From an uncultured Gemmata sp. (GTDB lineage: Bacteria; Planctomycetota; Planctomycetia; Gemmatales; Gemmataceae), in the NCBI GenBank assembly GCA_937924775.1, contig CALDUT010000001.1, positions 1-64,000 on the forward strand: 64,000 bases of DNA. The letters run 5' to 3'. Below the pieces are notes generated by a model. That model did not search any database. It had not been told where the DNA came from and saw only the letters and a program-made list of their open reading frames with translations. This document shows positions 1 through 64,000 of this stretch, in pieces (within the stretch, counting starts at the first letter, position 1; each line of letters opens with the position of its first letter). Position numbers and translations under genes: made by a program.

Positions 1-1
1 T

Positions 2-169
2 TTGCGGGACACGCCGCGGGATGCGGAGGTGTATGAGGTGTATTTGAAGAAGTTGTCGTCGCAGGAGAAGGAGATTGATGGTTTGACGGAGCGTCAGAAG
101 AAGCTGATGGATGAGGAGTTCAAGGCTCGCAAGAAGTACGAAGATTTCCTCAGCAACATCAGCGACTGA
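2..169 (+). CDS. C-terminal end of a coiled-coil protein (5' truncated by window)
   Basis: An open frame enters from the window edge and ends at TGA 167-169. The visible 55 residues are almost entirely charged and helical: Lys/Glu-rich, with the segments KKLSSQEKEIDGLTERQKKL and FKARKKYEDFLSNI, a typical coiled-coil tail. The ending resembles the C-terminus of some planctomycete DUF4139-type exported proteins, but 55 residues are too few to assign a family. A hairpin at 240-264 follows and probably ends its transcript. Confidence 0.6.
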   Translation: MRDTPRDAEVYEVYLKKLSSQEKEIDGLTERQKKLMDEEFKARKKYEDFLSNISD

Positions 170-239
170 GGGCCGATACGCACTCCCTCAGCCTGATCGG
201 CGGTTGATCGATCGTTCCTTCGCCCTCCGCCCAGCACTC

Positions 240-272
240 CGGCCCACATCCCGCGTGTGGGCCGTGTGTTTT
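240..272 (+). terminator. Probable intrinsic terminator after the truncated first gene
   Basis: Perfect 9-bp arms CGGCCCACA (240-248) and TGTGGGCCG (256-264) enclose a 7-nt loop and are followed by TGTGTTTT. It lies 70 bp past the stop of the first gene and before the convergent deacetylase gene. The T-run is short. Confidence 0.5.
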
Positions 273-339
273 CGATGCCTTTTCCGCCGCTGATGTAAAA
301 CGCTCAGAAGATGCCGAACCCTGACCAGCGCGGGATGTG

Positions 340-1533
340 TCAGACGACTTTCGCCCCCCCGATGTAGACGCTCTGCACGTTCAAGGTCTGATTGAGAACG
401 ACCAAGTCAGCCCGCTTACCGGCTTCCAAACTCCCGATTTCGCTCGCCTGCCCCAGAATCCGCGCTGGGGTGAGTGTGGCCATACGAATGGCTTCGGGCA
501 GTGGTATTCCCGCGGTGTGGTGCATCGTGCGAACCGCATGGTCCAGGCCCATCACACCGGAGGCCAGCGCAGAGCCATCGGCCGTCAGACCCACCCCATC
601 CTGCTTACGCACCCGCTGGCCACTGCCTTGCGCCCCAAACCAATACTGGCCATCGGGCTGATCGACTGCACGCATGGCATCGGTCACTAAGGCCAGCCGA
701 TCGGAGCCTTTCACTTTGTGGGCGAGGCGTAACAACTCCGGTGCCAGATGCTTGCCATCGGCGATCACTTCGGTGGTCAGTTCCTCGAAGTAGAGGGTTG
801 CTTCCATGACGCCGCCCCGCATGGGGTATGTTTGCGATTGCCGCAGCCGGGCCCGGTCCGACATCGCACAAAACAGGTGATCGACATGGCGGACCCCCCA
901 CTGCACCGCGGCTTCGACCTGGGCGAAGGTCGCGTGGCTGTGGCCGACGTTGAAGCGGACGCCGCGCGGGGCATAGGTGCGAACCAACCATTCGGCATTC
1001 GCAATTTCGGGAGCGATCGTCACCACCAGGGGCATGCTGGGGGCCGAACGCAAGAGTGATTCTGTGTTGTCGGCATCCGGAATGAGGAAGTCGTGATCGG
1101 GATGGCAGCCCCGCGCAGGGCGGGCGAAATACGGCCCATACAAATGACATCCGACGATTCGCGCCCCCTCGGATTTTCCCTCCAACAGATATTGACAAAT
1201 ATTCACAAACTGTACATATTGATCGTAGCGGGCCACGGTGCTGGTGGGGGTCAGACTTGTGGTCCCATGGCGTGCATGACAGCGACAAACGGTATGGAAC
1301 GCTTCCGGCGTACCATCCATGAAATCGGCTCCGTCGCCACCGTGAACGTGAAGATCCACAAAACCTGGTGCGAGGTACTGCCCTTGCAAATCGATGACTT
1401 CTGCCGCAGCCGTTGGGCCCGGATCACTCGGACCTACCGAGCGAATCCGCTCTTCAACCACTACCAGCGTACCATCCCGCACCAGCCGATCGGGCAGCAC
1501 CAGTGTGGCGTGTGTAAAAATCGTTTTTTTCAT
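340..1533 (-). CDS. nagA: N-acetylglucosamine-6-phosphate deacetylase-like amidohydrolase (variant metal site)
   Basis: The protein (397 aa) has the amidohydrolase-superfamily layout of NagA: a small N-terminal beta-sandwich half, the metal-binding HVH-type motif in VDLHVHGGDGADF (H62, H64), GHSHAT (H198), DHLFCAM (H219), the catalytic Asp in LVTDAM (D285) and a C-terminal sandwich return. NagA removes the acetyl group from GlcNAc-6-phosphate in cytoplasmic amino-sugar recycling. One departure is visible. The usual metal-ligand Glu in the LEGP motif is Tyr132 here (HLYGPYF), so metal binding or substrate may differ from E. coli NagA. It stands alone, divergent from the SDR gene, with no nagB or sugar kinase nearby. 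Confidence 0.8.
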   Translation of the reverse strand: MKKTIFTHATLVLPDRLVRDGTLVVVEERIRSVGPSDPGPTAAAEVIDLQGQYLAPGFVDLHVHGGDGADFMDGTPEAFHTVCRCHARHGTTSLTPTSTVARYDQYVQFVNICQYLLEGKSEGARIVGCHLYGPYFARPARGCHPDHDFLIPDADNTESLLRSAPSMPLVVTIAPEIANAEWLVRTYAPRGVRFNVGHSHATFAQVEAAVQWGVRHVDHLFCAMSDRARLRQSQTYPMRGGVMEATLYFEELTTEVIADGKHLAPELLRLAHKVKGSDRLALVTDAMRAVDQPDGQYWFGAQGSGQRVRKQDGVGLTADGSALASGVMGLDHAVRTMHHTAGIPLPEAIRMATLTPARILGQASEIGSLEAGKRADLVVLNQTLNVQSVYIGGAKVV

Positions 1534-1550
1534 CGTATTCTCACAAAATT

Positions 1551-1599
1551 ACTAGCCGACCCGCCCACAAGACGTGCCCCACATACCCACGCGGCTAGT
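1551..1599. repeat. Inverted repeat in the nagA-SDR divergent promoter region
   Basis: ACTAGCCG (1551-1558) and CGGCTAGT (1592-1599) are perfect 8-bp inverted arms separated by 33 bp, inside the 94-bp space between two divergent genes. They could be two half-sites of an operator or chance. Confidence 0.3.
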
Positions 1600-1627
1600 A
1601 GAACAACACTAGGGAGGAGGTGGAACG

Positions 1628-2503
1628 ATGGCACGCCGGAATTTACAGGGACTGCGGGTTTTGGTAACAGGAGCGTCGCAGGGAATCGGCCGGGCGCTGG
1701 TGGTCGAAGCGGCCCGTCGGGGCTGTCAAGTGCTGGCGGCCGCCCGTTCGCAACCATTGCTGGATGAATTGGCCACGGAAGTTCGCCGGAGAGGGGGGAT
1801 TGTGGAAACCGTGGTTGCCGATGTGACCAAGCGGGAAGATCGAGCCGCGATGGTCGCCGCCGCGACGCAGCACTTTCAGGGATTGGATGTTCTCATCAAC
1901 AATGCCGGCATCGGGGCAACCGGCCACTTTATGGATTCTGACCCGGAAATTCTCCGAAAAATCTTTGAAACGAACTTCTTTGGTCTTACGGAAACGACGC
2001 GGGTTTTCTTACCGTTACTAAAGCAAGGGACCACGCCGGCGATCGTGAATATCTCCTCGGTTGTTGGCAAGCGGGCGTTACCCGCTCGGTCGCTCTATTC
2101 CGCTAGCAAGTTCGCGGTCATGGGCTTCAGCGAAGCTATCCGCGCCGAACTGGCCAAAGATAATATTGACGTCATTGTTGTTTCCCCCGGGCTGACACAA
2201 ACGAACTTCTCGAAAAACATGTTGGAACAGAAGGCCAAAATGCAACTCGACCACCTGCGGGGGATGACGAGCGAAGAAGTGGCCGCAGCCACACTCCGCG
2301 CCCTCGAACGCGGCTCGCTCGATGTGACGCTCACCGTCCGTGGGAAATTGTTGGTTTTAGTGAACCGCTTCGCACCATGGATTATTGATTTCTTCGCCAA
2401 AAAGAAGGTGCGTGAACTGTTCGCGGATGAAATTGCCGAACGCCGGAAAAAACGCGCGGAAGCCGCCCAAACCCCTGCGACCATAGCCGAAGCCACAAAG
2501 TAG
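1628..2503 (+). CDS. SDR family NAD(P)-dependent oxidoreductase
   Basis: A 291-aa classical short-chain dehydrogenase/reductase. The N-terminal Rossmann fold carries TGASQGIGRA (about residues 15-24, TGxxxGxG cofactor motif), then NNAGIG, a catalytic Ser in the SSVVGKRALPARS stretch and YSASKFA (YxxxK). The C-terminal part is basic and Ala-rich (RKKRAEAAQ), possibly a disordered tail. The start is supported by a strong GGGAGGAGG ribosome site 7 bp upstream. Substrate cannot be told from sequence. It is a monocistronic unit that converges on the helix-hairpin-helix gene. Confidence 0.9.
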   Translation: MARRNLQGLRVLVTGASQGIGRALVVEAARRGCQVLAAARSQPLLDELATEVRRRGGIVETVVADVTKREDRAAMVAAATQHFQGLDVLINNAGIGATGHFMDSDPEILRKIFETNFFGLTETTRVFLPLLKQGTTPAIVNISSVVGKRALPARSLYSASKFAVMGFSEAIRAELAKDNIDVIVVSPGLTQTNFSKNMLEQKAKMQLDHLRGMTSEEVAAATLRALERGSLDVTLTVRGKLLVLVNRFAPWIIDFFAKKKVRELFADEIAERRKKRAEAAQTPATIAEATK

Positions 2504-2559
2504 GCAGCAACGCCACCCATTCGGGATAGTCCTTTTCACTCAATCACCCGCCCCCCGAC

Positions 2560-2609
2560 GGCCATGGGCGGTGCTGGCGACACCGGCCATCGGCGGTGCT
2601 GGCGACACC
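2560..2609. repeat. Two-copy 25-bp tandem repeat between convergent genes
   Basis: Two head-to-tail 25-bp copies (2560-2584 and 2585-2609) differ at one base. Each holds GGTG and CACC half-sites around CTGGCGA, so each could form a small stem. It lies between the 3' ends of the SDR and helix-hairpin-helix genes; function unknown. Confidence 0.6.
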
Positions 2610-2628
2610 GGCTGAACCTGTTTCTTTC

Positions 2629-3321
2629 TCAACGAACCACGACAAACGGGCGGAGTTTTTCAAGAGTTTTGGGGCCAATACCTTTGACGCGGTCCAAATC
2701 GTCGATGTGTTCAAACGGGCGAAGGGCACGGGCCGCGATGATATTCTGGGCTAACACCGGGCCGATTCCCGGCAGGCGTTGCAGCTCACTGGCACTGGCA
2801 GAATTCACATTGATGGGCGGCTCACCGGGCTGAACCTTCTTGACACCCGACGCTGGCAATAGCCGTGGGGGTGTCTCTGGGGTCGCCACAGCCAGAGAAG
2901 CGACCGGGGGGGCATGAGAAACCTTCGGTCCAGGATTACCCCCGACACAGACATACGGGCGCACATTCTCCAACGTGACAGGGCCGATTCCACGCACTTG
3001 CTGCAATTGCTCAACCGATTGAAACGAACCGTATTGCCGCCGGTGCTGCACAATATTCTCGGCTAACTTCGGTCCCAAACCAGGTACTTGGACAAGTTCG
3101 CATTCCCGAGCCGAATTCAGGTCAATTCGGGCCAAAGGAACCAATTCCGTCGGGCGGGCGGCCGTCCACCGAGGGCCATAACCGCGATAGAGCATCAGCC
3201 CCACCGCAATCACCACCATGACGGCCAAGAGGCTTTGCCCCCCCGGCGTCATCGCGGGGGAAGCGGCTCCAGGCGAAGAAGCCGCGGTCGGGGTGTTCGC
3301 GGCTGGGGTCAGCGGGTTCAT
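2629..3321 (-). CDS. ComEA-like membrane-anchored helix-hairpin-helix protein
   Basis: About 230 aa from an ATG at 3319-3321. A start 34 codons upstream is possible but would overlap the methyltransferase gene by 61 bp and would add a Cys-rich leader. An Ala/Pro/Thr-rich N-terminus precedes one membrane helix (LLAVMVVIAVGLML), followed by two ComEA-type double helix-hairpin-helix units: IDLNSARECELVQVPGLGPK with VRGIGPVTLENVRPY, and VNSASASELQRLPGIGPVLA with VKGIGPKTLEKLRPF. Such domains bind DNA non-specifically, and ComEA acts in DNA uptake on the outer face of the membrane. No ComEC or other competence gene is visible here. It follows the methyltransferase gene by about 41 bp. Confidence 0.8.
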   Translation of the reverse strand: MNPLTPAANTPTAASSPGAASPAMTPGGQSLLAVMVVIAVGLMLYRGYGPRWTAARPTELVPLARIDLNSARECELVQVPGLGPKLAENIVQHRRQYGSFQSVEQLQQVRGIGPVTLENVRPYVCVGGNPGPKVSHAPPVASLAVATPETPPRLLPASGVKKVQPGEPPINVNSASASELQRLPGIGPVLAQNIIAARALRPFEHIDDLDRVKGIGPKTLEKLRPFVVVR

Positions 3322-3362
3322 AGGTGTTGCACTATCAGCACAATCCGCACAACCGCAGCATT

Positions 3363-4133
3363 CTAACACGCACGCAGAACAATCACCATATACCGGCACC
3401 AGTTTTTTAACGACGGCCACCATTGTAGCAGTCGGTTATCCACGGCATCGAGGGTTGAAAGAAAGTGCGGCCAGGTCCCGAGCCGGCGGAGCATTCCGAG
3501 CAGTTGAAATCCGTATAACTCCATACGAGGGAAGAGTTGACGAAGCGGCTGGAGGGTACTGACGGTCAGTGGCTGTTCATCGGCGGTGCGATGCTTGCCG
3601 GGATAAGGCAGTAGAGCGCGGGCGAAACGCAAAAGAGGATTGCCCCCCCATGGCTCACAGAAGACCGCGACGCCCCCCGGCTTCAACACCCGCCGCAATT
3701 CCCGCCCCGCGGAGGCCACATCCAGATGATGCAGGATCGCGTTACCCCAAATCGCATCAAAGGTGGCGTCGGCAAACGGCAAGTCTTCACCATCAGCAAC
3801 GACACACTCCACAACCACGCCGTTGGCCACGGCCCGTTGCCGGGCTTCACGCACATATCCGGCAGACAAGTCACACGCGGTCACAATCGCACCAGCACGG
3901 GCCATCGTGACCGCGGCCATACCGTGGCCACAGCCATAGTCGAGTACGCATCGGCCGCGCAGATCGCCCAATTGCTCAAAGGCAAAGCGAACCCAGGTTT
4001 CATGATCCAGATACGCATTGGTATCGAAGAGGAGTTGGGCGGCCCCAGTGCGGAAGCTCTCCGCTCGTTGGGCGGCTTGCTGATCGTGGAAGAGTTGTTC
4101 GGCGTGGCGGCGGTCCGTGCCGGTCATGATCAT
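3363..4133 (-). CDS. Class I SAM-dependent methyltransferase (UbiE/UbiG-like)
   Basis: A 256-aa soluble protein with methyltransferase motif I VLDYGCGHGMAA (about residues 80-91), an acidic motif II (TACDLSAGYV), motif III/IV around VVADGEDLPFADATFDAIWG and post-motif LRRVLKPGGVAVFCEPWGG. The C-terminal third, rich in Leu, Trp and Arg, is probably a substrate-specific cap. GAGG lies 7 bp before the chosen ATG. Substrate is unknown. It is divergent from lysS and appears to be the first gene of a two-gene unit with the helix-hairpin-helix gene. Confidence 0.85.
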   Translation of the reverse strand: MIMTGTDRRHAEQLFHDQQAAQRAESFRTGAAQLLFDTNAYLDHETWVRFAFEQLGDLRGRCVLDYGCGHGMAAVTMARAGAIVTACDLSAGYVREARQRAVANGVVVECVVADGEDLPFADATFDAIWGNAILHHLDVASAGRELRRVLKPGGVAVFCEPWGGNPLLRFARALLPYPGKHRTADEQPLTVSTLQPLRQLFPRMELYGFQLLGMLRRLGTWPHFLSTLDAVDNRLLQWWPSLKNWCRYMVIVLRAC

Positions 4134-4465
4134 TTTTCTACCTCATTGAGTCCGGGAATGGTCGGATAGGTACTCCCCTAGGTGTACGCCGCGAACGCCC
4201 CGCCCACCAGCCCCACCCGCCAAAGCCACACCCCATGAAGGATTGCGGCTTGGCGTGCGGGTTTCCTCCATGGGCTATCTCCCCGCAAGTCCAACACCTA
4301 TAAGCTGTAAGTTAACAAGAACGACGCCCCAGATGGGAAAATGGCACGAGTTCCGCCCAAGTTTCATGACGGGCGAACATGTCTGCCAGGTTCCGGTGTA
4401 CTTGGGGAGTCTTGTGGCTACAACGCCAACACCGAATTTTCTTGCCAACCCCAGGACGCTCGACC
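4134..4465. other. Divergent intergenic region, methyltransferase / lysS
   Basis: About 330 bp hold the two opposing promoters. I found no tRNA, T-box leader, convincing sigma-70 hexamer pair or conserved small ORF. An open frame continuous with lysS runs back to 4379, but its first 29 codons look non-native (Cys/Trp/Arg-rich, no family resemblance). Confidence 0.4.
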
Positions 4466-6028
4466 GTGGCCGACGAACGACATGATTTCTCCGAAGTTCG
4501 CTTGGAAAAATTGCGTGCCCTCGAAGCATTGGGTATCGACCCGTGGGGGCACCGGTTCGATGGTGTCATGCCGATTGCCGAAGTGGTGAAGCTAGACGCT
4601 GATTTGCCCGAGGATCAGCGGCCCCGCGTGCGGGTCGCCGGGCGTATCGTCAGCCGCCGGCAATCGGGGAAGCTCTACTTCCTGGATATTAAGGATTGTT
4701 CCGGGGAACCCACCATTCGCGAACTCAAAAGCGAACGGGAAAGCGAAATTCAAGGTGTACCCGACCTCACCAGCCGGATTCAGGTGATGGTTGGGCAAAA
4801 GCAAGTCGGCGAAACCGGTTGGGCCATCGCCCAGCTTCTCGACCTGGGCGACCTCATCGGTATCGACGGCACTTTCGGCAAATCCAAACGCGGCGAATTG
4901 TCGATTTTCGCAACTCAACTCACGTTCCTCACCAAATCCCTCGAACCCCACCCCGACAAATGGGGCGGCATGCAAGACGAAGACTACCGCTTGCGACACC
5001 GTTACCTCGATCTCACACACAACCCCGAAACACTCGATCGGGCCAAAAAACGCGTGAAGGTGATCCGCACGATTCGCAACTACCTCGATAACCTCGGTTT
5101 CCTGGAGGTGGAAACCCCGACACTCCACGCCATCGCCGGTGGAGCCGCCGCCCGACCGTTCCGAACCCACCACAACGCCCTCGACATCGACCTCTACATG
5201 CGGATCGCCTTGGAATTGCCTCTCAAAAAGCTCCTCGTTGGTGGGCTCGACAAAGTGTATGAACTGGGCCGCGTCTTCCGCAACGAAGGCATCAGCCGTC
5301 GCCATAATCCCGAATTCACCATGCTCGAGCTGTACCAAGCTTATGGCGATCTTTTCACCATGATGGAACTCACCGAAGGGCTGATTGTCGCCTGCGTCGA
5401 TGCCCTCGGCGGCAGCCGGCAGTTGCCCTATGGCGAGGCCCTGGTGAACTTCACCCCGCCCTTCCAACGAGCGCAATATGCCGACCTCTTCCGCACCCAT
5501 GTGGGCTGCGACATGTTCGACGAAGTCGCCGTTCGCGCCGCCGCCCGCGCCGCGGGAATCGCTCTGGAAACAACACCAGAACGGCCTGGAGAGGCTCGCA
5601 TCACCAAGGAACACGATGTTTTAGTCCACGAGCTCTTTGAGGAACTCGTCGAAGAGCATCTGGAAGGGCCCATCTTCGTCTACAACTACCCCGCGGCCCT
5701 CTGCCCCCTGACCAAACGCTCGCGCACCGATCCGCGGATTGCTGAACGCTTCGAACTGTACGTTCGCTCCATGGAACTTGCCAACGCCTACACGGAATTG
5801 AATGATCCTATCACACAAGAACAAACGTTCTCACGACAATTGGCCGGGTTATCGGAAGAAGATTCTATGGCGAAAATGGATCGCGACTTCATCCGGGCCC
5901 TGCGACACGGCATGCCCCCCGCCGGCGGCTTGGGCATCGGCATCGACCGGCTTGTCATGCTCCTGACGAACACACCAACCATCCGCGATGTCATCCTGTT
6001 CCCGCTGCTCAGGCCAGAGTCCAAGTGA
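4466..6028 (+). CDS. lysS: Lysyl-tRNA synthetase, class II
   Basis: About 520 aa from a GTG at 4466 with AGGA at 4453-4456. The frame is open to 4379, but the protein is homologous to LysRS only from VADERHDFSEVRLEKL. It has an N-terminal OB-fold anticodon-binding domain (RVRVAGRIVSRRQSGKLYFLDIKD), then the class II catalytic domain: motif 1 region (NYLDNLGFLEVETPTL), motif 2 (FRNEGISRRHNPEFTMLE) and motif 3 (GGLGIGIDRLVMLLT). It attaches lysine to tRNA-Lys in the cytoplasm. Length and motif order match bacterial LysS. It is single-copy in the window and followed by a GC-rich hairpin at 6037-6066. Confidence 0.95.
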   Translation: MADERHDFSEVRLEKLRALEALGIDPWGHRFDGVMPIAEVVKLDADLPEDQRPRVRVAGRIVSRRQSGKLYFLDIKDCSGEPTIRELKSERESEIQGVPDLTSRIQVMVGQKQVGETGWAIAQLLDLGDLIGIDGTFGKSKRGELSIFATQLTFLTKSLEPHPDKWGGMQDEDYRLRHRYLDLTHNPETLDRAKKRVKVIRTIRNYLDNLGFLEVETPTLHAIAGGAAARPFRTHHNALDIDLYMRIALELPLKKLLVGGLDKVYELGRVFRNEGISRRHNPEFTMLELYQAYGDLFTMMELTEGLIVACVDALGGSRQLPYGEALVNFTPPFQRAQYADLFRTHVGCDMFDEVAVRAAARAAGIALETTPERPGEARITKEHDVLVHELFEELVEEHLEGPIFVYNYPAALCPLTKRSRTDPRIAERFELYVRSMELANAYTELNDPITQEQTFSRQLAGLSEEDSMAKMDRDFIRALRHGMPPAGGLGIGIDRLVMLLTNTPTIRDVILFPLLRPESK

Positions 6029-6036
6029 CGTAATGG

Positions 6037-6066
6037 GGCCGTTGCGATGTCTCCTGTCGCACGGCC
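6037..6066 (+). terminator. Candidate terminator hairpin after lysS
   Basis: GGCCG-T-TGCGA (6037-6047) pairs with TCGCA-CGGCC (6057-6066) around a 9-nt loop, starting 9 bp after the lysS stop. No T-run follows, so termination is inferred from position only. Confidence 0.35.
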
Positions 6067-6260
6067 ACAATGGCAACTGTGTATGAGGTACGACCAAAGC
6101 TTTTGGAGCTTGCCGGAGGAGTTTGGCTAGCCCAACAACTCAGTGACCGCCACTGATCGGCGCAGAATTCCGCGTAATCAACGCTGCTGCGACTTTCTCG
6201 CAAACGCCCGTGGCGGGAGTGAACCAAGAGAACGGATCACATCTGTAGCAGGCCGTGTGA

Positions 6261-6512
6261 ACTGCCAGAACACCGTTCAAAACCTATCATTATCCCCACC
6301 AAGTTCCAACCATCACATTCCAAGTCTGGCCGCGCTTCAAGGATTGCACCCCACGTGTTCCCCAAACGCCCTGCGACGCGGGCCTGACAGTCGGCGTGCC
6401 CGATGGTTCTGTCCGCACTTTGGCATCATCACTTTGGCATCATATTGCTGCAAGCACTTTCTGGAGTGCCGTGACGCCGGCAGGGGGTGAAGTGCTGGGC
6501 AGCGACTGGTAA
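6261..6512 (+). pseudogene. Decayed 3' fragment of a DUF1559 pseudopilin-like gene
   Basis: This stretch is open from after a TGA at 6258-6260 to TAA 6510-6512 and has no start codon context. Its last 65 codons read like the C-terminus of a DUF1559 protein: VPDGSVRTL, then [17 protein letters not shown]-stop. The intact DUF1559 gene at 54824 ends with LGDGSVRTV and [17 protein letters not shown]. The expected Asp/Gly-rich (H-x9-DG type) end is therefore present, but the pilin-like N-terminus (FTLIELL...) and the middle are absent upstream, where all frames are interrupted. I read it as a relic of a lost family member. Confidence 0.75.
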
Positions 6513-6892
6513 CCGCAACCTTGCCCAGGCAATTCATACTCTGTAATACCAAATCGCACAGCGCGGTGAAAAAAATGTGCCTGACCATTCAGTCTTAGCA
6601 CCGCAATTGCGGAGTTTTAACAGCCTACTTGGCAGAGAGTTAGGCACGCCACGCGAGCAAACGCAACTCGAGATCCACGCAAAATCTCCCCCCTCCTGGA
6701 CGTTGAGAAAGCGGAGAATTTTTGGGACGAAAACATTGACGCTCCCCCCGGCCTGGGAGAATATGAATAACCGCGGGTTGGCTTCCCCCTCAACCGCGTG
6801 CTGCCACGGTCGAACGTCACCACCACCGCCCGCGATTTCACCCGTGCCCACCTTGCTTTTGTCGTTAAATCGGCGCTAGGAGTTGCACACCG
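6513..6892. other. Intergenic region before the TPR gene
   Basis: About 380 bp without a credible gene; short frames here lack homology-like composition. It must hold the promoter of the TPR gene. An AGGAG at 6878-6882 serves the ATG at 6893. Confidence 0.4.
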
Positions 6893-9800
6893 ATGCTCAG
6901 CCTCCTCACCCGTGGTTGTTCCGCTTGGCTTGGGTTCATACTCACGGCCAGCTTGGTGGCTGCACAAGCCGATCCAAACCAACAGGCCGAAACGATCCTC
7001 AACGCCGGACGTAAAGCCTACAACGACGGCAATCCTCAGTTCGCGGCCGAGCGCTTTACAGAAGTTCTGAACAAATTCGGGAACACCCAATGGGCCACCG
7101 ACGCCCGCTATGGTCTCGGTTTGGCGCTGCTAGAGCTTCCGAATCCTGATTACACCAAGGCCCTCGAATACTTCACTAATGTAATAAACGATGTAAACTT
7201 TCCCAGCCGGGCGTATGCCCTTTACTACGCCGCGATCTGCCACCGCGGCCTGGGGCTGAAAGAATACGCTGAAGGCTTGGCAAAACCGCAGGAAATGCCG
7301 CAACGTAGCCAAACGGCCGCCAGTAAGTTCGCCGAAGCCCTCAAACTGCTCAGCCAGTCGCGGGAAGCGTTCGAGAAGAGTAACAATGCCGAATGGGCCA
7401 CCCGTGTCCGCTGCGACATCGCGGAAATGCAATTGCGGCTCAACAAACCCCAGGACGCGCGCACCGCCGTGGAACCGCTGGTGAAAGACCCCCAGTACGC
7501 CACCAGCAAATACCGGCCGTTGGGGTTGTATTATCACGGGACCGCGGCGTTTCTGATGAATGACCTCGCGACGGCCGCCAAATCGCTAGGGCTCCTCACC
7601 CCCTACGATCAGCCGTTTGGCCCCCACGCCCGATATCTGCGGGGGCGAATCCATATGGCGGATGGAGAGAATGCAGAAGCGGCTCTCTGTTTTGATGCCG
7701 TCGTTACCGACTATGCCAAACAGAAGGCCGCTGCGATGGAGGCGTTGAAACAACCTAACAACTTCAAGAATAATCCGTGGGAAAAAACGCGCCTGGAGGC
7801 CCTCGCCCAAGGGCCGGTGCCCGATTACGTCGCCGGCAGTGTATTCTACGCCGCTAGCTTGAATTATGAAGCTGGCCAATTCGCGGAAGCTCTTAGCAAA
7901 TTCGAACGTTTCCTGAAAGATTACGCCACCTCCCCCCTTAAAGACGATGCCCTGTTGCGGCTTGGCTTTTGCCAAGTCCAAATGCGGCAATGGGATGCGG
8001 CGATCAAAACGCTGCAACCGCTCACCCACCATCCTCGCCTGGCCGATCAAGCCCTCCTGTGGCTGGGGAAAGCCCAGGCCGAACAAGCGGCCGCGGTGGA
8101 GCCCAATAACCCAAATCTCAAAGCACAAACGTATACAAATGCCATCAACACCCTACGCAGCGCCGCCGAAAAGGCCAACCGACCCGAACCGGACGCCAAA
8201 ACCCGCCGCGGTCACATTCTGCTGGAACTGGCCGATACTCAACTGGCCGCCCATCGCCCCCAAGAAGCCGCCGCGACCTACGAACTCATCCAAAACGAGA
8301 AACTCCTGCCTCACAAAACCGAAGAAGTACTGCAACGGCTGATCACGGCGTATCACCTCGCCGGCGATTGGGCCAAGTCAGAAGCCCGCATTGCCGCCTT
8401 CCAAAAGCAATTCCCTGACAGCCCGCTTCTGCCGCTGGTGTTATTCCGCGGTGCGGAGAACAGCTATGCCAAAGCGGAGCTGCTGGCCAAACAGAACAAA
8501 CCCGCGGAAGCCAAAACTGCGTTTGCCGAAGCCGAAAAGCAATATGCCGCTCTCGTGGAGAAGTTCCCGGAATTTGAGAAAGTCCACCGCGCCCGCTTCG
8601 CCCAGGCCATGTGCTGGATGGCCAATCACGACTACGAAAAAGCCATCCGCGCCTTAGAAGCCATTCCCGCCCCCAATCGCACGGGGGAACTGGCAAGCGT
8701 TCCATATGTTCTGGCGGTTTGCCAGCTGCGCACCGCCCCCGTCAAGGCCGACGATGCCCTGCAAGACAACATCCTGCGCGAAAAGCTCACCGCGGCCATC
8801 AGCCTGCTCGATGGTTTCATCGCGGCCCATCCGAAAGCCGAACAAACCCCGGATGCGTTGGTGAAACTCGGCCATAGCTATAAACGCCTGGCCCTGCAAC
8901 TGCCCCCGGGCAACGAACGCAACGACCTGCTCAACAAGGCCCGAGCCACCCTTGAACGGCTGCTGCGGGAATTCCCGCAATCGGACAGCCTCGGGGAAGC
9001 CACTCTCGAACGGGCCAAAGTCCTCGTGGCGCAGGGCGACCGCAACGGAGCCATCAATGCCCTGCGCGGATTTGCCAACGACCCCCTGCAAAAGTCGCCG
9101 GTCGCGGCGTTCGCCATGATCTATTGCGGCAGCTTGTTACGAGAACAGAACCAACCGGCAGAAGCTGGGAAAATCCTGCAACAGGCCCGTGAGAAGTTGG
9201 AAAACACTCTGGGCGCGCGCCACGAGCACGACACCGTGGCCCTGTTGCGCTATCACCATGGTATAGCGCTTCAGGAAAGCCAAAAACTGGCAGAAGCCCG
9301 GGTCGCCTTCGAACAAGCCCTGCAAGCCGCCCCCCGCTCGCCGCTCGCCGTCGAAGCCACGCTGCGCCTGCTTTCGGCCCAAACCGAGGAGCGGAAGCAG
9401 AAACTCACCGAGCTCGAGAAACAAAAGAAACCCGGTCTGACCCCCCAACAACTGGCCGCCATCGACGCGTCAATTCGTAACCTCCACAACGAATTGGTCC
9501 ATCTGGGCCAATTGTTCGAGCAACGGGCCGACCAATACCGTACCGACTATCCCAACAGTGAAACCCGGGCCCGGATGCTCTACGAAGCGGCCTGGATTTA
9601 CCGCACCACCCAAAGCGATCCGGTTCCCGCCTATCGGAAACTGATTGTGCAATTTCCGGACCTGTCGCTGGCGGTGGAAGCCCGGTTGGAGTTGGCCGAA
9701 TGGCTGGCCGATCGCGGCCACAACGATGAGGTGATTCCTCTTCTGAAAGCCGCCATTGATGCGGAACCCACGGATCAGCCCACACCGCCAGAAACCCTCG

Positions 9801-10516
9801 ATCGCATCCGCTTGCGGCTAGGGGCCATGTACTTCGCCCAAAAGGACTACGAAGCAGCCAAAAGTCAGTTCGATGCGGTCGGCAACAACGAAAAGTCGCC
9901 CCTGCGGGCCCACGGCCTTTACCGGGCCGCGGAATGCTGGCTCGCCCTTGGCCAACCGGACGACGCCCAGAAACAACTGGCGATTTTCCGCGACAATCCC
10001 GCCTTTCACAACATTGTTGGTGTCAGCGATCGGGCCTTGCTCCGGCTGGGGCATGCTCTCATACAACTGAAACGCTGGAACGACGCCCGGGGTGTGTTCC
10101 GCACGCTGATCAGCCGTTTCGGCAACAATAACCCCTGGGCCATCGACGCCCTCTATGGCATCGCGTGGACCTATCAGAACCTCGGCCGCTACGATGACGC
10201 GGTCAATGCCTATGCCCAGGTCACCCAAGCCACCACCGACGATCGCGCGGGCCGGGCATACCTGCAAATCGGCCTGTGCCGGGCTGCGACAAAAAAATGG
10301 GCCGAAGCCGGAAAAGCCTTCGAAGCCGTGTATTTCGGCTACGATTTCCCGGACCTCAAATTCCCCGCTATGATCGAACATGCTCGGGTCCTGGCCGAAG
10401 ATAAGAAACCCGAGGAGGCCATAAAACTCCTCGAACGCGTCATCAAAGATGCACCGCCCCAGAGCGAATGGACCCAAGCCGCCCAGGAACAACGGGAGAA
10501 ACTCAAGAACAAGTGA
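6893..10516 (+). CDS. Large exported tetratricopeptide-repeat protein
   Basis: A 1207-aa protein with an N-terminal signal peptide (about residues 1-25, ending SLVAAQA) followed by TPR-type helical hairpins along the whole length. Recurrent features are A..AxxxF/Y patterns such as DARYGLGLALLELP, DDALLRLGFCQVQMRQWDAA and RALLRLGHALIQLKRWNDAR, plus two Lys/Glu-rich coiled-coil stretches near residues 840 and 540. The repeats resemble YbgF/BamD-like TPRs of the planctomycete periplasm. No catalytic domain is visible, so it probably scaffolds protein complexes. It is the first plus-strand gene of a run of exported proteins; the next gene is 132 bp away beyond a hairpin, so co-transcription is uncertain. 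Confidence 0.9.
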   Translation: MLSLLTRGCSAWLGFILTASLVAAQADPNQQAETILNAGRKAYNDGNPQFAAERFTEVLNKFGNTQWATDARYGLGLALLELPNPDYTKALEYFTNVINDVNFPSRAYALYYAAICHRGLGLKEYAEGLAKPQEMPQRSQTAASKFAEALKLLSQSREAFEKSNNAEWATRVRCDIAEMQLRLNKPQDARTAVEPLVKDPQYATSKYRPLGLYYHGTAAFLMNDLATAAKSLGLLTPYDQPFGPHARYLRGRIHMADGENAEAALCFDAVVTDYAKQKAAAMEALKQPNNFKNNPWEKTRLEALAQGPVPDYVAGSVFYAASLNYEAGQFAEALSKFERFLKDYATSPLKDDALLRLGFCQVQMRQWDAAIKTLQPLTHHPRLADQALLWLGKAQAEQAAAVEPNNPNLKAQTYTNAINTLRSAAEKANRPEPDAKTRRGHILLELADTQLAAHRPQEAAATYELIQNEKLLPHKTEEVLQRLITAYHLAGDWAKSEARIAAFQKQFPDSPLLPLVLFRGAENSYAKAELLAKQNKPAEAKTAFAEAEKQYAALVEKFPEFEKVHRARFAQAMCWMANHDYEKAIRALEAIPAPNRTGELASVPYVLAVCQLRTAPVKADDALQDNILREKLTAAISLLDGFIAAHPKAEQTPDALVKLGHSYKRLALQLPPGNERNDLLNKARATLERLLREFPQSDSLGEATLERAKVLVAQGDRNGAINALRGFANDPLQKSPVAAFAMIYCGSLLREQNQPAEAGKILQQAREKLENTLGARHEHDTVALLRYHHGIALQESQKLAEARVAFEQALQAAPRSPLAVEATLRLLSAQTEERKQKLTELEKQKKPGLTPQQLAAIDASIRNLHNELVHLGQLFEQRADQYRTDYPNSETRARMLYEAAWIYRTTQSDPVPAYRKLIVQFPDLSLAVEARLELAEWLADRGHNDEVIPLLKAAIDAEPTDQPTPPETLDRIRLRLGAMYFAQKDYEAAKSQFDAVGNNEKSPLRAHGLYRAAECWLALGQPDDAQKQLAIFRDNPAFHNIVGVSDRALLRLGHALIQLKRWNDARGVFRTLISRFGNNNPWAIDALYGIAWTYQNLGRYDDAVNAYAQVTQATTDDRAGRAYLQIGLCRAATKKWAEAGKAFEAVYFGYDFPDLKFPAMIEHARVLAEDKKPEEAIKLLERVIKDAPPQSEWTQAAQEQREKLKNK

Positions 10517-10558
10517 TGTGAGAGGAACGATTCACCATCTGCGCGGGCCGACGGATGG

Positions 10559-10601
10559 GGTAGCCGCGGGACCGACTTCCATGAGTGGCTCCGCGGCTAC
10601 C
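10559..10601. repeat. 11-bp inverted repeat between TPR and VCBS genes
   Basis: GGTAGCCGCGG (10559-10569) and CCGCGGCTACC (10591-10601) are perfect arms around a 21-nt loop, 42 bp past the TPR stop. No T-run follows. It could be a processing or attenuation hairpin. Confidence 0.5.
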
Positions 10602-10648
10602 AACGGCTCGCAGCGGTCACTTTCAGACCATCTGCGGAGGATTCTTCG

Positions 10649-13126
10649 ATGCGTGGCGGTTTGCGGATAAGTCGTTGGGCAGCAGGGGGGGTGTGTAGTG
10701 CCATCATCGCGGTTCTGGTGGGGTCGCCGCCCGCGCCAGCCTATGTTGAAGCCCCGATCACCCTGGGCGACATCGTCCGCCAATCGACCAATATCTGCCT
10801 GATGCAAGTCACCAAAGTGGACCGCGAGAAGAATCTCATCATCTACACTAAGCTTCAAGACATCAAAGGAAAACACCACCAAAACGAAATCAAGCACAAT
10901 ATTGGCCGCGGCGGGTTGCGTCCCGGGGAGTGGGAAGAGATCATGAAGTGGGCCGAGGTGGGCAAACTGGCGGTCTTCTTCCACAACGGCGGGGCCAGCG
11001 AGACCTATTTCGGTGTCTCGTGGTATCAGGCTTACCCGCAGGGCGAGTGGTGGGGGATGTCGCATGGCGAGCCGTTTTTGCTACGGTCGTATGCCGGAAA
11101 AGTGGAGAAACTGCCGGGGCTGATCGCCGAGATGCTCGAGGGCAAAGAGGTGATCGTCCCCTGTATGGTTGATGGCGATAAGGAGGCATTACACAAGAAA
11201 ACCGCCCGGATTCAGCGGATGCGGGCCAGCCTGAAGCTGCTCGATTACAACCCCAAACGCGATTTCGTAGGCTGGGGGGCGGAAGACATCCGCCGCATCG
11301 CCGGGATGCCCGGCTTCGATCGTTACGCCGCACTGGCGCAACTGCACGCGGAAGTTCAATCGGTTTCGACCGTGGATTTCGATAACGATGGGAAACCCGA
11401 TATCTGCCTGTGCGGGGCTCATAAAGTCGTCCTTTTGCAAAATAATGGCGATAGTTTTTCCGAAGTGAGCCTCCCGGGGCTGACCGGGGGGGCCCGCTCC
11501 GCGGTGTGGGCCGATCACAACGGCGATGGCTGGCCCGATTTGCTCCTCGCCACACCGACCGGTCCGCGGCTGTACACGAACCTCGGCAAGGGCCAATTCC
11601 GCGACGATACCCGCCTATTGCCCAAAGAATCGGCCTATAATCTCACCGCGGCGGCCTGGGGCGATTTCGACGGCGACGGCCAACCTGATGTCCTCTTGGC
11701 CAATGGTGTCCACGGCTTACGCCTCTACCGGAACACTCGCCCTGCCGACGCGGCCACCAAGTACGCCCCCCCCCGATACGGGGATTGGTACGCGATCGGT
11801 CCCTTCCGCGCGCCCAACCCCGCAGAGAATTTCCAAACGCCCTTCGCCGTCGAAAAAGACCCCTTCAGCCCCAACAAAGAATACAAAGGCAAACGCGATA
11901 TTCCCGTGAAGTGGACCAAGAAAAGCTACACCGATGGCACGGTCAATAGCCTCGCCGAATTCGGGATGAATTGCGCCACCTATCTCTATCGCGAGATCGA
12001 GACTTCGCAACCTCTGGAACTACCCGTTTCCCTCGGCAGCGACGATACCCTCACCGTGTGGCTCAACGGGGAGAAAATTGTCAGCGAAAACGTGCAGCGG
12101 GCTGCCGCCGCGGATCAAAACTTCGCAGTGCTGAAACTCAAAGCGGGCAAAAACACGCTGCTGTTGAAAATCTGCAACCGCGATGGCGACTACGCCTTCT
12201 ACTTCTCCCCTGGTGAACCGACTGGGGGGCCTGATCCCTGGTTTCAGGATGTTTCCAAAGAGTGGGGCTTCGGCGACGACGGCCTGGGAGCCGATACCAA
12301 GGGCGATACGCTCACCGTCGCGGATTTCACCGGCGATGGCAAGCCCGACATCCTCTACGGGGCCGGAACCGGCTTGCTGTTTGTCAATCGCGGCAACCGT
12401 TTCACACTCAAAACCGATAGCGGCATCCACTACAAAGCGGGCAAAATCGGGGTGGCCGTGGGCGATTTCAACGGCGATGGCCACCTCGACCTGTTCGTTC
12501 CCCAATCCGATGGCCCATGCCGGCTTTTCCGCAACGATGGCACTGGGAAGTTCACCGACGTCACCGCGACTAGCGGGGACCTCGCCAAACCGATCCCCGG
12601 AGCCGTTTCCGCGGCCTGGGGCGACTTCGATAACGACGGCCAACTCGACTTGTTCGTCTGCTGTCTGCGAGGAATCAACCGCTACTTCAAAAACGACGGT
12701 GGCCGCTTCATCGACAAAACCACGGAACTCGGTCTGCAACAAAAAGTGTTCAATACCCGGGCCGCGTGTTTCGTCGATCTCAACAACGATGGCCAACTCG
12801 ACCTTGTCCTGAATAACGAGGGGCAAGAATCGAATGTGCTGTTCGGCGTCCAAACCCCGGGCACGCCGAAAACACCGGTGGTTGTGCTCCTCAACAACAC
12901 CGCAAGCCTCAACGGCGGCAAGGTGGTGGTCAAAGACGCAGCGGGGCAGCGGGTGGCCTGCTGTGCAATCACGGGGGGCGACTCCCGGGGCAATCAAGCC
13001 GGCTTGACCCCGCGGTTCACCCTCGCGCCCGGAACCTACAAGTTCGAAATCATCGGTTCGAACGGGAAAACGACCACCAAAGAAGTCACCGTCGCGACTG
13101 CTCCACTACAAGTGAAGCTGAATTGA
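10649..13126 (+). CDS. Exported VCBS/FG-GAP repeat protein
   Basis: An 825-aa protein with a signal peptide (about residues 1-32, ending PPAPAY). An N-terminal module of about 200 residues has no recognised family. FG-GAP/VCBS calcium-type beta-propeller repeats follow with the DxDxDGxxD signature (VDFDNDGKPDICL, ADHNGDGWPDLLLA, GDFDGDGQPDVLLA). A galactose-binding-like insertion comes next (LPVSLGSDDTLTVWLNGEK, LKLKAGKNTLLLKI), then a second repeat set (ADFTGDGKPDILYG, GDFNGDGHLDLFVP, GDFDNDGQLDLFVC, VDLNNDGQLDLVLN). It is probably a periplasmic or surface protein with a binding role. It precedes the PQQ-like propeller gene by 49 bp, which fits an operon. Confidence 0.88.
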   Translation: MRGGLRISRWAAGGVCSAIIAVLVGSPPAPAYVEAPITLGDIVRQSTNICLMQVTKVDREKNLIIYTKLQDIKGKHHQNEIKHNIGRGGLRPGEWEEIMKWAEVGKLAVFFHNGGASETYFGVSWYQAYPQGEWWGMSHGEPFLLRSYAGKVEKLPGLIAEMLEGKEVIVPCMVDGDKEALHKKTARIQRMRASLKLLDYNPKRDFVGWGAEDIRRIAGMPGFDRYAALAQLHAEVQSVSTVDFDNDGKPDICLCGAHKVVLLQNNGDSFSEVSLPGLTGGARSAVWADHNGDGWPDLLLATPTGPRLYTNLGKGQFRDDTRLLPKESAYNLTAAAWGDFDGDGQPDVLLANGVHGLRLYRNTRPADAATKYAPPRYGDWYAIGPFRAPNPAENFQTPFAVEKDPFSPNKEYKGKRDIPVKWTKKSYTDGTVNSLAEFGMNCATYLYREIETSQPLELPVSLGSDDTLTVWLNGEKIVSENVQRAAAADQNFAVLKLKAGKNTLLLKICNRDGDYAFYFSPGEPTGGPDPWFQDVSKEWGFGDDGLGADTKGDTLTVADFTGDGKPDILYGAGTGLLFVNRGNRFTLKTDSGIHYKAGKIGVAVGDFNGDGHLDLFVPQSDGPCRLFRNDGTGKFTDVTATSGDLAKPIPGAVSAAWGDFDNDGQLDLFVCCLRGINRYFKNDGGRFIDKTTELGLQQKVFNTRAACFVDLNNDGQLDLVLNNEGQESNVLFGVQTPGTPKTPVVVLLNNTASLNGGKVVVKDAAGQRVACCAITGGDSRGNQAGLTPRFTLAPGTYKFEIIGSNGKTTTKEVTVATAPLQVKLN

Positions 13127-13175
13127 GAGCCGGCCGGATTTTTTTGCTGGGGCAATAACCCATGGGAGGAAACCC

Positions 13176-14609
13176 GTGACCCGCTGTTGGGCGATCGTGC
13201 TGGGCGCCAGCTTCTGCCTGCTGAACCTGTTGGTGACGCCCTGCGTGGCGGCAGAACCTGCGGCGTGGGCCACCTATCGCGGCAATCCGCAACGTACGGG
13301 CAATACCGATGGCCAGGCCGGGCCGGCGAAACCCACAGTCGTGTGGTCGGTCAAATCTCAAGACCACTTCCTGGCGGCTCCGGTGCCTATCGGCGAGGGC
13401 GTTTACATCGCCGGGGTGGGAGCGTTCAATCGCCCTGCGGTCGCGGTTTTCCCCCTGACTGCCAAGAATCCGCCGGTTCCCATCTGGAGCAAAAGCGCCC
13501 CGTACCTGAAGCTCGCTTCGGTCAGTTCGCCCGCGGTCGCCGGCGATTATCTGCTCTTCGGCGATGGTCTGCATCAAGATTCCGGCGGTGTCCTCCACTG
13601 TCTCCAGGCCAGCACCGGGAAACCCCTGTGGCAGCTTGTTCTGCCGGGCGATCTGATCCACCTCGAAGGGGCGCCCACGGTCCGGGGGGGTAAAGTATTC
13701 ATGGGTGGCGGTGGTGCGGGTGTTTTCTGCGTGGAACTCGAAAGCGCCGTACTCGATGGCCGCGAGTACTCGCTGGCCGAAGTGGCTAAGATGCAAGATC
13801 AGAAATGGAAAGAGCTTGTGGCAAAATTTGAGGAGGATAAGAAAAAAGACCCGGATTTCGCCATCCCACCCGACGATAGCCAACTGCTCAAATTCGCCCC
13901 CAAGAAAGTGTGGCACAAAGGCGGGGGCAAATGGCACGTCGATGCCCCGGTGAACGTCGCTGGAGATACTGTCCTTGTGCCCACCTCGTATCTCGACAAA
14001 GAACAGGTCGGGGAACGGGCTTTGTACGCTCTCCAAGCGGCCACCGGCGAAACAGTATGGCAAAAGGAGCTGAAATACAACCCGTGGGGTGGGGCCACCG
14101 TCGCAGGGGATATGGTGATCGTACCCGGAAGTTCCATCGGCTACTATTACAAAGAACTCAAAGGGGCCAAAGGTGATCTCACCGCGTTGGATCTGAAAAC
14201 AGGCCAACAAAAATGGCGGAAGGAAATTCCCACCGGGGGAATTCTGGGATGCGCTGCGGTCAGCGATGGGCTGGTGGTATGCACCGCGACCGATGGCAAA
14301 GTGCGGGCCTACAAACTGGCCGACGGCGAACGGGCGTGGCTGTATGATGCCAAAACGCCGTTTTTCGCTCCGCCGGCGGTCGCTGGTGGGGCGGTCTACG
14401 TTGCCGACCTAGCCGGTACCATTCACGCCCTGGATCTGCGAACCGGAAATTCCCGATGGACGTTCTCCATCGCCCAAGAACTCGCGGCCCCGGGGATGGT
14501 CTATGGCGGAGTGATTGTTCACCGTGGCCAGCTCGTGGTCGCCACCTGCAACCTCGATGGCCCGTGGCAAAACAAAGAAACGGTCATCGTCTGCTTGGGT
14601 ACGAAATAG
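13176..14609 (+). CDS. Exported PQQ-binding-like beta-propeller protein
   Basis: A 477-aa protein from GTG with GGGAGG 6 bp upstream. A signal peptide of about 27 residues (ending VTPCVAAEP) is followed by repeated propeller blades with the quinoprotein signature AxxTGxxxW: QASTGKPLWQL, QAATGETVWQKE, DLKTGQQKWRKE and DLRTGNSRWTFS. The fold is that of PQQ dehydrogenases and BamB, but no dehydrogenase catalytic residues are evident, so an enzyme activity should not be assumed. Position directly after the VCBS gene and 32 bp before the YdjY gene implies one transcript for three exported proteins. Confidence 0.88.
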   Translation: MTRCWAIVLGASFCLLNLLVTPCVAAEPAAWATYRGNPQRTGNTDGQAGPAKPTVVWSVKSQDHFLAAPVPIGEGVYIAGVGAFNRPAVAVFPLTAKNPPVPIWSKSAPYLKLASVSSPAVAGDYLLFGDGLHQDSGGVLHCLQASTGKPLWQLVLPGDLIHLEGAPTVRGGKVFMGGGGAGVFCVELESAVLDGREYSLAEVAKMQDQKWKELVAKFEEDKKKDPDFAIPPDDSQLLKFAPKKVWHKGGGKWHVDAPVNVAGDTVLVPTSYLDKEQVGERALYALQAATGETVWQKELKYNPWGGATVAGDMVIVPGSSIGYYYKELKGAKGDLTALDLKTGQQKWRKEIPTGGILGCAAVSDGLVVCTATDGKVRAYKLADGERAWLYDAKTPFFAPPAVAGGAVYVADLAGTIHALDLRTGNSRWTFSIAQELAAPGMVYGGVIVHRGQLVVATCNLDGPWQNKETVIVCLGTK

Positions 14610-14641
14610 TCGGCCGAAAATACCAACTGGGAGGTTCCATC

Positions 14642-15340
14642 ATGCGAGCCGTTGCCGTCATGGTCGTCGGTGTCGCTGCGGTGATGATGCTGGATCATGC
14701 TATCGCGCAAGAAAAGACTGCAGGAATCACTATTGATTCCGCGAAAAAGAGCGTCATCATCGAGGCCAAAGTTGCTCCGCGGAAGCTGGAGCATCTCAAA
14801 GGCGAAGTGTACCCGATCGAATTGATCGCCTGTTGGGCCCATCCCAAGGGGAAGAAAGCCCACGAAACAGTTCTCACAATCGATGTGAACCCCTCCGACG
14901 TTCACAAAGCCCTCGAACAGATCGGATTGAAACCGGGCAAACCGGCCAAAGGGGCCGCGATGAAAGAGGGGGATCCCCACCCGAAAGGTGAAGGACCGGA
15001 AGTGAACGTCTTCATCGAAGTACCCGATGAAGCTGGCGGTACCAAACGGCTGACACTCGACAAAGTCCTCATCGACCCCAAAACCCAAAAACCCGCCCCG
15101 CGGATGACCTTCCTTTTCACCGGTTCGGTGATGACCGCCCCCGATCCCAACCGGCCCGACGACAAAAAATACGGAGCCGATGTTACCGGTTCACTGATCT
15201 GCCTGTTCCCCGTCACGGATGAAGTGGTGCTACAAACGACGTGGACGATGGCCGAAGAGAAGTTCTTAAAACTGGAGGTTAAGCCCGGTGTGCTACCCAA
15301 AGAGGGGACACCGGTGAAACTTATCCTGCAGGCGAAATAG
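14642..15340 (+). CDS. Exported YdjY-domain protein
   Basis: A 232-aa protein starting at ATG 14642 with GGGAGG at 14629-14634; the frame is open further upstream into the PQQ gene but that part is spurious. A signal peptide (about residues 1-23, ending DHAIAQ) precedes a domain of about 190 residues whose core, VYPIELIACWAHPKGKKAHE then VLTIDVNPSDVHKALEQIGL with KPGKP, matches the YdjY pattern known from the E. coli ferredoxin-like YdjY and planctomycete proteins. The role is unknown. The neighbouring propeller genes suggest a shared periplasmic complex. Confidence 0.8.
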   Translation: MRAVAVMVVGVAAVMMLDHAIAQEKTAGITIDSAKKSVIIEAKVAPRKLEHLKGEVYPIELIACWAHPKGKKAHETVLTIDVNPSDVHKALEQIGLKPGKPAKGAAMKEGDPHPKGEGPEVNVFIEVPDEAGGTKRLTLDKVLIDPKTQKPAPRMTFLFTGSVMTAPDPNRPDDKKYGADVTGSLICLFPVTDEVVLQTTWTMAEEKFLKLEVKPGVLPKEGTPVKLILQAK

Positions 15341-15406
15341 TACAGATGTCCCGCTGGTATGTACGCCAGCGGGCTTCATCCCCCCGCACCCCGAGGAGAG
15401 CCAACC

Positions 15407-16153
15407 GTGGTGAAGGCGTACCGGTACTGTGTGCTACTCATCGCCTTGGGCGGGTGTTCCGCCCCTCCCCCGAAAGAAACCGAAGCCGTGGGGCTGGCTC
15501 AGCCGGTGGCTTCCCCTCTACCGGTCCGTGAGGTAAATCAGACCGCGGTGGCCACGGAAAACGCGCCGCCACCGCCGGACGCTTGTGAGTTTCGCTTCCC
15601 GACAGATACTGCCGGGCAAGCGTTGGCCAAAGTCAGCCTCCCAGAGGTACCGGTTGCCTTTCCGGTCGAGCGGTGGGCCGAATCGCCACTGCCGCGGGCC
15701 ATTCCCGCCCCGGTGGCCGACCCCCAGCCAGTTTTGCGAATGAAGTGGACATTACCCGCAGCGGAAGCCTCCCTGGGACAGATTCGCCCCCCATGGCCAG
15801 CCCTTCCAGAGCGGCTACCCATCGTTGTCGGGCTCGACGAAGTGCCAGCCAAGCCCGTGTTGCCCGTGTCGCAGATGAAACCCGCTCGGGCGGCCGATCC
15901 GAACGTTCCCCCCCCACTCCCCACCATGGCTCGCAAAGTGCCGGATCGAGTCCCCGTGACCGATCCGACAAACGAATCGACAACGGCCGCGATCAGTGGC
16001 GGACCGATCAAAGTCACTGTGAATCCTAGCCCCTTCTTCAAAGCCACAATCCCGGACCCGGCAGAATACGGGGCCCATGTCCGCCCCGAGGATGTGCCGC
16101 CGGCAGCCCAGCCCGCCATAATCCCCGTGATTCTACCACCGCAACGGCCCTAG
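15407..16153 (+). CDS. Pro-rich lipoprotein of unknown function
   Basis: About 248 aa from GTG 15407 (a second GTG follows directly), with GAGGAGAG just upstream. The N-terminus VVKAYRYCVLLIALGGC is a lipoprotein signal with lipobox LGGC. The mature part is rich in Pro, Ala and Val, poor in predicted structure, and has no recognised domain. It lies 66 bp after the YdjY gene and is probably the last member of that run. Confidence 0.7.
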   Translation: MVKAYRYCVLLIALGGCSAPPPKETEAVGLAQPVASPLPVREVNQTAVATENAPPPPDACEFRFPTDTAGQALAKVSLPEVPVAFPVERWAESPLPRAIPAPVADPQPVLRMKWTLPAAEASLGQIRPPWPALPERLPIVVGLDEVPAKPVLPVSQMKPARAADPNVPPPLPTMARKVPDRVPVTDPTNESTTAAISGGPIKVTVNPSPFFKATIPDPAEYGAHVRPEDVPPAAQPAIIPVILPPQRP

Positions 16154-16197
16154 GAATCGCTCGTGTGGTGGCTGGCCCTCCTTAGGATCGCGAGCAA

Positions 16198-16247
16198 TTC
16201 CCGGCGGTGGAACCCCTTAGACACGGTGTCTGACGACGCGCCGGGAA
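16198..16247. terminator. Hairpin between convergent genes (bidirectional terminator candidate)
   Basis: Outer arms TTCCCGGCG (16198-16206) and CGCCGGGAA (16239-16247) enclose an inner stem AGACA/TGTCT (16219-16223, 16227-16231). It sits between the stops of the Pro-rich lipoprotein (+) and the helical protein (-). T-runs are absent on both sides. Confidence 0.45.
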
Positions 16248-16272
16248 CCGGCCGCGTCCGGAAATGATTCCT

Positions 16273-16827
16273 TCAGCGTCTCTTCCGACGCGATTTGTCG
16301 AGCAGAAGCTCGACCCGCTCCTTCACCAACCGATCGAAGTTGTCGCGGAGTTTGCCCAATTCGTCTTTGGTGGCGGCTAGCTCGACGCTGAGCGATTCCA
16401 CGCGGTGTTCCAAGGCTTGGGCTTCCAGTTCGATCAATTCGCGGGCCAGTGCGTTCAGTTGGTCTTCAAACCCGGGTCGGTCCTCCTCTTTGGCCATGGT
16501 CCATTTCGCGACAACGATCAGCGCCCTGTTTTCTGCCTTCCAAGTTCGCAATTCGAGATCGTACCGCTTGGGATCGTCTTGGAGTTCGGCCAAATACTCA
16601 CTGAAGTGGAAAAGCTCACGGATTTTCGTTTCGTAGACGAGGCGGTTGCCGCGTTTGAGTTCTTCCAGAAACGGGATCAATTCGCCACTGTGTTTGCGGA
16701 CGAAAACCCAAGCGGCGGCTTCCCGTTCTTCGGTAAACCGTGGCAATGGCTCCGCGGCTGGTGAAAATAATGAGAAAAAAGTGAGAAATGAGACCGAAAT
16801 CACCAGAATCAGCAGCCTTCGGACCAT
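16273..16827 (-). CDS. Small secreted helical/coiled-coil protein
   Basis: A 184-aa protein with a clear signal peptide (LLILVISVSFLTFFSLFSPAAE, about residues 4-25). The rest is predicted almost wholly helical and highly charged (EELKRGNRLVYETKIREL; LSVELAATKDELGKLRDNFD), ending in KSRRKRR. It recalls the helical periplasmic partner proteins that follow ECF sigma/anti-sigma pairs in planctomycetes, but I recognise no named domain. It lies 96 bp after the anti-sigma gene on the same strand, so shared regulation is plausible. Confidence 0.7.
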   Translation of the reverse strand: MVRRLLILVISVSFLTFFSLFSPAAEPLPRFTEEREAAAWVFVRKHSGELIPFLEELKRGNRLVYETKIRELFHFSEYLAELQDDPKRYDLELRTWKAENRALIVVAKWTMAKEEDRPGFEDQLNALARELIELEAQALEHRVESLSVELAATKDELGKLRDNFDRLVKERVELLLDKSRRKRR

Positions 16828-16923
16828 GGGCGTTCTCCAGAAATGGCATGCGGGAGGTTACGACAGCTTGCGCTAGCACCTCGCTGTATCGTGCAGTCGC
16901 CAGACACCACGAGGGGGGAGCCC

Positions 16924-17565
16924 TCAGGGTGAGTCTGCGGCCTCTGTCTGGCGAGGTGGCTCGGCCGGGGCCGTCGGGGATTCGATCTCCGGTGTTAACT
17001 GTCGACGGCGCAAGAGGTTGCGAGGTGATTTATCGACCGTTTCCAAGCGGCTCCACTCCGCCCACAGTTCGGCGATGGCGAGTTGTTGTTCGTCGCCGCA
17101 ACTCTCGGCGGTCAGCTGGTCGTCAGTGGCTGAGGGCTCGTGGGCGGTCATCCCTTCGAGAGGGCGCAGGTCCGGTTCCCGTGGTGGAGGCCAAACATCC
17201 CGCGGGGCGGAATGGCCCGCGGCCACTGCGGGGACGGCCGCCGGTGGCTGCTGTGGCGGCTCCCAGAAACTGATCGCGGCGACGATGCCGGTGGCCGCCA
17301 GGAGGGCTCCCAAGCCCGACCAAACCAACGGGTGGCCTCGGTACGCGGCCAAGTTGAGCCGGGCGCGGGTCAGGTGACGGAAACAGGAATGGGGTTTGGG
17401 GGGTGTTTGCCCCAGAGCTTGGGCCGACAAGCGGATCACCTCGGCCAGTGCTTCGCGAGCTTGTTGGTCGCAGGCCAGTTGCCATTCAAAGGCGGTGGTT
17501 TCGTCCGGGGGGAGGTCCCCGGCGGCGTAGCGTAACGCCAGCGCCTGCAAACTTGGCTCAGGCAT
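16924..17565 (-). CDS. Putative anti-sigma factor (single-pass membrane protein)
   Basis: A 213-aa protein whose N-terminal 50 residues (LALRYAAGDLPPDETTAFEW, then LACDQQAREALAEVIRLSAQ) have the helical anti-sigma-domain pattern. The zinc ligands of a ZAS domain are not complete. A membrane helix follows (VWSGLGALLAATGIVAAISF, about residues 80-100), then a Pro-rich periplasmic tail. Its start overlaps the 3' end of the sigma-factor gene by 8 bp, the usual translational coupling of sigma/anti-sigma pairs. It would hold the sigma factor at the membrane; the inducing signal is unknown. Confidence 0.75.
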   Translation of the reverse strand: MPEPSLQALALRYAAGDLPPDETTAFEWQLACDQQAREALAEVIRLSAQALGQTPPKPHSCFRHLTRARLNLAAYRGHPLVWSGLGALLAATGIVAAISFWEPPQQPPAAVPAVAAGHSAPRDVWPPPREPDLRPLEGMTAHEPSATDDQLTAESCGDEQQLAIAELWAEWSRLETVDKSPRNLLRRRQLTPEIESPTAPAEPPRQTEAADSP

Positions 17566-18130
17566 AGCGGGCCTCCCAGAGTTGCCGCAGCCGTTTCAGG
17601 CCGTCGTGCATCCGGGCCAACGCGGTGTTAAGGGGGCAGCCTTGTGCGGCAGCGACTTCGCGGAAGGTTTTGCCGTCAAAAACCCGGGCGGTGATCACCG
17701 CGCGCTGAGCGTCGGGTAACAAATCCAACAACGCCCGCAGCGATTGGGCATCGTCGGCCCAGTGGGCGGGCAGGTCGGCCGGACCGTCGCCGATCAATTC
17801 CATAAGCAGCATTTCCTCCGCTAGCGCGGGCCGGCGTTTGGCTTGGCGCTTGAGTAACATCGCCTGCCGGTAGGCCACCGTGAAGAGCCAACTGCGAAAA
17901 TTCTCGCAAGCCACAGTGTCGCTTTTACGCAGTGCCTGCACGAAGGTTTCTTGGAGAGCATCTTCAGCGGCGTGATGATCCCGCAACACACCGATAAGAA
18001 AGCGAAAAACCGGCTCTTCGTAGCGGGTGAACAGCGTTTCGAGGGCCGTAGCGTCGCCGCGGCGGAAGCGTGTCAGTAAGTCCGCATCCGATTCGTGGGC
18101 AGCGCTAACGGGTGGGGTGGGTTTGGTCAT
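17558..18130 (-). CDS. ECF-family RNA polymerase sigma factor
   Basis: A 190-aa sigma-70-type factor with only regions 2 and 4. Region 2 spans about residues 18-95 (LLTRFRRGDATALETLFTRY, HAAEDALQETFVQALRKSD, FRSWLFTVAYRQAML). Region 4 spans about residues 130-185 (LLDLLPDAQRAVITARVFDG, FREVAAAQGCPLNTALARMH). It would direct polymerase to extracytoplasmic-response promoters. Only 54 bp separate it from the zinc-ribbon gene upstream, so it may be read from that gene's promoter or its own. Confidence 0.92.
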   Translation of the reverse strand: MTKPTPPVSAAHESDADLLTRFRRGDATALETLFTRYEEPVFRFLIGVLRDHHAAEDALQETFVQALRKSDTVACENFRSWLFTVAYRQAMLLKRQAKRRPALAEEMLLMELIGDGPADLPAHWADDAQSLRALLDLLPDAQRAVITARVFDGKTFREVAAAQGCPLNTALARMHDGLKRLRQLWEARYA

Positions 18131-18184
18131 GCATCGTCCTCATCCGGTTGCCCAGGGCGTGTCGGCGTCGTTGCCTTCATCAGG

Positions 18185-19063
18185 TCAGCGGCGTTTGCGG
18201 CCGCGTCGGGCTGGGACATCATCATCATCATCATCATCATCTTCTTCTTCGTCATCGTCCTCGTCCTCGTCGTCCTCCTCGTCCTCGTCTTGGGTTCGTT
18301 TGTTCTGCTCGTCCTCCTCGGCTTCGTCGTCGGGCCCGACTTCACTTTCGGCAAAGCCGGCTTTCACCTTGGGATTTTGGAGCATCACCAGAGAATAAAC
18401 CCCGATCAGCAGGAGGGGAATGCCCATGATCGAGCCGATCATCGCCCACGGGTAGGACGCCAACTCCTGCATTTGGCTGGCCCCGAAGCACACCATGGCG
18501 CCCCAGAAGAATGTGCAAACCCCCAGCAACATGCCGACGATCGCTTCTTCCAGTTCTTCTTCTCCCGGGGGGGCGTCGTTAAAGACCAGAGGCCACATGC
18601 CTTGGATGAAAAGAAAGACCCCCCCTGCGCAGGTCAGAAGCCCGGCCCCGGTCAGGAGGTTGGCGGGCATGACCAACAGCGACATGGCCGGGCCGCGGGC
18701 GCTCCGTTTGAATTTATCCTGGATTTCGGTGAATGACGGTCTATTCTTGGCGGTTTCGGCGAGTTCTTCTTCGGTTTCTTTGATGACACCATAACCGCGG
18801 CGGATGGATTCTTCGCTTTCGTCGTCGTCATCCGCGAAGGGCTTTTTCACCGGGGGAGGGGGGGGGCTTGCCCCCGCTGTGGCCGTGGTGGCCTTCGAAG
18901 GTTCTTCGGCCAGACGGAGCGTGCCGCCGTTGGCTTCAGGGGTTTGCGGAACGAACAAGTTTCCGCATTTGGGGCATTTGACAGACTTGCCCGCAGGAAC
19001 GGGTTTGGCTGTACGGAGTGTGACCCCGCATTCGGGATTGGGACAGGTGTACGATACCGACAT
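18185..19063 (-). CDS. Zinc-ribbon multi-pass membrane protein with acidic tail
   Basis: A 292-aa protein. The N-terminus holds a zinc ribbon with two Cys pairs (CPNPECGVTL at about residues 7-16 and CPKCGNLF at about 34-41), similar to the MJ0042-type ribbons common in planctomycetes. A Pro-rich linker follows, then about four membrane helices (LLVMPANLLTGAGLLTCAGG, VGMLLGVCTFFWGAMVCFGA, WAMIGSIMGIPLLLIGVYSL). The last 50 residues are nearly all Asp/Glu before a basic RRGRKRR end. Function unknown. The acidic tail is encoded by triplet repeats at 18218-18294. Confidence 0.75.
   Translation of the reverse strand: MSVSYTCPNPECGVTLRTAKPVPAGKSVKCPKCGNLFVPQTPEANGGTLRLAEEPSKATTATAGASPPPPPVKKPFADDDDESEESIRRGYGVIKETEEELAETAKNRPSFTEIQDKFKRSARGPAMSLLVMPANLLTGAGLLTCAGGVFLFIQGMWPLVFNDAPPGEEELEEAIVGMLLGVCTFFWGAMVCFGASQMQELASYPWAMIGSIMGIPLLLIGVYSLVMLQNPKVKAGFAESEVGPDDEAEEDEQNKRTQDEDEEDDEDEDDDEEEDDDDDDDDVPARRGRKRR
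18218..18294. repeat. Triplet-repeat tract encoding an Asp/Glu run
   Basis: On the plus strand the tract is a series of ATC, TTC, GTC and CTC triplets (ATC nearly uninterrupted near 18218-18240). On the minus strand it encodes Asp/Glu codons in the zinc-ribbon protein. Such a tract could expand or contract in frame. Confidence 0.8.
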
Positions 19064-19180
19064 CGCGACTTCTCGCTGCGCAGCGGTGATACCTACGGTT
19101 CATCATAGGAAATGACCGTCACCGGATTCTACTGCCCCCCGCAGAGCGAAACCAGAGGGGGCGGAGCGCACCGCGACGCC

Positions 19181-20608
19181 TCAGGCCAGTGCTTTCTCGA
19201 TCACTTCTCCGCCCACATCGGTCAAGCGTTCGTCGCGGCCGTTGTGGGGGTAGGTTACCTCTTCGTGGTCTAGGCCCAACAGGTGAAGAATCGTAGCGTG
19301 GAAGTCGTTAACACTGATGGGGTCTTCCACCGCCTTGAGGCCGAATTCATCCGTCGCCCCAACGACGGTACCGCCCTTGGCTCCGCCGCCGGCCAGCCAC
19401 ATGGTATAACCCAGGGGGTTGTGGTCCCGGCCTTTACCGCCTTGGCTGTTGGGGGTGCGGCCGAATTCGCTGCACCAGACCACGAGTGTATCTTTCAGCA
19501 TGCCGCGCTGTTTGAGGTCGCGTAAGAGGGCTGCGATGGGTTGATCGACATGACCGCACATCTTCTCATGATTTTCGTTCACATTATCATGAGCGTCCCA
19601 TTGCATGACGATGGGACCGCCGCCACTATAGACACTGATGAACCGCACACCCCGTTCGATGAGCCGCCGGGCCAGGAGCAAGCGTGTACCAAAGTCGGCG
19701 GTTTCCTTGCGATCCAGACCGTAGGCCCGCTTGGTAGCTTCGGTTTCTTTCGACAAATCAACGGCTTCTGGGGCGTATTTCTGCATGCGGAAGGCCAATT
19801 CGTAGCTGGCGGTGCGGGCTTCGAGTTCGGCATCGCCGCCGGCTTGAGCCGCGTTGAGTTTCTGGACCAGAGTGAAGGCTCGTTCGTTTTGCTCGGCCCC
19901 GGTATCGGCGGGGGGCTTCAAGTTGATGATGGGGTTGGGTCCGGGGCGGAAGAGCGTGCCTTGGTACACCGGCGGAAGAAATGCGGCCGACCAACACGGA
20001 GCCCCGCCCTCGGGGACACCCTCCGGTTGCGGCATAACACAATACGCCGGTAGATTCTCGCTTTCGCTGCCCAGGGCATACGTCACCCAGCTGCCCAGGC
20101 TGGGCCAGCCCATCAGGGTGCGGCCGCTGTGCAATTCGTACATCGCGGGGGCATGGACAGTGCTGGTACACCAGCAGGACCGCAAAAAGCAGATATCGTC
20201 TACGCAGGTGGCGAGGTGGGGCAGTAAATCCGAAATTTCGATGCCGCTTTGGCCATGTTTTTTGAACTTCCGCGTACTGGGAATGATCAACTCTTTGCCG
20301 GTGGTGAATTGACTTTTCGGTTGCCCGGTGGATTCCGGCAAAGGTTGGCCTTGCCACTTCTCCAATGCGGGTTTCGGGTCGAAAAGGTCCATTTGGCTGG
20401 GACCACCGACCATGAACATGAAAATGACACGTTTGGCTTTAGGTTCAAAGTGGGGTTTCTTGGGAGCCAAGGGGTTGGCCGCGCGTTTGGCGTTTGCAGC
20501 CCGAGCTTCTTGGGACAGCAGCCAATTCAGGGCAATACCACCCAAACCGCCGCCGGTAGCGTACAGAAACTCACGTCGGGACTGAGCCACGGGAATGTGC
20601 GCTTTCAT
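19181..20608 (-). CDS. DUF1501 protein (twin-arginine exported, sulfatase-fold)
   Basis: About 475 aa from ATG 20606-20608; an upstream open extension of 30 codons looks non-coding. The N-terminus has a twin-arginine signal ([20 protein letters not shown]). The body has DUF1501 hallmarks: [20 protein letters not shown], a conserved Cys/His-rich middle, [40 protein letters not shown] and [19 protein letters not shown]. The family is related to the alkaline phosphatase/sulfatase fold; its substrate is unknown. DUF1501 genes are often paired with a cytochrome-containing DUF1549/DUF1553 gene, but no such partner is adjacent. Confidence 0.92.
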
Positions 20609-20725
20609 ATCGTAAGCATACTTATGCGAGCGACCAGATGCAAGAATTTGCTGAAATCCCGGTATTCTTTTGCGGTTCTCAACGCAACCGCAAACCATTT
20701 TCGCATTCTCGAATGGGGAGACGGT

Positions 20726-21130
20726 ATGTTTTGGGTGGTTTTTGTTGTACGGGTATTGGTAGGGTTACCGTTTGTAGTGTTTGGGCTGAATTACTTTGTG
20801 CCATTTCTCACAATGCCATCGCCGGAGTTTCCCGAAAATGCCGTCAAGTTCCTCACCGCGATCGGCTCGACCCCGTACATGGATGTGGTCAAAGTGTTGG
20901 AAGTGGTGGGGGGGGCGTTGGTTCTGTCAGGCCGATTCGTGCCGCTCGGGTTGGTGCTGGTGACCCCGGTAGCGGTGAATATTGCGTTGTTTGATCTGTT
21001 TTTAGTCGGCCGACCGGGGTTGGGGGTGGGGTTGGCGGTGCTATGTTGTGTTCTGCTGGTGGCTTATCGGTCGCATTTCGCGGGTATTTTTGCGTTCAAA
21101 CCACAGATCGGGTCATCTCGTCTTGGTTAA
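20726..21130 (+). CDS. DoxX-like small membrane protein
   Basis: A 134-aa protein starting at ATG 20726 with GGGGAG 5 bp upstream. The frame is open for 159 codons before this, but that part mirrors the DUF1501 gene. Four hydrophobic helices ([20 protein letters not shown]; a helix around [44 protein letters not shown]) match DoxX/DoxD-type proteins. The family has been linked to thiosulfate oxidation and oxidative stress, but the role here is open. It is divergent from DUF1501 and 72 bp before the protease gene. Confidence 0.7.
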
Positions 21131-21202
21131 AACGCCTGGGGGGGTCACGCGGGTGGGCAGACCCTCGTCTGGTCGCGACTCTTCTGCTTCCCGGAGTGAG
21201 TG

Positions 21203-23287
21203 ATGCAGTGGTGCGGGGCTGTGCTTGGGCTGGTGATGCTGCCACGGCTGATTCTCGCCGCAGAGTTGCCGCTGGCTGCGTGCGCGTGGGTGCGGGCGGA
21301 GAACGATACGGCCGGCTCGGGGTTTCTTGTCGATGTTGACAACCGCTTGTTAGTGACCTGCCGGCATGTGGTGGGCGAACGCCAGAAAGTCGATGTGTTC
21401 TTCCCATGGTACCAACACGGGCAACTGCGGTCCGAGCGTCGCGATTACCTGCGGAACCGCGATTGGCTGCGTGCCCAGAAGCTTCTCGTGACCGGGACGG
21501 TCCAAACCGTCGTGGAGGAACTCGATGTCGCTGTACTGAAATTGGACAGTCTTCCGACGCAGGCGCGGGCCATCGCCTGGGCCGCAGGGCCTCTGAGTGT
21601 AGGAGAAACAGTCGTCGTCGTCGGGAATCGGCTAGATTTAGATACTCTATGGAACGTCACAACGGGGCCCGTGCGGACCTGCGGTCGATTGGCCGACGGC
21701 TATTTCTGGCGTGGCCAAAAACTCGCAGTGGGAGCCCCGGTAGTGATCGGTCAGTTGCCCATCGAGGAGGGGGATTCCGGTGGCCCGGTGTTCAACCGGC
21801 GGGGGGAACTGGTGGGCATGGCGTGTGCCCTCCGCCGGCATAGCCCGCTGGCGGCCATCCTCGTTACCGGAGAAGCGATTCAGCGGTGTGTGCCCGCCAA
21901 GAGCCCAACCGGCGCCAAAGTCCAACGCCCCCCGTCTCCGCCGATTGTCGAAAGTCTTTGGCGGGCCGTAGTTTGGGTCAAACCCACGGCCACCAACGTA
22001 CACCTCGCAGGGGTCTTGATCGACAAGCACTGGGTTCTTACCTGCGCTCAGGGGCTGAAAGTTGGGGATCGTGTCGGCATCGCCCTGCCCCGGCGTGACC
22101 GCGAGCACTGGGTCAGCGAACGGAAGGCCTATCAGGACCCGCTGGAGCTTTGCCTCCACGGATCGTGGCGCCGCGGAACAATCGTGGCGTGTGATCCGCA
22201 CCGCGAGTTGGCGCTTTTACGGCTCGATTCCGCCCATCCCGCGATGAAGCCCCTTCAGCTGGCCACCGCCCTTCCTCAGCCCGGTGACGAACTTCATCTG
22301 ATGAATCACCCCGCCGGACTGGAATTTGCGTGGGTTTACGCATCTGGAAGCGTGCGGCAACGGGGAAAGTTGGCTCTCAACTTTGGCGATTCCGCGCAAC
22401 GGGTGGGGGTGATGGTGTGTCAACTCCCAGCGCAGCGGAATTCCCCCGGCGGACCGATCCTCAATTCTCAAGGAGAACTCGTCGGCATTCTTGCCCCGCG
22501 GGAAGGGCCGCAGATGGTGGCTTATTGTGCCACAACCGAAGAAATTCGCGATTTTCTCGATGCCGTATGGCTTCACCAACCGCCGCGTACACTCGCCGGG
22601 CTGCAAGCGCGTGTGACCGCGCTGCCAGCCCGATGCCAATCGCTTCTGGCGCAAGCCGTGGCACTGCGGGCCGAGGAACACCACCGCGCCGGCCGGCTCG
22701 CGGAGGCGAAGCGCGATTGTGCGGCCGCGCTGGCCCTCGATCCTGGTTGCCTCCGCGCTCGGTTGTGCCGGGTGAAGCTGCTTCCCCCCGACGACGTTCT
22801 GTCAGAACTCGATACCGCGATTGAGCAAGGGCCCTTCGACCGCAATCTGCTGTTGCGCCGAGCCTACGCCGCGATGACAGTGAACGATACGCGGAAAGCC
22901 CGCAGCGACCTCGAGCGCATTCTCGATGTCTACCCCGCCGATGCTGAAGCCCGGCAGCAGCTCGTGGGCGTACTCCTGAGGTTGGGTGAAGACACGAAAG
23001 CCGCCGCAGCGGTACGTGATACCCTCCGGGCTGATGCCCAGCGGCTCGCGGCGGTCGCGGCCGACTTGGTAAAGCAAAGTGAAGCCCTTCAGAAACGTTT
23101 CCCCGATTCCGCGACGATTGCTGCCGATTGGCTTCGCCAGGCCCTGGAAGCGGCCCATCAAGGAACATCCGAACCGCCGGCCCGACGGCAAATCGCCGCC
23201 ATACTGCATGCCGCCGCGCACGCGAAGACCCCGGCCGACCGGTTGCAGATTCTCCGCGAAGGTGTTCAAAAGTTGGCCATGGATTGA
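21203..23287 (+). CDS. Exported double trypsin-like protein with TPR tail
   Basis: A 694-aa protein (ATG 21203; GTG 21200 is an alternative) with a short signal peptide (about residues 1-21). The first S1-type domain has an intact triad: H55 in TCRHVV, D108 in ELDVAVLKL and S192 in EEGDSGGP. A second trypsin-like domain at about 250-435 is degenerate: Gln283 replaces His (TCAQ), Glu335 replaces Asp (HRELALL) and Pro415 replaces Ser (NSPGGP). Residues from about 470 onwards are TPR-like (EHHRAGRLAEAKRDCAAALA, LLLRRAYAAMTVNDTRKARS). The first domain probably cleaves periplasmic substrates, and the second may bind peptide. It stands apart from the next gene. Confidence 0.85.
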   Translation: MQWCGAVLGLVMLPRLILAAELPLAACAWVRAENDTAGSGFLVDVDNRLLVTCRHVVGERQKVDVFFPWYQHGQLRSERRDYLRNRDWLRAQKLLVTGTVQTVVEELDVAVLKLDSLPTQARAIAWAAGPLSVGETVVVVGNRLDLDTLWNVTTGPVRTCGRLADGYFWRGQKLAVGAPVVIGQLPIEEGDSGGPVFNRRGELVGMACALRRHSPLAAILVTGEAIQRCVPAKSPTGAKVQRPPSPPIVESLWRAVVWVKPTATNVHLAGVLIDKHWVLTCAQGLKVGDRVGIALPRRDREHWVSERKAYQDPLELCLHGSWRRGTIVACDPHRELALLRLDSAHPAMKPLQLATALPQPGDELHLMNHPAGLEFAWVYASGSVRQRGKLALNFGDSAQRVGVMVCQLPAQRNSPGGPILNSQGELVGILAPREGPQMVAYCATTEEIRDFLDAVWLHQPPRTLAGLQARVTALPARCQSLLAQAVALRAEEHHRAGRLAEAKRDCAAALALDPGCLRARLCRVKLLPPDDVLSELDTAIEQGPFDRNLLLRRAYAAMTVNDTRKARSDLERILDVYPADAEARQQLVGVLLRLGEDTKAAAAVRDTLRADAQRLAAVAADLVKQSEALQKRFPDSATIAADWLRQALEAAHQGTSEPPARRQIAAILHAAAHAKTPADRLQILREGVQKLAMD

Positions 23288-23627
23288 ACAACCTCCCAGG
23301 AGTTGTTCAGAAATGGGCCACCCGTGAGTCGCAATCGGGAAATCCCAAGGATAAAAGGAACCGGTTCATCCCGCCGTCAATGGTAAAAGGTAACTGGGTT
23401 TCCCTCAAACTCTCCTGAACGCAGCGCCGCGGTGGAAGCGCTCAACATGCTCATGCGGTTTTTTCTTTCAGCGATGGCCGATTTCCCTGCGCCTCACCTT
23501 ACCTTGACGTAACGATTCGCAGTGTTGAGAATGATAAATGAGAGGCTTTTCCATGGCTTTCACCCACCCCCGCGGGGAGCGGGGTCCTCCCGCCAACCCT
23601 TTCATCCACCGTCGAGACAATCGGAAT
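23288..23627. other. Intergenic region before the Ccs-locus lipoprotein
   Basis: About 340 bp with no convincing gene. An open frame from 23538 runs into the lipoprotein, but its first 30 codons (Arg/Pro/His-rich) do not look like a signal peptide. No clear hairpin terminator was found for the protease gene. Confidence 0.4.
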
Positions 23628-24206
23628 ATGCTCTCCTCACGACTTCTCGGAATGGTCCCGCTGAGCCTGGCAGCGGTGCTGGCCGTTGTCCCAATCGGCT
23701 GTGGTGGCGATGGCATCAACAGCTATTCGGTTCCCAAACCCACCCGACCTAGCGAAGCTGCGACCGCTGGGGAATACCGTCTTTTGGGGCTGATGGTGCC
23801 CGCCGAGAACCCCATCTGGTTCTTCAAATACAATGGCCCCGCCGAAGAAATAGCCCAGTACGAAGCCGACTTCGACAAACTCGCAGCCAGCATCTCACTG
23901 CGTGATGGCCCGCCCGAATTTACGGTTCCTGAGGGGTGGACACGCGGCCCCGGACGCGACGGTTTCGTGAAGGTGTTCGCGACGGCTAAGCCGAATAATG
24001 GGAAAAACGAGTTGACCGTAACGCAATCTGGCGGCGGCGTGAAAACCAACCTCGAGCGTTGGGTGGGGCAAATCGGCCTCAAGCCCAGTGAGGACGATCT
24101 GGCGAAATATACCAAAGTCGTTGAAGCAAAAGATGTTAAGGTGCTTCGCGTCGATTTGCGTGGGCCCAAAGACCCCACAACCAAACGCGGCCCGATGATG
24201 CCGTAA
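23628..24206 (+). CDS. Lipoprotein preceding the cytochrome c biogenesis gene
   Basis: About 192 aa from ATG 23628. The leader MLSSRLLGMVPLSLAAVLAV ends at the lipobox PIGC. The mature domain contains GEYRLLGLMVPAENPIWFFK, then EFTVPEGWTRGPGRDGF and LERWVGQIGLKPSEDDL. This pattern recurs in planctomycete lipoproteins encoded before ResB/CcsA genes. The function is unknown; the position (94 bp before the CcsA fusion, same strand) suggests a role in heme delivery or cytochrome c maturation outside the membrane. Confidence 0.75.
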   Translation: MLSSRLLGMVPLSLAAVLAVVPIGCGGDGINSYSVPKPTRPSEAATAGEYRLLGLMVPAENPIWFFKYNGPAEEIAQYEADFDKLAASISLRDGPPEFTVPEGWTRGPGRDGFVKVFATAKPNNGKNELTVTQSGGGVKTNLERWVGQIGLKPSEDDLAKYTKVVEAKDVKVLRVDLRGPKDPTTKRGPMMP

Positions 24207-24300
24207 GACAGGCCCTTTGCGCGGGCCACGATCCACGCCCAAGACTCTCTGACTATCTGCTAACCTACGCCGGCCTGGGCGTAGATAACGAGGAATCGCG

Positions 24301-27300
24301 ATGAGCGTCCACCCGACCCAACTGCAAGCCAACGGCGATTTCGGGACTCCATCCCCCCGGCCGACCGGCCTTGGGATTGGCCACTATGTTCATAAACTGC
24401 TCAAACCGCTCGCCTCGCTGCAGTTGACCGTCGTGCTGTTCTCCCTCAGCATGCTGTTGGTCTTCTTCGGCACCCTGGCCCAGATGGACTATGGCATCTG
24501 GACCGTCGTGGATAAGTACTTCTGGTCGTGGTATGTGATGGTGCCGGTGGAGCTATTCCACAAATTCCTGGGCGTATTTTGGAAAGAACAATTCCCCCCC
24601 GACAGCCCCGCGTGGAGTGGGGCGTTCCCGTTTCCTGCGGGCAAACTTCTGGGCGGGCTGATGCTCCTGAATCTACTGGCCGCTCATGCCATCCGCTTTC
24701 GTCTGTCGTGGAAGCGGGCCGGTATCTTCCTCATCCACAGCGGCCTGATGTTGCTGTTCGTCGGGGAATTCATCACCCGCGAATTCGCCATCGAACAGCA
24801 AATGACCATCCATGAAGGATCATCGACGAACTTCACCATCGATACCCGCAATGTCGAGTTGGCGTTTGTCGATCGCTCAAGCCCCACCGAAGACCGGTAC
24901 ACCGTCATTTCCCAGCGTCGGCTCCGCGCCGCGGCCGAATCCGGAGAACGCATTTGCCACCCGGATTTGCCGGTGGATGTCGCGGTGGTGAAATACATGA
25001 AAAACTCCGACCTGCGCGATGTAGGCCCTGGATTGGAAAACCCGGCGACCGCCGGCTTCGGCCAGATGGTCATTGCTGTGGAAGCCAAGGAAGAAGCTGG
25101 GGTTGAGACCCGGCAACGCGGCGACGTCGCGTCGGCGTATGTCCGCTTCTACCACAAAGAGACGGGCGAAGACCTCGGGTGCTATCTGGTTTCCCTGTAC
25201 ATTTCCGCCCAAGGCCACGCCGACAAAATCCGGGTGGGCGATAAGGAATACGAGGTTCTCCTCCGCCAGGCCCGTTACTACAAGCCGTATCGCGTTCATC
25301 TCGATGAGTTCCGCTTCGACCGTTACATCGGTACCAATAAGCCCAAGAACTACTCGAGCGATGTGCGGGTCTACGATGCCGAAGGGAATTTGGTCCGCGA
25401 AACACGCATCGCCATGAACGAGCCGATGCGCTACGCCGGGGAAACCTTCTACCAGGCTGATTTTGACAAGGAGACGGAAAAAACCACGATTCTCCAAGTG
25501 GTCAAGAACCCGGGCTGGATCGATTTGGGGCTGTTCCAAGCTTCGGTCGACTACATCGCCTGTGCGGTCGTTGGGATTGGTCTGGTTCTTCACTTCAGCA
25601 TCTACTTGATTCAATTTTTGATGCGTCAACCCACCGCCCGGACCGTGCGACCCGAGCCGACCGCGACCGCCGCAGCAGCCCCCCCAGCCACTGTTCCCCA
25701 TCCCACGCCCCATTCTCCGGTGACATTGTCGCGGATCTTCCCGTGGGTCATGTTGGCTGTGGCGGGATTCTTTCTGCTCTCGGTCTATGGCCGGATGACC
25801 CCGCGTTCCCAGAAGGAACCATATGATGTGGATTCTTTCGCCCGCATTCCGGTGATTGAAGGGGGGCGGGTGAAACCCCTGGAAACGGTGGCCCGCGTTT
25901 ATCTGCGGATGATCTCGCACCGGGAAACATTTGTCGATGAAAACGGCACCACGCAGCCGGCGATTCGCTGGTATCTGGACGTGATCACCGCACCCTCGAT
26001 GGAGGACAACTCCCCGGCGTGGCAACACCGGGTGTTCCGGATCGAAAACGATCAGATCCGCCGGGATTGGAAGCTCGAACAACGGGAAGGTCTCCGTTAT
26101 TCCTTCGCGGAGTTGCGCCCGCACCTGTCGGACCTCGAACGGCGAGTCTTCGCGGCCCGTTCCAAGGCCCGTGCAAAAAAACCGCTTGACTTGGCCGAAT
26201 CCAAACTCATCGAGCTGGAAGAGCGGATCGAAATGGTCCGCAGCCTGCATCAGTTGAAGGGTTTGAACACGCATGGCAAGGATACCCTGCGGCTGATTCC
26301 CCCCCACAACGACCAAAGCTGGGCCTCGTTGGGGGCCATCCGCGATGCGGCCGACCTCGCAGGGCTGCGGCGGGCGCAGGAAGCGTTGCAAAAAGATAAA
26401 CAACGCCTCTTCCAACTGCCGGATGATGTCAACCGACGGATTGTTCAGCTCGTCGCCCGGATTGATCTGGACCAACTCGATCAACGCGATCAAGTCGAAC
26501 TGTTAGTGCGCGTTGTCCGCTTGATGCAAACTCCGGTCGATGAGATTCCTGCGGATTTCCTCGCCACCATCCTCCCGAATTTCCTCGAAGCGACCCTACT
26601 CGCCCTTCCGGCGGAGGAAGCCCGTCGCATTCGGGCAGACATTGAACAGGACTACCAAGCCCGTATCGCAGCTTCACCTGCGGCCGCCCTATGGTTGCGG
26701 ATGATCCACGCCTACCGCGACAACAAGCCGATTGAATTCAATAAAGCCGTCGCGGAGTATCACGACACGCAGTTGGACGACATCAGCACGGCCGACTTGG
26801 TACGCACGCGGGTGGAGGTGGTCTACAACCGTTTCGCTCCGTTCTATCAATGCACGGGGTTGTATGTCTTTGGCTTCTTGTTGGCGATTATCGGTTTTGT
26901 GCTGTATGCAGCGGAATCGCCCCAATGGGCGGTGGCTCTCCGCAAGTCGGCCACATTGGTGTTGCTGCTGACTTTGGTGATTCACACCGCAGCGCTCATC
27001 GCGCGGATGTACATCATGGAACGATGGGGCGTTTTCGTCACCAATCTTTACTCGTCGGCCATTTTCATCGGCTGGGGCTGTGTAGCGTTGTGTCTAATTC
27101 TCGAGCGTATCTTCCCGATCGGCGTCGGGAATGTGGTCGCGGGGATTTTGGGCCTGGCGACGAGTATCGTGGCCCACAATCTGGGTACACAAGACACCCT
27201 CGAGATGATGGAAGCCGTCCTCGATACCAACTTCTGGCTGGCGACGCATGTGACGACCGTGACCTTGGGCTACACCGCGACCTTCGTCGCGGGCTTCTTG

Positions 27301-28206
27301 GGTGCGGTGTATGTTCTCATGATGCTCGGGGCCGTGATTCGAGATTCCTTCCGCAACACCCGCGAACCGACGGCCGGAGAACTCGTCGCCTTCGGGGCCG
27401 CCGCGGTGGGGGTGGTGGGCGTGCCGCTGGTGCTGGTGTGGTTCATCACCAACGCGCTGGAAAAGTTTGAGGTACTGCCCAACGTCCTCCTGCATGGGAT
27501 CTACTATCTCGCGTTGGCCACCGGGATCATCTACGCCTTCACCCTGATGCTGTTACGGATCACGCACGCGGGGACTGATTCCTCTGGCGATTCGCAGCCC
27601 GGAACGTTACCCGGGTTGGCTCAGCCGATGGCCGCGTTGGGGTTAACGCCCGAAAGCGGGAAAATCCTCGGCCAGATGATTTACGGGGTGGTGTGCTTTG
27701 CGACCCTGTTGAGCTTCATCGGCACGGTATTGGGCGGCATCTGGGCCGATCAATCGTGGGGCCGCTTCTGGGGTTGGGACCCGAAAGAGAACGGAGCGGT
27801 TCTCATCGTGTTGTGGAATGCCCTGATCCTGCACGCCCGTTGGGCCGGGTTAGTGAAGGATCGCGGCGTCGCGGTGTTGGCCATCGTTGGCAACATTGTG
27901 ACTGCCTGGAGCTGGTTTGGCACCAATCAACTGGGTATTGGCCTACATGCCTACGGTTTCGACAGCCGACTGGCCGATGGCTGCTTCAATTTCTGGGCTA
28001 GTCAGCTTTTCATCCTCGGTTTAGGGTTCATTCCGCGATCGTTCTGGTCGCGGTCGATGACGTTGCCGCGTAGCCTGCCCGCGGCAGCGTGGCCCACGAC
28101 GGTTCAGACGGACAATGCCAGTGGCCTGGCCCGTGGCTCAGCGGAGCACAGCAACAACGGGTCACCCCGCCGCGACCAAGACAAGCGCTCCCGGAAACGC
28201 CGGTGA
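24301..28206 (+). CDS. ccsA: ResB-CcsA fusion, cytochrome c biogenesis (System II)
   Basis: A 1301-aa membrane protein. The N-terminal third is ResB/CcsB-like: helices at LQLTVVLFSLSMLLVFFGTL and GIFLIHSGLMLLFVGEFI, then a long periplasmic domain and a fourth helix near residue 420. A periplasmic insertion of about 350 residues, Arg/Glu-rich and without a known domain, follows (FARIPVIEGGRVKPLETVAR). The C-terminal third is CcsA: multiple helices and the tryptophan-rich heme site WADQSWGRFWGWDPKEN (WWD-type). The fusion exports heme and ligates it to CxxCH apocytochromes. The 1503-aa CxxCH protein at 43758 is one plausible client in this window. Confidence 0.93.
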   Translation: MSVHPTQLQANGDFGTPSPRPTGLGIGHYVHKLLKPLASLQLTVVLFSLSMLLVFFGTLAQMDYGIWTVVDKYFWSWYVMVPVELFHKFLGVFWKEQFPPDSPAWSGAFPFPAGKLLGGLMLLNLLAAHAIRFRLSWKRAGIFLIHSGLMLLFVGEFITREFAIEQQMTIHEGSSTNFTIDTRNVELAFVDRSSPTEDRYTVISQRRLRAAAESGERICHPDLPVDVAVVKYMKNSDLRDVGPGLENPATAGFGQMVIAVEAKEEAGVETRQRGDVASAYVRFYHKETGEDLGCYLVSLYISAQGHADKIRVGDKEYEVLLRQARYYKPYRVHLDEFRFDRYIGTNKPKNYSSDVRVYDAEGNLVRETRIAMNEPMRYAGETFYQADFDKETEKTTILQVVKNPGWIDLGLFQASVDYIACAVVGIGLVLHFSIYLIQFLMRQPTARTVRPEPTATAAAAPPATVPHPTPHSPVTLSRIFPWVMLAVAGFFLLSVYGRMTPRSQKEPYDVDSFARIPVIEGGRVKPLETVARVYLRMISHRETFVDENGTTQPAIRWYLDVITAPSMEDNSPAWQHRVFRIENDQIRRDWKLEQREGLRYSFAELRPHLSDLERRVFAARSKARAKKPLDLAESKLIELEERIEMVRSLHQLKGLNTHGKDTLRLIPPHNDQSWASLGAIRDAADLAGLRRAQEALQKDKQRLFQLPDDVNRRIVQLVARIDLDQLDQRDQVELLVRVVRLMQTPVDEIPADFLATILPNFLEATLLALPAEEARRIRADIEQDYQARIAASPAAALWLRMIHAYRDNKPIEFNKAVAEYHDTQLDDISTADLVRTRVEVVYNRFAPFYQCTGLYVFGFLLAIIGFVLYAAESPQWAVALRKSATLVLLLTLVIHTAALIARMYIMERWGVFVTNLYSSAIFIGWGCVALCLILERIFPIGVGNVVAGILGLATSIVAHNLGTQDTLEMMEAVLDTNFWLATHVTTVTLGYTATFVAGFLGAVYVLMMLGAVIRDSFRNTREPTAGELVAFGAAAVGVVGVPLVLVWFITNALEKFEVLPNVLLHGIYYLALATGIIYAFTLMLLRITHAGTDSSGDSQPGTLPGLAQPMAALGLTPESGKILGQMIYGVVCFATLLSFIGTVLGGIWADQSWGRFWGWDPKENGAVLIVLWNALILHARWAGLVKDRGVAVLAIVGNIVTAWSWFGTNQLGIGLHAYGFDSRLADGCFNFWASQLFILGLGFIPRSFWSRSMTLPRSLPAAAWPTTVQTDNASGLARGSAEHSNNGSPRRDQDKRSRKRR

Positions 28207-28278
28207 AGTGAGCGGACGCGGTGAAGAGCGTCACGCCTTGCTTCACCGGTCCTTTGGGGCCTGGATTCCGCCATATTC

Positions 28279-28317
28279 CCTTTGACATCGCCGCGGCAGC
28301 GGTGTCAAAGGTTTTTT
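28279..28317 (+). terminator. Intrinsic terminator after the ResB-CcsA gene
   Basis: Arms CCTTTGACA (28279-28287) and TGTCAAAGG (28303-28311) are perfect 9-bp complements, extended by GC-rich pairing inside, and are followed immediately by six T (28312-28317). This is the clearest rho-independent terminator in the window. Confidence 0.9.
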
Positions 28318-28447
28318 ATTATGGTGGAGGAAGATCTCCCTGCGGGGCCTCATTGGCCCATGGTTCAAACAATAACATTGATGTGAAAGTGATGATGGAA
28401 TGTTCCTTTGGCCGGTTCGTTAGCCGGCTTGTGACTTTGAGGTGGTC

Positions 28448-30178
28448 ATGACTGCCGATGCCGGGACCAGACCTCCCGCAATCGGCGGGGTGCGGAAAAG
28501 CTCGCCCCTTGTGGCGGACCTTTTCGCGTCTATGGTGGTGTTCATGGTGGCTCTGCCGCTGTGTTTGGGCATCGCGCAGGCCTGCGGTCTGCCGCCGGAG
28601 GCCGGAATTATCACCGGGGTGGTAGGGGGAATCGTTGTCGGCACCTTGGCCGGTAGTCCGTTGCAAGTTTCTGGCCCGGCGGCGGGCTTGATTGTTCTGG
28701 TCACCGACTTTCTCGAAGATGCCGCGGCCGCCGGCTATGGTGGAACCGATGCCGCGAGGGTTTTGGGAGCCGCAATTCTGGTGGCCGGCGGGTTACAGAT
28801 TGTCGCGGGTATTTGCCGCTGGGGGCAATGGTTCCGGGCGGTTTCTCCCGCAGTTGTGCAAGGTATGCTCGCCGGGATCGGTTTGACGATATTTGCGAAG
28901 CAATTCCACGTCATGGTGGATGACGAAGCCCCGAAACAGGTGGTCGATTGCCTCGCCATGATCCCCGCCGCCGTGTGGAAGGCGTTTGCCCCGCCGCCGG
29001 AGGCCTCCGCCAACCACACGGAAGCCGCGTTTCTGGGATTGCTGGCCTTGGTGATTCTGGCGTCGTGGAAAACCATCGCCCCTCACCGACTCAAGATCAT
29101 TCCAGCGGCGGTTGTGGCCGTGGGAGTCGCGGTCCTGGTCAATGAATGCAGCCGGCCCATCTGGGAAGCTTTGGGCCTGCGGATGGGACCCGCGGCCGAC
29201 GATCGCGGGGGGCTGGGCGTCGAACGTGTCCGAATTTCCGACAGTCTCTTCGCGGCTATCCAACCTCTTCAGCTACCGTGGTGGGATATTCTCACATTGG
29301 GAATACTTTGGAAAGGCGTATTGACCTTCGCGGTGATCGCCAGTGCCGAAACCCTTTTGTGTTCGGTGGCTATTGACACCAAACACTCCGGGCCGCGGAC
29401 CCACTTCGACCGCGAATTGATGGCCCAAGGCGTGGGGAATATGATCTGCGGGGCTGTCGCAGCGCTGCCAATGACCGGGGTGATCGTTCGCAGTGCGGCT
29501 AACGTGGACGCGGGAGCCAAAACCCGCCTTTCGACCATTCTTCACGGAGTTTGGCTGTTGTTGTTTGTGACCTTGTTGCCCGATTGGCTGAGGCGTATTC
29601 CCACCGCGGTGCTGGCGGCGATTCTGGTTTACACGGGCTGGCGGCTACTCAATTGGCCGGGGCTGTACCGGCTGTGGAAAGAAAGCCCCAGTGAAGCGGG
29701 CATTTTCCTCGCAACGGCGGTGGCGATCATTGCGACGGATTTGTTGGTGGGGGTCGGAATCGGGATCATACTGTCAGCCGTGAAAATTCTCATCCGTTTT
29801 TCATCATTACGGATCGACCGGATCGATGAACCGGAGCATCACCGCGTGCATCTGTACTTGGTAGGAGCTGCGACGTTTTTGCGACTGCCGATTTTGGCCC
29901 ACGCGTTAGAAGCCGTGCCGCCGGGCCAAAAACTGCATATCCATATGGAGCATTTGCAATTCGTCGATCATGCGGTTCTCCATCTCTTGATGACCTTCCA
30001 GAAACAGTATGAACGAACAGGCGGCACGCTCTATCTGGATTGGGACCAACTGCACGCGCATTTCCACGGTTCGCGGCCACGCGGGAAGCTTATTCGTGAC
30101 AGCCAGCCTGTTCCCGATGGCCAGGCTGGTGCCGAGCCGGTGCGGTCAACCTCTGGATCCACCGCGAACGACCCGTAA
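28448..30178 (+). CDS. SulP-family anion transporter with STAS domain
   Basis: About 576 aa from ATG 28448, with GAGG at 28439-28442; a GTG two codons upstream overlaps that site. The membrane core starts at LVADLFASMVVFMVALPLCL and has SulP features (GLPPEAGIITGVVGGIVVGT, SPLQVSGPAAGLIVLV, a helix around AVVQGMLAGIGLTIFAKQ, ALPMTGVIVRSAANVDAGAK). After residue 440 a cytoplasmic STAS-like domain follows (VHLYLVGAATFLRLPILAHA, QFVDHAVLHLLMTFQ). The family moves sulfate, bicarbonate or other anions, usually with Na+ or H+. No carbonic anhydrase is adjacent, so the substrate is open. Confidence 0.93.
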   Translation: MTADAGTRPPAIGGVRKSSPLVADLFASMVVFMVALPLCLGIAQACGLPPEAGIITGVVGGIVVGTLAGSPLQVSGPAAGLIVLVTDFLEDAAAAGYGGTDAARVLGAAILVAGGLQIVAGICRWGQWFRAVSPAVVQGMLAGIGLTIFAKQFHVMVDDEAPKQVVDCLAMIPAAVWKAFAPPPEASANHTEAAFLGLLALVILASWKTIAPHRLKIIPAAVVAVGVAVLVNECSRPIWEALGLRMGPAADDRGGLGVERVRISDSLFAAIQPLQLPWWDILTLGILWKGVLTFAVIASAETLLCSVAIDTKHSGPRTHFDRELMAQGVGNMICGAVAALPMTGVIVRSAANVDAGAKTRLSTILHGVWLLLFVTLLPDWLRRIPTAVLAAILVYTGWRLLNWPGLYRLWKESPSEAGIFLATAVAIIATDLLVGVGIGIILSAVKILIRFSSLRIDRIDEPEHHRVHLYLVGAATFLRLPILAHALEAVPPGQKLHIHMEHLQFVDHAVLHLLMTFQKQYERTGGTLYLDWDQLHAHFHGSRPRGKLIRDSQPVPDGQAGAEPVRSTSGSTANDP

Positions 30179-30246
30179 CTGCCTGACTTTGTGAAAAATT
30201 GTACAAAGCGGTGGTTGGCACGGGGTTTGTGAAAAAACCGACGAGA

Positions 30247-31203
30247 TCAGTCGTTGGGGATGACTTCCCCGCCGGCGCGTGTGCTGAGGGCCGCGAGTGT
30301 GCGGATGCTCATGCCTTCCCGGAGAAAACGCACGCTCCCATCGGCCATGGCTACATTCGCCCCTCCCTGATGAAAGGAGTAGATTTCGAAGGAATTGTTG
30401 CAGTTGATGGCACATTCACCTACCACGGTGAAGCCATCGGGGGAAGTGCCCTCAATGCCGAAACCTTTTTGATGATCAGCCCATAAACCGCCGACCACCA
30501 ATCCGGGATCGTCCCCCCCCGGCACGATCGGAACCCGGTCGGTGATCCGTTGCCCTTTTACCCAGTATTCGGGTCGCCCAGCATCTTCCGCGACCAGAAT
30601 TGTATTCGATAGTCCATCACTGATCTGTTGTATGGTTGAACCTTGGGAACTCATCACCCCGCGCCAGTAGAGGAGGTAATCGTTGGTGTGGGCATTGGGG
30701 TAGCCGAGGTAGATCAGAAGCGCTTGGGCCACCACAGAAACATTGGTGTAATCCCATGCGGCACCGAGGAAAGGCGAACCGGGCATACCGGGCACCGCCG
30801 ATTGGCCCATCCGCTCGCTGTTTGTACTGGGGCACAGGAAGGTCTTCACCCGTGTGGTGCGAGCCGCCGCGTTGACCGGATCGAACCAATTCGCCGTTAG
30901 GTTATAGATGTTACGCACATTCTCCTGTTCCAAATGGGGCAGGACCAATGCCGGCCAGCCGTGAAAGGGAGGACTGAGGGTATTCGAGGGTGGATAGCGG
31001 CCGTGGGTCACTTCATAATTCGTGCAAGCTAGAGCGATTTGTTTCAGATTGTTCTGGCAGCTCATCCGAGCCGCAGCGGCCCGCACTTTTTGAACCGCCG
31101 GTAACAATAGGCCAATCAATATAGCAATGATCGCGATCACCACCAGAAGTTCGATCAGCGTAAATGCCTGGCGCACGGACGATGTCGGCACAACGAAAAC
31201 CAT
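30247..31203 (-). CDS. DUF1559 pseudopilin-like protein
   Basis: A 318-aa protein with the type IV pilin/pseudopilin N-terminus [20 protein letters not shown] (processing before Phe14), a long hydrophobic helix and then the DUF1559 domain: [43 protein letters not shown]-like [28 protein letters not shown] and the C-terminal [18 protein letters not shown] (H-x9-DG motif). A prepilin peptidase would cleave the leader; the protein probably sits in the envelope. The family is hugely expanded in planctomycetes with unknown function. It converges with the SulP gene. Confidence 0.93.
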
Positions 31204-31370
31204 GACTCAGTACTTCTTCGGCAAAGCTTTTTTCCATCACAACATTCCCAATGTAGAGATCTCCCCCCTGGCGTCTACTCCCGCAGCCACAGTGGAGATG
31301 GTCGGGAGACACTGGGAGTGAAAGCAAATCGCGTCTTGATGCGGAAAACAGGCCTGCCCCTTGTCGGCTA

Positions 31371-32135
31371 TCAATACATCCACGGTGTAAAGACAGGCCA
31401 TCCTGGGATTCGCCCGATAATGCCTGGTGCGGCCACCAGCGGCGACGGGATCGACGCACCCACGACGAATCCCGAGCTGAACCACCGGTTGACAGTGAAC
31501 TGGAAGTTGAATGGGTTGCTGATGAACGGGTTATTCCAGGGGTTGTTGAACATCCAGGGGTTGTTGAGAAGCAACGGATTGTTCAACGCCCAGGGATTGT
31601 TGAAGGCCCACGGGTTATTCCACGTAGTGTTGAGAGTCCACACATTCTGAAACATGGTATTAACACTCAATGGATTATTCCACAGGGTGTTCACCACGAA
31701 GGGGTTGACCGCCCAGGGGTTGTTCAGAGGATTATTGAACCCCCACGGATTCACCAGCGGGTTGGGAGTGAAGGGATTATTCAGAGGGATATTGGTGAAA
31801 GGATTCTGAATAAACGGGTTGGGCTGGAACGGATTGGCCCACGGGTTGAGATACGGATTGTTCAGGGGGCTGCTGAGGACCACCGCCGGGTGGACAAAAC
31901 CCTTGGCATAGGGGGAGCCACTGATCTGCGGATAAACGCTGATCGACGGGGTCTTCGGTTGCGGCTGGCCCTTGGGGAGAATTCCGCCCCCCACCGAGGG
32001 AAATGGCTGGGGCTGGCCTTTGGGAAGGATTCCACCACCGATGGGCGGAAATGGCTGTTGCGCATCCGCCGGGGCCGGGAGCCATAAGGCGGCCATGAGA
32101 GACACGAATCCGGTTGTTCCAGTGATGCGGATCAT
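31371..32135 (-). CDS. Secreted Asn/Pro/Trp-rich repeat protein
   Basis: A 254-aa protein with a signal peptide (about residues 1-25, ending PAPADAQ). Residues about 26-60 hold two copies of QPFPxxGGGILPKGQP. Residues about 85-205 are an irregular repeat of NNP followed by W, L or F: NNPWAFNNPWALNNPLLLNN and NNPWMFNNPWNNPFISNPF. The tail (about 215-254) is hydrophobic and ends WPVFTPWMY. No known domain is seen. The composition suggests a structural or adhesive surface protein. It lies 167 bp upstream of the DUF1559 gene on the same strand. Confidence 0.75.
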   Translation of the reverse strand: MIRITGTTGFVSLMAALWLPAPADAQQPFPPIGGGILPKGQPQPFPSVGGGILPKGQPQPKTPSISVYPQISGSPYAKGFVHPAVVLSSPLNNPYLNPWANPFQPNPFIQNPFTNIPLNNPFTPNPLVNPWGFNNPLNNPWAVNPFVVNTLWNNPLSVNTMFQNVWTLNTTWNNPWAFNNPWALNNPLLLNNPWMFNNPWNNPFISNPFNFQFTVNRWFSSGFVVGASIPSPLVAAPGIIGRIPGWPVFTPWMY

Positions 32136-32364
32136 AGCAGCCCTTTCGTTGGGAGTCCTTTTCCAGTCATTACAACGCGGAATCGGAGGAAATGTTAGTT
32201 AAATCGCCCTCTCACGACATTTTTCGGCTGTTCCCATCGGCGGCCCCCAAGACGGCATGAGAGCCTCCGTGAGCCTCTGGGATATTGCGAGCACCGGGGA
32301 GAATGGTTAAGCTTAGCTTCTAAAACCTACCTGAGATGGTATCACGCCTACAGTGCTTAAAGTC
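32136..32364. other. Divergent intergenic region, repeat protein / DUF1501
   Basis: About 230 bp between two divergent exported-protein genes. No ribosome-binding site stands out for the DUF1501 start, and no palindrome longer than chance was noticed. Confidence 0.35.
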
Positions 32365-33789
32365 ATGCCGCACATTCATCGACACGCGTTCAACTTCCTT
32401 AATCCGCAGTGGCGGGAGGGCCTGTTATTATCGCGGCGGAATCTCCTGAAAGTGAGCCTGGCGGGTTTCGGAGGGCTGACCCTACCCGGTTGGTTACAAG
32501 CTCGCGCGCAGCATCGCTTGGCCCCCAAAAGTGTCATTCTTCTTTGGATGACGGGGGGACCGAGCCAAATCGACACTTTCGACCCCAAACCGGATCGCCC
32601 TGTAGAGAATCGCGGACCCTTCGGCATCACCAAAACCCGGCTTCCAGGAGTTTTCCTCTGTGAGCATTTGCCGAAACTGGCAGCTCGGCTCGACCAGTTC
32701 ACCCTCATTCGCTCGGTCGATCCCCGGGGCAGCAATCACGAGCCTAATACCGTGATGCAGACCGGGAACCTGCTAGCCGAGCCGCGAACCAACCCCGAAG
32801 CCTCCAGTTATCCGGCGATCGCCTCGCTAGTGGCCCGGTTCCGCGGTGCCAATCATCCGCAAGTACCGCCCTATATAGCCTTTATGCGTTCCCGCAGCCA
32901 CATTGCCTTCGGCGGTGTGCTGGGCAAGCAGTACGACCCCTTCCTCGCGAACGAAGCGGCCCGATTGCCGGTGTACGATCTGGTCGGCAATGACACCGGG
33001 ACCATCTCGGGGGGCAAGATGTTCGAGCTACCGATCGGTGTGACCCCCCAACGGCTGAGCGAACGGCAACAATTGCTCAAGAACTTCGACCGGTTACGGG
33101 CCGATCTTGACAAATCCGGGGTCATGGCTGGATTAGAAAAGTATGAGCAACAAGCGGTGGGTATGCTCACCGGGGGTCGCGTACGGGAAGCTCTTGATCT
33201 GGACTGCGAACCCCAGCGCACCCGTGACCGTTACGGCCGCCACCTGTGGTGTCAGCAAGCGCTTTTGGCCCGGCGCTTGGTAGAAGCGGGCGCCGCGTTC
33301 GTCGTTCTTGATCTCAGTTACCACACGGCCAGCGGAACGTGGGATACCCACGGCGACAATATTCCGCCCTATGGCGGCATTAAAAAAGGCTTAGGGCCGC
33401 TGCTGCCGCTTTTCGATCATCTCATCACCACACTGGTTGATGATTTAGCTCAGCGCGGCCTGCTGGATCAAACGCTGGTGATCGCGATGGGTGAATTCGG
33501 GCGTACGCCGCAATTGGGGACCCAAGGCAGCACCGATGGCCGCAATCACTGGCCGTATGTGATGTCGATGCTCATGGCCGGCGGTGGGCTGAAACACGCT
33601 CAGGTCATTGGGAGTTCCACCAAAGATGGTGGTGCGATTCAGGAGCGCCCGGTCACACCTGGCGACTTGGCCGCAACGATTTACCGCTACTTCGGTATTC
33701 CGCTGGATTCGACGTACACCGATGCCACCGGTCGTGTACTGAATCTGTTGCCCCACGGGGGGGAGCCGATCCAAGAACTGTTCGCATGA
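32365..33789 (+). CDS. DUF1501 protein (twin-arginine exported)
   Basis: About 474 aa from ATG 32365; a GTG at 32353 is an alternative and neither start has a clear ribosome site. The twin-arginine signal is SRRNLLKVSLAGFGGLTLPG. The DUF1501 body shows VILLWMTGGPSQIDTFDPKP, FTLIRSVDPRGSNHEP, FVVLDLSYHTASGTWDTHGD, LVIAMGEFGRTPQLGTQGST and DGRNHWPYVMSMLMAGGGLK. It is a second, diverged member beside the one at 19181. No adjacent DUF1549/DUF1553 cytochrome partner is present. Function unknown. Confidence 0.92.
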   Translation: MPHIHRHAFNFLNPQWREGLLLSRRNLLKVSLAGFGGLTLPGWLQARAQHRLAPKSVILLWMTGGPSQIDTFDPKPDRPVENRGPFGITKTRLPGVFLCEHLPKLAARLDQFTLIRSVDPRGSNHEPNTVMQTGNLLAEPRTNPEASSYPAIASLVARFRGANHPQVPPYIAFMRSRSHIAFGGVLGKQYDPFLANEAARLPVYDLVGNDTGTISGGKMFELPIGVTPQRLSERQQLLKNFDRLRADLDKSGVMAGLEKYEQQAVGMLTGGRVREALDLDCEPQRTRDRYGRHLWCQQALLARRLVEAGAAFVVLDLSYHTASGTWDTHGDNIPPYGGIKKGLGPLLPLFDHLITTLVDDLAQRGLLDQTLVIAMGEFGRTPQLGTQGSTDGRNHWPYVMSMLMAGGGLKHAQVIGSSTKDGGAIQERPVTPGDLAATIYRYFGIPLDSTYTDATGRVLNLLPHGGEPIQELFA

Positions 33790-34034
33790 TTAGCAAGCGG
33801 CGTGCCAAATAGCCAGTGTTTTGGCAAAAACTTTCGGATTTTTGCGGAAGTCGGTTGAAAAGAACCGTGCGATGACGCCGTGAGTACCCGCTCGGGCCCC
33901 TCTTCGCTTCCGGGTTACAGTCTCCATGCAGATACCTGGGGCTACATCTCCCCGGCGTTGGTTGAATGACCTTTTCCGTCACCCCCCCCACCGGGGAGAT
34001 TTGCTACTCTCAGCCGTGGTTTTGGCGGTACCGC
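33790..34034. other. Convergent intergenic region, DUF1501 / PhoD
   Basis: About 245 bp between two gene ends. CAAAAA...TTTTTG around 33824-33843 could form a weak AT stem. No gene is seen. Confidence 0.35.
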
Positions 34035-35648
34035 TTAGCCTTTTTTGATGCCCACGGTCCCCGCCTCGACAATGAACTTCGCGTCAACCTCCGCGGGGCC
34101 GCCAGGTTTCAGCACTTCCGGCACGATCACATATTCGCTTTCCCACAACTTTGGCGTGACCGTACATCGGACATACCCGCGTTGCCGATTGTGGTACTTC
34201 ACACAGGGATTTTCTGCCAGGAGCGTCTCCAGACCCCGGGGGTTTTTGACGCCGTTGCCGCCGCTGGAAATCGACGTGCCGACAAACTCCGAAGCCACAA
34301 TCGGTTCGTCGGGCTTGCGATCATCGACCCGCAGTTCATTGACCCAGTTCGAATGAATATCCCCCGTCAGCACGACCGGGTTGGGGATTTTCCGGTCGGC
34401 TATCCACTTCATCAGGCGCATCCGCTCGTAGGCGTAGCCGGGCCACTGATCCATGGAGTAAAGTTTCGCTTCGCCGGGGGCGAAATCGACCATGCCCATC
34501 ATCACCTGCTGGGCCAACACGTTCCAAATGGCGGTCGATTTCAATAATGCCGATTTCAGCCAATGGGCTTGTTCAGCACCCAGCAGGGTGGCTTTGGGAT
34601 TGAGGGCGGCGTCGTTGATGTCCGACGGGCGGTCGCCGTTGGGTTGATCGGTGCGGTACTGCCGCGTATCGAGAACTTGGAAACAGGCCAGCCGGCCAAA
34701 GGACGCTGTCCGGTACAGCTTCAGATACGGCCCGCGGGGGAACGAACCCGGGCGTAACGGCATATTTTCGTAGTACGCTTGGTAGGCGTTGGCCCGTTGC
34801 TCGAGGAATTCGATCGGATCGACCGCGGTTTTAGGGTTGTCGTTCTTCTCAGAGATGTCGTTAGCGTAGTTGTTATCGAATTCGTGATCGTCCCAGGTCA
34901 CCAGCCACGGGCAGCGCGCGTGCATGGTTTGAAGGTGCTGATCGGAGCGGTACTGGGCATAGCGATTGCGGTAGTCCTCCAAGCTGAGCAATTTCGTCTT
35001 CGCGGGGCCGGCATGTTTGCGGACCCCCTTGGTCGAAGCGGGGTATTCATAGATGTAATCCCCCAAGTGAATCATTAAATCGAGTTCGTCTTTGGCCATG
35101 TGTTCGTAGGCCGTGTAAAGCCCTTGTTCGTAATGTTGGCACGAGGCGAAGGCGAAGCGGAGCTTGTCGGGGGTGGTGGTCGGTACGGGCATGGTGCGGG
35201 TTTGCCCCACAGGGCTGGTCGCATCGCCGCAGTGGAAGCGGTAGAAGTACCAGCGATCGGGCTGTAAGCCCTCCGCGATCACATGCACTGAGTGGCCGAG
35301 TTGGGGTGTTGCGGTGGTGGTGCCGCTTTTGAGGATGTTTTTCATCGCTGGATCGTCAGCAATTTCCCAACGGATTTCGACGAATTCCGGTTTCATCCCA
35401 CCAGCTTCTTCAAGCGGCTGCGGGGCCAGTCGCGTCCAGAGAACCACGCTGTTGTGATTCGGATCACCGCTGGCCACCCCCAGGGTGAAAGGGTTGCTGG
35501 CGAACTTCGGCTGCCGCGTGACGCGCCCCTCGACGCGGCTTCCCCACAGCGGCAATCCGGCGAGGGTGGCGCTGTAGGCCAGGAATAATCGGCGGCTGAT
35601 GCCGCCTTCCGCACGCACCGCAGAGCGGAGATTTTTCAGATCGAGCAT
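34035..35648 (-). CDS. phoD: PhoD-like alkaline phosphatase / phosphodiesterase
   Basis: About 537 aa from ATG 35646-35648 with GGGAG 8 bp upstream; a longer frame adds 14 unlikely residues. A twin-arginine signal (ISRRLFLAYSATLAGLPLWG) leads into an N-terminal PhoD domain (FTLGVASGDPNHNSVVLWTR) and the metallophosphatase core: FAFASCQHYEQGLYTAYEHM, DLMIHLGDYIYEYP, WLVTWDDHEFDNNYAND and PVVLTGDIHSNWVNEL. The core motifs supply Asp, Asn and His metal ligands. PhoD enzymes release phosphate from phosphodiesters outside the cell, usually needing Ca2+ and Fe3+. No pho box was identified. Confidence 0.9.
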   Translation of the reverse strand: MLDLKNLRSAVRAEGGISRRLFLAYSATLAGLPLWGSRVEGRVTRQPKFASNPFTLGVASGDPNHNSVVLWTRLAPQPLEEAGGMKPEFVEIRWEIADDPAMKNILKSGTTTATPQLGHSVHVIAEGLQPDRWYFYRFHCGDATSPVGQTRTMPVPTTTPDKLRFAFASCQHYEQGLYTAYEHMAKDELDLMIHLGDYIYEYPASTKGVRKHAGPAKTKLLSLEDYRNRYAQYRSDQHLQTMHARCPWLVTWDDHEFDNNYANDISEKNDNPKTAVDPIEFLEQRANAYQAYYENMPLRPGSFPRGPYLKLYRTASFGRLACFQVLDTRQYRTDQPNGDRPSDINDAALNPKATLLGAEQAHWLKSALLKSTAIWNVLAQQVMMGMVDFAPGEAKLYSMDQWPGYAYERMRLMKWIADRKIPNPVVLTGDIHSNWVNELRVDDRKPDEPIVASEFVGTSISSGGNGVKNPRGLETLLAENPCVKYHNRQRGYVRCTVTPKLWESEYVIVPEVLKPGGPAEVDAKFIVEAGTVGIKKG

Positions 35649-36046
35649 GATGTTCTCCCGGAAACTTGTGAAAGCAACCCCCGGTTCCAACCGGTGGGGG
35701 TCAGAGTACTCCGGGAGCTATGGGATTGGCGTGAAAAGGTTGCGAAAATTTGTGAAACGGAAGCGAACCGACATGCACTGCGGTGGTTTTTGGTCTTCAG
35801 CAATCACCCTGCCCTATGAGAAAATGCGATGGAAATTTCGAATTGGCAAAGGTTTGTGAAAACCGCGGGGTCACCGCGTGACTTTCCGCGGCCATTTGGT
35901 GACCACTGGATAACTGCAGAATCGCTTTTAGGTAATGGCGGAAAGGCTCGGCTCGCGTTGGCCCGTGGGGGCTGGGGAACGGAGGTATGGCTTCCCGTGC
36001 CCCGCCCCGCTGGGGGACATGATGGGGGGAAGGCCGTTAATGGCCG
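35649..36046. other. Intergenic region upstream of phoD
   Basis: About 400 bp between the PhoD start and the stop of the PepSY gene (both minus strand). It holds the palindrome GTCAC-CGC-GTGAC at 35870-35882 and another GGTGACC shortly after, possible regulator sites. I see no gene here. Confidence 0.4.
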
Positions 36047-36886
36047 TCAATTGTCCGAAGATACGGCTTTGGCGGCTTCGGCCGCGGCTCGGTGCCGGGC
36101 GGAGCGGCGTTTCCGCAGAGTGGGGATCGTCCACAGATACAACCCGGTGAGGGTGAGCAGGATCAGCCCGACCGCGACCAGATCGACCACCAGTTTCCCC
36201 GCGTCGCCACCGATTTTGCCGGTGTGCAAATCCTTGATCGCTTTGCCCCAATCGATCGATTTGGGCTTGGGGGCATCGGTCGATTCGCTTACTGGGACAG
36301 CCGCGGGTGAATCCGGTGGGCCGCCGGTGGAATTTTTCAGGAATTTTTCATCTTTTCCGCCCTTGGGTTTAGGTGATTTTGCGCCGGGAGCGGGTTTTTC
36401 GGCTGTGTTTTCGTCGGCTGGGGCGGCTTTCTTCTCGCCTTTGAGTTCCCAATCGCCAGAGTGAGCATCCACGATCACCTCGGGACCACCGACTGTTCGG
36501 ATTTTGTACACAGTGCGACCGTGTTCTGGTTTCACTTCCACTCGCTCGATGGGGCGATCGTTCAGGTGCATCGCGGCTGTCTTAAGAGCGGCAGCGAAGC
36601 TAATGGGTAGCGTTGCCAGTTCATGAGCCGAAATTGTGGGCTTGCCAGGATTTTCGTGAGGGCTGTTGTCTTTTTTCTTTTCGGAGTCTTTCTCCGCGTT
36701 CTTGCGGGGCGCTCCGAGGAACTCCAGGGCCGGGCGGAACGTGTCTTTGTGGTTCAAGTAGATGCCTGTGGAGGCGATCAGAATGAGGAAGACCGACGCG
36801 AACAACCCGAACCATGTATGCAGCTTGCGGAATTGCAACAGCCGCGCATTCGGGTTCGGCTTCGGTACGCTGGGGGTGCTGGACAT
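36047..36886 (-). CDS. PepSY-type membrane protein
   Basis: A 279-aa protein with PepSY-associated TM architecture. A first helix follows RKLHTWFGLFASVFLILIAS (about residues 20-45), a periplasmic domain holds the PepSY-like stretch ISFAAALKTAAMHLNDRPIE then VYKIRTVGGPEVIVDAHSGD, a Lys/Pro/Ala-rich linker follows, and a C-terminal helix (VVDLVAVGLILLTLTGLYLW) precedes a basic tail. Related proteins are found in siderophore and iron-reduction loci. It lies 22 bp behind a DUF1559 gene and is the last gene of a minus-strand set that starts near a Fur-like box. Confidence 0.85.
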   Translation of the reverse strand: MSSTPSVPKPNPNARLLQFRKLHTWFGLFASVFLILIASTGIYLNHKDTFRPALEFLGAPRKNAEKDSEKKKDNSPHENPGKPTISAHELATLPISFAAALKTAAMHLNDRPIERVEVKPEHGRTVYKIRTVGGPEVIVDAHSGDWELKGEKKAAPADENTAEKPAPGAKSPKPKGGKDEKFLKNSTGGPPDSPAAVPVSESTDAPKPKSIDWGKAIKDLHTGKIGGDAGKLVVDLVAVGLILLTLTGLYLWTIPTLRKRRSARHRAAAEAAKAVSSDN

Positions 36887-36908
36887 GAGGTTATTCCTGG
36901 ATAGAGGG

Positions 36909-37946
36909 TTATTCGTTATTCAACACTTCGCCGCCGGCCCGCGTCACCATCGCCGCTAGCGACCGAATACTGATGGACTGCAGAATGAACCGCACGCTTC
37001 CATCCGCAAACGCGACATTAGCCCCGTTGGGATGAAAACTGTAGATGTTTGTCTCATTGGTGCAATTGATCGCGCACGGACCACCTTTGATTTTCTCATT
37101 CTCCCATTTTTGCTTTGTTTCATTCCAAATGCGGACTCGCTCTTCTAGCTCAACGACGCCATTGGGCTGCGAACCGTGAATGTCGATGGCGTTGTCTTTG
37201 GAGGCCCACCCACCGCCTTCGTTAGGTTCAACCTGGCCATTCTTGAGCTTTTCCCACACCACATGACCGGTGCGGTAGTAGCGCGGTCGGCCGGCGACTT
37301 CGGAAATCATCGCGGTGTGGGAGGTCCCATCGGTGATGTCCACCAGCCGCACTGGGCCGCGATGGGGTTTCTGGTCATTGTCATCGCCGGCTTTTGGCAG
37401 CACCCCTCCAAGTGCTGATTCAGGCAGCGGATCGATCCAGCCAAACTGTACCAGATGCTTCTTCACTTCGCGCAAGGCAGCATAGTCGCTGCACGCGGCC
37501 CTGTAGCTCTTTTTGATAGTCCCGGTTTTAGTGTCGAGTTCTATGTACTCATCGATGCGGGGATTCTCGGGTACACTCGGGCATTCGAACACCGTCAGTC
37601 GTGTGAGGATGACGGCTGCATTGGCTGGTTCGTCCCAATTCGCGTTCCTGTTGTATTGCGCAAAGAGAGCTTGTTGCTCCAGATAGGGCAACAGGGGAAC
37701 AACCCAACTGGCATTTTTCGGCCGTTTGATCTCCCCCGGGGGGAAGACGCCGTTGACATTTTCATAGGCGTGGCAGGCCAGGGCGATCTGTTTAAGGTTG
37801 TTTTGGCACTTCAGGCGGGCGGCGGCCTCGCGGACCTTCTGCACCGCCGGCAGCAGTAAGCCGATGAGAATGGCGATAATCGCAATCACCACCAGTAGTT
37901 CAATCAGGGTCAATCCGAGCGAGAGGATAGAAATGCTCTTTTTCAT
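36909..37946 (-). CDS. DUF1559 pseudopilin-like protein (second copy)
   Basis: About 345 aa from ATG 37944-37946; a TTG six codons upstream is less likely. The pilin-like N-terminus [20 protein letters not shown] is followed by [60 protein letters not shown] and [18 protein letters not shown]. Codons around the N-terminal segment (37770-37907) are nearly identical in DNA to the copy at 39896-40033, while the rest differs. It is 22 bp before the PepSY gene and 134 bp after the kelch gene. Confidence 0.93.
37770..37907. repeat. 138-bp block duplicated at 39896-40033 (copy A)
   Basis: The two blocks match at 137 of 138 positions by direct reading (A at 37794 versus G at 39920). Both encode the pilin-like N-terminal helix and the start of the DUF1559 domain on the minus strand. 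Sequence on either side diverges at once. Confidence 0.9.
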
Positions 37947-38003
37947 GGCAAGAATGATCTCCAATCAAAATTTAGTTTCATGATGTTTTTTGTGAATTTT
38001 TGC

Positions 38004-38025
38004 CCCCCGAGAAAACATTCGGGGG
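38004..38025. repeat. GC-rich hairpin between kelch and DUF1559 genes
   Basis: CCCCCGA (38004-38010) and TCGGGGG (38019-38025) form a 7-bp stem with an 8-nt loop in the 134-bp gap between the kelch stop and the next DUF1559 start. It may modulate read-through or stabilise mRNA; no T-run follows on the transcribed strand. Confidence 0.45.
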
Positions 38026-38080
38026 TTGGGGTTGGCGCGAAATTGTGGCCAAGTTAACCGTCCCAAGTCAGCCGTTCGGC

Positions 38081-39115
38081 TTAGGGCTGGAGTTTTCCGG
38101 GAGAACTGTTCTGTGGCGAAGAAGTTGGCGGGGCAGGCAATCGGATCACTTCGAGCGAATCGGTGTTCGCTCCACCCTTGGCCCCACCCAGGAGAATGAC
38201 GCGGTCCTGTCCCCAGGGCACAAGCCGAGCTACCATCCGTTTTTGCATCGATTCCGCGACTTTTTCCCAACCATCTCCTTGAGGATTCAGCCGGTACACC
38301 GCGCCATCGGACGTGCTGAGGATCAATTGCCCAGCCACGGCACACGCCGCCGGCGAGAAGGCGATCCGGTCTTTCCCAGGAATCGCCGGACCTTCCTTCC
38401 ATTGGCCGGTTGTGAGGTCGAGAATGTCCACCCGTTGGTCGGGTCCGTCGGCACTGAGCCCACCAATTACATAGACTCGGGAACCGATGGCCGCCGCGGT
38501 CAGGGCACGCCGCTGGAAGGGTTGGGGGATGGTCTTCCACTGCGGTTTCTTCGCCGCAAGGTCCAGAATCGCGGTGGTGTCGTGCCAGAGAGGCGATTCA
38601 CCCCGGCCCCGAAGCTGCCAACCGCCGACCACAACCAGAGAATCCCCGACCACCACCACATCATGGGAGGAGCGCGGCGCAGGCAGGGCGGGGAGGTCTT
38701 GCCAGCGTTTCGTAATGGGGTCGAACACAGCACAATCGGCCAGAGAATGGTTATCTGCCGGTTGGCCTGGGGCATTCCGTGGTTGCATTCCCCCCACGCG
38801 GTAAATCTTCCCTCGATGAGCGGCCAGATTCAGCCCCTGAGCAATCGGCCCTCCCGGAAGTTCTTCCCATTGCGCCCCGTCCTTGAGCAAAAGGCGATGG
38901 AAAGTGCCCAAGACGGATTTCGTGTCGTAACTATGGGTCTTCCCGGCATGCCCACCATATATGTACAAATAGCCATAGTGGGCTACGGCTCCAAAGCTGG
39001 AGACCGCCTGAGGCATCGGCGGTAAGTCGATCTGGGCAGGTTCGCCTGCTGGCAGAGTCAGGGTACTGGTGAACACGCCCGCCAGAGCCATCCACCCGAA
39101 ACGAATTGTCAGCAT
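38081..39115 (-). CDS. Exported kelch-repeat beta-propeller protein
   Basis: A 344-aa protein with a signal peptide (about residues 1-23, ending LTLPAGE). Kelch repeats have the double-glycine plus aromatic pattern: GYLYIYGGHAGKTHSYDT, GKIYRVGGMQPRNA, DSLVVVGGWQLRGRG, SRVYVIGGLSADGPDQRVDI and DRVILLGGAKGGAN. No catalytic motif is visible, so a binding role is likely. It sits 21 bp after one DUF1559 gene and 134 bp before another, which is unusual context for a kelch protein. Confidence 0.88.
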   Translation of the reverse strand: MLTIRFGWMALAGVFTSTLTLPAGEPAQIDLPPMPQAVSSFGAVAHYGYLYIYGGHAGKTHSYDTKSVLGTFHRLLLKDGAQWEELPGGPIAQGLNLAAHRGKIYRVGGMQPRNAPGQPADNHSLADCAVFDPITKRWQDLPALPAPRSSHDVVVVGDSLVVVGGWQLRGRGESPLWHDTTAILDLAAKKPQWKTIPQPFQRRALTAAAIGSRVYVIGGLSADGPDQRVDILDLTTGQWKEGPAIPGKDRIAFSPAACAVAGQLILSTSDGAVYRLNPQGDGWEKVAESMQKRMVARLVPWGQDRVILLGGAKGGANTDSLEVIRLPAPPTSSPQNSSPGKLQP

Positions 39116-39136
39116 GTCGTGGTCTCCTGAAGGGAG

Positions 39137-40060
39137 TTAGAATCCGTTGAGGACTTCGCCGCCATCGCGGCTGCCAAGGGCCTGATAGGTTGTGAGAGCG
39201 ATACTGCCATTGTTGAGGAAACGAACGCTGCCATCGGCGAAGAGGAAGTTGGCTCCGTTGGCGTGGTCGCTGCGGAAGGCTCCCAGGCGGGCGGTGAGGT
39301 CTGCGGGCGTGCCCACGGTGGTATTGAACATCACGCCGGTGCTTCCGAAGGAGTACGAGGCATAGCCCCACACCCATTGCGTGTTCCCACCGCGACGCTG
39401 GCCGGCATACGGACCCGACGTGAAGTTGTAGTCCCGCAGTTGAAAGCCCATCTCGCCGGCGAGGATGGTGCTAGAGGTTCCATCGGTGATGGCCAGAATT
39501 TGTACACCCACTTGGTTGGTAGCCCCGCCGGAGCCGCCTCCGGTCAGCCGCACAATCACGCCGTTGTCGTAGGAAGGATTACCAGCCAAACCGGGGCCAA
39601 CAAACGGATTGGGTTGGTTCCCAATGCACACCGCATAACTCGACCAACCTGGAAACGCGGCTGGCACCGGCGGTGGCACCATACTCGGGCAAGTGTAGGT
39701 GGACAGTTGCAACGATCCCAAGGAGCGATTGCTAAAACCATCACCATCAGAATCGCTGGTATCGCTGGGCGGCAACGCCGTGTTGTAGCGGCGAGCTACG
39801 GTTTCTTGTTCCAAATAGGGCAAAATTTGGGTGAAGGCCGAGTTGAACGTGGGCGTGTTGGCGACCGGAAACCGCGAAGTGGCATCATGGAAACCGTGGC
39901 AGGCCAGGGCGATCTGTTTGAGGTTGTTTTGGCACTTCAGGCGGGCGGCGGCCTCGCGGACCTTCTGCACCGCCGGCAGCAGTAAGCCGATGAGAATGGC
40001 GATAATCGCAATCACCACCAGTAGTTCAATCAGAGTGAAGGCACTCCGGGACGTGCGCAT
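39137..40060 (-). CDS. DUF1559 pseudopilin-like protein (third copy)
   Basis: A 307-aa protein. The leader MRTSRSA precedes [20 protein letters not shown] (pilin-type cleavage before Phe8). The DUF1559 domain follows with [38 protein letters not shown] and the terminal motif [18 protein letters not shown]. It is the first gene of the minus-strand set DUF1559-kelch-DUF1559-PepSY. A palindrome resembling a Fur box lies about 176 bp upstream, in the region shared with hemP. Confidence 0.93.
39896..40033. repeat. 138-bp block duplicated at 37770-37907 (copy B)
   Basis: Partner of the block at 37770-37907, with 137 of 138 positions identical. The other two intact DUF1559 genes encode nearly the same amino acids here but differ at many silent sites. 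Confidence 0.9.
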
Positions 40061-40412
40061 AGCGACTCCTCTTCAGGGGTAAGCCAAGAAGAAATCGAGC
40101 CGCATTGCGACGGTGGGTCAGCAATAGACGCTCGCGCGGAGTGTGTCGGTGGCGAGAGCTATTGCGATACCTGAGCGGTGGCGGAGCAGGCTCCCAACGG
40201 GCCGGCGATGGCGACGGTCACCACGGCCGCCCGGTCTTATTGAGACAAATTCTCAATAAGATGCCTTTACATTACCGGCTTTTGGGATAATGTCAACTAC
40301 CGACACAGAAAAAATCGTATCGGGCCGCTGCGGCTTACCTGAATGGGAACGCGGCGATGGGCGGCCAATCTGAAACTGCGTCTCAGTTGAACGGGCAAGA
40401 CACGAGGCCCCC
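40061..40412. other. Divergent regulatory region, DUF1559 / hemP
   Basis: About 350 bp without a gene. It holds the Fur-like palindrome at 40236-40260 and an AT-richer stretch (40262-40330) with GATAAT at 40286-40291, a possible -10 element for hemP. No well-spaced -35 was found for it. Confidence 0.5.
40236..40260. promoter_or_regulatory. Fur-box-like palindromic operator
   Basis: CTTATTGAGA (40236-40245) and TCTCAATAAG (40251-40260) are perfect 10-bp inverted arms around CAAAT. The core TTGAGA...TCTCAA resembles known Fur sites of the TGAGAAT-ATTCTCA type. It lies 153 bp before hemP and 176 bp before the divergent DUF1559 gene. Placing Fur control here is inference from sequence shape and from the HemP neighbour. 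Confidence 0.65.
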
Positions 40413-40601
40413 ATGAGCGAAACCAGACCCCCGCATTCTCCCCCCCCCGAACCGCCGCCGCCAGTCCCCGCTGGGCCACGACCACGGATCGTCAATGCCG
40501 AAGAACTTTTCGCCGGTGAACGTGAAGTGTGGATCGAATGGGCCGGTGTCCGCTACCGCTTGCGTATCACCCGCCGCGGGAAACTCATCCTGCAAAAGTG
40601 A
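40413..40601 (+). CDS. hemP: Hemin uptake protein HemP
   Basis: A 62-aa protein. A Pro-rich N-terminus (about residues 1-25) is followed by the HemP core: RIVNAEELFAGEREVWIEWA with YRLRITRRGKLILQK, including the conserved basic, Leu-rich end. HemP/HmuP-type proteins are small cytoplasmic factors linked to heme or iron uptake genes and in some bacteria act as activators of the receptor gene. No TonB receptor or heme transporter is within the window, so the link to heme import is only by family. Confidence 0.85.
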   Translation: MSETRPPHSPPPEPPPPVPAGPRPRIVNAEELFAGEREVWIEWAGVRYRLRITRRGKLILQK

Positions 40602-40707
40602 GATTGTCCCGAAGGGTACCAAAAGGGGTCGGCCCCCCGACAGAACGTATTGGGGGGCATTCCCCGTCACGGTCCGCACGGCCGCTTTCCGTCCGTTGAA
40701 GATGGAG

Positions 40708-41607
40708 TCAGGTTCTTTCTGGGGGGGGCTTTTTCCGAGCCGTCACCACCCGGGGATGGCCCCCCATGTCCTTCAGCGTGGGTCCAACTTCCAGTTCAGG
40801 CTCCGCGGCCAACAACGCCCGAACGGCCGCCTCTTGGGTGTAGCCGACTTCCAACAGCAATGAACCGCCAGGCTTCAAAAACGGCCCCACATCGTGGGCG
40901 ATCCGTCGATAGAAGGCCAGGCCATCGGGGCCGCCGTCGAGGGCCAAACGCGGTTCATGGTCACGGACTTCTGGAGCCAAAGCCGCGAATTCCGCGTGCG
41001 CGATATAGGGTGGGTTACTAACAATCAGATCAAAGCGACTTTCGGGAGCCAACGGAGCAAACAGATCGCCTTGCCGAAAAGTGATACGCTCCGCGACATG
41101 GTGTTTGATCGCGTTCTGCTGCGCCACGGCCAAAGCATCGGGGGAAATATCGGTGGCCATCACGCGGGCATCGTTTTTCTGATGGGCGATACTGATGGCA
41201 ATACATCCGGACCCAGTGCCCACATCCAGCACATCGGGAGCCGTGAGCGGTTTCAACCGATTCAGTGCTTCGAGAACCAACGTTTCCGTATCCGGACGAG
41301 GAATCAACACCCGCGGGTCGACATCGAACGACAAGAGGTAGAATTCCCGTGAACCGATCAAGTAAGCCACCGGCCAACCAGCGACGCGCCGTTGAATCAG
41401 TTCGCGGAATTGGGCCCGCTCGGCTTCGGTGGGCTGGTCCTGAAAGCGAGCAATCAGTTCAATCCGCTTGCACTTGAGAACATGAGCCAGCAGCAGCTCC
41501 GCTTCGCGTTTGGCGGATTCGATCCCTTTGGATTGGAAGAATTCGGTAGTCCATTTGAGCAGCGCCGCGATAGTCCAGAGGGTCGGCGTCTGCGGTGTGG
41601 AGTGCAT
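40708..41607 (-). CDS. prmC: Peptide chain release factor N5-glutamine methyltransferase
   Basis: About 299 aa from ATG 41605-41607; an upstream ATG would add 19 atypical residues. The N-terminal helical domain (AKREAELLLAHVLKCKRIEL) binds the release factor. The catalytic domain has PRPDTETLVLEAL, motif I VLDVGTGSGCIAISIAHQ, ATDISPDALAVAQ, and the signature NPPY in LIVSNPPYIAHAEF. It methylates the GGQ glutamine of RF1/RF2 in the cytoplasm. The partner prfA is not adjacent. Confidence 0.93.
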   Translation of the reverse strand: MHSTPQTPTLWTIAALLKWTTEFFQSKGIESAKREAELLLAHVLKCKRIELIARFQDQPTEAERAQFRELIQRRVAGWPVAYLIGSREFYLLSFDVDPRVLIPRPDTETLVLEALNRLKPLTAPDVLDVGTGSGCIAISIAHQKNDARVMATDISPDALAVAQQNAIKHHVAERITFRQGDLFAPLAPESRFDLIVSNPPYIAHAEFAALAPEVRDHEPRLALDGGPDGLAFYRRIAHDVGPFLKPGGSLLLEVGYTQEAAVRALLAAEPELEVGPTLKDMGGHPRVVTARKKPPPERT

Positions 41608-41789
41608 ACGATGGTTCAGAGGGAATCGGTAGGAGTTTGTCGGGCGGCCTTCGCACCGGCGCAAGGGCCTTTTAATGTAGTATGGCTGCGGCGAGAATTC
41701 GTCGAAAGGCCAGAACGAAAGACCGTTGCGATTCGCGTTGTTACCCGCTACTGTGTGCGTTCAACGCGACCTGTGTGAGAGAACCCCGG

Positions 41790-42647
41790 ATGACCGACGA
41801 CGAGCGGCGAGAATCCGCACGCATTCTCCAAGTTTTGGAGGAGGCCCACCAGCAATACGGTGCCAGCGAATTACGCCGGATTGCCGGGCCGATCCGCGCA
41901 GCGGCCGGAATCGAACCTATGGCCGATACCGGTGACGAACTGCGTTATCCGGATGGCTTATTCATTCCAGGCTTAAAATCGTCGGCGTGGCACCGCCGCG
42001 ATTGGATGCCCGATACGGCCTTACTCGAAGCCGCGGCTTCTGTGATGCGGGCGGAATTGGAAGCTCTATTGCAACAGCGTTGCGGTTTTCAGCCTTTTGA
42101 TGAGGGGGAATACGGTTTTAATCCGGATAACACCCAGGGGCAATGGAACGTCTTCTACATGGTGTTGGGAGGAAAGGAAGTGCCGCAGGCCGTGGCTGCT
42201 TGTCCGCAAACGGCAGCGGTACTGCGAACCTTGCCCAACCTGGCTCTCTCCGCAATGTTCTCCGCCCTGACCCCCGGAACGCACCTGTGGGCCCACTGCG
42301 GACCTACCAACGCCTTCATTTCTCAGAGCCTGGGGTTGATCATCCCGCCGGGGTGCAGCATTCGCTTGGGCACCGAGGAACGGACTTGGCAAGAAGGCGT
42401 ATGTCTTGTATTTGACGATACTTACGAACACGAAGTGTGGAATCGCGGCACCAGTACCCGCTTCATCATGCTATGCGACACATGGCATCCGGAACTCACG
42501 CCCGTGGAGCGGGCGGTTCTCACCCGGGTCTTGTGGGCCCCGGGTGAAGCCGAAGCCCGCTTGCAGCACGGCCAGCAGCTTCTCCAAGGCCAAGAATGGT
42601 GGAAAACGCCAGTAACGCCGGCCCCGCCGAACGCAGCGAATACCTAA
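41790..42647 (+). CDS. Aspartyl/asparaginyl beta-hydroxylase-like dioxygenase
   Basis: About 285 aa from ATG 41790 (an upstream open extension is Cys/Arg-rich and unlikely). The double-stranded beta-helix core shows the AspH pattern: PGTHLWAHCGPTNAFISQSL with a metal-binding His, then IPPGCSIRLGTEERTWQEG, FDDTYEHEVWNRG with the second His, and FIMLCDTWHPEL. As in the family, a third carboxylate ligand is missing. These are Fe(II)/2-oxoglutarate oxygenases that hydroxylate Asp or Asn residues; the bacterial substrate is unknown. It is 9 bp before the CobW gene. Confidence 0.88.
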   Translation: MTDDERRESARILQVLEEAHQQYGASELRRIAGPIRAAAGIEPMADTGDELRYPDGLFIPGLKSSAWHRRDWMPDTALLEAAASVMRAELEALLQQRCGFQPFDEGEYGFNPDNTQGQWNVFYMVLGGKEVPQAVAACPQTAAVLRTLPNLALSAMFSALTPGTHLWAHCGPTNAFISQSLGLIIPPGCSIRLGTEERTWQEGVCLVFDDTYEHEVWNRGTSTRFIMLCDTWHPELTPVERAVLTRVLWAPGEAEARLQHGQQLLQGQEWWKTPVTPAPPNAANT

Positions 42648-42656
42648 AATGCCGGT

Positions 42657-43622
42657 ATGAAAAGCGTTCCGACCAACCTCATCACGGGCTTTCTTGGCGT
42701 TGGAAAGACAACTACGGTCATCAACTTACTCAAGAATAAGCCGCCCCAATCTCGTTGGGCTGTCCTGGTCAACGAATATGGCGATGTCGGTATCGACGGC
42801 GCGCTGATTGACGGGGCGGGAGCCGAGGGGGTGACCGTGCGAGAAGTCGCCGGCGGGTGTGTGTGCTGTGCCGCGGCTCCATTCTTGCCAGTCGCGATTC
42901 ATTTCTTACTCCTCGAAGCCCATCCGGAGCGGTTGCTGATTGAAACCACCGGTTTGGGGCATCCGGCCCGGCTACTCGATTCCCTCCGCAATAGCTATCG
43001 GGGCCGTCTGGACGTCCGGGCGACCCTCGGCCTCGTCGATCCTGCCGACTTCGTCCAACCCACCATGCGGGACAACCCCGTGTTTGTCGAGCAGATCCAA
43101 CTGGCCGATGTTCTGATTCTGAACAAGCTTGATACCGCGACTCCTGAGCAAGTTCAGGAATTCCAAACGTGGGCCAACGGTCTTTATCCGCCGAAATTGC
43201 TCATTGCGGGGACCAGTTACGGTCAACTCGACCCGGCTTGGCTGGATCTGAGCCATCGTGATGAACGCAAATCCTTTGCGGACAATCTATTGCGACATGC
43301 TGCCGCGAATGCGACGTCCCCCGCGCACCGGGGCTGGACGTTCGATCCGGCCATAATTTTCGACACGGGGCGGTTACTGGCCCTGCTGGAGACTACGACC
43401 GGCATCATCCGTCTGAAAGGCGTATTCCATGGGGCCGACGAGTGGATCGCGGTCAACCGCGTCGGGCCGACGCTCCGCGTGGAACCCACCGCGTACCGGC
43501 GAGATAGCCGCTTGGAAGTTTTCGCCGAGGAGTTGGACTGGGATACGTTTGAGAAACGTTTGATAGAATGTCAGTGGGCCGAATCACTTCCTGCGGCAAG
43601 CCCCGAAGTGCCCGCGGAATGA
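42657..43622 (+). CDS. CobW/COG0523-family GTPase (metallochaperone-type)
   Basis: A 321-aa G3E GTPase. It has Walker A GFLGVGKTT (about residues 11-19), the metal-binding CxCC motif in AGGCVCCAAAP, LLIETTGLGHPARLL (switch/Walker B region), and base-recognition NKLD in DVLILNKLDTATPE. A C-terminal CobW_C domain follows (GRLLALLETTTGIIRLKGVF). COG0523 proteins deliver metals such as zinc, cobalt or iron; which metal cannot be read here. Coupling with the preceding Fe(II)-oxygenase-like gene (9-bp gap) suggests they work on the same metal or process. Confidence 0.92.
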   Translation: MKSVPTNLITGFLGVGKTTTVINLLKNKPPQSRWAVLVNEYGDVGIDGALIDGAGAEGVTVREVAGGCVCCAAAPFLPVAIHFLLLEAHPERLLIETTGLGHPARLLDSLRNSYRGRLDVRATLGLVDPADFVQPTMRDNPVFVEQIQLADVLILNKLDTATPEQVQEFQTWANGLYPPKLLIAGTSYGQLDPAWLDLSHRDERKSFADNLLRHAAANATSPAHRGWTFDPAIIFDTGRLLALLETTTGIIRLKGVFHGADEWIAVNRVGPTLRVEPTAYRRDSRLEVFAEELDWDTFEKRLIECQWAESLPAASPEVPAE

Positions 43623-43757
43623 CTTTTTCCGCCACGCCAGCCCTGGTGTCGGCGATTGAAAAAGCGATAGCGGAGCGTGATTTTCCCGTGCGTTGGGTGA
43701 TTGGTACAACTACAATACCTGCACGATTCTGGCTCGCCTTTTCCCCGGAGAATTGAC

Positions 43758-46700
43758 ATGCCCGGCGGTCGTTGGATTTTCAGTCGGTTTGGCACCTTCT
43801 TACCGGTCGTTCTCCTGACTGGGTGGGTGAGTATCAGCGTCGTGGGCCTCCGCGGTTTGAGTCCTGTCGGTTCACTGATGGCCGCGGAACCTGCTGCTGA
43901 AGCTCAACTCCCACCGTTTGAATTTCAGAAAAATGATCATCTTTGTATTATTGGCAACACACTGGCTGAGCGGTTACAGCACGATGGCTGGTTCGAAACT
44001 TTCCTCTATGCCCGCTTGCCCGATCATAATCTGCGGATTCGCAACCTGGGCTACTCCGGCGATGAAATCACTGTGCGGTTGCGTTCTGCCGACTTCGGGA
44101 CGCCTGATCAGTGGCTGTCTGCCAAAGCCCCGATTCCCAAACCCGATGAAATTCTCGATAAAAGCGTTGTGAACCCCAATCGATTCGAGAAAGTCGGGAC
44201 CCAGGCCGACGTGATCTTCGCGTTCTTCGGCTACAACGAATCATGGGCGGGTGAAGCCGGTTTGCCGAAGTTCAAAAGCGACCTCGCCGCTTGGATCAAG
44301 CACACTCTAGCCCAGAAATACAACGGGAAATCGCCGCCGCGGCTGGTCGTGTTCTCGCCGATTGCCTTCGAGGATCACAAATCCCCCCATCTGCCCACCG
44401 GGGCCGACGCGGAGCGGATCAATCGGAACCTTGAACTGTATACCCAAGCCATGCGGGAGGTTGCGGCGGCTCACCGCGTCCACTTTATCGACATCTTCAC
44501 CCCCACCCGGGCTGCTTACGCCAAAGCCACGAAACCCTGGACTATCAACGGCGTCCACCTGACCGAAGCCGGGAATCGCCAACTGGCCGAGATCATCGAC
44601 GCCCACTTGTTCCCTCCGAAAGGCCCTTACAGCCCGCCTGATGAAAACCTCCTGGCTCGGATTCGCCCCGCGGTGCAAGACAAGGCCTTCCACTGGTTCC
44701 AACGCTACCGGGTGACCGATGGTTACTCCATTTACGGGGGCCGGGCATGGCTACGCTTCCCGGCCAAAGTCGGCCAAAGCAATTACGAAGTGATGCAACG
44801 GGAACTCGAAGTTCTCGACATCATGACGCTCAATCGCGATAAAGTGATCTGGGAAGTGGCCCAAGGTCGCAACGCGAAACCGGACGATTCCAACCTCCCC
44901 CCCTTCATTCCGGTCAAGACCAACAAACCTGGCGACGGACCCAACGGTACCCATCTGTTCCTCTCAGGCGAAGAAGCCATCAAGAAAATGACTCTCGGCA
45001 AAGGGTTGAAGGTCAATCTGTTTGCCGATGAGTCGATGTTTTCCAACGAATTGGTTAACCCCGTGCAGATGGCGTGGGATACCAAAGGCCGCTTGTGGGT
45101 CGCGGTCTGGCCCAGTTACCCGCACTGGAAGCCCACGGAACCCTACAACGACAAAATCCTGATTCTGGAAGATACCGACGGTGACGGCCAAGCGGACAAA
45201 TGCATCACCTTTGCTGATGGTTTGCAGAATCCCACCGGATTCGAATTCTATAACGGCGGTGTGATTGTCGCCCAAGCGCCTGATCTGATCTTCTTGAAGG
45301 ATACCACCGGGGATGACCGGGCCGACGTCCGCCAACGCATTCTGCATGGCCTCGACACCGCGGATACCCACCACACCGCCAATAGCTTTGTGTTCGATCC
45401 CGGCGGGGCGTTGTATTTCCAAGAAGGCACCTTCCACCATTCGCAGATTGAAGACCCCTACGGACCCCCGAAGCGGGTCGCCAACGGGGCCGTTTTCCGC
45501 TACGAACCGCGAACCCACAAGGTGGACGTTTATATCAGTTCACCATTTGCCAACCCCCACGGTCACGTGTTCGATCGTTGGGGGCAAGACATTGTGATCG
45601 ATGGCACCGGAGCGCAGCCCTACCATGCCCCGCTCTTCAGTGGCTACTTACCCTATCCGCACAAACACCCCAAACCACCGCAAGTCTATCAACAGCGAAC
45701 GCGGCCCAGCGGGGGCATGGAGTTGCTTTCCAGCCAGCATTTCCCCCCAGACTGGCAGGGGCATCTGCTGGTCACCAACTGCATCGGTTTCCAAGGCATT
45801 CTGCGGTACAAGATCACCGATGCCGGCTCCAGTTTCGCTGGCCAAGAACAAGAACCGGTTATCAGCAGCAGTGATCCGAACTTCCGGCCTGTCGATGCCA
45901 AAATTGGACCAGATGGGGCCATCTACTTCCTCGATTGGCACAACCCGATCATCGGGCACATGCAGCACAATCTCCGCGACCCCAGCCGCGACCGCAGCCA
46001 CGGCCGGATTTATCGCATCACATACGATGGCCGACCATTGTCACAACCCCCGAAAATCGCTGGGGAATCCATAGACAATCTGGTGAAACTGTTGGCGCAC
46101 CCGGAAGATCGGGTCCGTTACCGGGCCAAGATCGAATTGGGGGCTCGTGCGAGTGACGATGTTCTGGCCACAGCCAAGAAATGGCTGGCCTCCCTTCCAG
46201 TGCCCGATGGGAAGAATGATGAAGCCTATGAACACGCCCGGCTCGAAGTGCTGTGGCTGCATCAATACCATAACGTCGTTGATTCCGATCTGCTGCACGC
46301 GGTTCTGCAATCCCCGGATTTCCGGGCCCGCGCAGCCGCGGTACGCGTGCTGACCTATTGGCGCAAGCGCGTTCCCGGGGCGCTGGAGCTGATGAAGGCC
46401 GCGGTCACCGATCCTCACCCCCGTGTCCGCCTGATGGCCGTCTGTGGCCTGAGCTTCTTCCCCGCTTCGGAAGCATTACCGGTGCTGCTCGAAACCCTCA
46501 GCCATCCGACCGATCCCTACATCGACTTCGCCTTCAAAGAAACACTCCGCACCATCGAAGGCCAACTGGGCGTCAGCAGCAAAGGCGGAGCTGCCGCGAT
46601 GCTGGTCAAACTGCTGGCCAGCGGCAAAGTCCCGCCCGAGCGACAGCGGAGCTATATCGAGACTATTTGCCGACAGGGGAATGCCCAGGAACTGAGAGCC

Positions 46701-48269
46701 GTTTGGGATTCGGTGGTGACAATGGACGCCGTGCTGTTGCCGCTGCGGCGACTGGCCGCGGAAGGCCTGGCCGATGCCGCGATCACCCGCAAGGTCAAAC
46801 CGACGGGCACGCTCGACGTGACACCGCTTCTGGCGTCGCCAGAAGCCGAGCTTCGGGAAGCCGCGGTCCGGCTCGCCGGGGCATGGCAGTTGGCCACAGC
46901 GGCCCCCACGCTCCGCGACATCGCCAGTCGCGATACTGAACCTATGGCCGTGCGGGTGGCCGCGGTGGAAGCCCTCGGGGTGTTCACCGATCCTGATTCG
47001 CAAACAACACTTACCAAACTCGCCGGCCCGAAGGTGCCAACACCGGTTCGCTTCAGCGCGATTGCGGCCATCGCCAAACGTGATCCGAAACAAGCCGCGC
47101 CGCTAGCTGCCGCGGCCCTCGCCGAGGCCCAGCCCAACGACACCATCGGTATCATCATTGATGCCTTCTTAACCCGCAAAGGCGGACCCGAGGAACTCAC
47201 CGCTGCACTCGCCCAAACGCCCCTCGGGCCCGATCCAGCAAAACTGGCGCTGCGGTATATGTACACCGCCGGTCGCTCCGACGCCGGACTCTCGGAAGTG
47301 CTGACCAAAGCTGCCGGGTTGAATGTTTCGCCCAAACCACCTACCGCCGAGGAAATCAAGGAATTGGTGGACCTGGTGATGAAAAAAGGCGATCCGGCCC
47401 GCGGAGAAGCCATCTTCCGCCGAGCCGATCTGGGCTGCTTCAAATGCCATGCCATCAGCAAAGCTGGCGGTAACGTCGGCCCAGAACTATCCGCCTTGGG
47501 CGGTTCGTCCCCGGTGGAATATGTGGTGTCGTCGATCTTGGATCCCAACGCCGCCATCAAAGAACTCTACACCACCCGGGTGATCACCACTATCCACGAA
47601 CAAGTCTTCACCGGGATTGTCGTTTCCCGAGACGATCAACGCGTGATTCTCCGCGATGCGACGGGTAAACTGATCACCATTCCGGTCAAAGACATCGACA
47701 GCGAACGCGAAGGCAAATCCCTAATGCCCGAGGGCCTGACAAAATTCCTCACCCAACAAGAACTGATCGACCTGAGTCGCTTCCTCGCAGAACTCGGCAA
47801 ACCCGGCGAGTATGCGGTTCAGAATCAGCCTACGATCCAACGCTGGCGCGTGTTACAACCCACCGAGCCGTCCTTGGCGAAAGCGCTGCCTGATAACGAA
47901 ACCTTCCGCCGTCTGGTGCTGGGAGCCAAGCCCGAAGCGTGGATGAAAGCCTATGGCACGGTGGCCGGCTTTTTGCCATTGGCCGAACTCCGCCATCCGG
48001 AGAAACCCGGCATCGTCTACGCCCAAGGGGAAGTGGAACTCGCCAGCGACGGAGTGCTGCACTTCGACATTCAGGGGCCGGTACGCCGGGTCTGGATCGA
48101 CGATCGGCCCATGGACGACAAGTGGAACAACCAATTGCGGCTGTCGGCCGGTCGCCACACCATCACCTTCGCCCTCGATACCGCAGCCCATCCTGATGGC
48201 AAGCTGCGGGTGGAAGTCCACGCTGGCACTGGGGCCGCCTTGCGTTACCAGATCATCCACGGGGAATAA
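43758..48269 (+). CDS. SGNH hydrolase / PVC-type heme-binding / HEAT / cytochrome c protein
   Basis: About 1503 aa from ATG 43758 with GGAG 7 bp upstream. Domains in order: signal peptide (about 1-38); SGNH/GDSL-like hydrolase domain (about 45-310; IRNLGYSGDEI, VIFAFFGYNESWAGEAGL, WTINGVHLTEAGNR); a PVC-type membrane-bound-dehydrogenase propeller (about 430-780; GKGLKVNLFADES, ILEDTDGDGQADKCITFADG); HEAT repeats (about 790-1190); a class I cytochrome c domain with C1227-FK-C1230-H1231 (LGCFKCHAISKAGGNVGPEL); a C-terminal beta domain ending at the stop. It is exported and heme-bearing, probably with carbohydrate-related activity. No other gene is close. Confidence 0.9.
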   Translation: MPGGRWIFSRFGTFLPVVLLTGWVSISVVGLRGLSPVGSLMAAEPAAEAQLPPFEFQKNDHLCIIGNTLAERLQHDGWFETFLYARLPDHNLRIRNLGYSGDEITVRLRSADFGTPDQWLSAKAPIPKPDEILDKSVVNPNRFEKVGTQADVIFAFFGYNESWAGEAGLPKFKSDLAAWIKHTLAQKYNGKSPPRLVVFSPIAFEDHKSPHLPTGADAERINRNLELYTQAMREVAAAHRVHFIDIFTPTRAAYAKATKPWTINGVHLTEAGNRQLAEIIDAHLFPPKGPYSPPDENLLARIRPAVQDKAFHWFQRYRVTDGYSIYGGRAWLRFPAKVGQSNYEVMQRELEVLDIMTLNRDKVIWEVAQGRNAKPDDSNLPPFIPVKTNKPGDGPNGTHLFLSGEEAIKKMTLGKGLKVNLFADESMFSNELVNPVQMAWDTKGRLWVAVWPSYPHWKPTEPYNDKILILEDTDGDGQADKCITFADGLQNPTGFEFYNGGVIVAQAPDLIFLKDTTGDDRADVRQRILHGLDTADTHHTANSFVFDPGGALYFQEGTFHHSQIEDPYGPPKRVANGAVFRYEPRTHKVDVYISSPFANPHGHVFDRWGQDIVIDGTGAQPYHAPLFSGYLPYPHKHPKPPQVYQQRTRPSGGMELLSSQHFPPDWQGHLLVTNCIGFQGILRYKITDAGSSFAGQEQEPVISSSDPNFRPVDAKIGPDGAIYFLDWHNPIIGHMQHNLRDPSRDRSHGRIYRITYDGRPLSQPPKIAGESIDNLVKLLAHPEDRVRYRAKIELGARASDDVLATAKKWLASLPVPDGKNDEAYEHARLEVLWLHQYHNVVDSDLLHAVLQSPDFRARAAAVRVLTYWRKRVPGALELMKAAVTDPHPRVRLMAVCGLSFFPASEALPVLLETLSHPTDPYIDFAFKETLRTIEGQLGVSSKGGAAAMLVKLLASGKVPPERQRSYIETICRQGNAQELRAVWDSVVTMDAVLLPLRRLAAEGLADAAITRKVKPTGTLDVTPLLASPEAELREAAVRLAGAWQLATAAPTLRDIASRDTEPMAVRVAAVEALGVFTDPDSQTTLTKLAGPKVPTPVRFSAIAAIAKRDPKQAAPLAAAALAEAQPNDTIGIIIDAFLTRKGGPEELTAALAQTPLGPDPAKLALRYMYTAGRSDAGLSEVLTKAAGLNVSPKPPTAEEIKELVDLVMKKGDPARGEAIFRRADLGCFKCHAISKAGGNVGPELSALGGSSPVEYVVSSILDPNAAIKELYTTRVITTIHEQVFTGIVVSRDDQRVILRDATGKLITIPVKDIDSEREGKSLMPEGLTKFLTQQELIDLSRFLAELGKPGEYAVQNQPTIQRWRVLQPTEPSLAKALPDNETFRRLVLGAKPEAWMKAYGTVAGFLPLAELRHPEKPGIVYAQGEVELASDGVLHFDIQGPVRRVWIDDRPMDDKWNNQLRLSAGRHTITFALDTAAHPDGKLRVEVHAGTGAALRYQIIHGE

Positions 48270-48455
48270 CGATCTCTCCGTTGGCCAACGAAACTGACCG
48301 CCGCCGTGCCCAGAAGATACACCCCATACATGAGAGGGCCTCGGTAAGCGATGGCGGAGCTTCTTCGGAATCCGCCCCGCACAATATGAATGGCCCCCAT
48401 TACTGACCCAGGCCGCAATTTCACGAAACGTCCCTAGCAAACCCCCGGATATTGT

Positions 48456-49151
48456 GTGCTGTGGCCCCCGCTGAGATCCCGAAACCGCATCCCGGAATGG
48501 ATGGACGACCCAACCCTCGATCCCCAGGAGCATCGGCGGGCCTTGGCCGCTTTGGCCCGGTTGAATCGGCTTAGTAACAGTGCCGGGGTGCTGTGGCCGC
48601 AAATTGCCCAACGCGCACGAACCTCCCAACGCCCCTTGCGAGTGTTGGATGTGGCCACCGGCCGCGGCGATGTTCCCCGCCAACTGCTGGCGCGAGCCAC
48701 CCGGGCCGGTTTATCCCTGGAAATGGCCGCCTGCGATCTGAGCCCCACGGCTATCGCCGAAGCCACTCGGGAACCAAGCCCGATACGCTTTTTTGTCCAC
48801 GACGCTTTGCGGGAGCCGCTGCCCGGAGGCTTCGATGTAGTCATGTGTTCACTTTTTGTTCACCACCTCGACGACACCGACGCGATCCGGCTTCTGCAGA
48901 ACATGGCCGCCGCGGGGCGGTGGGTTCTCGTGAACGATTTAGTCCGCTCGCGGTTCAGTTACTGCGCAGTGTGGCTGGCGTGCCGGTTGCTGACCCGCTC
49001 GCCGGTTGTTCGCTTCGATGGTCCGGCTTCGGTCCGTTCGGCCTTCACTCCGGAAGAACTGCGACGCTTGGCCGAGCAGGCTGGCTTATCTCAGATCCGA
49101 ATCCAGACGCGGTTTCCGTGCCGAATGCTATTAAGCGGGAGCAAGGAATGA
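48456..49151 (+). CDS. SAM-dependent methyltransferase of the type III PKS operon
   Basis: About 231 aa from GTG 48456. An ATG at the MDDPTLDPQEHRRALAAL segment would be shorter, but IPEW before it looks conserved with that segment. Motif I is VLDVATGRGDVPRQLLA; then MAACDLSPTAIAEA, FDVVMCSLFVHHLDDTDA and WVLVNDLVRSRFSYCAVWLA. The TGA overlaps the next ATG (49148-49151), so it is translated together with the flavoprotein. It probably O- or C-methylates the polyketide product; the target is not known. Confidence 0.88.
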   Translation: MLWPPLRSRNRIPEWMDDPTLDPQEHRRALAALARLNRLSNSAGVLWPQIAQRARTSQRPLRVLDVATGRGDVPRQLLARATRAGLSLEMAACDLSPTAIAEATREPSPIRFFVHDALREPLPGGFDVVMCSLFVHHLDDTDAIRLLQNMAAAGRWVLVNDLVRSRFSYCAVWLACRLLTRSPVVRFDGPASVRSAFTPEELRRLAEQAGLSQIRIQTRFPCRMLLSGSKE

Positions 49152-50218
49152 ACTTCGATGCAGCCATCATCGGAGCGGGGCCCGCCGGCGCAGTGACGGC
49201 TTACGAACTGGCCCGGCGGCGGCAACGGGTGTTGTTGGTCGATAAGGCGAAGTTTCCTCGGCCCAAAGTCTGTGGGTGCTGTCTCAATCGCGGAGCTGTC
49301 CAAACTTTGAACAAGCTCGGCTTAGGGCCCGTTCTCGCTCAGGCCGTACCGCTCTCCGCGGTGTGCCTTGCGGCGGCCGGACATACGGCCACGATCCCCC
49401 TTCCGGGGGGCGTCGCTGTGTCGCGGGAATGCCTCGACTCGGCTCTGGTCCATGCAGCGATTCGCGCTGGAGCTCTCTTTCACGATGGCGAAGCCCGAAA
49501 AGTCGCGGAATGCCAAGCCATCGCTCAGGTTGTGATCGTCGCGTCGGGCTTGCTTGGGAACGAAGCACCCGCGGAAGCCGATTCGCGCATCGGAGCCGGT
49601 GTGGTGGTACCCGCCGAAGGGGTTCCGGCGTTTTTCCGTCGCGGTCTGGTCTACATGGCGGCGGCCGCTGGCGGGTATGTCGGCCTGGTGCGGTTGGAAG
49701 ATGACCGGCTCGACGTGGCCGCGGCCTTCGATGTGCGGTTCGTCCGTCGGTGCGGGGGGCTGGGACCGGCCGCGGAGGCCATCCTGGCTGAAACCCGCTG
49801 GCCAGCGATTCCGCAACTGGCGATGCTCCCTTGGAAAGGCACGCCGGCACTGACCCGCCAGGCCACGCCACGGGCCGGCGAACGTTGGTTTGCCGTAGGC
49901 GATGCAGCCGGTTATGTAGAACCCTTCACGGGGGAAGGTATGGCGTGGGCGATTCGCTCGGCGGTAGCCCTCGCCCCCCTAGCGGTGCGGGCCGCGGAGG
50001 ATTGGTCGGCTTCACTGGCCCGCGAATGGGAATTGACGCACCGTCGCCTGATCCAATCGCGGCAACAGGTGTGCCGGATGGTGGCCCGGGTCTTGCGGTC
50101 GCCGCGACTGACGGCCTGGGCAGTCCGAGTGCTGGCGGTTTGTCCGGCGTTATCGTGGCCGGTGGTGGCGTCGTTGAATCGCTTTCCTCCCCTCCAACTC
50201 CGCGGTGCCCGGGTATGA
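49148..50218 (+). CDS. FAD-dependent oxidoreductase of the type III PKS operon
   Basis: A 356-aa flavoprotein starting at the ATGA overlap. The dinucleotide-binding motif is DAAIIGAGPAGAVTAYELAR, followed by LLVDKAKFPRPKVCGCCLNR, the Cys-rich signature shared by geranylgeranyl-reductase-like and halogenase-like FAD enzymes. FAD motif 2 is WFAVGDAAGYVEPFTGEGMA. It probably oxidises (hydroxylates) or reduces the polyketide. Its own TGA overlaps the start of the PKS gene at 50215-50218. Confidence 0.9.
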   Translation: MNFDAAIIGAGPAGAVTAYELARRRQRVLLVDKAKFPRPKVCGCCLNRGAVQTLNKLGLGPVLAQAVPLSAVCLAAAGHTATIPLPGGVAVSRECLDSALVHAAIRAGALFHDGEARKVAECQAIAQVVIVASGLLGNEAPAEADSRIGAGVVVPAEGVPAFFRRGLVYMAAAAGGYVGLVRLEDDRLDVAAAFDVRFVRRCGGLGPAAEAILAETRWPAIPQLAMLPWKGTPALTRQATPRAGERWFAVGDAAGYVEPFTGEGMAWAIRSAVALAPLAVRAAEDWSASLAREWELTHRRLIQSRQQVCRMVARVLRSPRLTAWAVRVLAVCPALSWPVVASLNRFPPLQLRGARV

Positions 50219-51321
50219 GCTTGGTGATTCACGGTTGGGGCACAGCGCATCCACCGGATGCGGTCACGGCGGCGGAAGGGTTAGCCTTGGCCCGCGTCCT
50301 GGCAGGGCCGGACGTCCGCACGTCGGCTTGGCTAGGCCCGATTTACGCCAATAGCGGAGTGCAGCAGCGCTTTCAGGTGATCGGCGGCGACGCCAAACGG
50401 GATGTGTTGGCCGGAACCACGTTCAGCGGCTCTCCGTTTCTGCCGACGCTTGATAACGATGGCGTCGGTCCGACCACCGGGCAGCGGATGCGGTTGTATG
50501 AACAACATGCGCCTCACCTCGCGGTGCGTGCGGTCGCGGAGGCTTTGCGCGAAGCCCGTTTCTCGGCGGATTCCGTCACTCATCTGGTGACAGTGTCGTG
50601 TACCGGGTTCAGCGCACCGGGCGTCGATTATGCGATCATCAGCCAATTGGGGCTGCAAGCCACAGTCGCCCGGACCCATGTGGGCTTTATGGGCTGCCAT
50701 GGGGCGTTGAATGGCTTGCGTGTGGCAAATGCTTTTGCGTCCGCCGATCCGCAGGCCCGGGTGATTGTCTGCGCAGTGGAATTGTGCAGTCTCCATTATT
50801 ATTACGGCAACGCGGCGGATAAGCTGATCGCCAATGCGATTTTTGCCGATGGGGCTGCCGCGGTGGTGGGTCAGGCCGAGCCATCCCCGGCTTCACTTAG
50901 GTGGCGACTTGTCGCTTCGGGATCGTGTGTCATACCCGACTCGCACGGTGATATGAGTTGGACGATCGGCGACCACGGCTTCGAAATGACCCTGTCGCGA
51001 CGCGTACCGGCGCTGATCGCCAAGCATTTGCGGCCATGGCTGGACTCGTGGCTGAGCCACTCTGGCTTGTCGTTGGGTGAGGTACGCAGTTGGTGCCTGC
51101 ACCCCGGGGGGCCGAAAATTCTCTCCGCGGTGGAGGAAACCCTCGGTTTATCGCCAGAGCAAGTGGCGACGTCGCGCGAAGTGTTTGCCGCGTATGGCAA
51201 TATGTCGAGCCCCACGGTGCTGTTCATCCTCCAGCAGTTGCAGGCTTTGGGAGCTCCGCGTCCATGTGTGGCGCTGGGGTTTGGCCCCGGATTGGTGGTG
51301 GAGGCGGCCCTGTTTCTGTGA
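50215..51321 (+). CDS. Type III polyketide synthase (chalcone/stilbene synthase family)
   Basis: A 368-aa ketosynthase with the complete catalytic triad by position: C161 in HVGFMGCHGALNGL, H296 in CLHPGGPKILSAVEE and N329 in YGNMSSPTVLFIL. Supporting motifs are VSCTGFSAPGVDYAII and the C-terminal GFGPGLVVEAALF. Such enzymes condense an acyl-CoA starter with malonyl-CoA units without an acyl carrier protein and cyclise the chain to resorcinols, pyrones or phloroglucinols. It is last in a three-gene operon with ATGA overlaps. Neither starter nor product can be read from sequence. Confidence 0.93.
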   Translation: MSLVIHGWGTAHPPDAVTAAEGLALARVLAGPDVRTSAWLGPIYANSGVQQRFQVIGGDAKRDVLAGTTFSGSPFLPTLDNDGVGPTTGQRMRLYEQHAPHLAVRAVAEALREARFSADSVTHLVTVSCTGFSAPGVDYAIISQLGLQATVARTHVGFMGCHGALNGLRVANAFASADPQARVIVCAVELCSLHYYYGNAADKLIANAIFADGAAAVVGQAEPSPASLRWRLVASGSCVIPDSHGDMSWTIGDHGFEMTLSRRVPALIAKHLRPWLDSWLSHSGLSLGEVRSWCLHPGGPKILSAVEETLGLSPEQVATSREVFAAYGNMSSPTVLFILQQLQALGAPRPCVALGFGPGLVVEAALFL

Positions 51322-51339
51322 ACGAAGGTCGTTCCGGAA

Positions 51340-51370
51340 CGCCACCCTTTGTGTCGCTGTCAGGGTGGCG
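51340..51370. terminator. Hairpin after the type III PKS operon
   Basis: CGCCACCCT (51340-51348) and AGGGTGGCG (51362-51370) form a 9-bp stem with a 13-nt loop, 19 bp past the PKS stop and before the convergent rhodanese gene. The T-run is poor. Confidence 0.55.
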
Positions 51371-51410
51371 CATCTCGGCCTTAGGTTTTGTCAGATAATC
51401 ACTTATCTAA

Positions 51411-52256
51411 TCACTTATCGCGATCAATAGGGGTGTCGTCGGAGTTGCCCCATTCGCTCCAACTGCGATAGTAATTGCGTATGTTGGAGGCACCAGCCAG
51501 TTCCAAACCGAACGCGACGACCGCGGCGCGACCCCCGCTTTGGCAGTAGGTGACCAGAGGTTTATTCAAGTCGATGCGGCGTTCTTTCAGCAACAACTGA
51601 ATTTTCTGCTGTGGCAGGAATTTGTCGGTTTTCGGATCAATCAATTCCGACCATTCGAGATGGATCGCCCCCGGGATACGGCCACCGTTTTTAGCCAACG
51701 CTCGCTCGCCGCGGAATTCGCCGGCCGAACGGGCATCGATACACACGCAGCCGTTTTTGTGTTCTTTAAGGACAAACTGTTTATCCGCCAGCCGAGTGAA
51801 GTCCGGCTTCCAATCGTGGGTTTCGGCAGTGGCGGTGGCGGCTTCTTTTTGCTCGGGGAGTTTGGCCTGCGTGTAGGCTTTCCATCCGCCGTTGAGCAGG
51901 CGCACGTCGGGCACGCCGGCGAACTTCAATAGCCACCACGCCCGGGCCGCCTCGCGGACATCGTCGGAATACATCACCACGGGGATTTGGGGGGAAACCC
52001 CGACCTTGGCCAGTTCTCCCTTCCAGAACGCACTGTCCGCTTTTCCTGCGACAACCGCCTTCGACCACGGCTCGACATTCGCATGGATGGCCCCCGGGAT
52101 GTGCCCGGCATCGTATTGGGCCCATGAGCGTACATCGAGGATGCGATAGTTTTTGAGCTGCGCATCATCCACTTCCACAAGCAGTTGGTGTGGGGGCACA
52201 GGGGTGGGCGGTTCGGCCGCACACAGGTAGACAAGGACAAGTGCGGATGTCATCAT
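51411..52256 (-). CDS. Exported tandem-rhodanese sulfurtransferase
   Basis: A 281-aa protein with a short signal (about residues 1-15, ending LCAAEP) and two rhodanese domains. The N-terminal domain (ILDVRSWAQYDAGHIPGAIH) has VVMYSDDVREA where the active Cys should be, so it is inactive. The C-terminal domain (CIDARSAGEFRG, GRIPGAIHLEWSEL) carries the active loop TYCQSGGRAA with the catalytic Cys. The layout matches thiosulfate/mercaptopyruvate sulfurtransferases, but a periplasmic location is unusual for detoxification. It converges with the PKS operon. Confidence 0.88.
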   Translation of the reverse strand: MMTSALVLVYLCAAEPPTPVPPHQLLVEVDDAQLKNYRILDVRSWAQYDAGHIPGAIHANVEPWSKAVVAGKADSAFWKGELAKVGVSPQIPVVMYSDDVREAARAWWLLKFAGVPDVRLLNGGWKAYTQAKLPEQKEAATATAETHDWKPDFTRLADKQFVLKEHKNGCVCIDARSAGEFRGERALAKNGGRIPGAIHLEWSELIDPKTDKFLPQQKIQLLLKERRIDLNKPLVTYCQSGGRAAVVAFGLELAGASNIRNYYRSWSEWGNSDDTPIDRDK

Positions 52257-52318
52257 GGGCCAGATCCTTCTTGCGAGGAAACGTCGTTTTCTTTCACCTT
52301 AGGGGAGTTGCAGGAATC

Positions 52319-53272
52319 ATGGCTATGGATATTTCGCGACGGACGCTGCTGGCCGGAGCCGCTACGGGATTCGCCATGAGCCCACTGACTGCCACGGAGA
52401 AACCCAAAACCAGTTTTCGCTTTTGCCTCAATACCAGCACAGTTCGGGACAAAGACGGCAAACCCCGGCCTCTCCCTGAACTCATCGCGATCGCCGCGAA
52501 AGCCGGCTACGACGCCATCGAGCCGTGGATCATGGACATCGATGCCTATCTCAAAAGTGGAGGAACTCTTCAGGAATTACGCCATCGCCTCGACGATGCC
52601 GGGCTGAAAGTCCCGGACGTAATTGGCTTTGCCGAATGGATTGTCGAAGACCCCCAGCGGCGAAAAAAAGGCTTCGAACAAGCCCAGCGGGATATGGAAT
52701 GGGCCGCGGCGATCGGTTCCCCGCACATCGCCGCGCCGCCGGTCGGAGCCACCGGGGGTACCAGCCCCCGCGACGATCCCAAGTTCAGCCAACCGGTGGT
52801 CGATCTGATCGCGGCCGCCGACCGTTACCGGGCCTTGATTGAGCTGGGGGAGAAAATGGGGGTTGTGCCCATTGTGGAAGTGTGGGGGTTCTCGAAGACC
52901 TTGCGCCGGTTGGGGGAGGCGTTACTCGTGGCCATGGAGTGCGGCCACCGCCGGGGTTGTGTGTTGCCCGATGTGTATCATTTGTACAAAGGCGGTTCCG
53001 ATTTCACGGGATTGCCCCTACTATCTGCCAGCGCAATTGGCATTTTCCACGTCAACGATTATCCGCAGATCGACCGGGAGAAAATCACCGATGCCGACCG
53101 CGTCTTCCCTGGTGATGGTGTGGCTCCCTTGCGCGAATTGTTCGGCACATTACAGCGGATGAACTACACCGGTTTTGTGTCGCTCGAATTATTCAATCGG
53201 GAGTATTGGAAACAAAATCCCCAGGATGTGGCTCAAACCGGCTTGAGGAAGTTGCAAGCTCTGGTGGCGTAA
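52319..53272 (+). CDS. Exported sugar-phosphate isomerase/epimerase-like TIM barrel
   Basis: About 317 aa from ATG 52319 with CAGGAA just upstream; the frame is open earlier but overlaps the rhodanese start region. A twin-arginine signal (MDISRRTLLAGAATGFAMS) leads to an AP-endonuclease-2/xylose-isomerase-like barrel: FRFCLNTSTVRDKDGKPRPL, AGYDAIEPWIMDID, GVVPIVEVWGFSKTLRRL and IGIFHVNDYPQIDREKITDA, with acidic and His residues that can bind metal. Substrate unknown, probably a sugar. It is divergent from the rhodanese gene and converges on the regulator gene. Confidence 0.85.
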   Translation: MAMDISRRTLLAGAATGFAMSPLTATEKPKTSFRFCLNTSTVRDKDGKPRPLPELIAIAAKAGYDAIEPWIMDIDAYLKSGGTLQELRHRLDDAGLKVPDVIGFAEWIVEDPQRRKKGFEQAQRDMEWAAAIGSPHIAAPPVGATGGTSPRDDPKFSQPVVDLIAAADRYRALIELGEKMGVVPIVEVWGFSKTLRRLGEALLVAMECGHRRGCVLPDVYHLYKGGSDFTGLPLLSASAIGIFHVNDYPQIDREKITDADRVFPGDGVAPLRELFGTLQRMNYTGFVSLELFNREYWKQNPQDVAQTGLRKLQALVA

Positions 53273-53378
53273 GCCGGGTATTTCCCCGCGTTTCCCCGCG
53301 ATTTTGTACTCCCATGCTGGTGCGACGTATAAGCTCTGGCAAGCTGTGCGGATCGACCGATTCCCCCTGACCGCGATA

Positions 53379-54503
53379 TTACCCCACCGTGCTATCGCGA
53401 ACGATGAGTTGACCGGGGAAAAGCAGTTTTGCGGGTAAATCGTCCGGCCGCGCCATGCGGTGACGCATCCGTTGGACGGCGCCCCGCGCGATCGCATCCG
53501 ACGGGTAGGAGTAGGTTGTAACTCCCAAACCGAAGCTTTGGCCGATAGGCAGATCGTCGCACCCGATCACGGCGACGTCGCGTGGCACATTACGGCCACG
53601 CCGAAAGAGTTCCAGAATCACACCCACAGCGACGTAATCCTGATAACAAATGGCACCATCGGCTTCCATACCGATGAGCTGTTCGGCGATCCACGGGTAA
53701 GTCTCGCGGGCATCGAGATTCTCCGGTACCCGAATCACACACGGTTCCCGACGCGGCCCCGATTGCTGCAGGGCGAACAGATACCCGGCCAACCGGTCGG
53801 AATGCGTGCTGGTGGGCGAAGCCACGATACACGCCACCCGCTGGCGGCCGAGTTCGAGCAAATGTTCGGTACAGCGTAGACCACCTTCAAAGTGATCGGA
53901 CGCTACCAAATCGTATTCCAATGGGCGACCTTCGCCGCGCAGGTTGCGGTCGATGAGGACGACCGGCAAGCGGGCTTTCCGGCAGCCCGCGAGGAACCAT
54001 TCGTCCTGCTGTCTCAATTCTTCCGAAATCCGGGAGGGGAGAAAAAACACACCGTTGGCTCCCTCGTCAGCCAAAGCGAAGGCCGCCCGTTCGATGTCAC
54101 TGGGGGGCGTGCCAAGTGCAAAGATGAGCGGTTGAAAGTGGAACGTGCCTTCGTTGGTGAGCCGTTCAAATCCGACTTTCACAACCGCTTCGGACGCACT
54201 TTGCCATGGCCCAGGGGAAACACGCGTAACCACGACCCACGAGTGCGTTGGTGCACCCGGCGGCTGGGCTTCGTTCGCGATATAGGAACCGGAGCGGTTG
54301 CGGGTAACAACCAGACCACGGTCGCGTAACGTTTGTAAAGCCCGCGACGCGGTGAACGAGGATACCTCGTACCGGGAAGCGATGTCGCGCACGGTGGGCA
54401 CTTTGCCATGGCTCCATTCACCGGCCCGAATCCGCGAGGCGAGGTCTTCCGCGACACTCAGATACTTCGGATATTCCGCTTCCCCACTATCAAAGTGCGA
54501 CAC
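53379..54503 (-). CDS. GntR-type winged-helix regulator with LacI-like ligand domain
   Basis: A 374-aa regulator. The N-terminal winged helix of GntR type spans about residues 10-75 (YLSVAEDLASRIRAGEW, VPTVRDIASRYEVSSFTASR, LRDRGLVVTRNRSGSYI). The C-terminal part is a periplasmic-binding-protein-like sensor of LacI/GalR type (ASDHFEGGLRCTEHLLELGR, VACIVASPTSTHSDRLAGYL, VAVIGCDDLPIGQSFGLGVT). It likely responds to a sugar. The neighbour on the opposite side is a sugar-isomerase-like gene, a plausible target. A palindrome 20 bp upstream of its start (54524-54536) may be its own operator. Confidence 0.9.
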   Translation of the reverse strand: MSHFDSGEAEYPKYLSVAEDLASRIRAGEWSHGKVPTVRDIASRYEVSSFTASRALQTLRDRGLVVTRNRSGSYIANEAQPPGAPTHSWVVVTRVSPGPWQSASEAVVKVGFERLTNEGTFHFQPLIFALGTPPSDIERAAFALADEGANGVFFLPSRISEELRQQDEWFLAGCRKARLPVVLIDRNLRGEGRPLEYDLVASDHFEGGLRCTEHLLELGRQRVACIVASPTSTHSDRLAGYLFALQQSGPRREPCVIRVPENLDARETYPWIAEQLIGMEADGAICYQDYVAVGVILELFRRGRNVPRDVAVIGCDDLPIGQSFGLGVTTYSYPSDAIARGAVQRMRHRMARPDDLPAKLLFPGQLIVRDSTVG

Positions 54504-54823
54504 AGATTCCTCCCGATGCGCTCGTTTGTATCAAACAATATGGCCGGTTCATGAGTGTCATTCATCCCTTCACACCAAAACTGTGATGGTCACGAAAAGT
54601 AGCTTACCGCAAGCCCAATAGCCATTGCAAGAGAGTTTCGCGGCAATATTAGGAAAAACATCCGATTGCTACAAAACCCGATAGTCACATATCAATTTCT
54701 CGGAATATTAACACAGTTTATCTTGTTGTCGGTATCCTGTCTCGGTACGCTTGCAGTACACGCATGATCTCGCATCCGTTTCTCAAGGCCCCGTTTCTTC
54801 TCACCATGACCCGGAGTGATCCC
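54504..54823. other. Divergent region, regulator / DUF1559
   Basis: About 320 bp between divergent genes, richer in A/T than its surroundings. It contains the palindrome at 54524-54536 and otherwise no recognisable gene or RNA. Confidence 0.4.
54524..54536. promoter_or_regulatory. Candidate operator upstream of the GntR/LacI-type regulator
   Basis: GTTTG-TAT-CAAAC is a perfect 5-bp palindrome with a 3-nt centre, 20 bp upstream of the regulator start. Autoregulation is inferred from this position; GntR sites are usually GT-rich palindromes. Confidence 0.4.
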
Positions 54824-55783
54824 ATGGCCAGCGTTGGACCGACCCGCGGTTGGCGTCCGTTTGGTTTTACTTTGATTGAGTTGTTGGTCGTGATCGCAAT
54901 CATCGCGATTCTTATCGGCTTGTTGTTGCCAGCGGTGCAGAAAGTCCGTGAAGCCGCTGCTCGTACGCAGAGTCAGAACAACATGAAGCAATTCGGCCTC
55001 GCGTCCCACAACTATCATGATTCGGTCGGCCATTTACCGCCGGCTTTCGTGGAGTTTGGCCTGACCCGAGGCTACCGAGATGGTTCGTGGATCGTGCAAA
55101 TTCTGCCATTCATCGAACAAGACAACTTGCGCCGGCTGGTAGATAATCGCACGGGAGCCAGTGGTCACTACTACGCGATCACTTACAATCAAGCGCCACC
55201 CAAACCGTTTATCAGCCCGTTGGACCCCTCGCAATCGGGTGGGGCTTACAACGATAGTGGCTGGGGCGTGTATGCCGTCACGGGGTATGTGGCCAATTAT
55301 GAAGCCCTGGGAGGCATCATCCATCGGACGACCAGCCCGCAATTCCTTCTGGATACGAAGAAAACCATTAACGCGATCGCGGATGGCACTTCCAACACCA
55401 TTTTCTACACCACGCGACTGGCCGTTTGCGAAGCCAATCCCTGCCCCTATCGGCCCAGTTACGTCGGGGCGTTCTATAACATCGCCCCGTATGCCAACGC
55501 CAGTTCATGGTATGAATGGATGCCGGTCATCAACTATTGGAAGGACGGCCCCAACTCGACGGGTTTCCTCACCGGGGCCGCGATGAAGTTCCAAGTCAAT
55601 CCGACGTGGCAAGGCCAAAGCGCCACCTGCGACTTCCGCTTGCCCACGCAAACCGGTTCCGGAGGCATTCTGGTGGTGTTGGGCGATGGTAGTGTGCGGA
55701 CCGTGTCTTCGGCCGTGACCGGTCAGACGTGGTGGGCCGCGATGACACCCGCCGGAGGTGAAGTTCTTGGTAGCAATTGGTAA
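54824..55783 (+). CDS. DUF1559 pseudopilin-like protein (fourth copy)
   Basis: About 319 aa from ATG 54824 with GGAG at 54812-54815; upstream ATGs lack a ribosome site. The pilin-like start is [20 protein letters not shown], then [40 protein letters not shown] and, at the end, [20 protein letters not shown] with [12 protein letters not shown]. This second C-terminal type (GDGSVRTV ... TPAGGEVLG) differs from the HxxGAN-type ends of the other three copies and is shared with the relic at 6261. It is followed by a short lipoprotein gene. Confidence 0.93.
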
Positions 55784-55800
55784 CCCCTAAACCCCCACCA

Positions 55801-55833
55801 ACCCCGATGGGCTTTCGCTCCCGTCGGGGTTTT
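55801..55833 (+). terminator. Hairpin between DUF1559 and the small lipoprotein
   Basis: ACCCCGATGGG (55801-55811) pairs with CCCGTCGGGGT (55820-55830), with one T-G wobble, and is followed by TTTT. It lies in the 63-bp gap between the two genes and may set their expression ratio. Confidence 0.6.
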
Positions 55834-55846
55834 CGGAGAAGTTCTC

Positions 55847-56011
55847 ATGCCTGTTCGGCGATTCTGGATTCTTGTCCTGTTTCTGTGCGGTTTCTCGGTC
55901 GCGCTCGGTTGCGGGGATTCCATGCCCACCACCGGGGGCGGCGAACCCACCGACAAACAGAAACTCAAAGAAAAAATGAAAGACGGTACCCCTTCCGGGA
56001 AAAGCAAATAG
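55847..56011 (+). CDS. Small lipoprotein downstream of DUF1559
   Basis: A 54-aa protein from ATG 55847 with GGAG upstream (spacing about 8). The leader MPVRRFWILVLFLCGFSVAL ends in lipobox ALGC. The mature peptide of about 33 residues is short, polar and Lys-rich (CGDSMPTTGGGEPTDKQKLK, ending PSGKSK). Tiny lipoproteins of this kind often follow DUF1559 genes in planctomycetes, which suggests a working pair; no function is known. Confidence 0.75.
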   Translation: MPVRRFWILVLFLCGFSVALGCGDSMPTTGGGEPTDKQKLKEKMKDGTPSGKSK

Positions 56012-56052
56012 TCTCCTTCATCCTTTCTGATTTTGACTAGGATTTCTCAACT

Positions 56053-57024
56053 ATGAATTCCACCAACCCCAGCAGACCGTCCCGTCGCGCGGTGCTGGCT
56101 GCCGCGGTGGGAACGACGGCGTTGCCCGGGGGGATCTCCACCGTGCGGGCCGACCACCAAAAACCAGTTCTTCGAGCAGCACACATAACGGATGTTCACA
56201 TCACCAAAGACCGCGAAGCCCCGCAAGGGGTGGCGGCTTTGTTCAAACATATGTTCAGTCAAAAGAACTGGAAGCCGGAGGTGGTGCTCTCCACCGGCGA
56301 TCAAGTGATGGCGGTCGATGGCCAAGTGACCGGGGCCAAAGCCGCGGAGCAGATCACCCTCTGGAAAGAGGCTGTTCAGGCGTGCCCTGTACCGATCCGG
56401 GCGTGTCTGGGCAATCACGACGTCTGGGATGGTGTGGACCCAACCCACGACATACCCGCGGAAAAGAAAGGCTTCCGGCTGATGACCGAAGTGTTGGGAA
56501 TGCCCGCACCCTATTACAGCTTCGATCAGAACGGCTGGCACTTCGTGGTTCTGAACAGCGTCTGCAATTGGCCGAAGTATGCCTATCTCTCCGAGGAGCA
56601 TTTTGAGTGGCTGAAAGCCGATCTGGCCAAAACCCAGAGGCCAACAGTCGTACTCAGCCATGTGCCGATTCTCAGTGTCACCTCTCAAGTCTACGGGGAT
56701 GAATGCCGAACCAAGGATAATAACAACCTCATCCCGGGAATTTGGCATCATGCCGATTGCTGGGCCATCACGGAGGTCTTCCGCAAAAACCCGCAGGTGA
56801 AGCTCTGCCTCAGCGGCCACATGCACACCTGCGACCGGTGTGAGTACCGGGGCGTGTGGTACATCTGCGGTGGAGCGGCCAGCGGGGCTTGGTGGCGCGG
56901 CAGCGAATATGGCTTCCCACCCTGTTACGGCCAGCTCGACCTTTACGCCGATGGGACGTTCAGCTACAAGTTCGTGGATTACGGATGGAAAGCCCGGCAG
57001 TGGCGTGGAAAAGAGTTGAAATGA
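56053..57024 (+). CDS. Exported calcineurin-like metallophosphoesterase
   Basis: A 323-aa protein. The N-terminus RPSRRAVLAAAVGTTALPGG is a twin-arginine signal. The metallophosphoesterase core follows: AAHITDVHITKDREA (D-x-H), VVLSTGDQVMAVDG (GD), RACLGNHDVWDGV (GNHD), VVLSHVPILSVT and LCLSGHMHTCDRCEY (GHxH). All metal-binding positions are kept. Substrate is unknown. The stop is followed by a region with two strong palindromes (57104-57241). Confidence 0.88.
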   Translation: MNSTNPSRPSRRAVLAAAVGTTALPGGISTVRADHQKPVLRAAHITDVHITKDREAPQGVAALFKHMFSQKNWKPEVVLSTGDQVMAVDGQVTGAKAAEQITLWKEAVQACPVPIRACLGNHDVWDGVDPTHDIPAEKKGFRLMTEVLGMPAPYYSFDQNGWHFVVLNSVCNWPKYAYLSEEHFEWLKADLAKTQRPTVVLSHVPILSVTSQVYGDECRTKDNNNLIPGIWHHADCWAITEVFRKNPQVKLCLSGHMHTCDRCEYRGVWYICGGAASGAWWRGSEYGFPPCYGQLDLYADGTFSYKFVDYGWKARQWRGKELK

Positions 57025-57103
57025 TTGCACATGGCCTGTTCAAAAACTGAACACATCACTCGCGGCTGGCTGAATCGAACTACCGGTCTTTAAACGTCAA
57101 GCC

Positions 57104-57142
57104 CGGGAGTGTGTGAGTTCAGGACAAGCTCACACACTCCCG
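57104..57142. repeat. 14-bp perfect inverted repeat
   Basis: CGGGAGTGTGTGAG (57104-57117) and CTCACACACTCCCG (57129-57142) are perfect arms with an 11-nt loop, about 80 bp after the metallophosphoesterase stop. A terminator role is possible but no T-run follows in either direction. Confidence 0.7.
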
Positions 57143-57211
57143 CGGATTCACCAATACCTCCGCGGCTCGTGTACCTCCCAGTCTCTTTTGACGCAAACGC
57201 TTTCTTTTTAG

Positions 57212-57240
57212 TAGTTTGCCTCCATTATGGAGGCAAACTA
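57212..57240. repeat. 13-bp perfect inverted repeat with 3-nt loop
   Basis: TAGTTTGCCTCCA (57212-57224) and TGGAGGCAAACTA (57228-57240) are perfect arms around TTA. It lies between the stops of two convergent genes. A T-run precedes rather than follows it, so it is not a standard terminator. Confidence 0.75.
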
Positions 57241-57282
57241 GTAATCGAACATTGTTTCGCGGACTGTGCCGGGCCGTCGGCC

Positions 57283-58404
57283 TTATTTCTCCACCGGGAC
57301 GAACTTCACGCACACGCAGCGGCTAATGGCGACGGTATGGCCGGTTTCCTTCGCTCCCCCGGTCTTCAGGTCGCGTTCCCACACCCCGACCTTGCCGCCA
57401 TTTTGGCTGGCAATGAGCATCCATTTCCCCGTCAGATCGATGTTGAAGTTCCGCGGAATGTTGATGTCGCCGGTGATGTGGCCGGCCGGTTCCAATTTCC
57501 GATCGTCTTTGACGCGAAAGACCGCAACACTATTGTGCCCGCGATTGGAAACATAGACGAATTGACCGTCGGGCGAGGTGATGCACTCGGCGGTGGTGTT
57601 CCCCGGGGTTTCCTTTGGTAAAGTGCTGAGGGTCTGAACCACTTGGCCGCCTTGAACCACATTGACGGTCGAATTCAGTTCCCCACAAACATAAAAGCCG
57701 CCTTTGCCACTGGGCAGGAAGGTCATGTGTCGCGGACCGGTGCCGGGAGGCAACGTCACGTCTTCGTCTTCATCTTCTTCCACGCCCTTTTGGACGCTCA
57801 CATGGAAGACTTTCACTTTGTCGATCCCCAGATCGACGGTGTAAAGGTGATCGCCCGCCGCATTGAATGCGCAACAGTGGGCGTGGGGTTGTCTTTGCCG
57901 GCTGGGGTGGGCACTGCTACCTTTGTGCTGAACAAAACCGATGCGCTTGCCTAATTTGCCGTCGGGTCCGAGAGCGAAGACGCAAGTGCTTCCGCCACCA
58001 TAGTTTGCGATCGCAGCCATGTCGCCCTGGGGGCTGATGGCGATGTGGCAGGGACCGGCTCCACCGCTTTTGTCTTCGTTGAGTTTGGTCAGCCGGCCAC
58101 TTTTGGCATCCAGAGCAAAGGCCACCACTGGGCCGCCGTCTTTACTGGAACCTTCCCCCACGGCGTAGAGGAACTTTTTGTTGGGATGAATCGCAAGAAA
58201 AGACGGACTGGCCATTTCCGCAGCCAGTTCGGGTTCTGAAAGTTTGCCGGTCACGTCATCGAAACGACAGCGGTAGATGCCTTTGCTGCCATCAGGGCTC
58301 GTGTAGGTGCCCAGAAACACCCACTGTTCGCCCGCGGGGGCCATGGAAACAGCTGCCAGCAGCAATCCGGCCGCGGCTGTCCAGCGCAAAAGTGTCATGG
58401 TCAT
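57283..58404 (-). CDS. Exported lactonase-family beta-propeller (6-phosphogluconolactonase type)
   Basis: A 373-aa protein with a signal peptide (about residues 1-25, ending SMAPAGE). The seven-bladed lactonase pattern is visible: VFLGTYTSPDGSKGIYRCRF, PSFLAIHPNKKFLYAVGEGS, GPCHIAISPQGDMAAIANYG, DHLYTVDLGIDKVKVFHVSV, GPRHMTFLPSGKGGFYVCGE and YVSNRGHNSVAVFRV. An exported copy is unlikely to act in the pentose phosphate pathway; a sugar-lactone or binding function is more probable. It converges on the phosphoesterase gene. Confidence 0.88.
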   Translation of the reverse strand: MTMTLLRWTAAAGLLLAAVSMAPAGEQWVFLGTYTSPDGSKGIYRCRFDDVTGKLSEPELAAEMASPSFLAIHPNKKFLYAVGEGSSKDGGPVVAFALDAKSGRLTKLNEDKSGGAGPCHIAISPQGDMAAIANYGGGSTCVFALGPDGKLGKRIGFVQHKGSSAHPSRQRQPHAHCCAFNAAGDHLYTVDLGIDKVKVFHVSVQKGVEEDEDEDVTLPPGTGPRHMTFLPSGKGGFYVCGELNSTVNVVQGGQVVQTLSTLPKETPGNTTAECITSPDGQFVYVSNRGHNSVAVFRVKDDRKLEPAGHITGDINIPRNFNIDLTGKWMLIASQNGGKVGVWERDLKTGGAKETGHTVAISRCVCVKFVPVEK

Positions 58405-58544
58405 CGCCTCCCAGAAAAAGTCCCAAAACGGTTCTCCTCATCACCGCTGGCGTAGATCATAATACCTCCCAGTGACAGGGTATATGACAAACTGCCCAAC
58501 CGGGTCGAGAAATACGCCCGATTTCCTTCCGAGGGATGCTCCTT

Positions 58545-59312
58545 ATGCGAACGCTGCAGTTGTCGGGAATCATAGTTGTGGGAATTGTCGTTGGGGTCCG
58601 CGGACAGGAACCGTCGCGTTCCACGCTTGCGCCCGATAGCGACGGATGGATTGACCTGATGCGTCCTGAAGTGTGGCGGAAAGTCGATGAACGGTGGATT
58701 TTCACGGATGAAGTGAAATTGGCTCCCAATGCCAAAGGCAAAGCCGATGCGGCCCTCCGTGGGGAACGCAAAGAGGGCGGCAAGATCTGGCTCAACGGCG
58801 AAACCGGACGGCTGCCCAATCTCATCACCAAAGACGCCTTTGGCGATTGCGAAATCCATGTCGAATTTCTGATTGCCAAAGGTTCCAACGGCGGGGTGAA
58901 ATTCCACGAAGTTTATGAGATTCAGATTCTCGATAGCTACGGTAAGAAAGAACTCAGCGGCAGCGACAACGGCGGCATTTACCCGCGTGCGAATCTTGAA
59001 AAGGGCGGTTATCTCGACAAGGGCATCCCCCCCCAAGTGAATGCCTCCAAACCACCCGGCGAGTGGCAGACGCTGACCGCCATCTGGCGTGCCCCCCGGT
59101 TCAATGACAAAGGTGAGAAAATCGCCCACGCCATGATTGTGAAAGCGACCCTCAACGGCCACGTCATCCATGAGAACGTGGCGGTGAAGACCCCCACCGG
59201 CGGCAATTGGATGAAGAAAGAAACGCCCACCGGCTCGCTCATGCTCCAAAGCGATCATGGGCCGATCGCATGGCGGAACCTGAAAATCCGCCCCTTGAAA
59301 TTGGCCCCTTGA
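58545..59312 (+). CDS. DUF1080 (3-keto-disaccharide hydrolase family) protein
   Basis: About 255 aa from ATG 58545; the ATG at 58536 is too close to its GAGG site. A signal peptide of about 20 residues (VVGIVVGVRGQ) precedes a concanavalin-like domain: KIWLNGETGRLPNLITKDAF, GDCEIHVEFLIAKGSNGGVK, YEIQILDSYGKKELSGSDNG and SLMLQSDHGPIAWRNLKIRP. DUF1080 proteins include 3-keto-glycoside hydrolases. It is 192 bp before the sulfatase gene, a common pairing of sugar-degrading functions. Confidence 0.9.
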   Translation: MRTLQLSGIIVVGIVVGVRGQEPSRSTLAPDSDGWIDLMRPEVWRKVDERWIFTDEVKLAPNAKGKADAALRGERKEGGKIWLNGETGRLPNLITKDAFGDCEIHVEFLIAKGSNGGVKFHEVYEIQILDSYGKKELSGSDNGGIYPRANLEKGGYLDKGIPPQVNASKPPGEWQTLTAIWRAPRFNDKGEKIAHAMIVKATLNGHVIHENVAVKTPTGGNWMKKETPTGSLMLQSDHGPIAWRNLKIRPLKLAP

Positions 59313-59504
59313 AGGACAACCTCACAGGACCATGCAGGCCCACGGCCACCGCGCCCCCGGCCGGAACCCCTTTTCCGCGGCGGGACGTATGCCGGAAAGT
59401 CCCGCAACGCGTTGGCTCCTGGATTCACGCATTCCATGGCTCTGCTAACGATGCCGCGAGGAGCCCAGAATCTTCATTAACTCCTTACACAATCAGGATT
59501 TACG

Positions 59505-61100
59505 ATGCGATACATCATCTCAACGCTGTTGGTGGCCGCCGTCAGCCCCGCCCTCATGGCCGCGGAAAAACCCAACATCCTTTTCTGCTTCGCCGACGAT
59601 TGGGGCCGCTGGGCCTCGTGCTATGCCCCGCTGGATACCCGACCCACAGCCAATAGCGTGATTCAAACCCCGCATATCGACGCGGTGGCCCAGCGGGGCG
59701 TGATCTTCCGGAACGCCTTTGTTCCGGCCCCGTCGTGTACGCCCTGCCGCAGTTCGCTACTGAGCGGCCGCTACTTCTTCAATACCGGTCGCGGGGCGAT
59801 TCTCAACGGGGCCGTCTGGGACGAGAAAATCCCCTCCTCGCCTCTCTTACTCCGCGATCATGGCTACGACATCGGCAAAATCGCCAAGGTGTGGAGCCCG
59901 GGCGTTCCCGTGGATGCTCCCATGGGTGGACAACGCTACGCCTACCAAACCTCGGGCATGGGCTTTAACAACTTCTCCCAACAAGCGACGCGCGCGGTCC
60001 AAAATGGCAAGGCCGTGGCGGCGGCGAAAGCGGAACTGGTGGCCCAAGTGGAGGGCAATTTCGCGGCGTTTCTGAAGGCCCGCGACCCGAAAAAGCCCTT
60101 CTTTTTCTGGTTTGGCCCCACCAACGTGCATCGCCAATGGGTCAAAGGCTCGGGGAAAGCCCTGTGGGGTATCGATCCGGATTCCCTCAAAGGCAAATTG
60201 CCGAAGTTTCTCCCCGATGTACCAGAAGTCCGTGAAGATTTCGCAGATTATTTGGGCGAAGCTCAGGCTTTCGATGCTTGTGTTGGAGTTCTCCTCCAAC
60301 AACTGAAGCAAGCCGGAGAACTCGATAAGACGGTCGTGGTCATCAGTGGCGACCACGGGGCCCCAGGATTTCCGGGCGGCAAGTGCAACCTGTACGATTT
60401 CGGTACCGCCGTGGCACTGGTGATCGCTGGCCCGAAGATTCCCGGCCCGCGGGTGGTGGACGATTTCACCAATCTGATGGACCTCACCCCCACCTTCCTC
60501 GACATCGGGGGGGTCCAATACCCGGAAGGAATGGATGGCCGGTCGCTCTGGCCGGTGTTGACCTCGCAGAAGTCCGGTCAGGTCGACCCGAAACGCACCT
60601 GGGTCGTCACGGGGCGGGAACGGCATGTCGGCGATGCGCGGGCTGGCAACAAACCCTATCCGCAGCGGGCTTTGCGGACCCAAGACTTTCTCTACATCCG
60701 CAATTTCGAGCCGGATCGCTACCCCCTGGGCGACCCGAAAGCCGTCACCGCCGATACGGCACCCACCGCCAAGGAACTCGAAAACAATACGTTCGTGGCC
60801 TTCGCCGATATGGACGCCAGCCCCACCAAAGCGTGGCTGGTCGCCCACCGGAACGATCCCCAGTGGAAGTGGCACTATGATTATGCCTTCGCCAAACGCC
60901 CCGCGGAGGAGCTGTACGACCTGCGGAACGACCCCGATCAGGTCAAAAACGTGGCCGACGACAAAAACTACGAAGCCACGCGGAAGGACATGGCCCAACG
61001 GCTGATGAACATTCTGACCGCCGCGGGCGATCCGCGAGTGGTGGAGAAGGATTGCCGCTTCGAGAAACCTCCCTTTACCGATTTTGTGCGCAAGAAGTGA
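59505..61100 (+). CDS. Formylglycine-dependent sulfatase
   Basis: A 531-aa exported sulfatase. After a signal peptide (about residues 1-20), the active-site segment is [16 protein letters not shown], i.e. C78-T-P-C-R with Cys78 as the residue to become formylglycine. Metal-binding parts include [11 protein letters not shown] and [21 protein letters not shown]-terminal motifs ([19 protein letters not shown]) match type I sulfatases. It hydrolyses sulfate esters, probably of algal or host polysaccharides. No maturase (anSME/FGE) is in the window. Confidence 0.93.
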
Positions 61101-61115
61101 GGATGAGGAGCGGGG

Positions 61116-61169
61116 GTCGGACCGGAGGTCGGGCTATGCGTTTCTCAGGTTCACGGCCCCCGGTCCGAC
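61116..61169. terminator. Hairpin after the sulfatase gene
   Basis: GTCGGACCGG (61116-61125) and CCGGTCCGAC (61160-61169) are perfect 10-bp arms, 15 bp after the sulfatase stop, with a 34-nt loop that contains the first copy of the direct repeat at 61137. Confidence 0.5.
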
Positions 61170-61218
61170 TCCCCGATTGAGTGTTTGGGGTTGAGGAGTG
61201 CGTTTCTCAGGTTCACGG
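61137..61218. repeat. 20-bp direct repeat pair
   Basis: The same 20 bp (TGCGTTTCTCAGGTTCACGG) occurs at 61137-61156 and 61199-61218. The second copy covers the stop codon of the small lipoprotein gene. A small duplication at this convergent junction is the likely origin. Confidence 0.8.
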
Positions 61219-61446
61219 TTGCACAGGTTCTGTCAGGCGAAGACGCGGTGCGGGGGCCACCTCCAGCACCTGCAGCACCGGCCGGGTGGGTGGGGTCAGA
61301 GGCGGCGGTTCATCCGCGGACATCGGGGGTGGTTGCGGAATCGCTTCCCGATGCTGATCGAGCTGCACCGCGAGTTTCGCCGCTGGCGGCGATTCGCAGC
61401 CACTCAGCAGGCCAGCCAATAGCACCAGTGCAGCCATACGGATCAT
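61213..61446 (-). CDS. Small Pro-rich lipoprotein
   Basis: About 77 aa from ATG 61444-61446 with GGGGAGG 5 bp upstream. The leader MIRMAALVLLAGLLSGC ends at the lipobox LSGC. The remainder is Pro/Ala/Leu-rich (PPPMSADEPPPLTPPTRP) with no recognised domain. It stands between the sulfatase (convergent) and the hydrolase/DUF2330 operon upstream. Confidence 0.65.
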   Translation of the reverse strand: MIRMAALVLLAGLLSGCESPPAAKLAVQLDQHREAIPQPPPMSADEPPPLTPPTRPVLQVLEVAPAPRLRLTEPVQP

Positions 61447-61522
61447 GTTCACCTCCCCTGAGCGGATAGAAAGGCCTGTGCCCTCCTCCTATTATTCGCT
61501 CCCGACCGGGTGATCTTACGGT

Positions 61523-61578
61523 AGCCTCCCAAATTGGCCTCGGGAGGCTGTCCACGGCCCCGACGGGGACGGCCGTGG
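61523..61578 (-). terminator. Tandem hairpins after the DUF2330 gene
   Basis: Two stems lie directly past the DUF2330 stop on the minus strand: CCACGGCC/GGCCGTGG (61552-61559, 61571-61578) and AGCCTCCC/GGGAGGCT (61523-61530, 61542-61549). The pair probably closes the operon transcript. Confidence 0.55.
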
Positions 61579-61588
61579 CCGGACAACT

Positions 61589-62803
61589 TCACGCCCGACG
61601 GAACAATCGGCAAGCGATCAAACCACCAAAGACGAGCAAAAACGGTACACCCAGATAAATCGCCAAATGCCACCACGGCGTGACGGAAACAATCTGCGTT
61701 CGGGTGATAATGAGAGGCGGGCGGGCCACCGGGACCGGATCGGAGGAAGGCTCGAAATACACTTCGTCCACGGCCGGCCGCGGGGAAGAACGATCTTCAA
61801 ACTCGGTCAACCACATCTCTGCGGATTCAGGCGGAGTGAATGCCGATTTCCCATCTTTGAGGGGGGGATCTACCAATTTCGCAAGTTTGAAAATATCGGG
61901 CCAGCGGGGCAAACTGACCGGACCGGCCCACACGGTTTCGCCCGGCCATGGCTGGGTGCCATCACCCAGCCGGCCGGTGTAGCGGGTCGTTGCGGCCAGA
62001 TAAACCCGCAATAGCCGGTTGGTTTTATCCGGGCGAGGGTGTTCCACGGCCGGTTCACGGTAGGGGTAAAATGGTTTCTCCGTTTTGAAGGACATGCGGA
62101 TGGGCCGCAGGGTGTGATCCAAGTAATCGACCGGCAGTTTCGCCCGATTCTCCGAGGTCCCTTTGGCGATCTTGAAGGCGGTGATACACCACTGATCGTT
62201 CACATACTTGCTGAGCCACGGTTCGATCCCCGGGGGGGCTTCAAAGCCGTTTTTCGCCAGCCATTTTGCGAGTTCCTGTTGACCGCGTTCCGGCCCATCG
62301 CCTTCGCCGGACCGGAAGTACAGCACCGCGACATCGAAATCCCCCACCCGTTTCTGCTCCAGCACCTCCACTTCGCCTTCGGGGGCCCGGAACTGACCGT
62401 GCGTAGCCCCCAGGGTCACGTCGCGAAGGACAGGGGTGGAAGCGAACGGGCACTCTGGCAAGAACGGTTTGATAACTTCTTTCACCTGTTCGCGATACTC
62501 CACTTTCGGCGCGGTGATCGCTTCCAACTCGTGGAACAAGTCGTCATAGACAACATCCAAATCGGGGGGGGTAGGCGTGGGTACCAGGAAGCCGAAACTG
62601 TAGCTGCTGCTGTGGAAGTTGGCACTGCGGATGAAGTGTTCGGTTTTCGTTTTCTCATCCCAAACAATGAACGCTTCCTCATGAGCGATAGCCACGCGTT
62701 GATTCGGGGGCAGAACAACCGCGCAGCCGCGGACATCTACCGGGATCGATGCCAGTACAGCGACGGCCACAACTACCAGAATTGCCAGTGCGAGAGGCTT
62801 CAT
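61589..62803 (-). CDS. DUF2330 membrane-anchored exported protein
   Basis: A 404-aa protein. A signal peptide (ALAILVVVAVAVLASIPVDV, about residues 4-23) is followed by DUF2330: GCAVVLPPNQRVAIAHEEAF, IVWDEKTKTEHFIRSANF, FGFLVPTPTPPDLDVVYD, VLEQKRVGDFDVAVLYFR and LAKNGFEAPPGIEPWL. A C-terminal helix (WWHLAIYLGVPFLLVFGGLI) anchors it and RLFRRA ends in the cytoplasm. Function unknown. Its start overlaps the 66-aa gene by 4 bp. Confidence 0.88.
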   Translation of the reverse strand: MKPLALAILVVVAVAVLASIPVDVRGCAVVLPPNQRVAIAHEEAFIVWDEKTKTEHFIRSANFHSSSYSFGFLVPTPTPPDLDVVYDDLFHELEAITAPKVEYREQVKEVIKPFLPECPFASTPVLRDVTLGATHGQFRAPEGEVEVLEQKRVGDFDVAVLYFRSGEGDGPERGQQELAKWLAKNGFEAPPGIEPWLSKYVNDQWCITAFKIAKGTSENRAKLPVDYLDHTLRPIRMSFKTEKPFYPYREPAVEHPRPDKTNRLLRVYLAATTRYTGRLGDGTQPWPGETVWAGPVSLPRWPDIFKLAKLVDPPLKDGKSAFTPPESAEMWLTEFEDRSSPRPAVDEVYFEPSSDPVPVARPPLIITRTQIVSVTPWWHLAIYLGVPFLLVFGGLIACRLFRRA

Positions 62804-63000
62804 GGATTCTCCGAGTTGAGCCGGATGGGGAGAAGCAACGGTTCATGATCCACATCGTCGCCGTGGCAGCCATGGGCCCACAGCGGAATCAGCAATAGCG
62901 CAAAAGCGACAAACAACCCAACGGCGGACAGCCGCCAACGCTGGTTGGTTGGGGGGGGCTGGAGCGGAGGTTGGGTCAGATCCAACACGGTAGTGTTCAC
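62800..63000 (-). CDS. Small single-pass membrane protein between hydrolase and DUF2330
   Basis: A 66-aa protein with a polar Pro-rich N-terminus (TQPPLQPPPTNQRW), one hydrophobic helix (LSAVGLFVAFALLLIPLWAH) and a short acidic tail with Cys/His (GCHGDDVDHEP). It overlaps both neighbours by ATGA (62800-62803 and 62997-63000), strong evidence that it is a real gene and is translated with them. No family recognised. Confidence 0.75.
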   Translation of the reverse strand: MNTTVLDLTQPPLQPPPTNQRWRLSAVGLFVAFALLLIPLWAHGCHGDDVDHEPLLLPIRLNSENP

Positions 63001-63944
63001 GGGGTGGGTTTCAGATGAGTATCCAGAAATTTTAGGGAGTCATCGATCGTCCGGGTGAGGGTTTTCCCATTCCAGCCGTGGCCGGCTCCCCGGATGGGGA
63101 TCAGTTGCGCGGAAGCCCCAGCCTCGCGAAGTTTTTTCAGCAAATTTTCGGAATGCACAATCGGGACGATCAAATCGAACGTCCCGTGGAAGATCAGCAC
63201 CGGGGGCGCGTCTTTGGTGACATAGCTGAGGGGGGAAGCTTTTTGATAAATTTTGATGTCTTTTTTGCATTCTGGCCCGAATACCGGAACCATATAGCTT
63301 TCCTCCAAACCCGGGCTATTGGCGTATAAACTCAAATCGGTCGGGCCAAAGAAATCGACGACGCACTGCACTCGCGCGCTTTCCTTCAGGTTTCCCCCCT
63401 CATCCCAACCCTCGACGTGGTCGACCAAGCCCAACAGCAACGCCAAATGCCCACCCGCGGAGAACCCAACCGCGGCGAATTTCTCCGGGTCGATGCTCCA
63501 TTTCTGGGCATCAGAGCGCAAATACCGTACCGCGGCCCGGACATCCTGAATTTGGGCTGGGAAGCGGTGCTTGGGAGCTAAACGATAACTGACCGAGGCC
63601 GCGACATAGCCCCGGCGAGCGAATTGTTCCATGACACTGGGGGTGGATTGACCGTTCCCATCGCGACCCCCAGTGGAAAGATCGCGACGATGGCCGGTTT
63701 TCCACGCTCCCCCGTGCAATAGCACCACACACGGAAACGGGCCGCCAATTGTGGGCCGGGCCAAGTCGAGTTCGAGCTTTTCTTGGCCGTGGGTGGCGTA
63801 GTGAATATCACGGCTGATCGTGACCGCCCGCCCTTCAGCGGACGAACGCGTCGGTTCCTGTGGCGGTGGGGCCATTGGAGCTGAAATACCCACCGTTGTG
63901 GCCAAAGCAGCGGTCAAAAGGCCGAGGAGCAGTTTCCCCATCAT
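62997..63944 (-). CDS. Exported alpha/beta hydrolase (esterase/lipase type)
   Basis: About 315 aa from ATG 63942-63944 with GGGTG upstream; the frame is open 14 codons further. A signal peptide (LLLGLLTAALATTVGISAPM) precedes the hydrolase: oxyanion motif VVLLHGGAWKTGHRRDL, nucleophile elbow AAVGFSAGGHLALLLGLVDH (GxSxG), acid residue in FHGTFDLIVPIVHSE and His in GAGHGWNGKT. The HGG-type motif points to the hormone-sensitive-lipase/BD-FAE group acting on acetyl or acyl esters. First gene of the coupled three-gene operon. Confidence 0.9.
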   Translation of the reverse strand: MMGKLLLGLLTAALATTVGISAPMAPPPQEPTRSSAEGRAVTISRDIHYATHGQEKLELDLARPTIGGPFPCVVLLHGGAWKTGHRRDLSTGGRDGNGQSTPSVMEQFARRGYVAASVSYRLAPKHRFPAQIQDVRAAVRYLRSDAQKWSIDPEKFAAVGFSAGGHLALLLGLVDHVEGWDEGGNLKESARVQCVVDFFGPTDLSLYANSPGLEESYMVPVFGPECKKDIKIYQKASPLSYVTKDAPPVLIFHGTFDLIVPIVHSENLLKKLREAGASAQLIPIRGAGHGWNGKTLTRTIDDSLKFLDTHLKPTP

Positions 63945-64000
63945 TTGATCACCCGTGAAAATTCTTCTGTGAGTAAAATTTCTCACTCCTATGTCGCGGC

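What the first reader, a model, noticed from the sequence alone, without database searches (positions are those of the whole stretch)
48456..51321. Translationally coupled methyltransferase - flavoprotein - type III PKS operon
Three genes joined by two ATGA overlaps form a compact biosynthetic unit. The PKS keeps Cys161, His296 and Asn329. The same trio of functions is known from the Streptomyces srs operon for methylated alkylresorcinols and quinones, which gives a working model of tailored phenolic lipid or pyrone. Order and flavoprotein type differ from srs, so the product may be new.
Basis: partly seen in the sequence, partly recalled or inferred. Interest (0 to 1): 0.6.

Follow-up and report, generated by a model that had tools for sequence, protein, structure and literature searches.

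The report
Alkylresorcinol lipid operon of planctomycetes
Three tightly packed genes in a planctomycete bacterium very probably make a methylated phenolic lipid (an alkylresorcinol); the same gene set was already described and partly tested in related planctomycetes and in cyanobacteria, so this is a real but ordinary copy.

Summary
In detail: window 48456-51321 holds a methyltransferase, an FAD oxidoreductase and a type III polyketide synthase (PKS) joined by two ATGA overlaps, with Cys161, His296 and Asn329 intact. The model of a tailored phenolic lipid is reasonable, but srs is the wrong parallel. The order is that of cyanobacterial hidABC (hierridins) and of a published planctomycete cluster (Milke et al. 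2024, PMC10896814). There, 58 of 96 planctomycetal type III PKS genes sit last in this same operon; expressed PKSs made C15/C17 alkylresorcinols; co-expressing the Gimesia maris methyltransferase and oxidoreductase added one methyl, probably on carbon. Here the trio recurs in 65 of 80 fetched relatives, 59 of the 67 with at least 2.2 kb upstream held. The PKS is not FabH by profile, fold or tree. So 'order differs from srs, product may be new' loses its force. The flavoprotein's role, the final product and its use stay open, as in that paper. New member of a known kind, low interest.

The parts
48456..49151 (+). class I SAM-dependent methyltransferase (HidA-like position; NCBIfam PRK06202-like, 222 bits, just under the 243 cut-off)
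   Evidence: 83% identical to L031; alignment A3 of 31 rows, in which L031 starts with ATG at the position of the GTG
49148..50218 (+). FAD-dependent oxidoreductase of the geranylgeranyl-reductase/aromatic-hydroxylase superfamily (HidB-like position)
   Evidence: AlphaFold mean pLDDT 91.6; Foldseek best 50 are mostly flavin halogenases and aromatic hydroxylases at 14-20% identity; GxGxxG in 33 of 33 aligned proteins
50215..51321 (+). type III polyketide synthase (HidC-like position), catalytic Cys161-His296-Asn329
   Evidence: (pLDDT 93.8)
49148..49151 (+). ATGA stop/start overlap, methyltransferase to oxidoreductase
   Evidence: -4 in 9 of 65 relatives, approximate starts
50215..50218 (+). 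ATGA stop/start overlap, oxidoreductase to PKS
   Evidence: -4 in 26 of 54 relatives measured

Best explanation
A three-gene alkylresorcinol operon of the hidABC / planctomycetal type. Inferred for this genome from tested relatives: the PKS takes a C16-C18 fatty acyl starter, extends it with three malonyl-CoA, and closes the tetraketide by C2-C7 aldol condensation to a 5-alkylresorcinol. The methyltransferase then methylates it (C-methylation probable in Gimesia maris; O-methylation in cyanobacterial hierridins). The FAD enzyme most likely hydroxylates the ring, as hierridin B requires, giving a tailored amphiphilic phenolic lipid. Shown here: the genes, their order, overlaps, active-site residues, predicted fold and conservation. 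Shown by others in relatives: the alkylresorcinol core, and one added methyl when methyltransferase and oxidoreductase were co-expressed. Not shown in what I read: what the planctomycetal flavoprotein does, or the final native product.
For: Domains and active site. Predicted fold: query TM 0.83-0.89 over the 50 listed solved structures, which are type III PKSs. Trio conserved in 65 of 80 fetched relatives, 59 of the 67 with at least 2.2 kb upstream. Of 18 same-genus relatives, all with a PKS match, loci were fetched for 17, and all 17 also match the methyltransferase and FAD genes. With FabH as outgroup the window PKS lies with Gimesia, Stieleria and Cyanobium/Synechococcus proteins in one group of 17 rows (86/92) apart from Deinococcus, alphaproteobacterial and Streptomyces type III PKSs. 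Published: 58 of 96 planctomycetal type III PKS genes in this operon; PKSs from G. maris, R. baltica and S. maiorica gave penta- and/or heptadecylresorcinols in C. glutamicum; same order as hidABC.
Against: No product is known from this organism. Two of six expressed planctomycetal PKSs gave no product, though neither came from the three-gene operon or a variant. The group that joins the window PKS with the cyanobacterial ones has only moderate support (86/92). In a larger tree one Streptomyces row fell on a long branch inside the cyanobacteria. The tested HidC LEGE 06113 and the six expressed planctomycetal PKSs were not themselves in my trees. Methyltransferase identity does not separate the Gimesia type (49-50%) from the cyanobacterial type (47-50%). 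15 of 80 relatives did not show the trio in this order.
Confidence: 0.87

Rival explanations
1. The PKS makes alkyl-alpha-pyrones rather than resorcinols, and the methyltransferase O-methylates the pyrone.
For: Among the closest solved structures are mycobacterial type III PKSs, one of them a pyrone maker (recalled). Milke et al. say some planctomycetal candidates are annotated as alpha-pyrone synthesis PKS.
Against: The four tested planctomycetal PKSs from this operon or its variants gave alkylresorcinols. The window PKS lies in the same operon type and groups with Gimesia and Stieleria PKSs.
Confidence: 0.07
2. The flavoprotein takes the methylated resorcinol on to an alkylquinone, so the final product is a polyketide quinone, as for the Streptomyces srs enzymes. 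(A sub-case of the best explanation: the core is the same.)
For: Flavoprotein fold nearest to halogenases and aromatic hydroxylases; a Streptomyces and a Myxococcus precedent are cited in Milke et al..
Against: In C. glutamicum the planctomycetal enzymes did not give quinones. Hierridin B, from the operon of the same order, is described as hydroxylated and O-methylated.
Confidence: 0.2
3. The PKS is really a FabH/thiolase-type condensing enzyme of lipid metabolism.
For: Weak FabH-family score, 46 bits; weak blastp similarity to the genome's FabH proteins (22% identity).
Against: Chalcone-synthase models score 83 bits; two FabH genes exist elsewhere in the genome at 374 and 325 bits; FabH separates from the PKS rows at 100/100; Cys-His-Asn in type III PKS context.
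Confidence: 0.02

Closest known systems
Planctomycetal methyltransferase - FAD oxidoreductase - type III PKS cluster (Milke et al. 2024, PMC10896814)
   Same: Gene functions and gene order, PKS last; Pfam PF00195 and PF02797; same phylum judging by the nearest relatives
   Different: Another genome (Gemmata-like). I did not see whether its species is among the 131 genomes studied. A search of the main text for 'overlap' found nothing.
hidABC of Cyanobium sp. LEGE 06113 (hierridin B/C)
   Same: Order methyltransferase - oxidoreductase - PKS. Four other Cyanobium/Synechococcus loci fetched here (L098, L102, L107, L108): PKS 51-52%, methyltransferase 47-49%, FAD 39-44% identical to the window on best segments
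   Different: HidA is reported as an O-methyltransferase; the G. maris counterpart probably methylates carbon. LEGE 06113 itself was not fetched.
Streptomyces griseus srs operon
   Same: PKS plus methyltransferase plus flavin hydroxylase acting on alkylresorcinols (gene content recalled; alkylquinone product cited)
   Different: Gene order (recalled); srs proteins were not fetched. The two Streptomyces plasmid PKSs fetched here are 31 and 38% identical on best segments.

Membership tests
planctomycetal / hidABC-type alkylresorcinol operon | gene order methyltransferase - oxidoreductase - type III PKS on one strand | tested here: met
planctomycetal / hidABC-type alkylresorcinol operon | all three proteins about 48-55% identical to Cyanobium HidABC (range given by Milke et al. 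for planctomycetes) | tested here: inconclusive
   Against other Cyanobium/Synechococcus loci: PKS 51-52%, methyltransferase 47-49%, FAD 39-44% on best segments; FAD lies below the range, and LEGE 06113 was not held
planctomycetal / hidABC-type alkylresorcinol operon | product is 5-alkylresorcinol or a derivative | not testable with these tools
   needs expression and GC-MS
type III PKS | Chal_sti_synt N and C domains with Cys-His-Asn triad | tested here: met
type III PKS | predicted fold matches solved type III PKSs | tested here: met
FabH (KAS III) | score above the curated FabH cut-off (292 bits) | tested here: not met
   46 bits
flavin-dependent halogenase (considered for the FAD gene because of the Foldseek top hits and because hierridin C is chlorinated) | WxWxI motif (recalled; no halogenase was run as a positive control) | tested here: not met
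   absent in 33 of 33 aligned proteins; KVCG and PFTGEG are present in 33 of 33
Streptomyces srs operon | order PKS - methyltransferase - hydroxylase (recalled) | tested here: not met
   order in the window is methyltransferase - FAD - PKS

The most novel reading that the evidence does not exclude
The Gemmata branch makes a fully decorated phenolic lipid different from both hierridin and the C-methyl alkylresorcinol seen in C. glutamicum (for instance a hydroxylated, C-methylated resorcinol or its quinone). The same operon, present by record title in six bacterial phyla (mostly metagenome bins), would then supply a widespread but unrecognised membrane lipid or electron carrier.
Probability: 0.15. 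Interest if true: 0.4.

Novelty: new member of a known kind. Interest (0 to 1): 0.14.

Why it matters
It adds one well-preserved, probably functional copy to a published family whose final product and purpose were left open. The collection scan also shows the methyltransferase - FAD - PKS trio in bins titled Hydrogenedentota, Gemmatimonadota, Acidobacteriota and Elusimicrobiota, which bears on the published question of exchange between planctomycetes and picocyanobacteria. In one search of the held library, no listed paper held 'hierridin', 'hidABC' or 'hidC' together with 'Gemmatimonadota' or 'Hydrogenedentota'; older phylum names and the other phyla were not searched. A sponge metagenome paper (PMC12795557, passages) does compare unassigned type III PKS clusters with the hierridin cluster, among others, and names a Dadabacterium, an Acidobacteriota and an archaeal bin as holding the nearest clusters.

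Tried and rejected
FabH/thiolase reading: rejected.

First PKS tree (89 rows): rooting on FabH failed. On checking I found why in part: my script read only the + strand of the loci, so the row called L112_FabH was a wrong-strand reading frame of 239 aa, not FabH. That row is void and one search is used only for labels and groups within the PKS rows. One search repeats it with both FabH proteins found properly (341 and 359 aa open frames), with 15 of the 80 loci and all six plasmid PKSs: FabH then separates at 100/100. Its own output still warns that long branches meet (FabH with Streptomyces L121).

Second tree: window, 47 of the 80 loci and five plasmid PKSs, FabH and L120 left out; the Streptomyces row L121 fell on a long branch inside the cyanobacteria, against where it lies outside. 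Relied on: the window with L031 (100/100) inside a Gemmataceae-rich planctomycete group (100/100).

Flavoprotein as a halogenase (suggested and by chlorinated hierridin C): lowered, because the recalled halogenase motif is missing in 33 of 33. The low identities in the fold search leave hydroxylase versus reductase undecided.

Deciding C- versus O-methylation from methyltransferase identity: not possible (49-50% to Gimesia, 47-50% to cyanobacteria).

A glycine-rich SAM motif pattern matched only 24 of 31 methyltransferases; the pattern was my own loose one and was not used.

Papers: PMC10896814: outline with abstract, the whole Results section, the Discussion and passages; its Methods, Introduction and supplement were not read. 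PMC8086630, PMC12078418 and PMC12795557: passages only. All others, including those of the srs search: search listings only.

Full report
What is there. On the + strand, 48456-49151 (GTG start, 231 aa), 49148-50218 (356 aa) and 50215-51321 (368 aa) follow one another with two ATGA overlaps. Pfam names them as a SAM methyltransferase, an FAD-binding oxidoreductase and a chalcone/stilbene-synthase-type PKS. The PKS has Cys161, His296 and Asn329, invariant in all 43 aligned homologues (window plus 42 of the 80 fetched loci). A 186-base gap lies upstream, and a rhodanese-domain gene on the other strand lies downstream. The genome (4.79 Mb in 27 contigs, 97% complete) shows one match to this PKS at E 0.001.

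Is it more than chance? Yes. The nearest named relative, L031 (titled Gemmata sp. SKYG68), keeps the trio at 83, 79 and 85% identity with both overlaps. Among the 67 with at least 2.2 kb held upstream the count is 59; the other 8 are one FAD-PKS, one methyltransferase-PKS, five PKS with neither neighbour detected, and one PKS - methyltransferase - FAD. Of the 13 with less upstream sequence, 6 show the trio, 3 FAD-PKS and 4 the PKS alone. The -4 overlap before the PKS gene occurs in 26 of 54 measurable relatives, at the first junction in 9 of 65 with approximate starts. Of 59 genomes searched (own genome included), 48 have a match at E 0.001; by my count of the rows 38 have one below 1e-80 and 10 only weaker ones, about 1e-41 to 1e-4.

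Type III PKS, not FabH. Chalcone-synthase models score 83 bits each; the FabH model scores 46 against a cut-off of 292. Two FabH genes lie elsewhere in the genome at 374 and 325 bits. Of 106 distinct solved sequences matched, the 60 shown are named as type III PKS, chalcone, stilbene, pyrone or similar synthases, apart from two rows that bear only a rice locus name. The AlphaFold model (pLDDT 93.8) has query TM 0.83-0.89 with the 50 listed solved structures. With FabH as outgroup the tree separates FabH from 22 PKS rows at 100/100 and groups the window PKS with Gimesia, Stieleria, cyanobacterial and other mostly trio-type PKSs (17 rows, 86/92). An earlier tree with FabH was spoiled by a wrong-strand row of mine (see Tried and rejected).

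The flavoprotein. The best NCBIfam match is the geranylgeranyl reductase family at 91 bits, below its cut-off of 158.8; the second is QhpG, a flavin monooxygenase, at 69. Sequence search of solved structures puts flavin halogenases first, at E 2e-9 and weaker. Foldseek puts halogenases (FasV, Bmp2, PltA), PqsL and 3-hydroxybenzoate 6-hydroxylase nearest, at 14-20% identity over the 50 rows listed. GxGxxG, KVCG and PFTGEG are in 33 of 33 homologues; a WxWxI halogenase motif (recalled) is in none. Ring hydroxylation is the most likely role, because hierridin B, made by an operon of the same order, is hydroxylated. This is inference.

What is known. Milke et al. 2024 (PMC10896814) found 96 type III PKS genes in 131 planctomycete genomes, 58 of them last in a methyltransferase - FAD oxidoreductase - PKS operon. 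PKS genes from Gimesia maris, Rhodopirellula baltica and Stieleria maiorica gave penta- and/or heptadecylresorcinols in C. glutamicum. Co-expression of the G. maris methyltransferase and oxidoreductase added one methyl, probably on carbon. The authors relate the cluster to hidABC and consider horizontal transfer. A PKS deletion in S. maiorica had no growth or ampicillin phenotype. A 2021 survey of cyanobacteria (PMC8086630, passages) lists 47 hierridin-like clusters with two gene orders, hidA-hidB-hidC being the more conserved. The window trio is therefore a further copy of a described cluster.

Spread. By record title, the 80 loci are 58 Planctomycetota, 7 Hydrogenedentota, 6 Gemmatimonadota, 5 Cyanobacteriota, one each of Acidobacteriota, Elusimicrobiota and Actinomycetota, and one unlabelled. 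The Actinomycetota record is titled Bifidobacterium breve but its PKS nests inside the cyanobacteria, so it is probably a mis-binned contig. Most records are metagenome bins, so single labels are weak, but the seven Hydrogenedentota rows (98) and the six Gemmatimonadota rows with the Acidobacteriota row (96) group together in that quick tree, as do five and seven such rows in the second tree (100/99 each). A Paludisphaera borealis plasmid carries the trio with two 4-base overlaps. Plasmids of Deinococcus and Methylobacterium carry PKS - methyltransferase - FAD neighbours. Their PKSs are 42 and 40% and their methyltransferases 31 and 29% identical to the window's on best segments; their FAD genes give no match and E 0.009.

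Limits. No chemistry can be done here. The deep branching order among type III PKSs is unsettled. The supplement of the key paper, with its species list, was not available, so I cannot say whether this species was counted there.

Noticed in passing
L025, L026, L028, L034, L038 inside the PKS gene, after the residues matching window PKS about 218-228: Several Gemmata-like relatives carry an in-frame insert in one PKS loop that reads like translated palindromic repeat DNA (for example ...PTPFPKKEGG...SPSPLGGGVGEG...); L026 has two in a row, and the L038 stretch folds at -58 kcal/mol in 120 bases (no shuffles run). The window copy lacks it. It may be a small repeat element tolerated inside a coding gene.
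   Followed up: partly
L117, L119 (Deinococcus and Methylobacterium plasmids): A second arrangement, PKS - methyltransferase - FAD oxidoreductase, on large plasmids, with only distant similarity to the window genes.
   Followed up: partly
L116 (Paludisphaera borealis plasmid PALBO1): The planctomycetal trio on a plasmid, with two 4-base overlaps; a possible route of transfer, though the plasmid is typed as non-mobilizable.
   Followed up: no
L104: A contig titled Bifidobacterium breve carries a cyanobacterial-type PKS, probably a mis-binned metagenome contig.
   Followed up: no
window 43701-48269: Neighbouring large gene: GDSL-like lipase plus DUF7133 plus HEAT repeats; it lies just upstream of the operon in L031 too, but at other places in L034 and L077.
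   Followed up: no
window 52190-53272: The gene two places downstream is found within the fetched flank of 8 of the 80 loci, all among L031-L045, so the neighbourhood is conserved only locally.
   Followed up: no
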